Shown: in pieces, positions 1 to 32,718 of the stretch | How the letters are laid out: the number at the start of each line of letters is the position of its first letter | How positions within the stretch are numbered: position 1 is the first letter of the stretch | Origin: Gammaproteobacteria bacterium | Lineage (GTDB): Bacteria > Pseudomonadota > Gammaproteobacteria > Pseudomonadales > Azotimanducaceae | NCBI GenBank assembly: GCA_020832055.1 | Contig: JAFIFL010000015.1 | Location: 1 to 32,718 of the forward strand | Length of the DNA: 32,718 bases | Reading direction: 5' to 3' | The notes under the pieces: model-generated | Seen by the model: only the letters and a program-made list of their open reading frames with translations | Database searches by the model: none | What the model was told of the DNA's origin: nothing | Position numbers and translations under genes: made by a program

Positions 1-2
1 CG

Positions 3-3000
3 GACATCACGAACACCGGTGGCGACGTGGTCTTCGATGCGGCGACGGTGCTGACGGACGATGTGAGCGTGGACTCGGGTGCCGGAGGCGGGGACATCAG
101 GTTCGCCAGCACCCTCGATGGTGGCTTCGACCTCAGCCTGACGGCGGACGCCGGCGACATCGTGTTCAGCGGAGCCGTGGGCGGAAGCGATCGCCTCGGT
201 GCGCTGCAGATCGTCAGCGCCAACAACGTCACGGCCAATGCCCTGACGCTGGCCAGTCTCGAACAGGTGGCCGGAACCGGCACCACCACGCTGAACGGTC
301 CGGTGAACACCGATGGTGCGGACGGCATCCGTCTCACGGGCTTCGATCTGGCCGTGAACGCAGGCATCACCACCAGCCAGGGCGGCGCTGTGACCTTCGA
401 CATGGCCAACACCCTCACCATCGCGCCGGCGGGCGACATCCATGCCGACGGTCCGGTCAGCCTCACGGCAGCAGCCGGCATCACCACGGCGGGTGACATC
501 ACCACGGCCGGTGCCGACGTCGACTTCCTGTCCGCGACGACCCTGACCACCAACGCCGTGGCCATCTCCACGGGATCGGGTAGCGGCGACATCAGCTTCC
601 ACAGCACGCTGGATGGCAGTCAAAACCTGACGCTCACCGCTGGCACAGGTGACGTCGCATTCTCGGGTGTGGTGGGCGGTTCGGCCCCGCTGGCTGCAGT
701 CACCCTCAACGCTGCCAACGACGTCATCGCTGACGGCGCGTTCACCGCAGCCAGCGTGAACCAGGCGGTGGCCGGAACCGGAACCACCTCCTTCGGCGGC
801 CTGCTGACGGCCGATACCGGTGCGATCCGGCTCGATGCCGATGCGGTCACGCTGCTGGATGGCGCCCGGACCACCGGGCGGACGGTGGCGCTGACGGGCA
901 GGGACGGCGACGTCATGGTGGCCGGCTCCGGCATCACCACCACCGCAGCGGAGAACTCCGGCATCACTTCCGGGGCCATCGTCATCGATGTCCTCGGTGC
1001 GGGCGGTGTGAACATCACTGCGCCGCTCACCACCACGGGCGCGGACAACAATGCCGGCAGCGGCAGCGCTGGTGGCACCATCGGCATCAGCACCAACGGT
1101 GGCGGCATCACCCTTGCGGGCGGTCCGGTGAACACGGATGGTGGTGCGGCAGTCAGCGGCAACAACGCCGGCGGTGCGGCAGTCAGCGGCAACAACGCCG
1201 GCGGTGCGGCCGCCAACATCACCCTCGGTGGCGGACTGATCACCCTCAACGGCACCAGCCTCAGCGCCGCTGGAGGTGCAGGAGCAGGCGCTGGTGCCCG
1301 GGGTGCCGGCGCCAACATCACCTTCGACAGCAACGTAAGGCTCGCGACCAGCGCAGTGGCGATGACCACCGGGATGACGGGAGGCAACATTGTCTTCAAC
1401 GAAAATCTCGATGGCGGACAGGATCTCAGCCTCACCACGGGTATGGGCAATATCAGCTTCGTCGGCTCCGCAGGCAGCGACGATCGCATCGGCGCCCTGG
1501 AGATCGTCCGGGCCAACAACGTCACCGCCAATGCGATGAGCGCCGCCAGCATCAGCCAGTTGGCGGGCAGCGGCACCAGCACGTTCGACGGTGTGTTGGA
1601 CACCGACGGCGCGGCGGGCATCAGTCTGCAGGGCAACAACGTCGTGCTGAATCAGGCCGTGAACACCAGCGGCGGCGGCGGTGTGACCACCGATCTCGGT
1701 GGCACGCTGACGATCGCGGCGGCAGGCGACATCCATGCCAGCGGCCCGGTGAGTCTGACGGCGGCAGGCGGCATCAGCACGGCCGGTGATATCGTCACCG
1801 ATGACAGCGACATCACCTTGGTGTCGGCCACCAGCCTCGCGGGTCCGGTCGCCATGGATACCGGCGCGGGAGGCGGCAACATCAGCTTCCTCAGCACGCT
1901 CGACGGCGGCCAGAACCTCACTCTGGCAGCCGGCGAGGGCAACATTGGCTTCACCGGTGCCGTCGGTGGCACGACACGCCTCGGCGCCCTCGAAATCGTC
2001 AGCGCCAACAACGTCACGGCCAACGCCCTGACGCTGGCCAGCCTGAGACAGGTTGCCGGTACCGGCACCACCAATCTCAATGGCTCGTTGAACACCAACA
2101 CTGCGGCCGGCGTCAGCCTCACGGGCTTCGATCTGGCCGTGAACGCGGGCATCACCACCAGCGATGGTGGCGGTGTCACCTTCGAGATGGCCAACACCCT
2201 CACCCTCGCGCCGGCGGGTGACATCAGTGCCGACGGCCCGGTCAGCCTCACGGCAGCGGCCGGCATCACCACGGCGGGTGACGTCACCACGGCCGGCGCC
2301 GACGTCGACTTCCTGTCGGCGACGACTCTGACCACCAACGCTGTGGCCATCTCCACGGGATCGGGTGCCGGCGACATCCGCTTTGCCGACACCCTCGATG
2401 GCGCCCAGGACCTGACCCTCACTGCGGGCACGGGCAGCATCGACTTCGACGCTGCCGTCGGCGGCACGACGCGTCTCGGCGCTCTGCAGATCGTCAGCGC
2501 CAACAACGTCACGGCTCATGCCATGACCCTGGCGAGCCTGAGTCAGCTCGCTGGCAGCGGTACCACGACGCTCAACGGCCTGCTGAACACCGACGCGGCG
2601 GCGGGAGTCAGCCTGATCGGCAACAACCTGGCGGTGAATGCCGGCATGACCACCGTCAATGGCGGTGGTGTCAGCGCCGACATGGGCGGGACCCTCGCGA
2701 TCGCGTCGGCGGGTGACATCGATTCCAGCGGCGCGGTCAGCCTGACTGCAGTCGGTGGCATCAGCACCGCGGGCGACATCGTCACCGATGGTGCCAATGT
2801 GACCTTCGCCTCGGCGACGACCCTGACCGATGACATCGCCATCGACACCGGCGCGGGAACCGGCCACATCAGCTTCGCCAGCACCCTCGACGGCGGCCAT
2901 GGCCTGCACCTCGCTGCAGGAACGGGCGAAGTCATCTTCACTGGCGAGGTCGGAGGCATCGATCCGCTCGGCGCCCTGGAGATTGTCAGCGCCAACAACG

Positions 3001-6000
3001 TCACGGCCCATGCCATGACCCTGGCGAGCCTGACCCAGATGGCCGGCAGCGGCCTCACCAGCTTCGATGGTGAGGTCAATGCCGCCGGTGACATCAGCCT
3101 CACCGGCACCCGTGTCACAGTGAATCAGAGGGTGAACACCACGGCTGGTGGTGACTTCACCCTTGCCATCAGCGATACCGCCTCCTTCGCCGGCAGCGGT
3201 GATCTGCATGTCGCGGGCGACGTCTCGCTGACAGCAGGCAACGGCATCAGCACGGCGGGCGACATCACCACCCGTGGTGGTGATGTGGACTTCCTCTCGG
3301 CGACCACGCTCACCGGCCCGGTAGCCATCGCCACTGAGGGTGGGGATCTCGCCTTCGCGACCACTCTGGACGGTAATCAGAGCCTGACGCTCGACACCGG
3401 CAGCGGCGCCATCACCTTCACCGGTCTGGTGGGTGATCAGACCCCTCTCGGCGCCCTGACCATTGCCAACGCGGGCAACCTCACGGCCAACGGCATCCGG
3501 GCGGCCAGCCTGACCCAGGCCGCCGGTACGGGCGCCAGCACCTTCAACGGCGGCACCTTCTCGGATGCGGTCACGGAAGCGGTGAATGTGACCGGTACCG
3601 CCAACGTCAGCACCGGCAGCGTGAGCCTGCAGCAGCGCCTGACCGCCGGCACTTCAGTGGGGCTCACGAGTTCGGGAAGCATGACCCTCGCGCCAGCCGG
3701 TGACATCTTCGCCGGTACCGGCGTGACCCTCACGGCGGCGGGTGGCATCACCACCGCCGGGGACGTCACCAGCGATGGTGGAGCGATCACCTTCGCCAGC
3801 CCGAGCACCCTGAGTGGACCGGTATCCCTGGCCAGCAACGGCGGTGACATCACCCTGGCCGCCATGGCCGGTGATGGCCGGAACCTGGCCGTCAATGCCG
3901 GCGCCGGCACGCTGTCCCTGGCGTCTCTCAGCAATGGCGGCAGCATCAACTTTGCCGGTGCCGGAACCGCGAGCATCGGCAATCTGGCGGCCCAGTCGGT
4001 GACCGTGAATGCCGGTGGCAGCTATGGCTTCACCGGCACCGTGAATGTCGCCAACGCCCTGACGCTGAATGCGCTCGACAGCGCGACATTCACGGGCAGC
4101 GTGGCTGTGGCCAGTCTTGCAGGCAATGCGGCGGGCAGCACGGTCACCTTCAACGGCGCCACCAGCGTCGCTGGCGTGCTTGCCGTCAGCGCCGGGACCC
4201 AGATGAACTTCAACGGTGCCCTCAGCGCCGGCTCCATGACCGCCGCGGCCACGGCTACCGGTCTGGCCTTCAACAACACGGTCAACGTCAGCGGTTCGAC
4301 GAATTTGGCCAATACCGGCATGACGGTCTTCGGCAACGATGGTGACATCCAGACCTTCGCCGGTGGCCTGAATGCGGCCGGGCCGATCACGACCTTCGCG
4401 ACCCTGCGCACGGCAGGTCAGGCCCTGACCCTGGCCGACGTGACCCAGGCCGGCGATACGGTGCTCGATACCACCAACAATGGCGGCAGTGCAGCCGGTG
4501 CGGCCTTGACCTTGGGACCACTGGTCGGCGCCGGCTTCGATCTTGGCCTGCGCGCGGGCAGTGCTGGCGTCATCACTCTGGCTGGCGTCAGTGCAGGTGG
4601 CTCGGTGGACTTCATCTCTGCGGATACCGTGACCGTCACGGGTGGCCTGCAGGCCGAAGAAGCAGTGTTCGGTGGGGCTAATGCCTTCACCGTCGCCGGC
4701 GCCCTCGATCTCGGCAGCCTCGACACCTCAGGTGCCGGAGCGGCGAGCATCACCTTCCTCGGCGGCGGCACGGTGGACGCGGCCACGCTCTTCGAGAACA
4801 CCGGTGACATCCATCTCGGTGACGACCCCGCCGACCGTTTCCTGTTCGCTGGCGGCCTCGATACCACCGGCACCCGGCTGAACCTCAACGGCATTGCCGC
4901 CAGCGACAGCACGGCCATCAGCATCGGTGAGTTGGTCCTGACCGGTAACGGTCAGGTGGACAGCACGAATGGCGGCGATCCACTGGAAGCGGGCGGTGCG
5001 GTGACCCTCGGTCCGGTGAGTGGCGCCGCCGGCAGCGAGGTGCTGCAGGTGCTCGCCGGTGTCGGCGACGTCACGGCCACGGCCGGCATCGCGGACATAG
5101 GGTCCTTCTTCGTCCGCTCCAGCGGCGACCTCGAACTTGGTCCGGTGCAGACCAACGGCAACAGCATCCGCACCCTGAGTGCGGGCGACGTCAGCCTGAA
5201 CGGCAACCTGACGGCCAATCTGGGGGATGTCACCATCATCTCGACCGATGGCAGCATCACGCAGGGCATAGGCACCATCATCCAATCCCTTCAGGGTGAT
5301 GTGCATTTGGTCGGATTCAATGAGATCGGCGTCTTCGATGTGCGCGCACTCCAGGGCAGCATCCTGCTCGCGCTGCTCGATACCGCTGATGGTGGCCAGA
5401 TTCGGCGTCTGGCTGATCCGTTTGCTCTCGAGCCAGATCTTCGGGCAGGCAACATCGTGGCGGCGGCGTCCTCAGGTGCGGCCAACTTCGGAACCAGTGA
5501 CGACGGCTTCCGCATCGAAGGTCAGCAGCAGTTCTTCGGCATGTCCGGCGGAAACGCCTTCATTCGCCAGTCCAATGCCGCGACTCTGACCAACCTGCCG
5601 CTGGCCCAGCAGAACGTCTTCGCCAATGTTCTGGAACAGGTGAGCGGTGATCGTGTCCGGGAGTTGCCGATCGATGCGGACGTGCTGTTTGCGATTCGCA
5701 ATGCTTTCAGCCAGCCGTCGACGACGGTGCGGTTCGACCAGGACGCTCTGCGCGAGTTCCAGGCTCAGACCCAGCAGTCCGACGAAGAAGAGGTGTTGAC
5801 TGATCTTGGCGAGGAGGTCTTCCTCGACATCGCGCTGTACGACTACGACCGCGAGCGTCCGCTGTGCCTGCCCGAAGTGCTGCAGGGTCCCGATGCAGCG
5901 CCTTGCGCGGACGATGTGTGGGCAGCCTGGTTCGACCGTCTGGCGGATGAGCTGATGGCAGCGGCGGCGCGGGAGTCGGCAACGCTGCGCATGGTTCAGA

Positions 6001-6047
6001 AGACTTGGTCGAAGGAACCGGCTGCGCTGTCCTCTGGCGGACAGTGA
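3..6047 (+). CDS. Filamentous haemagglutinin-like giant repetitive exoprotein, 5' end missing
   Basis: The frame is open from base 3, so the true start lies upstream; about 2,014 residues are visible. The protein is a low-complexity Gly/Ala/Thr/Ser/Asn-rich array with a short beta-strand rhythm, typical of a beta-helical secreted adhesin. At least seven degenerate modules of very roughly 160-200 residues can be followed by a recurring F-x-x-T/N-L-D-G motif, then a GALxIVxANNVTA-like motif and an AAGITTAGDI-like motif. The last 130 residues differ: they are acidic, non-repetitive, and contain the only two cysteines I see (LCLPEVL and APCADD). No C-terminal beta-barrel is present, which argues against a classical autotransporter and for two-partner secretion (TpsA type). 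The N-terminal secretion domain and any TpsB partner would lie outside the window. Family is fairly sure; the ligand is unknown. Confidence 0.8.
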   Translation, partial: DITNTGGDVVFDAATVLTDDVSVDSGAGGGDIRFASTLDGGFDLSLTADAGDIVFSGAVGGSDRLGALQIVSANNVTANALTLASLEQVAGTGTTTLNGPVNTDGADGIRLTGFDLAVNAGITTSQGGAVTFDMANTLTIAPAGDIHADGPVSLTAAAGITTAGDITTAGADVDFLSATTLTTNAVAISTGSGSGDISFHSTLDGSQNLTLTAGTGDVAFSGVVGGSAPLAAVTLNAANDVIADGAFTAASVNQAVAGTGTTSFGGLLTADTGAIRLDADAVTLLDGARTTGRTVALTGRDGDVMVAGSGITTTAAENSGITSGAIVIDVLGAGGVNITAPLTTTGADNNAGSGSAGGTIGISTNGGGITLAGGPVNTDGGAAVSGNNAGGAAVSGNNAGGAAANITLGGGLITLNGTSLSAAGGAGAGAGARGAGANITFDSNVRLATSAVAMTTGMTGGNIVFNENLDGGQDLSLTTGMGNISFVGSAGSDDRIGALEIVRANNVTANAMSAASISQLAGSGTSTFDGVLDTDGAAGISLQGNNVVLNQAVNTSGGGGVTTDLGGTLTIAAAGDIHASGPVSLTAAGGISTAGDIVTDDSDITLVSATSLAGPVAMDTGAGGGNISFLSTLDGGQNLTLAAGEGNIGFTGAVGGTTRLGALEIVSANNVTANALTLASLRQVAGTGTTNLNGSLNTNTAAGVSLTGFDLAVNAGITTSDGGGVTFEMANTLTLAPAGDISADGPVSLTAAAGITTAGDVTTAGADVDFLSATTLTTNAVAISTGSGAGDIRFADTLDGAQDLTLTAGTGSIDFDAAVGGTTRLGALQIVSANNVTAHAMTLASLSQLAGSGTTTLNGLLNTDAAAGVSLIGNNLAVNAGMTTVNGGGVSADMGGTLAIASAGDIDSSGAVSLTAVGGISTAGDIVTDGANVTFASATTLTDDIAIDTGAGTGHISFASTLDGGHGLHLAAGTGEVIFTGEVGGIDPLGALEIVSANNVTAHAMTLASLTQMAGSGLTSFDGEVNAAGDISLTGTRVTVNQRVNTTAGGDFTLAISDTASFAGSGDLHVAGDVSLTAGNGISTAGDITTRGGDVDFLSATTLTGPVAIATEGGDLAFATTLDGNQSLTLDTGSGAITFTGLVGDQTPLGALTIANAGNLTANGIRAASLTQAAGTGASTFNGGTFSDAVTEAVNVTGTANVSTGSVSLQQRLTAGTSVGLTSSGSMTLAPAGDIFAGTGVTLTAAGGITTAGDVTSDGGAITFASPSTLSGPVSLASNGGDITLAAMAGDGRNLAVNAGAGTLSLASLSNGGSINFAGAGTASIGNLAAQSVTVNAGGSYGFTGTVNVANALTLNALDSATFTGSVAVASLAGNAAGSTVTFNGATSVAGVLAVSAGTQMNFNGALSAGSMTAAATATGLAFNNTVNVSGSTNLANTGMTVFGNDGDIQTFAGGLNAAGPITTFATLRTAGQALTLADVTQAGDTVLDTTNNGGSAAGAALTLGPLVGAGFDLGLRAGSAGVITLAGVSAGGSVDFISADTVTVTGGLQAEEAVFGGANAFTVAGALDLGSLDTSGAGAASITFLGGGTVDAATLFENTGDIHLGDDPADRFLFAGGLDTTGTRLNLNGIAASDSTAISIGELVLTGNGQVDSTNGGDPLEAGGAVTLGPVSGAAGSEVLQVLAGVGDVTATAGIADIGSFFVRSSGDLELGPVQTNGNSIRTLSAGDVSLNGNLTANLGDVTIISTDGSITQGIGTIIQSLQGDVHLVGFNEIGVFDVRALQGSILLALLDTADGGQIRRLADPFALEPDLRAGNIVAAASSGAANFGTSDDGFRIEGQQQFFGMSGGNAFIRQSNAATLTNLPLAQQNVFANVLEQVSGDRVRELPIDADVLFAIRNAFSQPSTTVRFDQDALREFQAQTQQSDEEEVLTDLGEEVFLDIALYDYDRERPLCLPEVLQGPDAAPCADDVWAAWFDRLADELMAAAARESATLRMVQKTWSKEPAALSSGGQ
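210..597. repeat. Long intragenic duplication, copy 1 (copy 2 at 1995-2382)
   Basis: The segment from about 210 to 597 is repeated at 1995-2382 with a constant offset of 1,785 bp (595 codons) and no visible indel. Several stretches of tens of bases are identical or differ only at third positions, such as the part coding LTGFDLAVNAGITTS and the part coding DFLSATTLTTNAVAIS. About 20 of 129 residues differ by eye. The other modules of the same gene are much more diverged from these two. Confidence 0.85.
1143..1210. repeat. Two perfect 30-bp tandem repeats inside the exoprotein gene
   Basis: A 30-bp unit occurs twice back to back (1143-1172 and 1173-1202), and the first 8 bases of a third copy follow. 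The unit is a multiple of three and encodes GGAAVSGNNA, so gain or loss of copies keeps the frame. Perfect identity suggests a recent slippage event. Confidence 0.9.
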
Positions 6048-6218
6048 GAAGGGTGGCGCGCTGGGGAGACGACCGTTAGATTGCGCAGCTGAGAAGCGAT
6101 GGCCGCAATGGCCACCGGGCTGGAGCGCCAGCGTGCTGATCGACGTCGAGGGAGCCGGAGTGCCGCTCGCATGCCGGCTCCCCAATGGGGGAGTCCGCCG
6201 GCCCCGGTTGTGGATGCC

Positions 6219-7061
6219 ATGACGGCGGTCGTCGCCAATGTGCACACGTTCGAAGTCGAGCGTGTCGACGACTATCAGTGTTGGTGTATGCATGTCGGCG
6301 GCCAGCGGCTGCTGGTGGATCCCTGGCTGGTGGATGATCTGGAGTCCGGCCGCGACGGGCGGTGGTTCAAGCGTGTTCACCAGCGCCCCGTCGCCATGCG
6401 GCCCCGTGACATCAAGCCGCCCGACCTGGTCGTGCTCACCTCAGCGCTGCCGACCCACGCCCACCGCCCGACGCTGGCGGCGCTCGATCGGAGTCTGCGG
6501 ATCGTGGCACCACCCCGGGCCGTGGCGCTGGCGAGGCGCATGGGATTTCGCAGTACCATCGCACTGGGGGCGGGGTCCCGGATCGTCCTCGACGGCCATC
6601 TGGCCCTGACCGGTATCCGTCCCCGGTTTCCCTTCGGGACCGTCAGTATCGGTGTCCTGTTCGAATCGCTGGCAGACGGGGTGCGGGTCTATCTCGAACC
6701 CCATCTCGCCCCCGAGCGGCATCCCATCCTCGACACGGGCGTGGACGTCCTGATCACTCCGGTGGAGAGAATCCGTATGCTCGGTCTCAGTGTGAGCATG
6801 GATCTCGAGGAGTGCGTGGCCCTGGCGAAACGGATTCGTGCACGCTGGGTCCTCGCGACCGGAACGGAAGGTCGTGCCGCCACCGGCCTCATACCCGAGC
6901 GACTATGGCGCGTGGAATCCAGCGCGGATGCCTTCGAAGCGGTGGTCAGGCTCCATGTTGGCGAAGGCCGGGGCCGGCTGATGGCTCCCGGCGAGCGCCT
7001 GTGCATTCCGCCGCGCAGGCGCCGGGACCTGAAAGGTCACGGCAACAGCAGCGAGGCGTAG
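6219..7061 (+). CDS. Metallo-beta-lactamase-fold hydrolase-like protein with degenerate metal motif
   Basis: A protein of about 280 residues. It resembles the plant and cyanobacterial group of MBL-fold proteins: an early GGQRLLVDPWL strand pair, a THAHRPTL segment where that group has DHAHPPTL, a YLEPH segment, and DVLITPV near the end. The usual HxHxDH metal site is not intact, since Pro-Thr precede the two histidines where acidic residues are expected. Metal binding and hydrolysis are therefore doubtful. The frame stays open upstream with ATGs at 6099 and 6171. I chose 6219 because family-like sequence begins just after it and the upstream residues look like random Arg/Pro/Ala coding; no strong ribosome site decides it. 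It follows the exoprotein gene on the same strand. Physiological role unknown. Confidence 0.6.
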   Translation: MTAVVANVHTFEVERVDDYQCWCMHVGGQRLLVDPWLVDDLESGRDGRWFKRVHQRPVAMRPRDIKPPDLVVLTSALPTHAHRPTLAALDRSLRIVAPPRAVALARRMGFRSTIALGAGSRIVLDGHLALTGIRPRFPFGTVSIGVLFESLADGVRVYLEPHLAPERHPILDTGVDVLITPVERIRMLGLSVSMDLEECVALAKRIRARWVLATGTEGRAATGLIPERLWRVESSADAFEAVVRLHVGEGRGRLMAPGERLCIPPRRRRDLKGHGNSSEA

Positions 7062-7136
7062 TCCGGACGTTGGCTGCCATGATGGCGCCCGCGCAGGGCA
7101 TCTGCTAGTTTCGCTGCAAGTTGACGGAGAGAGCCT

Positions 7137-8003
7137 GTGAAGATCGGTATTTTCGGCATCAATTTCGGCATTTGCGCCAATCCTGATGCCATGGCGGAAG
7201 TTGCGGAGCTTGCTGAGGAGTTGGGTTTCGACTCGCTCTGGACCGGCGAACACGTGGTGCTCCCCGACCCCCAGCAACCGCCTTCGCCGGCACCGCCGCT
7301 GACGCCGATGCTGCATCCATCGACGGCGCTGTCCTATGTGGCTGCCGTCACCGATGAGATCCTGCTTGGGACCGGCATCACGCTGATCGCTCAGCGCAAT
7401 CCGCTGGTGCTGGCCAAGGAGATGGCGAGCCTCGACGTGCTTTGCGACGGCCGCCTGATCTGTGGCGTGGGCGCCGGCTACCTGAAGCAGGAATTTGACG
7501 CGCTCGGGATTCCCTTTGAGGAGCGCGGTCGGCGAACTGACGAGTTCATCGCGGTGCTGCGGGAACTGTGGTCCAGTGACGAACCAAGCTTCGATGGGGA
7601 GTTTGCCCGCTTCTCCGGCATTCAGTCCCGTCCACGGCCGGCCCGGGGTCGTCATCTGCCCATCGTGGCCGGCGGCATGAGCCCTGCCGCCTATCGTCGT
7701 TCGGTGGCGCTCTGTCATGGCTGGTACGGTTTCGCCATGGATCTCGAAACCACCTCCGAGTCTCTCGAAGGCATCGAGGCCGCCGAGGAAGCCGTGGATC
7801 GTCCCGAGTGGCTCGGTGATCTTGAAATCACGGTCACTCCCAGGGAAACCCCGGACTACGAGGATCTCGAAGCCTACGAAGCGCTGGGCGTCGATCGTCT
7901 GGTGCTGCTGCTGCCCCAGCGCGGCGTCAGTCAGGTGAAGGAATTCTTGGAGCGCATGTCCGAGGAACTCATCGACGACGAGGACGACATCGACGAGGAG
8001 TGA
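7137..8003 (+). CDS. LLM-class (luciferase-like) F420-dependent oxidoreductase
   Basis: A 288-residue TIM-barrel luciferase-like monooxygenase family protein. The N-terminus MKIGIFGINFG, then LAEELGFDSLWTGEHVV, LGTGITLIAQRNPLVLAKEMASLDVLCDGR in sections, and GVGAGYLKQEFDALGI are the hallmark blocks of the actinobacterial-type F420-dependent LLM group (TIGR03619-like). These enzymes use F420 or F420H2 for hydride transfer to or from varied organic substrates; the substrate here cannot be read. The C-terminus ends in a strongly acidic tail (about 10 Asp/Glu in the last 13 residues). The start is GTG with GGAGAG seven bases upstream. A complete F420 synthesis operon lies 1.6 kb downstream on the opposite strand, which supports F420 rather than FMN as cofactor, although FMN-dependent relatives exist. 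Confidence 0.85.
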   Translation: MKIGIFGINFGICANPDAMAEVAELAEELGFDSLWTGEHVVLPDPQQPPSPAPPLTPMLHPSTALSYVAAVTDEILLGTGITLIAQRNPLVLAKEMASLDVLCDGRLICGVGAGYLKQEFDALGIPFEERGRRTDEFIAVLRELWSSDEPSFDGEFARFSGIQSRPRPARGRHLPIVAGGMSPAAYRRSVALCHGWYGFAMDLETTSESLEGIEAAEEAVDRPEWLGDLEITVTPRETPDYEDLEAYEALGVDRLVLLLPQRGVSQVKEFLERMSEELIDDEDDIDEE

Positions 8004-8006
8004 AGG

Positions 8007-8043
8007 GGGCGCGCAGCCGGCGCCCTCCGTGGCAGGATCCTGC
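8007..8043 (+). terminator. Weak hairpin and palindrome after the LLM gene
   Basis: Just after the LLM stop codon a GGGCGC / GCGCCC stem (8007-8012 with 8020-8025) can form, followed by the perfect 12-bp palindrome GCAGGATCCTGC at 8032-8043. There is no clear U-tract, so termination strength is uncertain. Confidence 0.35.
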
Positions 8044-8051
8044 AGAGATTA

Positions 8052-8080
8052 TTGACAGTCATCGGATTCAGGCGGATGAT
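8052..8080 (+). promoter_or_regulatory. Candidate sigma-70 promoter for the leader or small RNA
   Basis: A perfect -35 TTGACA (8052-8057) is followed after 17 bp by GATGAT (8075-8080), a 4/6 match to the -10 consensus. It faces the structured RNA at 8087-8317 and the MFS gene, with a start expected near 8087. Confidence 0.5.
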
Positions 8081-8086
8081 GCGCCG

Positions 8087-8317
8087 CCCTCGAAATGTCG
8101 ATTTCGATAACGATAACCCTTGGACGAGAGAACCGTGGATACGTCGCGTTTTGGCATTGATCGCACTGACACCATCACGTTCGTGATGCGTGGTGTGCAT
8201 CTGTGCGTCAAGCCGAACGGCCCACCGGGGAGATCGTGCCACTGTTGAGACCTCGTCACTGACGGATCGACACAGCAAGACAGAGAGCCCCGGCGGACCC
8301 AAGGTCCCCGGGGCTTT
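8087..8317 (+). ncRNA. Candidate structured leader RNA or small RNA upstream of the MFS gene
   Basis: This roughly 230-nt stretch has no convincing coding frame but shows ordered structure. (1) A 7-bp hairpin TCGAAAT-GTCG-ATTTCGA at 8090-8107. (2) A long hairpin at 8157-8211, where TTGA, CGCA, ACACCA and TCAC on the left pair in order with GTGA, TGGTGT, TGCG and TCAA on the right. (3) A very strong terminator-like hairpin at 8286-8315. A TTGACA-type promoter lies directly upstream and the transporter start codon 48 nt past the last hairpin. The layout fits either an independent small RNA or a cis-acting attenuator/riboswitch of the transporter. I recognise no known riboswitch class. Confidence 0.45.
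8286..8317 (+). terminator. Intrinsic terminator-like hairpin ahead of the MFS gene
   Basis: AGCCCCGG (8286-8293) pairs with CCGGGGCT (8308-8315), and GGACC (8295-8299) with GGTCC (8303-8307), leaving one bulged C and a CAA loop: 13 base pairs in all. TTTCGCGTTT follows, an interrupted U-tract. It lies upstream of the MFS start, so it would end a small RNA or act as an attenuator. Confidence 0.6.
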
Positions 8318-8363
8318 CGCGTTTCAGGGGCTTCGAAAACCCGAACTGACAGAGCAAGCAGTC

Positions 8364-9623
8364 ATGACCATCGACAGAGGACCCGTTTCGACCACTGCGC
8401 GCCAGTTGCGGCGCAACCTGCTCACCGTTCGCCTGCTGGCGTTTTTCCAGGTGTTCCTGGTGATCGTGCCGGTGGCCGTGCCCCTGTTCGGCGACCGGGG
8501 TCTGAGCATGGCGGAGATCCTCGAGCTGCAGGCCATCTTCGGCATCAGCGTGGTGCTGATGGAGATTCCCTCGGGCTACGTTGCCGACGTCCTCGGCCGC
8601 CGGACGGCGCTGGTCTTCGGAGGCCTATTCGTGGGCATCGGCCACAGCCTGCTGCTCATCGGCTTCGACTTCTACACTCTGGCCCTGTTCGAGTTGGCCC
8701 TCGGCATCGGCCTGAGTCTGATCTCCGGGGCTGACGTGGCGGTGCTCTACGACACCCAGATCGAGCTCGGTGATGACGCCGAAGCGCGGCAGAAGGGACT
8801 CGGCAGCCTGTTTCTGCTGCGCTCGGTATCGGAGGCTGCCGCCGGCGTCACGGCCAGTGTCGTGCTCTGGTTCGGCACCATGAGTGAACTCGTTTGGCTG
8901 CAGGTTCTGGTGGGCTGGTTGCCGCTGATTTTCGCGCTGCATGTGGTGGAACCGGCCGTGGAGCGCATGCCGGCGGGCGCGCATCTCGGCAACCTCGGTT
9001 TCGTCCTGCGGCGGGTCCTTGCCGGCGGTAAGGTGCTGCGACTGACGTTTCTGGCCATGGGTATCTGGAGCCTCACCACCTACTACGCGGTGTGGCTGCT
9101 GCAGCAGCACTGGCTCGAATCGGACGTCGAATTGACGGCTTTCGGTCTGTTGTGGGCATTGTTCAGCGTGGCTGCGGGTGTGGCGGGCTGGCAGGCTGCG
9201 AATCTCGAGCGCCGGCTTGGTGCTGGCTGGCTGCTGGCGCTGGTGGCCATGCTTCCCGTGGTGGGCTACCTGGGACTGGCGCTGGCACCCGCTGCCTGGG
9301 CCATGATGCTGGGCCTGCTGTTCTTCGTGGCCCGCGGTGCCGGTTTCGTGCTGCTGCAGGAAGCCTTCAATCGTCGGCTGGAGAGTCGCTATCGCGCCAC
9401 GGCGAATTCGCTGGTGGGTTTCCTGGGCCGGGGAGCGGTGGTCATCACCGTCCCGGCCCTGGGGGCGCTGCTCGAGCTCTGGTCCCTGCGGGAGGTCTTT
9501 GCGCTGCTGGCGCTGGTGTCTCTGGGCATCGCCCTCGCATTGCTGCTGCCGTTGATCGTGGCAGTCCGGGAGCTGTCGCGAGGCGTGGTGGCACCCTCAG
9601 TTGGCGGGGGTGCGGCGCCCTGA
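8364..9623 (+). CDS. Major facilitator superfamily transporter
   Basis: A 419-residue integral membrane protein with about 12 hydrophobic segments. The loop after the second segment reads GYVADVLGRRTALVFGG, the MFS motif A (G-x-x-x-D-x-x-G-R-R). A charged central loop (VEPAVERMPAGAHLG region) separates the two halves. The frame is open upstream to 8190, but that part overlaps the hairpins of the leader and is not membrane-like, so I chose the ATG at 8364, whose ribosome site is poor. Substrate unknown; this MFS group contains drug and metabolite exporters. The last 27 bp overlap the convergent ABC ATPase gene. The structured RNA upstream suggests transcriptional attenuation or an adjacent small RNA gene. 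Confidence 0.85.
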   Translation: MTIDRGPVSTTARQLRRNLLTVRLLAFFQVFLVIVPVAVPLFGDRGLSMAEILELQAIFGISVVLMEIPSGYVADVLGRRTALVFGGLFVGIGHSLLLIGFDFYTLALFELALGIGLSLISGADVAVLYDTQIELGDDAEARQKGLGSLFLLRSVSEAAAGVTASVVLWFGTMSELVWLQVLVGWLPLIFALHVVEPAVERMPAGAHLGNLGFVLRRVLAGGKVLRLTFLAMGIWSLTTYYAVWLLQQHWLESDVELTAFGLLWALFSVAAGVAGWQAANLERRLGAGWLLALVAMLPVVGYLGLALAPAAWAMMLGLLFFVARGAGFVLLQEAFNRRLESRYRATANSLVGFLGRGAVVITVPALGALLELWSLREVFALLALVSLGIALALLLPLIVAVRELSRGVVAPSVGGGAAP

Positions 9624-10385
9624 GCTGGCCATCACCCGGACCCGGACGCCGGGTCCGGGTGATTCCGCTTCGATGCGGGCTTCGACCTGCCAGGCTTGGC
9701 GGAGGGTGTCCTCGCTGAGCGCGGCGTTCGGATCGCCGTCGGCGATGACACGGCCATGGCCGAGCACCAGCAGTCGTTCGGCGTGGCGGCTGGCGAGTTC
9801 GATGTCGTGCATGACGGCCACCACGCCCAGACCGCGGGCGGCACGCGCCTTCAGCGCGTGCATGACCTGCTGACTGCGGCCGAGATCGAGCTGGCTCACC
9901 GGCTCGTCGAGCAGCAGCCAGGGTCGATGGCCGAGACCGGTGGCCCGCTCTGCCTGAAGGAAGATCCTGGCAAGCTGCACCAGCCGCCGTTCGCCGCCTG
10001 AGAGTTCCGTGTAGATGCGCCGCAACAGGTCGGCGCAGCCAAGCTCATGAAGGACGCTTTCCCGGTCCGCCATGGGGGTGGCGGGTGATCCCAGCGCCAC
10101 CACCTCCGCCACCGGAAACGGGTGTTCGAGGGCCGGGTTCTGGGACATGACGGCTCGCAGCAGCGCAAGCTCGTCTGGTGGGCAGAGGGCCGGTGCGATG
10201 TCGTGCAGGCTGACGCTGCCGCTGCTCGGTGCCAGATCACCGGCACACAGTCCGATGAGGCTGCTTTTGCCGGCACCGTTGGGTCCGCAGAGGCCGATCA
10301 GTTCCCCGGGTTCGAAGGCAAGGTTGACGTCCTGCAGCACACTGCGGCCGCCGCGGACCAGGCTGGCATGGGACAAAATGATCAT
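9597..10385 (-). CDS. ABC transporter ATP-binding protein, FecCD/heme/B12/siderophore type
   Basis: A 262-residue ATPase. Walker A GPNGAGKSS is at residues 34-42; ELSGGERRLVQLARIF carries the signature, PWLLLDEP the Walker B and VVAVMHD the switch histidine. The RAVMSQNPALEHPFPVAEVVALG segment resembles HmuV/BtuD/FhuC-class ATPases that power uptake of iron chelates, heme or cobalamin. The frame continues upstream through the permease in another phase, but domain homology begins at the ATG at 10385. That ATG overlaps the permease stop by 4 nt (ATGA), implying translational coupling. It is the last gene of the F420 cluster. No periplasmic binding protein or TonB receptor is next to it, so the substrate is open. 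Confidence 0.9.
   Translation of the reverse strand: MIILSHASLVRGGRSVLQDVNLAFEPGELIGLCGPNGAGKSSLIGLCAGDLAPSSGSVSLHDIAPALCPPDELALLRAVMSQNPALEHPFPVAEVVALGSPATPMADRESVLHELGCADLLRRIYTELSGGERRLVQLARIFLQAERATGLGHRPWLLLDEPVSQLDLGRSQQVMHALKARAARGLGVVAVMHDIELASRHAERLLVLGHGRVIADGDPNAALSEDTLRQAWQVEARIEAESPGPGVRVRVMASSGRRTPAN
9631..9663. terminator. 13-bp perfect inverted repeat between convergent genes
   Basis: ATCACCCGGACCC (9631-9643) and its exact reverse complement (9651-9663) flank a 7-nt loop. The hairpin starts 8 bp after the MFS stop and lies wholly inside the last codons of the convergent ABC ATPase gene (coding a PGPGVRVRVM stretch). No U-tract follows, so it may act as a processing or Rho-associated 3' end for the MFS transcript. 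Confidence 0.5.
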
Positions 10386-11383
10386 CCGCCGGCCAACCCG
10401 CCGCGGCTGAGTTCCCGGCGCAGCAACCACAGGAAGAATGGCGCTCCGAGCAGGGCGGTGAGCAGGCCCACCGGAATCTCGGCCGGCGCCGCCGCCGTGC
10501 GCGCGACGGCGTCGGCGAACAGCAGCAGCAGGGCGCCGCCCAGGGCGGACTGCAGGAAGCGGCCGCCATGGCCCGGGCCACCGAGCAGGCGCATGAAGTG
10601 GGGCACCATCAGGCCGATGAAGCCGATGATGCCGGCGCTGGCCACGGCCAGCCCGGTGAGCAGGCTGGCCAGAATGACCCCTTCCCACTGCAGTCGCCTG
10701 ACATCCGTACCCGCGTGGCGGGCCTCCATGTCGCCGAGCTGATAGACGTCCAGGGCGATGGCCCGGCGCTCCAGATGGATAACGGCCGGCGGGACCAGCA
10801 GCATCAGGAGCAGCAGCGAAGGCCAGCGGACCTCGGTCAGGCTGCCGAACAGCCAGAAGGTGGTGGCGCGCAGGACGGGATCGTTGGCGAAGGTCAGCAG
10901 CAGGCCCACCAGGGCGCCGGCCAGGGTATTGATGGCAATACCGGCCAGCAGAATGGCCGACAGCTGCAGATGACCCCGTACGGCGCCCAGGCGCCAGACC
11001 AGCAGCGTGGCCGCGAGGGCGCCCACGAAAGCCGCCAGGGGGACCGGCAGGCCCAGTGCCAGGCTGCCCGACCCGCCGATGGCCAGCATGCAGGCCGCAC
11101 CCAGGGCGGCGCCACCGGAGACACCGATCAGGGCCGGATCCGCCAGCGGATTGCGCAACAGGGCCTGCAGCAGGGCACCCGCGGCGCCGAGGGCGGCGCC
11201 GATCAGTGCCGCTGCCAGGATCCGCGGCAGGCGCAGTTCGAAGACGATGGTGCGGGCCACGGGGTCATCGAACAAAGCTGCCGGGCTCACGGCCACCGGA
11301 CCGACCCACAGTGCTGCAAACATCAGCAGCGGCGTCGCGACCAGCAGTCCCGCCGCCAGTCGGTCCACTGCTGGCTTTGGCAC
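10382..11383 (-). CDS. FecCD-family ABC importer permease
   Basis: A 333-residue, roughly 10-TM permease. ELRLPRILAAALIGAALGAAGALLQ (in part), RNPLADPALIGVSGGAALGA and the late GFIGLMVPHFMRLLGGPGH block are diagnostic of the FecCD/BtuC/HmuU family, which forms the inner-membrane channel for heme, corrinoids or ferric siderophores. The GTG start is 11 nt after the fbiC TAA, with AGAGG in the gap, and its stop overlaps the ATPase start. That places the importer on the same transcript as F420 synthesis, which I have not seen described as a standard arrangement. Family is sure; heme versus cobalamin versus siderophore cannot be resolved from sequence. Confidence 0.9.
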   Translation of the reverse strand: MPKPAVDRLAAGLLVATPLLMFAALWVGPVAVSPAALFDDPVARTIVFELRLPRILAAALIGAALGAAGALLQALLRNPLADPALIGVSGGAALGAACMLAIGGSGSLALGLPVPLAAFVGALAATLLVWRLGAVRGHLQLSAILLAGIAINTLAGALVGLLLTFANDPVLRATTFWLFGSLTEVRWPSLLLLMLLVPPAVIHLERRAIALDVYQLGDMEARHAGTDVRRLQWEGVILASLLTGLAVASAGIIGFIGLMVPHFMRLLGGPGHGGRFLQSALGGALLLLFADAVARTAAAPAEIPVGLLTALLGAPFFLWLLRRELSRGGLAGG

Positions 11384-11394
11384 CCGAAGCCTCT

Positions 11395-13932
11395 TTAAAG
11401 GTGCATGGCGTCCACGAACTCCTGCTCCACGGCGCCGGGCTGGAACCCGGTATAGGGCAGGGTCTCGGTCACGTCCAGGCCGGGCCGGTGCAGGGTCGGA
11501 CGGCGCTTGCGCTCGTAGCGTCGGGCCGGGGTATTGACGATGGGAATCAGCTCACCGGCGCCCAGGCCCGCAGCAACCCGCTCGCTGTTGACCGGACCGT
11601 AGTCCGTGGCGCGCTGTCGCGGGGTGCGTCCTTCGGCCTCGATCATGGCGCGCATGCGCGCGGGCGAGGTCTCCTGGCCGTGGGCGGCACCCGCGGCGCG
11701 GGTGATGGTCTCATTCATCAGCGTGCCGCCGAGGTCGTTGCAGCCGGCTTCCAGGCAGGCGCTGACGCCTAGGTGACCCATCTTCACCCATGAGGCCTGG
11801 ATGTTGTCGATCAGGGGGTGCAGCACCAGCCGTGCCACCGCGTGCATGAGCACGGCCTCGCGGAAGGTTGGTCCCTTGCGGGCCTGACCCTTGAGGTAGA
11901 GCGGCGCCTCCATGTGCACGAAAGGCAGCGGTACGAGTTCGGTAAAGCCGTGGGTCTTCGCCTGCAGGTCGCGAACGCGCAGCAGGTGGCGGGCCCAATG
12001 TTCCGGCCGGTCGACGTGGCCGTACATGATCGTAACGGTAGTGTGGATGCCGACCTTGTGGGCCGCCTCCATCACCTGCAGCCACTGGGCCGTGTTGATC
12101 TTGTCCGGGCAGATGATGGCCCGCACCTCGTCGTCGAGAATTTCCGCGGCGGTCCCGGGCAGGGTGCCGAGACCGGCGGCCTTCAGGCGCTCGAGGTAGG
12201 GCGTGATTTCCATGCCCAGGGTGGCCGCGCCCTGCCAGATTTCCAGCGGGGTAAAGGCGTGGACGTGGATGTCCGGGCAGACTTCCTTCACCGCCTTGAC
12301 GATGGTCAGATAGGTGTCGCCGGTATATTCCGGGTGGATGCCGCCCTGCATGCACACCTCGGTGGCGCCCCGGTCCCAGGCTTCCTTGACCCGGCGCTGG
12401 ATTTCCGCGATGTCGAGATCGTATGGGCGGCCGCGCAGATTCTCGGACAGCTTGCCCTTGGAGAAGGCGCAGAACTGGCACTTGAAGTAGCAGACGTTGG
12501 TGTAGTTGATGTTGCGATTGACGCAGAAACTCACCTCGTCGCCCTTCATCTGCTTTCTCAGGGCGTTGGCGGCGGCGCATACGGCAGTGAAGTCCTCGCC
12601 GCGGGCGGCAAACAGGGTGACGATGTCGGCCTCGTCGAGACGCTCGCCGCCGCCGGCACGACTGAGTATCTCCATCAGGCGCGGGCTCACCCGGCGCGGA
12701 TCCGGTTGGCGACCGATGCGTTCGAGGTCGTGAGTCGGCGGGTCGATATCGGCGCCGGGCGTCCAGTCATCGGTACGCGGCAGCCCTTCGGCATCGATCT
12801 GTCGCAGTACCGCCGTCTGCAGTGCGGGATCGAGCCAGACGCCATAGTGCTGGGCGTAGCGCGGGTAGATGGTCAGGCGCTCGTGGAGCAGCTTGCCGGC
12901 GCCGTAGGTTTCTCGGGCGAGCTGGTCGAGATGGGGCCACGGGGCTTCCGGATTGACGTAGTCGGGCGTCACCGGCGACACGCCGCCCCAGTCGTTGATT
13001 CCAGCATCCACCAGACGCGGCAGTACGCCCGGGCTCAGATTCGGGGGCGCCTGCAGGCTCATGTGGGGTCCGAACAGGATCCGCGTCACCGCCAGGGTCC
13101 AGAGCATCTCCTCGAGATCCGGTTCCGGGGCGCTGGCCATCCGGGTCCCGGGCTTGGCGCGGAAGTTCTGGACGATGATCTCCTGGATGTGGCCGTGGCG
13201 GTCGTGACTGTCGCGGATGGCGAGCAGGGACTCGATGCGCTCGGCACGAGTCTCGCCGATACCGATCAGAATGCCGGTGGTGAACGGCACCTTGGCGATG
13301 CCTGCCTCGTCGAGGGTCGCGAGTCGAACCGCAGGAATCTTGTCCGGTGAGCCGTGGTGGGGCATGCCCTTTTCGGTGAGCCGGTCGGAGGCCGACTCGA
13401 GCATGATACCCATGGACGCCGACACCTTGCGCAGGCGTGCGAATTCCTCGGCTGTCAGATTGCCGGGGTTCAGATGGGGCAGCAGACCGGTCTGTTCGAA
13501 CACCGCGCGGGCAGCGGCCTCGAGGTAGTCCACGGTGCTGGCGTAACCCATCTCCGCCAGCGCCTCACGGGCGGCCCGGTAGCGCAGCTCGGGCTTCTCG
13601 CCGAGGGTGAACAGGGCTTCCCGGCAGCCCGCCGCAGCGCCCTGACGGGCGATTTCCACCACCTGCTCGATGGAGAGGTAGGGACGGTCGAGGTTCCGCG
13701 GCGTGGTGGCGAAGGTGCAGTAGTGGCAGACGTCACGGCAGAGCTGCGTCAGCGGAATGAACACCTTTCTGGAATAGGTGACCAGACTGCCGAAGCCGTC
13801 GTCGCGCAGGGTCGCGGCGGCGCTCATCAGGGCCGGGACGTTGTCCTCGGTGGCCAGACTCATGGCCTCGGCATGGGACGGTAGTCTGCCGCCGAGCGCC
13901 CGAGCCGTGATGGCTGCGCTGTCTGCTCTCAT
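11395..13932 (-). CDS. fbiC: 7,8-didemethyl-8-hydroxy-5-deazariboflavin (FO) synthase, CofG-CofH fusion
   Basis: An 845-residue fusion of two radical SAM modules, the length of actinobacterial FbiC (about 850). The N-terminal CofG-like half carries C65-x3-C69-x2-C72 (QLCRDVCHYCTF); the C-terminal CofH-like half carries C481-x3-C485-x2-C488 (NVCYFKCQFCAFSK). Each cysteine triplet binds a 4Fe-4S cluster that cleaves S-adenosylmethionine. Together they join tyrosine and 5-amino-6-ribitylamino-uracil into FO, the deazaflavin chromophore of F420, in the cytosol. The ATG at 13932 overlaps the cofC stop in an ATGA, so translation is probably coupled. The fusion form, rather than separate cofG and cofH as in archaea and cyanobacteria, suggests a bacterial, perhaps actinobacterial-related, origin. 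Confidence 0.95.
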   Translation of the reverse strand: MRADSAAITARALGGRLPSHAEAMSLATEDNVPALMSAAATLRDDGFGSLVTYSRKVFIPLTQLCRDVCHYCTFATTPRNLDRPYLSIEQVVEIARQGAAAGCREALFTLGEKPELRYRAAREALAEMGYASTVDYLEAAARAVFEQTGLLPHLNPGNLTAEEFARLRKVSASMGIMLESASDRLTEKGMPHHGSPDKIPAVRLATLDEAGIAKVPFTTGILIGIGETRAERIESLLAIRDSHDRHGHIQEIIVQNFRAKPGTRMASAPEPDLEEMLWTLAVTRILFGPHMSLQAPPNLSPGVLPRLVDAGINDWGGVSPVTPDYVNPEAPWPHLDQLARETYGAGKLLHERLTIYPRYAQHYGVWLDPALQTAVLRQIDAEGLPRTDDWTPGADIDPPTHDLERIGRQPDPRRVSPRLMEILSRAGGGERLDEADIVTLFAARGEDFTAVCAAANALRKQMKGDEVSFCVNRNINYTNVCYFKCQFCAFSKGKLSENLRGRPYDLDIAEIQRRVKEAWDRGATEVCMQGGIHPEYTGDTYLTIVKAVKEVCPDIHVHAFTPLEIWQGAATLGMEITPYLERLKAAGLGTLPGTAAEILDDEVRAIICPDKINTAQWLQVMEAAHKVGIHTTVTIMYGHVDRPEHWARHLLRVRDLQAKTHGFTELVPLPFVHMEAPLYLKGQARKGPTFREAVLMHAVARLVLHPLIDNIQASWVKMGHLGVSACLEAGCNDLGGTLMNETITRAAGAAHGQETSPARMRAMIEAEGRTPRQRATDYGPVNSERVAAGLGAGELIPIVNTPARRYERKRRPTLHRPGLDVTETLPYTGFQPGAVEQEFVDAMHL

Positions 13933-14636
13933 GCACTTCCCCTCATTGGACTGGTGGCCTGCACGGATGCAGGCGTCGTGGCGCGCTCCAACTCAAGCCG
14001 CGATGCTATACCGGAGCTGCGCAGGAACGCTACCGAACGGCCGCCGTGTCGGCAGGCCAGCAGGGCTTCGAGATCCGCTGGCGAATCCACGTCCAGGCTG
14101 AGCGTGGGTGACCTGATGACCACCGCATCGATGCCCTCAGCCCGTGCTGCCGCCACGTGGGCAGGACAGCTGTGACGACCGAACAGAAAGGGTATGGCAT
14201 CCGGTGGTGAGCAGGCCAGACAGTTGGTGCCCTGGCCTTCCGTGTCTGACACCAGGGTCACGGCAGGCGACCCGGCGTGTTCCGCGAGCACGGCACTGAA
14301 GGCCTCGGCAGTGGCCAAGGGCAGATCGCCGTGGACGATGAGGATGCCGGGGGCACCCGCCTCCATGGCCAGTCGGGCGCCCTGGGTGACGGCGGCATTG
14401 AGCCCACCGCCGTCTTCCTCGAGCAGGACGCTGGCGCCGACCCCCGCTGCGAGTGCCGTGACTTCAGGCTCCTTCGATACCACCACGATGCGCTCGATGC
14501 CGCGGGTCGCAGCCAGGCTTTCGAGGACGTCGGCGGCCATGGCCCGCATCAGATCGCGTCGCTGGCCCGGGTCGAGCACGGGCGCGAGGCGAGCCTTGGC
14601 GAACTCGAACTGCTTGATGGGAACGATGGCCCACAC
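13929..14636 (-). CDS. cofC: 2-phospho-L-lactate/PEP/3-phosphoglycerate guanylyltransferase
   Basis: A 235-residue nucleotidyltransferase-fold enzyme. It starts MWAIVPIKQFEFAKARLAPVL, the CofC/FbiD signature, and contains a central IVHGDLPLA segment (metal-binding Asp region) and late SPTLSLDVDSPADLEALL. It activates a three-carbon phosphoacid with GTP to give the guanylyl donor that CofD transfers to FO. In this family the accepted acid (2-phospholactate, PEP or 3-phosphoglycerate) decides the type of F420 made; it cannot be read safely by eye here. The GTG start at 14636 has AGGAGG 12 nt upstream, a little far; no better in-frame start was seen. About 25 C-terminal residues beyond the core look poorly conserved. 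Confidence 0.9.
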   Translation of the reverse strand: MWAIVPIKQFEFAKARLAPVLDPGQRRDLMRAMAADVLESLAATRGIERIVVVSKEPEVTALAAGVGASVLLEEDGGGLNAAVTQGARLAMEAGAPGILIVHGDLPLATAEAFSAVLAEHAGSPAVTLVSDTEGQGTNCLACSPPDAIPFLFGRHSCPAHVAAARAEGIDAVVIRSPTLSLDVDSPADLEALLACRHGGRSVAFLRSSGIASRLELERATTPASVQATSPMRGSA

Positions 14637-14668
14637 GACGTAAGCAAGCCTCCTGGCAGGGCGTGAAG

Positions 14669-15643
14669 TCAGGGAGCGTTGGAGGTGGTGATGCCGTTGA
14701 TGAAGTCCAGGGCACTTTGCGCCAGATTCATTTTGTCTTGCAACGTTAACATGAGTGCAGGGGTCGCGATAGCGTGCAGCCCCAGACCGCGAACGTCATC
14801 GAGAAGACCCGCATCCGAGCTGTCGAGCATGAATCCGTCCAGCAGGTCTCCGTAGTGCCGGGCCACGGCCAGGGCGTCTCCGGGCACACCGAGTTCCGCC
14901 ATCATTTTTGCGGTGGGGCCCTTGATGGCGGCGCCTTGAATGATGGGCGAGACGGCCACCACGGGCGCGCGCGCGGCCTTCAGGGCCGCCCGCATGCCGG
15001 GTACTGCCAGAATGGGATCGACGCTGACGAAGGGATTGGACGGACAGATCACGATGCCGTCGAGGTCGTCGGCAGCGAGGAGCGCCTGCAGCGTTGGGCC
15101 AAGCGTGGCCTGCTCGCTGCCGTGGAAACGAAATCCGGTGACCTGCGGCGCGCAGCGCTCGCGGACGAAGTAGTGCTGGAAAGCCAGTTCGCCCGCGGTG
15201 GTGCCGATCATGGTCGCGACTTGCTCATCGCACATGGGCAGAACGCGATGACGGATACCGAGGCCTGCGGCCAGTTTCCCGGTGACTGCCGTCAGCGAAG
15301 ACCCGGCGGCCAGTGCCGCAGTCCGGGTGAGGTGGGTCGCCAGATCCCGATCGCCGAGCCTGAACCAGGTCTCATTGCCGAGTTGTTCGAGGGCTTCCAG
15401 GCAGTGCCAGGTCTCATTGCGTCGGCCCCAGCCGGTCTCGGGGTTGGCTTCATCGGACAAGGTATAGAGGAGGGTGTCGATGTCCGGACAGATCCGCAGT
15501 CCCAGGTGATCGAAGTCATCACCGGTGTTGACCAGGAACGTCACCTGCTCAGGTTCGAGGAGGTGGGCCAATCCGAGTGCCAGTTTGGCGCCGCCGACAC
15601 CGCCGGTGAGCGCGAGGATGCGGCGCAGAGGACGTCGGGTCAT
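14669..15643 (-). CDS. cofD: 2-phospho-L-lactate transferase (F420-0 forming)
   Basis: A 324-residue CofD/FbiA protein. LALTGGVGGAKLALGL (residues 10-25) and VNTGDDFDHLGLRICPDIDT (about 38-57) are the family's N-terminal blocks; ICPSNPFVSVDPILAVPG and VSPIIQGAAIKGPTAKMM are its later substrate-binding blocks. It transfers the phosphoacid moiety from the CofC product to FO, giving F420-0 or dehydro-F420-0. Its ATG overlaps the cofE stop by 4 nt, and 32 nt separate its stop from cofC. Length and motifs match the family, with nothing missing. Confidence 0.95.
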   Translation of the reverse strand: MTRRPLRRILALTGGVGGAKLALGLAHLLEPEQVTFLVNTGDDFDHLGLRICPDIDTLLYTLSDEANPETGWGRRNETWHCLEALEQLGNETWFRLGDRDLATHLTRTAALAAGSSLTAVTGKLAAGLGIRHRVLPMCDEQVATMIGTTAGELAFQHYFVRERCAPQVTGFRFHGSEQATLGPTLQALLAADDLDGIVICPSNPFVSVDPILAVPGMRAALKAARAPVVAVSPIIQGAAIKGPTAKMMAELGVPGDALAVARHYGDLLDGFMLDSSDAGLLDDVRGLGLHAIATPALMLTLQDKMNLAQSALDFINGITTSNAP

Positions 15644-16416
15644 CGGAACAGGTCTTCCTGTCGCGGACGGATCAGGTCGACGGCGGTGGCGTTACTGTCT
15701 TCGATGGCGAGCCCACGCAGCAGGACGGCCGGCGTACCCTCGCCGGCCTGGCCCATGACCAGGCTGGCGGCGGCAGCGATTTCGTCGCCACGTCCGACGA
15801 CGGTCACCTCCAGCTTCCGGCCGAACATGTCCGGCTGGCCCCGCAGGTCCTCCACGGTGGTGATGCCCGCGCTGCCGATGGCGATGCCGCAGGTGCCCAC
15901 GCGCCAGGCGCGCCCGAAGCTGTCGTTGATCAGGATGCCGGGCCGGATGCCGGTGCGCTCGTGCAAGGCTTCCCGCAGGGCCGCGGCGGAGGCATCCGGA
16001 TCCTCGGGCAGCAGCAGCGCCCATTGGCCCGGGTCACCCGGGTTCACGTTGGATTGGTCGATGCCGGCGTTGGCGTGAATCCAGCCCCGCTCGTGTTCCA
16101 CCACGATGACGCCCGGAGCCCCCTTGCGCACCCGGACCACATCCCTGGATTGTTCCAGGATCAACTGCACCAGCCGTGGATCCTTGCCGGTATCCGCCGC
16201 GAGCGTCCTGGCCTCCTCGCCGGGTTCCACTGCCGAGAGGAGCACCGTGCGGCCTTCGGCCTTGGAGACGATCTTCTGGGCCAGCACCAGGATGTCGCCG
16301 GCCTGAAGCTGCAACCCGGCGGCATCGATGGCATCGATCAGAAGCTTGGCCAGGTCATCCCCCGCGCGAACCTGGGGGATGCCCGGAAGTGCCAGAATCT
16401 CGAGGCGTCCTGGCAT
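15640..16416 (-). CDS. cofE: F420-0:gamma-glutamyl ligase, stand-alone CofE
   Basis: A 258-residue enzyme that adds gamma-linked glutamates to F420-0 using GTP. Visible family blocks are ILVLAQKIVSKAEGR (42-56), HANAGIDQSNV (114-124) and INDSFGRAWRVGTCGIAIGSAG in the second half. The protein ends soon after the ligase domain, as in archaeal CofE. It lacks the C-terminal nitroreductase-like FMN domain of actinobacterial FbiB, which reduces dehydro-F420-0. Its start lies 4 nt after the fno stop and its stop overlaps cofD. The missing reductase domain bears on which F420 variant is made. Confidence 0.95.
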   Translation of the reverse strand: MPGRLEILALPGIPQVRAGDDLAKLLIDAIDAAGLQLQAGDILVLAQKIVSKAEGRTVLLSAVEPGEEARTLAADTGKDPRLVQLILEQSRDVVRVRKGAPGVIVVEHERGWIHANAGIDQSNVNPGDPGQWALLLPEDPDASAAALREALHERTGIRPGILINDSFGRAWRVGTCGIAIGSAGITTVEDLRGQPDMFGRKLEVTVVGRGDEIAAAASLVMGQAGEGTPAVLLRGLAIEDSNATAVDLIRPRQEDLFR

Positions 16417-16420
16417 GGTG

Positions 16421-17086
16421 TCAGTGTGCGTCCTGACCGACGATCTTGATGCCGGAGTGAGAGAGCACGCCCTGGCGGTTGATCTGGATGAGGATGGACG
16501 TGAGGGCTTCCGCCGCCGCCGAGTTGGCGATGGGACCGGCGTGCCAGCCGTTCATGCCGGCTTCGGCAGCAAGGTCGATGACCCGCTGGCGTGCGTCTTT
16601 GCTGTTGCCGGCGACCAGGACATCACACTCGATGGCAAGCGTGGGATCCTGCAGCAGGTCGGCGGCGATGTTCTGGAATGCGGACACCACGTGCACGTCG
16701 TCGCCGAGAAAATCCTGGGCGCGTTTGGCCGCACAGCCTTCTGCCGGCAGTTGCACGGTGCCGACCTTAGGTGGCATCAGCGGCACGGTGACGTCGATGA
16801 GGATTTTGCCTGTCAGATGGGGCTTGACTGATTCCAGCGTCGAGATCTGATGGGCGAAGGGCACGGTGAGAACCACGATGTCGCCCGCAGCTGCAGCATC
16901 GGCATTGGCCATGGCCTCGGCGGGGGTTTCCGGACTGACTTCCGCCAGCGCGGCGACGGCGGCTTCGGCCTTTTCCAGGGTCCGAGAACCGATGATGATG
17001 CGATGGCCTGCGCGGGACCAGCGAATGGCAAGGCCGGTTCCGAGATCGCCGGTGCCGCCGAGGATGGCAATGGTTTCTTTCGCCAT
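16421..17086 (-). CDS. fno: F420H2:NADP+ oxidoreductase
   Basis: A 221-residue Rossmann protein. Residues 10-18 GGTGDLGTG, then GHRIIIGSRT, form the NADP-binding motif of the Fno/NpdG family, and AGPIANSAAAEALTSILIQIN near the C-terminus matches the F420-side helix of archaeal Fno. It moves hydride between F420H2 and NADP+, probably supplying reduced F420 from NADPH or the reverse. The frame extends 17 residues upstream, but the ATG at 17086 has GGAG six bases before it and begins exactly at the family N-terminus (MAKETIAILGG). As the first gene of the operon it is the only visible route here for charging F420; no F420-dependent glucose-6-phosphate dehydrogenase is seen. Confidence 0.9.
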   Translation of the reverse strand: MAKETIAILGGTGDLGTGLAIRWSRAGHRIIIGSRTLEKAEAAVAALAEVSPETPAEAMANADAAAAGDIVVLTVPFAHQISTLESVKPHLTGKILIDVTVPLMPPKVGTVQLPAEGCAAKRAQDFLGDDVHVVSAFQNIAADLLQDPTLAIECDVLVAGNSKDARQRVIDLAAEAGMNGWHAGPIANSAAAEALTSILIQINRQGVLSHSGIKIVGQDAH

Positions 17087-17230
17087 GAAGTGCTCCATGC
17101 TCTGATGAATTGGGAAGTGCCCGTGAATTCGTTGCACCTGGATCTGATCTTTACAGGGCGCTTACGCAAGTTCTGAGCGTCGGCGCTGTGTTGCGCCTCG
17201 CTTCGCGGACAAGCCCCCGGAGCGCGGCGC

Positions 17231-17260
17231 ATTATTCCCCAATTGCAGCTCCGCGGCCAA
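17231..17260 (-). promoter_or_regulatory. Candidate promoter of the F420 operon
   Basis: Read on the minus strand, TTGGCC (17260-17255) lies 18 bp before AATAAT (17236-17231), matching 4/6 and 5/6 of the sigma-70 boxes. The leader to fno would be about 135-140 nt. Sequence alone cannot prove it. Confidence 0.35.
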
Positions 17261-17286
17261 TCGATTGCAGTCGGCGGTGTCTCAAC

Positions 17287-17315
17287 TTGACCCGGAGCCT
17301 TTACGCTGCGGTAAT
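17287..17315 (+). promoter_or_regulatory. Candidate promoter facing the small ORF and XRE gene
   Basis: TTGACC (17287-17292), a 17-bp spacer and GGTAAT (17310-17315) match 5/6 and 4/6 of the consensus. It is divergent from the candidate F420 operon promoter and 35 bp before the small ORF start. Confidence 0.35.
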
Positions 17316-17349
17316 CTGCACCTGACTGGGTGTCATGGGTGGAGAATCG

Positions 17350-17457
17350 ATGCGTATTGGTGTCACCCATTTCAACGCGTTCGTCATGGACGTGGAAGCC
17401 GGCGGCCGGAGACGCACGCAGACGGGTCCGGCTGTATGGCGCAAGCAACGGGCGTGA
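17350..17457 (+). CDS. Possible 35-residue small protein of unknown function
   Basis: A short frame starting MRIGVTHFNAFVMDVEAGGRR, preceded by GGAG five bases before the ATG and by a promoter-like pair at 17287-17315. The first 21 residues look like ordinary folded-protein sequence; the last 14 are basic and less convincing. It may be a real small gene or the N-terminal relic of a lost gene, since the repeat array at 17500 begins shortly after its stop. I recognise no family. Confidence 0.25.
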   Translation: MRIGVTHFNAFVMDVEAGGRRRTQTGPAVWRKQRA

Positions 17458-17499
17458 GTGACGCCTCTGGGCAGGTAGCTGAAAGGCTGTTGACAGCGG

Positions 17500-17580
17500 C
17501 CTGACCTGGTTTCGGCAGCCTGACCCGTTCTCAGTAACCTGACCCGTTTTCAGTGAGCTGACCTGTTTGCAGTGACCTGA
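17500..17580. repeat. 19-bp tandem repeat array upstream of the XRE gene
   Basis: Four consecutive 19-bp units begin at 17500, 17519, 17538 and 17557, with the first five bases of a fifth at 17576. The consensus is close to CCTGACCCGTTTTCAGTGA; each unit contains CTGA-N7-TCAG or a near version, a small inverted repeat. The array ends about 27 bp before the XRE start, just ahead of its ribosome site. It may be an operator array for the regulator, or the multi-repeat terminal end of an IS21-like element, because TGTTGACAGCGGCCTGACC at its left edge resembles such ends. No transposase is present. Confidence 0.8.
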
Positions 17581-17607
17581 AAGGGATCGACCACAAGAGG
17601 GAGAGAG

Positions 17608-17871
17608 ATGAGTGATGCACTGGCAGGGGACAGTCTCGAAGGGCTGATCGCCGAGGAAGTGTCCCGGGCGCGGCGTCGTGCCCGGCTTTCACAGCGTGAG
17701 CTGGCAACCCGGGCCGGTTTGACTCAGGCCGCGGTGAGCCGTCTGGAGTCCGGCGATCGGTTGCCGCGGTTGGAGACCCTGCTGTCGTTGGCGGAAGCCA
17801 GTGGGCATGTGTTGGAGATCCGCCTCAAGCGCCCGCGCCAGGCAGGCGGAGCCTCGCTGCGACGGGGCTGA
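17608..17871 (+). CDS. Small XRE/Cro-CI family DNA-binding regulator
   Basis: An 87-residue protein dominated by one HTH_3 domain (about residues 15-65): RLSQRELATRAGLTQAAVSRLESGDRLPRLETLLSLAEASG in sections, with the recognition helix TQAAVSRLESG. A short basic tail follows. GAGGGAGAGAG immediately precedes the ATG. No toxin gene is next to it, so it is more likely a free-standing regulator than an antitoxin. The 19-bp repeat array directly upstream is an obvious candidate operator for autoregulation. It is divergent from the F420 operon, whose start is 520 bp away, so control of that operon is possible but is inference only. Confidence 0.8.
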   Translation: MSDALAGDSLEGLIAEEVSRARRRARLSQRELATRAGLTQAAVSRLESGDRLPRLETLLSLAEASGHVLEIRLKRPRQAGGASLRRG

Positions 17872-17893
17872 GGCCCGGGTCTCGGCGCGGGTT

Positions 17894-17949
17894 CTGGATC
17901 AGTGGTGGTCCGCAGCATGGAGGGGGCCATGCTGCCGCCGCTGATCCAG
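17894..17949 (+). terminator. Long hairpin after the XRE gene
   Basis: CTGGATCAGTGGTGG (17894-17908) pairs with CCGCCGCTGATCCAG (17935-17949) with two G-U pairs. After a 3-nt bulge, GCAGCATGG (17912-17920) pairs perfectly with CCATGCTGC (17927-17934 region) around a short loop. The whole is a stem of about 24 bp followed by TGGTTTT. It probably ends the XRE transcript, but its length also suits a REP-like element or a structured RNA. Confidence 0.6.
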
Positions 17950-18067
17950 TGGTTTTCATGTATCGTTCCCAGGTGGGCTGCGGAGCTCCCGAATCGGGTG
18001 GCCTCCGTCGAGTCCCTCGGTTAGCCTGCTGTTTGAGACACGATTACTGCATGGCAGAGGAGCCGCT

Positions 18068-18733
18068 ATGGATGTCCAAGGCGTGAGGGCCGTCTATCGC
18101 CGTTACGCGCGTCATTACGATCTCTACTTTGGCAAGGTCTTCCATCAGGGGCGCAAACTCGCCATTGAGCGGATGGGTATCCTGCCCGGGCAGCATGTGC
18201 TCGAAGTGGGCGTGGGCACGGGCCTGTCCCTTCCCGAGTATCCGGAGGGCGTGCGGGTGACAGGAATCGACCTGTCTCCGGAGATGATCGAGGGCGCAAC
18301 CGCCCGGGTCGAGGACTTGGGCATTCCTGGCGTGGATCTGCACGAAATGGACGCCAGTGCCATGGACTTCCCCGATGCGAGTTTCGATCACGTGGTGGCC
18401 ATGTACGTGCTGTCGGTGGCGCCTGAGCCGGAGCGGGTGATTGCCGAAATGCGACGGGTCTGCAAGCCTGGCGGACGGCTCTACATCGTCAACCATTTTC
18501 GCCACTCCAATCTTCTGATCAGTGGCCTCGAACGAGCCATGGCGCCGCTGTCGCGGCTGCTCGGGTTCCGGCCGGACTTTGCCCTCGATGAGTTCATCGC
18601 CCGCAATGACCTCGATGTCGTCGAAACCCAGCCGGTGAATCTGTTCGGCTACTGGACGCTGCTGACCGCCGCTCGCGAGCCTGCTGCGGACGTGCTGACC
18701 AGCGTCGACGCGCGTCCCGCCGGGAGCCTTTGA
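18068..18733 (+). CDS. SAM-dependent methyltransferase, PmtA-like (phospholipid N-methyltransferase type)
   Basis: A 221-residue class I methyltransferase. VYRRYARHYDLYFGKVFHQGR (9-29, in part) followed by VLEVGVGTGLSLPEYP (SAM motif I, 44-59), VTGIDLSPEMI (motif II) and KPGGRLYIVNHF (late strand) resembles the Rhodobacter-type PmtA/UbiE-like group, which methylates phosphatidylethanolamine at the inner membrane. Substrate by similarity only; a related small-molecule or quinone methyltransferase is possible. The ATG at 18068 lies about 10 bp after AGAGGAG, a good ribosome site. The downstream DUF2058 gene starts immediately after the stop codon, so the two are probably co-transcribed. Confidence 0.75.
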   Translation: MDVQGVRAVYRRYARHYDLYFGKVFHQGRKLAIERMGILPGQHVLEVGVGTGLSLPEYPEGVRVTGIDLSPEMIEGATARVEDLGIPGVDLHEMDASAMDFPDASFDHVVAMYVLSVAPEPERVIAEMRRVCKPGGRLYIVNHFRHSNLLISGLERAMAPLSRLLGFRPDFALDEFIARNDLDVVETQPVNLFGYWTLLTAAREPAADVLTSVDARPAGSL

Positions 18734-19306
18734 ATGAGTCAGTCGGTACGTGAGCAGCTGCTGAAACTCGGGCTGGTCGATGAACGCAAGGTGTCCGACG
18801 CCAAGCGCGAACAGCGCGCAGGCGCCAAGAAGGCCAAAAAGGCGCGCAAGAGTCTCGGCAAGGAAGCAGCCAAAGCGGCGGTCCCACCGGATACTGCCAG
18901 AGTGCGCGCCGAGGCGGCGCTCAAGGCCCGTGCCGAGCGGGACAAAGAGGCTGCCCGCAAGAAGCGCCTGAACGAGGAACGCAGCGCGCTCAAAGCCCAG
19001 GTCACCCAGATCATCGACCGCCGGCGGGAACCCCGGGCCAAAGGTGAGATTCCCTACAACTTCGTCCACGGTAAGAAGGTCAAGCGCATCTATGTCACGC
19101 AGGAACTGCTCGACGGTTTGAGTGCCGGGCACATGGGTGTCGTCCGGGCGGGCGAGCGCTTCGAGGTCGTCCGGCGCGAGGTGTTCGAACGGCTCGCGGA
19201 AATCGATCCCACCGCCGCGGTGTCACTGCATCCCGTTCGCCAGGAGGCAACGGTGGAAGATGATCCCTATGCGGACAAGCCCATCCCCGACGACCTGATG
19301 TGGTGA
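18734..19306 (+). CDS. DUF2058 family nucleoprotein
   Basis: A 190-residue, highly charged protein. MSQSVREQLLKLGLVDERKV, a long Lys/Ala-rich helical region (about residues 20-95) and a C-terminal domain with IPYNFVHGKKVKRIYVT and the terminal IPDDLMW match the DUF2058 (YaiL) family, found mostly in gammaproteobacteria and annotated as nucleoprotein or polynucleotide-associated. Its biochemical role is unsettled; the basic helical region suggests RNA or DNA contact. Its ATG directly abuts the methyltransferase stop codon. It supports a gammaproteobacterial host. Confidence 0.88.
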   Translation: MSQSVREQLLKLGLVDERKVSDAKREQRAGAKKAKKARKSLGKEAAKAAVPPDTARVRAEAALKARAERDKEAARKKRLNEERSALKAQVTQIIDRRREPRAKGEIPYNFVHGKKVKRIYVTQELLDGLSAGHMGVVRAGERFEVVRREVFERLAEIDPTAAVSLHPVRQEATVEDDPYADKPIPDDLMW

Positions 19307-19313
19307 CGCACGG

Positions 19314-19334
19314 CCCTGATCGCAGCGATCAGGG
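19314..19334. terminator. Bidirectional terminator-like hairpin
   Basis: CCCTGATCG (19314-19322) and CGATCAGGG (19326-19334) form a 9-bp perfect stem with a 3-nt loop between the convergent DUF2058 and M15 peptidase genes, overlapping the latter's stop codon. No strong U-tract on either side. Confidence 0.55.
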
Positions 19335-20309
19335 GAACTCCCAGCGCGCCTCTTCGCCACGCACGTCCACGTGAATGAACGGTCCCCGATGGGGCCGGGG
19401 GCCGTACAGCCCCAGTCCGCCCACGTGCCTTGGTGACGGGGGTACGGCGAAGGTCTCTTCGACGATGCGCTGCAGGATCCGTGCTTCGGTCACGTCTGAA
19501 ATGCCATTCCCGGTCAGATCGTCCATGCGCCCGTCCCCGACCGTGTCGACGAAGATGTCCGCGGCCGCGCCCCAGACATGGCGGGAAAAGGGCACGTTGC
19601 CGATGCTGCGGTTGTACCAGGGCGTTCGATAACCGCTCATGACATGAAGCGTGTCGGTACGAATGCCGCGCTCATTCATTTCAGCCAGCAGCAGTTCCAG
19701 CTTTTCCACCAGCGCAGGTTGCAGCACCAGGTACTTGGGCCAGTGATTCGGCTGCTGTTTGCAGAGGAACTGCCCCAGAGTGAAGTGCGGGGAGACCCGC
19801 AGATCGAGCATGTCTTCGGTCACCTCCACCAGCCCCGAAGGCGGTTGATGGATGGCCGGGCGATTCCTGGATGCAGCGGGATAGTGGCCGATGCGATAGC
19901 CGTTGATCTCGCCGTTCTTGACCTCTTTCAGCGGTACCTCGACGACCAGATGCAGTTGCACCGCCGCACCTTCGCGATGGGTGACCTTCACTTGATGCCA
20001 CCCCGCGGTCGAAGGTGCCTTCCAAAGCCACCCGCCGGGTGCGCGCTCGACCTGCAGCTCACCGTTGATGCGCAGTTCGTAGTCGCCTGCGCGGGCTTCC
20101 GGAACCCGCAGCACCACTTCGTCGCGCGGTGGGTGAAACAGCGCGAACTCGCGATAGAGGATGGTTTTGGTCGCGGCAGCCGAACTGACGGTGGTCACGA
20201 AAGGTGCCCAACCGGGATCGAAGTCCTCGGCAAAGAGCGTGGCAGGCCAGAACATCGCCAGCGCGAGCATGGAACTTCGGAGCACCCGGCAGGAAAACCA
20301 CCGACGCAT
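19329..20309 (-). CDS. M15-family peptidoglycan peptidase (MepK/YcbK-like), secreted
   Basis: A 326-residue protein with an N-terminal signal peptide (about residues 1-27, ending ATLFAE). Residues 30-150 are a beta-rich accessory region I do not recognise. The catalytic domain follows: SGYRTPWYN, then SRHVWGAAADIFVD with H244 and D251 as zinc ligands, and FIHVDVR with H313, the arrangement of M15 D,D-/L,D-peptidases. It starts 12 nt after the LdtD stop with an AGAGG site, so the two are an operon. E. coli has the same order, with ycbB (ldtD) followed by ycbK (mepK), whose product cuts 3-3 cross-links. This protein is nearly twice as long as MepK because of the extra N-terminal region. It would act in the periplasm. 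Confidence 0.8.
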   Translation of the reverse strand: MRRWFSCRVLRSSMLALAMFWPATLFAEDFDPGWAPFVTTVSSAAATKTILYREFALFHPPRDEVVLRVPEARAGDYELRINGELQVERAPGGWLWKAPSTAGWHQVKVTHREGAAVQLHLVVEVPLKEVKNGEINGYRIGHYPAASRNRPAIHQPPSGLVEVTEDMLDLRVSPHFTLGQFLCKQQPNHWPKYLVLQPALVEKLELLLAEMNERGIRTDTLHVMSGYRTPWYNRSIGNVPFSRHVWGAAADIFVDTVGDGRMDDLTGNGISDVTEARILQRIVEETFAVPPSPRHVGGLGLYGPRPHRGPFIHVDVRGEEARWEFP

Positions 20310-20321
20310 GGTAGTGGGCCT

Positions 20322-22076
20322 CTAGAGTAGGGAGGTTTCCGGCGCTGAGGCCGCCGGTGCCGTGCCCAGGAGGGCGTCGAGGACGGCCCCGTCGCGCTGA
20401 TAGACATCGCGAGTGTAGTGCACCTGCTGGTCATCTTCGACCCAGGCGGTCCAGTAAAGCAAGTGGACGGGCATGGGGCGTCGCAACCGGACAGTGGTTT
20501 CCTGACCGCTCTCGAGAATACTGCTGATCCGCTCGGGGCTCAGGGTCGCTGTGGGGCCTCGCTGCACCAGCAGCCAGTCGACCAGCGCCATGGGATCACT
20601 CAGACGAATGCAGCCGGAGCTCAGCGCGCGATCAGCAGCCGCAAAGGCCCCGCGCGCAGGCGTGTCGTGAAGATAGACATTGTGGGCATTCGGGAACATG
20701 AATTTGACTTGCCCAAGCGCGTTCAGGGGACCCGGCCGCTGCCGCAGGCGGAACGGGAAGGCCCGTGGGTTCACCGCCATCCAGTCCACAGTGGATGGAT
20801 CGACTTCGGTTTCGTTCGCCCCCCAGCCTCGCAGGACCGTGAACCCCATCTGTTCCAGATAACCCGCATCCCTGCGGATCAGCGGCAGCTGATCCTGGGC
20901 GGCAAGACGGGTGGGAACCTCCCAGGAAGGATTCAGGACCAGATAGGTCATGCGATGGGAGAACACCGGGGTCATCCGGAACGGCCGGCCGACCACGACC
21001 GGTTGCCGCAGGACCTCCTCACTGTCGGCGTGCACGCTCATCTGGAAACTGGCGATGTTGACGAGCACGTACTCGGGCCCGAGGTCCCGTGGCAGCCAGC
21101 GCCAGCGCTCCATGTTGACCTTGAGCTGATTGATGCGTGCTGCCGGTGACACGTTCAGCGCTCCCAGGGTCTGGGCGCCGACCACGCCGTCGGCTTCGAG
21201 GCCATGACGGCGCTGAAAGCGCAGGACTCCGGCCTCGATGACAGCATCGAAACGATCGCCTTCGGCCCAGGCCGTCTCGATGTCGCCGAGTTCGGCCAGC
21301 CGGCGGGCGAGCGCGTTCACCCGCACGCCGGAATCACCGCGGCGCAGCGCAGGTCCGGCGTCGACGATGGTCCAGGATTCAGTGTCACGCAGGGCACGCT
21401 GCAGCGCCAGCCGCTCGCGCAGCGCAGCATAGGCCGGGTGGGTGGGCAGCAGGTCGTCCAGTGCAGCCTGCACCGAGACGTTCTCGGCCGTGAGGGCGGC
21501 GTCGAGATGTGGCAGCAGGCTGGTGTCGGTCGCAGGCACGAACCATCTCGTATCGATGGCCAACGGATCCACCTTGCCGTCGGCGAAGTGCCTCGCCAGG
21601 GTGAGGAAGGCGTCCGTGGCCAGCAGTTCGAGGTCGACGAAGAGTCGGGCTTCGAACTCGCCGTCCGCGCTCATCACCCGGGTCAGAGCACGCTCGAGGG
21701 CCTCGAGGTGGTAGTCCTCGGGGCGCAGCCCTTCATTGCGGGCGTTGCGGATCGCCTCCGGCAGCGCCAGCGCTGCCTGCACCGGTTGACGGTCCTGCAG
21801 CCAGAGTGTGGTGTACGCCCTCGCTTCGTAGAGTTCGAGCAGCAATTCCGTCGCCAGCAGGATTTCCCCGCCCGCTTCGAGTTCGCCCGGACTGCCGAGG
21901 GTTTCGAGGCGATGGCGGAGGAACTCTGTAACAGGGTCGCTGGCGACAGGGTCTTCGGTGAGAGACTCGGCAGCGGCAGGAGCAGCGGCAGGAAAGGTGG
22001 CGGCGGCTTGCAGCGGGGACAGGTTCAGCGGGATGCAGATCAGGACTGCCATGATCAGATAGGTGGTGCAGCGCAT
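20322..22076 (-). CDS. ldtD: L,D-transpeptidase of the YcbB/LdtD type
   Basis: A 584-residue protein with a signal peptide (MRCTTYLIMAVLICIPLNL... to about residue 25). The N-terminal scaffold domain is followed by a peptidoglycan-binding repeat (RRGDSGVRVNALARRL to DGVVGAQTLGALN) and the YkuD transpeptidase domain. The catalytic site is visible as YLHDTP (H470) and ALSSGCIRLSDP (C489). It makes 3-3 (mDAP-mDAP) cross-links in the periplasm, bypassing D,D-transpeptidases. The frame is open 26 residues further upstream, but the ATG at 22076 starts the signal peptide and has AAGGA ten bases before it. It is co-transcribed with the M15 peptidase and divergent from the GNAT gene. Confidence 0.92.
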   Translation of the reverse strand: MRCTTYLIMAVLICIPLNLSPLQAAATFPAAAPAAAESLTEDPVASDPVTEFLRHRLETLGSPGELEAGGEILLATELLLELYEARAYTTLWLQDRQPVQAALALPEAIRNARNEGLRPEDYHLEALERALTRVMSADGEFEARLFVDLELLATDAFLTLARHFADGKVDPLAIDTRWFVPATDTSLLPHLDAALTAENVSVQAALDDLLPTHPAYAALRERLALQRALRDTESWTIVDAGPALRRGDSGVRVNALARRLAELGDIETAWAEGDRFDAVIEAGVLRFQRRHGLEADGVVGAQTLGALNVSPAARINQLKVNMERWRWLPRDLGPEYVLVNIASFQMSVHADSEEVLRQPVVVGRPFRMTPVFSHRMTYLVLNPSWEVPTRLAAQDQLPLIRRDAGYLEQMGFTVLRGWGANETEVDPSTVDWMAVNPRAFPFRLRQRPGPLNALGQVKFMFPNAHNVYLHDTPARGAFAAADRALSSGCIRLSDPMALVDWLLVQRGPTATLSPERISSILESGQETTVRLRRPMPVHLLYWTAWVEDDQQVHYTRDVYQRDGAVLDALLGTAPAASAPETSLL

Positions 22077-22186
22077 AGACTCGGATCCTTGGTTCAGGCT
22101 GCACCATTTGAGCACATCAGCTTTCCGAATGGACAATGACGGGTGTGTCCCCACAATGGTGACTCCCTGGGAGAGGACCTGCGCTC

Positions 22187-22822
22187 ATGACCATCATCAA
22201 TGCGGAAACCGTGACCCTGCAGCCGGCGTCGCCCGATCATCCGGAACTGGCGGCGGAGCTCATTCACGCCACTGAACCGCATATCTTCGGCTACCTGCAC
22301 GGCCACGACATGGGGCTCGTGCACCGCCACCTCGGCTATCAGTGGCAGCAGACTGACAGTCTGTTCTCCCATCGCTACTGCACCGCAGCGATGGTGGGTG
22401 GGGAACTGGCAGGGATCGAGATCGGCTATGGCGCAGCGGAACAGGAGCGGGCCGCGGGTGCCATGATCGAACATGCCATGGCGCACATGACGCCCGTGCA
22501 GTTCGCCCACATGGCCACCTGGTTCGAACACGGACGTTATGTGCTGCCCCCGGTGCCGGATGACGCCTGGTACCTGCAGCATCTGGCCGTGATCGCTTCA
22601 GCGCGCGGCAAGGGGGTGGGCGAGCGGCTGCTGGTCAACGCCCTCGAACGCAGCCGTGACGCGGGTTATGCCCGGGTGCTGCTGGATCTGTACGCGGAGA
22701 ATCCTGCCCGGCGTCTTTACGAGCGCATGGGGTTCGAAGTCATCGTGGAAACGCTGGTCCGGCCGCTGCAGGAGCATGGCATCCCACTGCATCTGCGGAT
22801 GGAGCGCAGGCTCGATCGGTGA
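22187..22822 (+). CDS. GNAT family N-acetyltransferase
   Basis: A 211-residue protein. WYLQHLAVIASARGKGVGERLL holds the acetyl-CoA pyrophosphate-binding motif (R-G-K-G-V-G), followed by VLLDLYAENPARRLYERMGFE, the standard C-terminal GNAT block. The N-terminal half (EPHIFGYLHGHDMG) is less conserved. GGGAGAGG lies about 9 bp before the ATG. The acetyl acceptor is unknown. It is convergent with the papain-like protein gene downstream. Confidence 0.85.
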   Translation: MTIINAETVTLQPASPDHPELAAELIHATEPHIFGYLHGHDMGLVHRHLGYQWQQTDSLFSHRYCTAAMVGGELAGIEIGYGAAEQERAAGAMIEHAMAHMTPVQFAHMATWFEHGRYVLPPVPDDAWYLQHLAVIASARGKGVGERLLVNALERSRDAGYARVLLDLYAENPARRLYERMGFEVIVETLVRPLQEHGIPLHLRMERRLDR

Positions 22823-22839
22823 TGGGGATGAGGGGAGGT

Positions 22840-22909
22840 GTCCCGGGCAGATCGCGTGGCACCCCACCCGCTGCCCGTCGTGCAGAACGCCGACCAACCT
22901 GCCCGGGAC
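22840..22909. terminator. Inverted repeat between convergent genes
   Basis: GTCCCGGGCAG (22840-22850) is exactly reverse-complemented at 22899-22909, with 48 nt between. A TGACC-CA-GGTCA motif followed by GTTTTT near 22945-22963 is a second, weak candidate. Both lie in the 175-bp gap between the convergent GNAT and papain-like genes and could end transcription from either side. Confidence 0.35.
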
Positions 22910-22997
22910 TTGGACAACACTACGGCAGCCATTCCGGCCCAGCCTTGACCCAGGTCAGTTTTTGCTCCGATTGCGATCCCGATAGCCTGCCCATGAA

Positions 22998-24434
22998 CTA
23001 CAGCCAGCGCAGATTCACCGTCGTGTCGATGGCGGCCTGCACTTCCGGGTCGGCCAGCATGTTGTCGAGGACGAAGGTCTCGCGGCCGTCCAGATAGCGG
23101 TCCACCAGCGGCACGAGCCGCCGCACGGCACGGCCGAGGTCGGCTTCCACCGGAGTGATGATCGCCAGCATGGGGTCGGGTCCCCGCGGCAGACTCAGGT
23201 GATTGAAACCCATCACCTTGGAGATGATGCGTCCAAGCGGTGTCCGCCGACGCATGTGGCGAATGCCCCAGTGGTTGATGTGGTGGGCCAGCGGCATCCG
23301 GCGGGTATCGAGCTGACCACGCTCGAACAGCCGCCGGAAGCCCACCTCGACGAGCTCCCGGGCCAGCAGGCGCGGAAACTGGTTGTTGTCCACCCAGCCG
23401 ACGCAGCGGAAATCCGGGTTGAGCAGGAAATCCACGGGCGCGAAGAAGGGGTCGAACTCGTGGTAGCCGAGACGTCTCAGGTTCTCCTGAATGCCCGGAT
23501 GGCCGATGGAACTCACTGAGGCGATGCGCGGCAGTCCGAGGCGCTGATAGACCACCTGCGCAAGGCTGGTGCAGCTGACGTACTCGGGGTCGGGGTCACA
23601 GGTGTAGAAGTTGTAGCCACGAGCCTGTGCGATGGCGTCATGGGCCGCTGCGCCCACCTGCGCGCCGTGTTCCGGGCGCAGGGCTTGGTGGCGGTAGACC
23701 TCGGCGTAGGCCACGTAGCGGGCATTGAGGAAGACGTTCAGGGGCACGGCCCGCAGCCCCTTCTCATAAGTTTCCACCACGGCCGGGAAGCGCTTGCCGC
23801 CCGCCTCGAGGATGGCGAACACGGCTGCGTGGGGACAGTAGCCCTTGGGTTCGCTCAAGGAGGTGTAGACGGAATTGCCGTCGAGATTGACGTTGGCGAG
23901 CAACACGTCGCCGGGCTGGAGCGTCAGGCCCCGATAACGGACGAGTTCGCCCTCGAACTGGTACTCGGCGAAGGCCGGCATTGTCTGCCACTTGGCGAAG
24001 GGCCAGGCGCTGGACCGGTTGACCTCGATTTTCAGGTCCACGTCCGGACCTGCGAGCTGATGGTGCTCGGGTGCGTCCGGCAATCTCAGTCCCTGATGCG
24101 CGAGCACCCGGCCGAGCGTGGAGGACCGGTCTGGCAGCAGCGCTTCGAGGCGCTTCCGCTGACTCTGGTCCAGATACAGGTTCAGCGCGATGAGATTGTC
24201 GACCAGCCTGTCCACCTCCAGGGATCCTGCGGCGGACTGCGCTTCAGCGGTGTTCAGCAGTTTCGCGAGTACGCGCTGACGCCAGTGACTGGCCGCCAGT
24301 TTGGCACCGAGAATGGCCCGGGCGTCGCCCCTGGGGCGCGGCAGGTTCAGGTAGGCGTCATTGCCGGCGCGGATATGGTCGCCGAGGACAGCAGGACAGG
24401 CGGCATCAGGCAGCACCGGTTCGAAAGCGGTCAT
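22998..24434 (-). CDS. Permuted NlpC/P60 (YiiX-like) papain-fold protein
   Basis: A 478-residue protein. LTLQPGDVLLANVNLDGNSV and then CPHAAVFAIL (H202) correspond to the GD-V and His blocks of YiiX/YebB-type permuted NlpC/P60 amidases; YVSCTSLAQVVYQRLG supplies the cysteine (C288) after the histidine, as expected for the permuted order. About 165 residues before and 190 after this core are not recognised. Such proteins cut amide or thioester-like bonds in peptidoglycan or lipids, but the substrate here is unknown. No signal peptide is seen from the chosen start, so it may be cytosolic. The frame is open upstream to 24761; I chose the ATG at 24434 because the upstream part crosses a minus-strand terminator. 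Confidence 0.6.
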   Translation of the reverse strand: MTAFEPVLPDAACPAVLGDHIRAGNDAYLNLPRPRGDARAILGAKLAASHWRQRVLAKLLNTAEAQSAAGSLEVDRLVDNLIALNLYLDQSQRKRLEALLPDRSSTLGRVLAHQGLRLPDAPEHHQLAGPDVDLKIEVNRSSAWPFAKWQTMPAFAEYQFEGELVRYRGLTLQPGDVLLANVNLDGNSVYTSLSEPKGYCPHAAVFAILEAGGKRFPAVVETYEKGLRAVPLNVFLNARYVAYAEVYRHQALRPEHGAQVGAAAHDAIAQARGYNFYTCDPDPEYVSCTSLAQVVYQRLGLPRIASVSSIGHPGIQENLRRLGYHEFDPFFAPVDFLLNPDFRCVGWVDNNQFPRLLARELVEVGFRRLFERGQLDTRRMPLAHHINHWGIRHMRRRTPLGRIISKVMGFNHLSLPRGPDPMLAIITPVEADLGRAVRRLVPLVDRYLDGRETFVLDNMLADPEVQAAIDTTVNLRWL

Positions 24435-24558
24435 GCAGAGTCCAACTCCGATGGGCGGGTGGTGACGCCGGGCTGGTGCCGCACGTCCGGTCGAGGCGAA
24501 GGCTAATGGCAGCGCGAGGAAAATGCCACGGGCAAGAGCGAAGCTGCAAACGCCAGGC

Positions 24559-24587
24559 AAAAAAAAAGCCCGCACCAGGGTGCGGGC
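24559..24587 (-). terminator. Strong Rho-independent terminator
   Basis: On the minus strand GCCCGCACC and GGTGCGGGC form a stem around a 2-4 nt loop, followed directly by nine U residues (A-run at 24559-24567 on the plus strand). It lies 22 nt after the stop of the small gene at 24610-24885 and before the papain-like gene, so it separates the two transcripts. Confidence 0.9.
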
Positions 24588-24609
24588 CAGATATGGGAGG
24601 AGAGAGCGT

Positions 24610-24885
24610 TCAGGCAGCCCGATCGGAGAGAGAGGACGACGGGGCAGTCTGATGGGCATCGACCCACTGGCCGGAGGTCGAAGAAGGGGAAGCGGGGTCT
24701 GCGGGTGTGATCCTTGGGGAGGTGTCTTCCGGATCAGCCAGCAGGACGGTGCGCAGACCACCGAGGTTGAGTGCGTCGGCCAGACCGAGCCAGGCGTCGA
24801 GGCCGTCTGCCAGCCAGGAACCGATCACGGGCAGACGCTCCAGTGCATCCTGCGTCGAATGGGGTTCAACTTTGGAAGGGCTCAT
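24610..24885 (-). CDS. Small orphan protein of 91 residues
   Basis: MSPSKVEPHSTQDALERLPV begins a protein whose middle (about residues 15-45: LPVIGSWLADGLDAWLGLAD, then ALNLGGLRTVLLADPED) looks like one or two amphipathic helices. The tail is Pro/Ser/Thr-rich and probably disordered. No family recognised. Support for a real gene: GAGG eight bases before the ATG at 24885, a strong intrinsic terminator 22 nt past the stop, and AT-rich DNA upstream. A TTG at 24915 could give a 101-residue form. Confidence 0.55.
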   Translation of the reverse strand: MSPSKVEPHSTQDALERLPVIGSWLADGLDAWLGLADALNLGGLRTVLLADPEDTSPRITPADPASPSSTSGQWVDAHQTAPSSSLSDRAA

Positions 24886-25245
24886 GGTGTCTGCCTCGGT
24901 CAATGGCCGGTTCAAGCGTATTCCCCTTTAATGAATCAATTATTGCGCCAACTCTCGCCCTGCTCTGGAAAATCTTCAGGCGCGCGCTCGGGGAAAGCCC
25001 ATTTTTTATGTAAAACAAAGAGATGAAGCTCTTTTTGAATGTCCACCGACAATCGTCTGATTGCGTGCACGTTCGCACGGCCGATGCCCGGCCGGGTGAT
25101 TTCCGGCCAGGAAGCCCGAACGCCGCGCGGGTGGCGGCCCGGCGTGGCGCATCCGAAGTGGCCGGCGCACCATGGCGGTGCGGCGGGGCGCGCGGACTTT
25201 AGAGAAGGGGGCGCCAAACAGCAAGAGGCGCGGGCAGATTCCGCG
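24886..25245. other. Intergenic region with AT-rich part and hairpins
   Basis: About 360 bp without a convincing gene. Positions 24920-25035 are markedly AT-richer than the rest of the window and probably hold the promoter of the small minus-strand gene. AAAGAG and CTCTTT (around 25018-25035) form a 6-bp hairpin followed by U residues. Further right, the DNA is very GC-rich with short stems, such as CGCACC (25166-25171) with GGTGCG (25177-25182), likely the 3' region of the symporter transcript. No clear promoter boxes were found. Confidence 0.5.
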
Positions 25246-26859
25246 TCAGGTCCCGCTGGCGGTCGTGAATCCATAGGCGACCAGCGCAATCACACCGGCC
25301 CAGGCCACCAGCCCGGCGTAGGCTGGCCACCAGGCGCGTCCAAGACCGCTGCGATCGAATTCGGACTCCTGCGGCGCCGGCCTCGGCAGCTGCAGACTGA
25401 CCAGGACGGCGGTCAGCCAGGTAGCCACGAAGCCGGTGACGTTCCACCACAGCCAGGAAATGTCGGGGTGGCCCCAGGCCAGGTAGAGGTTGAGGCCGAA
25501 TCCGGCCAGCAGACCACAGAGCACGCCGGGTTGCCCGGTCCTGCGGGTGAGGAGACCGAGCAGGAACACCGCCAGCAGTGGGCCGTTGATCAGGGAACCG
25601 ATCATGTTGATGGCCACCAGTACGGAATCGGCGATGGCCTCGACGTAGAAGGCCATGATCAGGGTGACCACCCCCCAGAACACCGTCAGCAGCTTGGCCA
25701 GGATGAACTCCCGACGCACCGACAGCGGCTGGTTGCGAAAGCGTCGGACGATGTCTTCCATGGTGGTGGCCGACAGCGCATTGAGCACCGAGTCCAGGGA
25801 AGACATGGCCGCCGCGAACAGCCCGACCATCACCAGACCCACCAACCCGGGCGGGAACTGCTCGAACACGAACTGGGGTACAGCCAGATTGAAGTTCGGC
25901 GCAGTCTCGCCGCTGCCCGTGGTGCGCAGCGGCAGCCGCTCGACGAACCCCGGATCCATGCTCGCGTAGGCGGCCAGACAGACCCCGAGCAGGCAGTAAC
26001 TCAGCACCAGCGGGAAGCGCAGCAGGCCATTGAGCAGCAGGGCTCGGTTGCCATCAGCCACCGTCCGGGATGCCAGCAGGCGCTGGGTCTGGCTCTGGTC
26101 GCAGCCGTAGTAGCTGACGTAGAGAAACAGGCCACCGAACAGCATGGGCCAGAAGGCGTAGTCGTGGCCATCGCCCCAGCCGGTGTGACTGAAGTCCAGG
26201 CTGGTCAGCCGTTCCGAAGGCACGCTGGCGAAAACTGCGGTGACGCCACCGAGCGCATCCACGGCCACCCAGATCGCCAGCAGTATGGCGCCGCTGAGCA
26301 CGGCGAGCTGGATCACGTCGCTGACGATGACGGCCCGCAGGCCGCCGATGGCATCGTAGACAATGGTGACGGTTGCCAGCAGCAGGACGGCGGTGAGGAA
26401 ATCCGTGTCCAGGCAGATCGCGAGAATCAGCCCCGCCCCGTAGACCGTCACGCCGGTGGCGAACGCGCGGACCAGCTGGAACACCAGGGAAAGGGTCAGT
26501 CGCGTGGCAAGACCGAAGCGGCGCTCGAGGTAGGCGTAGACGGATACCAGTCGCAGACTGCGCAGGGTCGGCAGCAGCAGCGCCATGATGACGATCATGG
26601 CCAGCGGTACGGCGAGTTCGTACTGCAGCCAGAGCAGACCGCCACCGACGGAGAAGGCGACGAAGGCCGGGGCGCCGAGGATGCTGTTGGTGGAACACTG
26701 AGTGGCCATGGTGGACAGGGCAATGCTGACGGAGCCAGAGCGGTTGCCTCCAAGGTAGTAATCGCGGCGAGTGCGCTGCCCGCGGGCAATGACGATGGCA
26801 AGCCCGATCATGGCGGTCATGTAGAGACCCACCACCAGCCAATCCACCGGGGTCATCAT
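25246..26859 (-). CDS. Sodium:solute symporter family transporter
   Basis: A 537-residue membrane protein with about 13-14 hydrophobic segments. DWLVVGLYMTAMIGLAI at the N-terminus, RRDYYLGGNRSGSVSIALSTMATQCSTNSILGAP in sections, and GLFAAAMSSLDSVLNALSATTMEDI in the second half are hallmark SSS (SLC5-like) blocks; the last is the family signature. It imports a small organic solute with Na+. The gene is divergent from the GH13 phosphorylase and lies beside the glucosylglycerate genes, so a sugar or glycoside substrate is plausible but unproven. The start is the ATG at 26859 (a second ATG follows at once); upstream sequence in the frame is not membrane-like. Confidence 0.88.
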   Translation of the reverse strand: MMTPVDWLVVGLYMTAMIGLAIVIARGQRTRRDYYLGGNRSGSVSIALSTMATQCSTNSILGAPAFVAFSVGGGLLWLQYELAVPLAMIVIMALLLPTLRSLRLVSVYAYLERRFGLATRLTLSLVFQLVRAFATGVTVYGAGLILAICLDTDFLTAVLLLATVTIVYDAIGGLRAVIVSDVIQLAVLSGAILLAIWVAVDALGGVTAVFASVPSERLTSLDFSHTGWGDGHDYAFWPMLFGGLFLYVSYYGCDQSQTQRLLASRTVADGNRALLLNGLLRFPLVLSYCLLGVCLAAYASMDPGFVERLPLRTTGSGETAPNFNLAVPQFVFEQFPPGLVGLVMVGLFAAAMSSLDSVLNALSATTMEDIVRRFRNQPLSVRREFILAKLLTVFWGVVTLIMAFYVEAIADSVLVAINMIGSLINGPLLAVFLLGLLTRRTGQPGVLCGLLAGFGLNLYLAWGHPDISWLWWNVTGFVATWLTAVLVSLQLPRPAPQESEFDRSGLGRAWWPAYAGLVAWAGVIALVAYGFTTASGT

Positions 26860-27029
26860 GGCGCCCGCGCCGGGCCGGGAGCCGTTACCGGCCGTGCAGC
26901 CTGCTGTGGCAACATGCCGGCATGCGCCCTGCAGGGCGATACCGCCCCGGCAAGGCCTTCGGTACGCAACCGCTGCCCGCTGCCGGAACGAACTTGCGCG
27001 TCGCAGGGCGCGGTGACGGAATCCGCCAC

Positions 27030-28811
27030 GTGAATCATCCAGGTAGCCACGGTGACACGCTGCACGGTGCCTTTGCAGCCCGGGTCCACGCCCTGCGCAG
27101 CGAACTGGGCACGCTCTATGGCCCGGAGGCCGCCGGAGATATCCTGCGTGCCGTGCTGGCGACGGTGGCAGAGTGTCGCCCGGCGCCATCGACACCGCCT
27201 CCGCGGAGTCTCGACCCCCGGCAGTTCGGTGCCGAGGACGTACTTCTGATCACCTACGGTAATACCCTCGAACGTGCTGGCGAGATGCCTCTGACCACCC
27301 TGAAGCGTTTCGTGAGCGAGCGGCTCGACGGTGTGGTCAATGCGGTCCACGTGCTGCCGTTCTTTCCTTTCAGCTCCGACGACGGCTTCGCTGTGATCGA
27401 CTTCTACAGCGTCGACCCGGCCCTTGGGGACTGGCCAGACATCACGGCGCTCAGTGGCGAAGTGGCGTTGATGGCCGACCTGGTCATCAATCACGTCTCC
27501 CGGGAAAGCCTGTGGTTCATGGACTTCGTCAACGACTCCGAACCCGGCAGGGACTTCTTCCTGACGCTTGCGCCGGACACGGACGTCAGCCGGGTGGTGC
27601 GGCCCCGCAACACGCCGCTGCTCGTGCCCATCCATACCTATCGCGGACTGCGCCACGTTTGGGCCACGTTCAGTGAGGATCAGATCGACCTGGATTTTTC
27701 CAGGCCCCGTGTGCTCACAGAAATGATCCGGGTGCTCTGCAACTACCTGCGCGCAGGTGCGCGTCTGATCCGGCTGGATGCCATCGCCTATTTGTGGAAG
27801 GAGTTGGGAACCCCCTGCATCCACCACCCGAACACCCACGCGGTGGTGCGCATCCTGCGTCTGGTCAGCGAACTGATGTGTGATCCGGGCCGCGATCCGG
27901 TGGTGATGATCACCGAAACCAACGTGCCCCACAGCGAGAACGTCAGCTATTTCGGCAGCGGGGACGAAGCCCACATGGTCTATCAGTTCTCCCTGGCGCC
28001 GCTGGTGCTGCACGCCCTCACCCGGGGCAGCAGTCGCTACCTGATGCAGTGGGGCGCGGTGCTCGACCCGCCACCGCCTGGATGCACCTTCCTCAACTTC
28101 ACCGCCTCCCATGATGGCATTGGTCTGCGTCCGGCCGAGGGTCTGGTGCCGGAGCAGGACATCGACGTCCTGGTGGATCTCATGCACGCCTTCGGCGGGT
28201 TCGTCAGCATGCGCCTGATGCCGGATGGCAGTCAGCGACCCTATGAGATCAACATCTCCCTGTTTGATGCCCTGCGAGGCACGTTTGCCGGCGAGGATGC
28301 ATGGCAGGTCCAGCGGTTTCTCTGCAGTCAGGTGCTCGCCATGAGCCTGCAGGGTGTGCCCGCCGTCTACATTCACAGCCTGCTGGCAACCGGCAACCAC
28401 ATCGAGGGCGTCGAGCGCAGCGGGCGCACCCGATCCATCAACCGCAGGCAGTGGCAACTCGACGACATCGACGCGCGGCTGGCGGATCCCGGCACTGCCA
28501 CGGCGAAGGTGTTCACGGCGCTGTCGTCCCTGCTGCGACTGCGTTGCTGCGTGCCTGCCTTCGCGCCGGGGGCAGCGCAGACCTTCATTCCCGTCGGCGA
28601 TGACTGGGTGACGTTCATTCGCGGGGAGGGTGCCATGGCGGTGGCCGTGGTGATCAACGTCACGGCCCGGACCTGCCGCCTCGACGAGCAGGCCCGGGCG
28701 GCTCTCGGGTGTGCGCGTCAGGTTCGGGATCTCATCAGCGACGAGGTGTTCGCTGCCGGCGGACCGATCGAGGTGGCCCCGTATTGCTGCCTGTGGCTGC
28801 AGGCTCATTAG
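27030..28811 (+). CDS. GH13_18 phosphorylase, probably glucosylglycerate phosphorylase
   Basis: About 593 residues. VHVLPFFPFSSDDGFAVIDF, LMADLVINHVS, LIRLDAIAYLWK (nucleophile D250), VMITETNVPH (acid/base E296) and TASHDGIGLRP (D362) are the catalytic blocks of the sucrose-phosphorylase subfamily GH13_18. Members phosphorolyse sucrose, glucosylglycerol or glucosylglycerate to glucose-1-phosphate. Beside gpgS and gpgP, glucosylglycerate is the most likely substrate, with a role in recycling the solute. The stop lies 3 nt from the convergent gpgS stop. The frame opens at an ATG at 26922 (629 residues), but that extra part lacks a ribosome site and typical codon bias; I prefer the GTG at 27030. 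Start confidence is low; family confidence is high. Confidence 0.85.
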   Translation: MNHPGSHGDTLHGAFAARVHALRSELGTLYGPEAAGDILRAVLATVAECRPAPSTPPPRSLDPRQFGAEDVLLITYGNTLERAGEMPLTTLKRFVSERLDGVVNAVHVLPFFPFSSDDGFAVIDFYSVDPALGDWPDITALSGEVALMADLVINHVSRESLWFMDFVNDSEPGRDFFLTLAPDTDVSRVVRPRNTPLLVPIHTYRGLRHVWATFSEDQIDLDFSRPRVLTEMIRVLCNYLRAGARLIRLDAIAYLWKELGTPCIHHPNTHAVVRILRLVSELMCDPGRDPVVMITETNVPHSENVSYFGSGDEAHMVYQFSLAPLVLHALTRGSSRYLMQWGAVLDPPPPGCTFLNFTASHDGIGLRPAEGLVPEQDIDVLVDLMHAFGGFVSMRLMPDGSQRPYEINISLFDALRGTFAGEDAWQVQRFLCSQVLAMSLQGVPAVYIHSLLATGNHIEGVERSGRTRSINRRQWQLDDIDARLADPGTATAKVFTALSSLLRLRCCVPAFAPGAAQTFIPVGDDWVTFIRGEGAMAVAVVINVTARTCRLDEQARAALGCARQVRDLISDEVFAAGGPIEVAPYCCLWLQAH

Positions 28812-28814
28812 CGA

Positions 28815-30068
28815 TCAGCGGCCGCCCTGGGCCACCACCTTCAGACCCGATCGCGCTTCCCTGTAGTCCTGATCCACCGCCGCGTGGAGCTGATCGAAGA
28901 CGTCCGGCAGGGCGCTGCGGACCCGGTTCCAGCTCGGAATGAACGGCGTCTCCTGAGGTTTGTCGAGGAAGATCTCGCCAGCGGTGAGGATGTTGGCGGC
29001 AAACAGTTCCACCGCCCGCTCCTCGGCATCCCGGTCGAGGTGCAGGCCGTTGATCAGCGCGTCGTTGTAGTAGCTCTGCACGAAGTCCAGCGCCATGCGG
29101 TAGTAGGTGGCCTTGATGGAGCGAATGGTGCCCATGGAGAACACCTCGCCGGTGGTGGCCAGCTTGCGGAAGACCGCCTTGACGATGTCCGTGCTCATGC
29201 GCGCCAGACCGGTGTCCGGATCGTCCTCTGACAGCGGCTGGTGCTTGTGGTCATAGTTGTCCGCCACGTCCACCTGACACACCCGCTGGCTGCCGTAGTT
29301 GCGGTAGACCTCGGACAGCACGCCGATCTCGAGTCCCCAGTCGCTGGGAATGCGCAGGTCCCGCAGCACGTCCACCTGCATGGAAAACTCACCGGCCAGC
29401 GGATAGCGGAAGCTGTCCAGGTAATCCAGAAAAGGATTGTGTCCGAGGACCTGCTTCAAGGCCCGGTTCAGCGGGGTGACCAGCAGGCGGCAGACGCGGC
29501 CGTTGAGCTTGCCGGAGGCGACCCGCGGGTAGTAGCCCTTGCAGAACGCGTAGTTGAACAGCGGATTCACCACCGGGTAGATGAGGCGGGCGAGCATGCT
29601 GCGGTCGTAGGTGAGAATGTCGCAGTCGTGCAGGGCGACGGCCTGCGCAATGCCCGAGGCCTGGATGTAACCGAGGCAGTACCAAACGTTGCGGCCCTTG
29701 CCGAGTTCCATGGGCGCAAGCCCGCGTTTGCCGAGCATGGCGTCGATGGCGCCGAGGCGGGGGCCGTCGTTCCAGAGAATGCGGTGGTGCTGAGGCAGGC
29801 GTGCGAAGTATTTTACTGCGTGGTGATACTGCTCCTCGTCGGCGCGGTCGAGACCGATGACGATCTGACTGAGGTAGGGGACCTTGGCCAACTCGTCGAC
29901 GATGGCGCCGAGGGCAGGGCCCTCGAGTTCGGAGAACAGGCTCGGCAGGACCAGGGCCATGGGGCGGTGGCGTGCGAACTGCACCAGTTCGGCTTCGAGA
30001 GCTTCCACGGGACGCTGGGAGAGGTTGTGCAGGGTGGTGATGATGCCGTTCTGGAAGAAGTCGCTCAT
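28815..30068 (-). CDS. gpgS: Glucosyl-3-phosphoglycerate synthase (GT81)
   Basis: A 417-residue GT-A glycosyltransferase. MSDFFQNGIITTLHNL is the characteristic N-terminus of the archaeal/Persephonella-type GpgS; ALHDCDILTYD carries the DxD metal site (D148, D150); KGYYPRVASGKLNGRVCRLL and later GLEIGVLSEVYRNYG fit the same family. It transfers glucose from an NDP-glucose to 3-phosphoglycerate, the first step of glucosylglycerate synthesis, a compatible solute. The ATG at 30068 is 4 nt after the gpgP stop with GAGG nine bases upstream; an upstream ATG at 30083 overlaps gpgP and lacks a spaced ribosome site. Mannosyl-3-phosphoglycerate synthase (GT55/78) is less likely given the N-terminus. 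Confidence 0.88.
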   Translation of the reverse strand: MSDFFQNGIITTLHNLSQRPVEALEAELVQFARHRPMALVLPSLFSELEGPALGAIVDELAKVPYLSQIVIGLDRADEEQYHHAVKYFARLPQHHRILWNDGPRLGAIDAMLGKRGLAPMELGKGRNVWYCLGYIQASGIAQAVALHDCDILTYDRSMLARLIYPVVNPLFNYAFCKGYYPRVASGKLNGRVCRLLVTPLNRALKQVLGHNPFLDYLDSFRYPLAGEFSMQVDVLRDLRIPSDWGLEIGVLSEVYRNYGSQRVCQVDVADNYDHKHQPLSEDDPDTGLARMSTDIVKAVFRKLATTGEVFSMGTIRSIKATYYRMALDFVQSYYNDALINGLHLDRDAEERAVELFAANILTAGEIFLDKPQETPFIPSWNRVRSALPDVFDQLHAAVDQDYREARSGLKVVAQGGR

Positions 30069-30072
30069 GAGA

Positions 30073-30891
30073 TCATGCCTCATCCCTCAGCAGTGCCTGG
30101 ATGCACTGCTGCCAGCCTGCAGGTCCCGGCTCCGGGCTCCTGACCACGCCTTCGCGCCGCTTCAGCGGCATCCAGCTGGCGTCCGGCCGGCGGATGACAA
30201 CGGCCACGTCCGCCAGCTGCAGCATGTCGGCATCGTTGGGGCTGTCGCCGGCCGCAATGACCCGGTAGCGGATGTCAGGATGGGCAGCCGTGTAGCGGCC
30301 GACCAGTTCGCGCATGGCCTCGGCCTTGTCGACCTTGGGCATGACGTGCAGAAAGCGGCCGCCGCTCACGGCCCGCAGGCCGGCGCGGGTGAGTTCGGCG
30401 ATGAAATCCCGGCGGATGGCTTCCGAACCCTCCCAAATGCCGGGTTCAGAGCCCTGGCGCTGCCGCGCGCGCTGGGCAGCCATCTCGTCGAGACCGGTCA
30501 CGGCGGCCACTTCCTTCGCGCTCATGTCACCGAAGCCCCGGAACGGGAAGTGATGCCGCGACCGGATCTGCTCGAGGATGCTGCGAATTTCCCGGTAGGT
30601 GGGGCCGAAGTGCTCGACCTGCAGTGGCGTGCTCGAGGTAATCCCCGGGTCGTTGCGGAAGTAGCCCTCAGGCAAGGCTACACCGGCGCCATTCTCGAAC
30701 ACGATGGGGTGGATCAGATCCATGGCGCGCCGCAGCAGGCGCATTTCCGCCAGGGTCTTGCTCGAAGTGAGGATCAGCGGGATGCCGCGTTCGCGTATGG
30801 CGGCAAGAGCAGCGCTTGCCGCCTCGAAGCGATAGCCCTCGTCCAGCAGGGTGCCGTCGAGGTCGGTGAAGATCAGGGTTCCGGTCTTCAT
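30073..30891 (-). CDS. gpgP: Glucosyl-3-phosphoglycerate phosphatase (HAD, MPGP family)
   Basis: A 272-residue HAD phosphatase. FTDLDGTLLD (D10 nucleophile, D12) is motif I, LTSSKTLAEM motif II, and AAGDSPNDADML (G215-D220) motif IV; GFGDMSAKEVAAVTGL in the cap domain is typical of the mannosyl-/glucosyl-3-phosphoglycerate phosphatase family. It dephosphorylates the GpgS product to glucosylglycerate in the cytosol. The frame runs 31 residues further upstream, but MKTGTLIFTDLDG at 30891 is the family N-terminus with AAGGCGG about ten bases before it. It is the first gene of a two-gene operon with gpgS and lies about 60 nt downstream of the start expected from a sigma-54 promoter match. Confidence 0.88.
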   Translation of the reverse strand: MKTGTLIFTDLDGTLLDEGYRFEAASAALAAIRERGIPLILTSSKTLAEMRLLRRAMDLIHPIVFENGAGVALPEGYFRNDPGITSSTPLQVEHFGPTYREIRSILEQIRSRHHFPFRGFGDMSAKEVAAVTGLDEMAAQRARQRQGSEPGIWEGSEAIRRDFIAELTRAGLRAVSGGRFLHVMPKVDKAEAMRELVGRYTAAHPDIRYRVIAAGDSPNDADMLQLADVAVVIRRPDASWMPLKRREGVVRSPEPGPAGWQQCIQALLRDEA

Positions 30892-30961
30892 GGCGGTAAA
30901 CCGCCTTGCGATAGCCATGACTGCTCGGTCCACCATGCCCCCAGAGGCGACAGGCTGTGGA

Positions 30962-30978
30962 AAGCAGATCCCGTGCCA
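30962..30978 (-). promoter_or_regulatory. Candidate sigma-54 promoter of gpgP-gpgS
   Basis: Reading the minus strand from 30978: TGGCACGGGATCTGCTT. The invariant GG and GC are present with exactly 10 bases between them, and the full element TGGCACG-N4-TTGCT is matched except for one base (C for T). The start would be near 30952, some 60 nt before the gpgP ATG. It is the best promoter match in the window. Confidence 0.6.
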
Positions 30979-31101
30979 GCGCATGGGGTTGCGGTCGGGG
31001 CCCGATTGGGGGATCGATGGGCTCTCGGGCGGCCAGGCCGCGCAGCGAGGCGCCCCGATTCGGTGCGCCGTTCGATTCTGGCGCCAGATTGGTGCATGGC
31101 T

Positions 31102-32040
31102 TCAGGCGGCAGCGGCACGATTCATGGCGGCCACCGCAGGCAGCACCTGCTCGATGAGCTGCCGGGTCTGATCGATCATGTCGTCCGTGTCGGCGGCCAT
31201 GGGCCGAAGGATGAACTTGTGGGCACCGGCGGCGTGGTAGGCCCGAATGCGCTCGATGATGACTTCGCTGTCGCCAATGGCCACATAGGGCGTGGGGTCC
31301 TTGCCCAGGCGTTTCTCCAAAGCCGTCCGATACCGTCGTGACACGGCGTCCGCTTCTGCTCCGAAGCGAAAGCCGAAGCCGGCACCGAAGTGATCCTCGT
31401 CGATGCTGCGCCCAAGCTCCGTGGCGCGGGCCTTGATGGCACGGATCACCGGCTCCACCTGCTCCGGCGTATCGATGCCGGCCTGCCAGCCCGTGCTGAA
31501 GCGGGCGCTGCGCTCCACTGCCGCGTCTGCCGACCCGCCCGTCCACAGCGGCATGGGGTTCTGTAACGGGCGCGGTGAGATGGAGGCGCCGCGGTACTGA
31601 TAATGGCGTCCCTCGAAATCCACACTCTCCTCGCGCCAGAGGCGAGAGATCAGTTCGAGACCTTCGTCCGTGCGCTGGCCGCGGCCACGGGTGGGCACGC
31701 CGCGCGCGCCGTAGTCACTGCCCAAGGCACTGCCCACCCCGAAGGCCGGCAGCAGCCTGCCGTTGGAGAGAACGTCGATGGTGGCGCACTGCTTGGCCAG
31801 GATGAAGGGGTCCCGCAGTCCCAGCGACGCGACGTTCATGCCGAACTTCATGCGCTGGGTGGCGCCGGCGAGGGCGGCCATGACGCTCATGCACTCCAGG
31901 TTGGGCTCGTTGCCGACCAGGCGATCCGATTGCCAGATGGAGTCGATACCGCCGGCCTCGCACAGGTCGACCCAGCGCCAGAAGCCGGCGCCGTCCGCGA
32001 ACGGGAAATTGCCGATGCCGATACCCGCGCTGATGGTCAT
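31102..32040 (-). CDS. LLM-class flavin/F420-dependent oxidoreductase
   Basis: A 312-residue luciferase-like TIM-barrel oxidoreductase. ISAGIGIGNFPFADGAGFWRWVDLCEAGGIDSIW (in sections), MKFGMNVASLGLRDPFILAKQCATIDVLSNGRL, and FGVGSALGSDYGARG correspond to the family's core blocks. The C-terminal part IGDSEVIIERIRAYHAAGAHKFILRPM resembles the coenzyme F420-dependent N5,N10-methylenetetrahydromethanopterin reductase-like group. Cofactor could be F420 or FMN; the F420 operon 14 kb away makes F420 reasonable. The ATG at 32040 has GGGAG six bases upstream; the longer open frame to 32208 is not conserved-looking. Substrate unknown. It is divergent from panD. Confidence 0.82.
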   Translation of the reverse strand: MTISAGIGIGNFPFADGAGFWRWVDLCEAGGIDSIWQSDRLVGNEPNLECMSVMAALAGATQRMKFGMNVASLGLRDPFILAKQCATIDVLSNGRLLPAFGVGSALGSDYGARGVPTRGRGQRTDEGLELISRLWREESVDFEGRHYQYRGASISPRPLQNPMPLWTGGSADAAVERSARFSTGWQAGIDTPEQVEPVIRAIKARATELGRSIDEDHFGAGFGFRFGAEADAVSRRYRTALEKRLGKDPTPYVAIGDSEVIIERIRAYHAAGAHKFILRPMAADTDDMIDQTRQLIEQVLPAVAAMNRAAAA

Positions 32041-32199
32041 GTCTGCTCCCGATGGACGCTGCCGAAGATGGAGCCGCCAATCGAAGCATGGCCGACACCC
32101 AGTGGCAACCTGCCCACGGCGTGGGAGCGGGCTCGTCCGCGAACTTCGGCCCCAAGATGGCCTTCGCCTCGCCTGTTCGACCCAGGCGGGTCGCGCAGC

Positions 32200-32227
32200 T
32201 TGCATCACTGCCGCATCAACCTAGAAT
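32200..32227 (+). promoter_or_regulatory. Candidate panD promoter
   Basis: TTGCAT (32200-32205), a 16-bp spacer and TAGAAT (32222-32227, 5/6 to the -10 consensus) face panD, giving a leader of about 70 nt. The -35 match is weak. Confidence 0.3.
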
Positions 32228-32306
32228 GCGCGCCGGACCCTTGGCGCCGTCCGTTCGATTCCCCTTATCCCAGAGCCAGTCTCTTCTGACCCCGTGAGGA
32301 CGCCCC

Positions 32307-32648
32307 ATGCGCGAGCTGCTTGCCGCGAAGATCCACAATGCCACCGTCACCGAGGCCAACCTCGCCTACGTGGGGAGCATCACCATCGATGCCACGTTGC
32401 TCGATGCGGTGGATCTGTGGCCGGGTCAGAAAGTGCTGGTGGTCAGTAACACCTCAGGTGCCCGACTCGAAACCTACGTCATCCGTGGTGAGGCGGATTC
32501 CGGTGTGATCTGCATGAACGGGGCCTGCGCCCACCTCATCCGTGCCGGGGAGCAGGTGATCATCATGGGTTTTCGCTTCAGTGAGGCCCCCATCGAGCCG
32601 CAACTGGTGCTGGTGGATGCCCACAACCGCATTGACCGTCGACTCTGA
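32307..32648 (+). CDS. panD: Aspartate 1-decarboxylase, pyruvoyl-dependent
   Basis: A 113-residue proenzyme. MRELLAAKIHNATVTEANLAYVGSITID matches PanD; self-cleavage is expected between G23 and S24 to form the pyruvoyl cofactor. LETYVIRGEADSGVICMNGACAHL (in sections) is the active-site and packing region; many homologues have GAAAHL where this one has GACAHL. It makes beta-alanine from L-aspartate for pantothenate and coenzyme A. GAGGA lies seven bases before the ATG. Length is close to the usual 115-130 residues, ending cleanly with TGA at 32646-32648. No panC or panB is seen in the window; the remaining 70 bases hold nothing I can identify. Confidence 0.95.
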   Translation: MRELLAAKIHNATVTEANLAYVGSITIDATLLDAVDLWPGQKVLVVSNTSGARLETYVIRGEADSGVICMNGACAHLIRAGEQVIIMGFRFSEAPIEPQLVLVDAHNRIDRRL

Positions 32649-32718
32649 CCTGTCGATGATCTGGGCCTACCGGCCTGCCGATGGGCACTGATTGCAGGAC
32701 GCGATGGAGATGACGGTG

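Follow-up and report, generated by a model that had tools for sequence, protein, structure and literature searches.

A predicted NtrC/sigma-54 promoter ahead of the glucosylglycerate genes gpgP-gpgS in a gammaproteobacterium and its recurrence in part of the order

The window analysed here, a stretch of 32,718 nucleotides from a gammaproteobacterium of the family Azotimanducaceae (order Pseudomonadales), carries two adjacent predicted genes for glucosylglycerate synthesis on its minus strand: gpgP (30073..30918), probably coding for a glucosyl-3-phosphoglycerate phosphatase of the MPGP family within HAD-IIB, and gpgS (28815..30068), coding for glucosyl-3-phosphoglycerate synthase. The gpgP product scored above the MPGP-family and HAD-IIB subfamily cut-offs and below every equivalog cut-off listed, while the gpgS product matched the GpgS_Meth model over its full length (1.9e-107 over positions 2-401 of 402) at 360 bits, the curated cut-off being 700. 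From sequence comparison, the gpgP start is likely the conserved ATG at 30918, since the conserved N-terminus reads (M/V)xIARR and the window protein begins MAIARR. Coding from ATG 30984, the mechanical start of the open reading frame, was rejected because two of the five genus sequences compared, L018 and L100, have an in-frame stop immediately ahead of the conserved start. For gpgS we took ATG 30068 by conservation within a frame open from 30083; the nearest relatives (L017-L019) align to the GpgS query from residue 6.

Upstream of gpgP and co-directional with it lies a gene for an LLM-class (F420-family) oxidoreductase (31102..32208, minus strand), separated from gpgP by a gap of 183 nt. 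The window also holds a radical SAM protein with a CofH/MqnC-type C-terminal region (11395-13932, minus strand), which we take to be FbiC-like and to belong to F420 biosynthesis. On the other side of the operon, a GH13 gene of the sucrose-phosphorylase type (26922-28811, plus strand) converges on gpgS and stops just short of it. Its best solved relatives include sucrose and glucosylglycerol phosphorylases, and it is possibly a glucosylglycerate phosphorylase, in which case genes for breakdown and synthesis may adjoin; the window scan gave no sigma-54 match of at least 7 ahead of this gene. A gene of the sodium:solute symporter family (25246-27195, minus strand) is also found near the osmolyte genes.

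In the gap ahead of gpgP we located a predicted sigma-54 (-24/-12) promoter element, TGGCACGGGATCTGCTT / TGGCACGGGATCTGCT, on the minus strand at 30978-30962 (core 30963..30978). It reads TGGCACG-N4-CTGCT, one mismatch away from TGGCACG-N4-TTGCW (TGGCACGNNNNTTGCW); a sigma-54 consensus is given in PMC12316311. The GG and GC dinucleotides are correctly spaced for a -24/-12 promoter in a TGGCAC-N5-TTGC-like context, and the mismatch is a C at the first T of TTGC, a base shared by all six genus sequences. The initial annotation had described both invariant dinucleotides as rightly spaced and one conserved base as missed, and the sequence of 30978-30962 agrees. The predicted +1 falls at about 30952, leaving a leader of about 34 nt to ATG 30918. 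Taken alone, the motif occurs at about the frequency expected by chance: allowing at most two mismatches, 7 matches lie in the window vs 6.94 expected, no excess, and the bacterium's own genome has 10 matches to TGGCAYGNNNNNTGCW vs 7 with the reversed pattern. When the 200 nt around the promoter were shuffled, an equally good sigma-54 site arose in 8 of 2000 trials. We place this element above chance because it is conserved in the genus and is accompanied by a correctly placed NtrC box.

That box, TGCACCAATCTGGCGCC, is predicted at 31080..31096 on the minus strand, just beyond the stop codon of the oxidoreductase gene, and agrees with 12 of 14 positions of the published consensus TGCACCAnnnTGGTGCA (as quoted in an excerpt of PMC8743547). 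It thus falls in the interval 31000-31150, where the initial annotation had proposed looking for NtrC-like sites. Its centre lies at about -136 and its start 118 nt from that of the sigma-54 element; shuffling the 200 nt that precede the promoter gave an NtrC site as good in 4 of 2000 trials. One further site in the window scores 12/14 (23557-23573). A second, weak NtrC-like site, CGCACCGAATCGGGGCG (31051..31067, minus strand, 9/14), is centred at about -107. We keep it as tentative because its counterpart in L017 has arms two bases wider apart, as judged by eye; in the other four genus regions, scanned at the same thresholds, no second NtrC site passed. The NtrC sites of E. coli glnA lie at about -140 and -108. 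The two gpgP sites, at about -136 and -107, resemble this arrangement.

The region between the two genes has diverged in relatives whose GpgS is 91-95% identical, and the promoter element stands out in it. Aligning five genus species shows 10 invariant columns among the 16 of the element, where stretches of 16 columns average 2.6; this is the top conservation score in the 183-nt intergenic region, which has 31 invariant positions overall. Both the sigma-54 element and the NtrC box stand ahead of gpgP in 6/6 genus genomes. In one of these (G004), TGGCACGGGAACTGCT precedes gpgP on a contig differing from that of its gpgS fragment. The NtrC site of each of the other five genus genomes matches 12 or 13 of 14 positions, and in L018 and L019 it has complementary six-base arms.

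We examined the specificity of this arrangement with a genus composite, consisting of the NtrC box and the sigma-54 element 90-120 nt apart, on the six genus genomes (∼26 Mb). It had exactly one match in five of the six, always before gpgP, and none when reversed; the gpgP of the sixth genome (G005) was missed, its gap being 123 nt (139 nt between starts). With a gap of 55-85 nt, the same genomes gave two matches, both at glnA, and none reversed. Since glnA was matched in only two of the six genomes, the composite misses true targets. A looser composite was run on 18 further genomes, 14 of them chosen for a positive gpgP region and four from the family coded f37 whose gpgP lacks the signal. 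The 12 matches (reversed, 0) comprised four at gpgP, two at glnA and one each at glnK, ntrB, a GlnII-type gene scoring below its curated cut-off, urtA, a family-3 solute-binding protein and an unassigned locus; the four f37 genomes without the gpgP signal had no matches. The urtA and family-3 solute-binding protein genes (L266 and L261, in genomes G483 and G532 of f37) are candidate NtrC targets.

We also took a stricter composite with a GGTGC arm to 390 genomes of the order that were not chosen by their gpg genes. It gave 75 listed matches in 68 genomes, and none when reversed; the window is not among them because its NtrC box reads GGCGC. We fetched 30 of the 75 loci and assigned 28, of which 27 lie before nitrogen genes or a glnK-linked porin family and one before gpgP. 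By similarity, 22 loci were identified (seven glnA, five with glnK, which are glnK-amtB loci, six TorF-family (gcw_chp) porins, one ntrB, two urtA and the one gpgP), and by family models six (three urea-carboxylase-linked ABC binding proteins, one TorF porin, one urease gamma and one nirB). L293 gave no family-model match and L291 held a short frame only. A further gpgP (G326) is among the remaining 45 matches. gpgP is a minority of the order-wide matches, and the test indicates that the composite seldom marks anything other than nitrogen genes. The reversed composite had no match in any of the four genome searches in which it was run.

For the distribution of the signal across gpgP loci, we started from 210 loci, of which 195 were usable; 11 were dropped for a missing motif or short upstream sequence and four had no gpgP match. 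Together with the window these represent 171 distinct gpgP upstream regions. A sigma-54 element was called with GG and GC fixed and at least 6 of 8 flexible positions matching, 25-170 nt before the gpgP DLDGT codons, and an NtrC box with at least 9/12 positions and a core of at least 7/8, upstream of the promoter with 35-170 nt between starts. The joint signal was present in 23 of the 171 regions, vs a mean of 0.05 and a maximum of 1 in 20 dinucleotide-shuffled sets. Controls on the 171 regions gave one positive with the promoter reversed, none with both elements reversed and two on the opposite strand, and these three are themselves right-strand positives. At strict thresholds (7 and 10) the joint signal was found in 15/171 regions and in none of each control. 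Singly, the promoter at 7 or more was found in 29/171 regions vs 0 reversed, and the NtrC box at 10 or more in 30/171 vs 0. An earlier motif rule, which dropped 81 of 206 loci, had given 15 positives among 107 regions at the same thresholds and is superseded by these figures.

The positives comprise 12 of 29 regions from the bacterium's own family, seven of 60 fetched from the order (∼one sampled per genus) and four named loci, those of Halomonas sp. bin15, H. cupida, H. litopenaei and Saccharospirillum salsuginis. By family, they account for 3/4 of the named Halomonadaceae, 1/5 of the named Saccharospirillaceae and 4/8 of f37. No joint signal was seen among the regions that the class search brought in from beyond the order (0/33), nor in Erwiniaceae (0/14), Cellvibrionaceae (0/8) or Methylococcaceae (0/3). 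In Erwiniaceae, Methylococcaceae and Cellvibrionaceae gpgP lies upstream of gpgS as in the window, but the loci lack the joint signal; for the 14 gpgP-gpgS loci of Erwiniaceae (between L067 and L094) we expect a different control. At these thresholds 148 of the 171 regions, including 17 of 29 from the own family, show no joint signal, and therefore other control routes must exist. On a quick gpgP tree the state of the joint signal changes at least 13 times.

The regulators that such a promoter would need are encoded in the same genome. RpoN scored 508 bits vs a cut-off of 277; across 24 genomes (own included) RpoN was matched in all, above the cut-off in 23, and NtrC exceeded its curated cut-off in 24/24. 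The ntrB and ntrC genes adjoin glnA in the bacterium's own genome, and ahead of that glnA lies a sigma-54 element (TGGCATTCATTTTGCA) preceded at 79 nt by an NtrC box, compared with 118 nt from start to start at gpgP. A locus coding for a TorF porin and amtB has a weaker sigma-54 match (GGGCATGGATTCTGCA) and several NtrC-like sites; before these genes, L131 has four overlapping or tandem NtrC-like sites at 1209-1269. Own-genome stretches around other NtrC-like palindromes were used for glnA and the porin-amtB locus only. In having an NtrC box upstream of TGGCA-N7-TGC, the gpgP-gpgS locus resembles the NtrC-activated sigma-54 promoters known for glnA, glnK-amtB and urea uptake. It differs from these targets in serving osmolyte biosynthesis rather than nitrogen uptake or assimilation, and in the weakness of its second box.

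These observations lead us to propose, with a probability of about 0.87, that gpgP-gpgS belongs to an NtrC/sigma-54 regulon in which nitrogen limitation switches on the synthesis of a nitrogen-free, anionic osmolyte. The element at 30978-30962 would be the core (-24/-12) of the sigma-54 promoter from which gpgP-gpgS is transcribed, and phosphorylated NtrC bound at 31080-31096 (about -136) would activate it from upstream, possibly helped by the weak site near -107. When nitrogen is limiting, NtrB/NtrC would turn on the two genes, and the cell would accumulate nitrogen-free, negatively charged glucosylglycerate, sparing nitrogen otherwise spent on glutamate. The initial annotation had already suggested that a sigma-54 promoter ties glucosylglycerate synthesis to nitrogen limitation, and the presence of box and promoter in 6/6 genus genomes and their recurrence in the order support that suggestion at the level of DNA.

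The physiological side of this proposal has precedents. PMC11009771 describes glucosylglycerate production at low nitrogen and the ability of the solute to substitute for glutamate, which puts in print the replacement of glutamate that the annotation had mentioned; an excerpt of PMC5924519 notes that non-nitrogen solutes including glucosylglycerate appear under limiting nitrogen, and one of PMC6608630 that nitrogen-starved mycobacteria accumulate it. For the low-nitrogen link, that review (PMC11009771) cites Goude et al. 2004, whose title names Erwinia chrysanthemi, a species not named among the gpgP-gpgS loci analysed here. The build-up in mycobacteria and cyanobacteria involves the same solute and stress as proposed here, in phyla that have other nitrogen regulators. 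The cyanobacterial nitrogen regulator is NtcA. That of mycobacteria is GlnR (excerpt of PMC3612183). For the marine Synechococcus WH8102, a computational prediction assigns gpgS and gpgP to an osmoregulation network whose likely global regulator is sigma-38 (PMC2874817), the one regulator of these genes encountered among the matches listed.

The titles and abstract beginnings of the open-access literature, among the matches listed, offered no account of NtrC/sigma-54 control of glucosylglycerate synthesis, in keeping with the annotators' remark that they had not seen a sigma-54 route described. Among the open-access papers that name both glucosylglycerate and NtrC, most have the solute in the reference list only; PMC5924519 does report low-nitrogen glucosylglycerate production, but NtrC comes up there solely to name the family to which NtrX belongs.

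Among other explanations, the one that survives best is compatible with NtrC/sigma-54 control: the sigma-54 promoter is real but secondary, and most expression is driven by a promoter that responds to salt or by transcription running on from the oxidoreductase gene, with nitrogen only modulating it. The co-directional oxidoreductase gene lies only the 183-nt gap upstream, our scan near the operon found no terminator-like site on the minus strand, and in Chromohalobacter, according to PMC3308980, glucosylglycerate is seen chiefly when salinity is low or in a mutant deficient in ectoine. However, a crude scan of the minus strand at 28700-31300 gave no sigma-70-like match, and we regard a dominant second input as unlikely, if well worth keeping in mind. 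That a real sigma-54 promoter answers to another enhancer-binding protein and a signal other than nitrogen appears improbable to us: NtrC-like matches do number in the dozens in the own genome (of 61 candidates, 43 were scored), many of them presumably sigma-54 activators, but the upstream site fits the NtrC box (12/14, with 12-13/14 in the other genus genomes) and the same composite elsewhere marks nitrogen genes almost exclusively. A chance match in GC-rich intergenic DNA, with no promoter, agrees with the near-background motif frequency in window and genome but is hardly credible given the conservation peak, the 6/6 genus genomes, the joint signal in 23/171 regions vs 0.05 in shuffled ones and the absence of reversed composite matches.

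On the NtrC/sigma-54 reading, the switch itself is of a familiar kind and gpgP-gpgS would be a target new to it, seen here only within part of the order. We consider it fairly probable that in several lineages of the order, including Halomonas, NtrC shifts cells from nitrogen-containing to nitrogen-free osmolytes, and that this control has been gained or lost repeatedly. The same architecture in the cultivated Halomonas cupida, Halomonas litopenaei and Saccharospirillum salsuginis provides a concrete route for testing, and the finding could guide glucosylglycerate production by nitrogen limitation. If the proposal is true, glucosylglycerate synthesis would be an arm of the nitrogen-starvation regulon in which salt physiology and nitrogen physiology meet, and the NtrC regulon would extend from nitrogen uptake to the choice of osmolyte.
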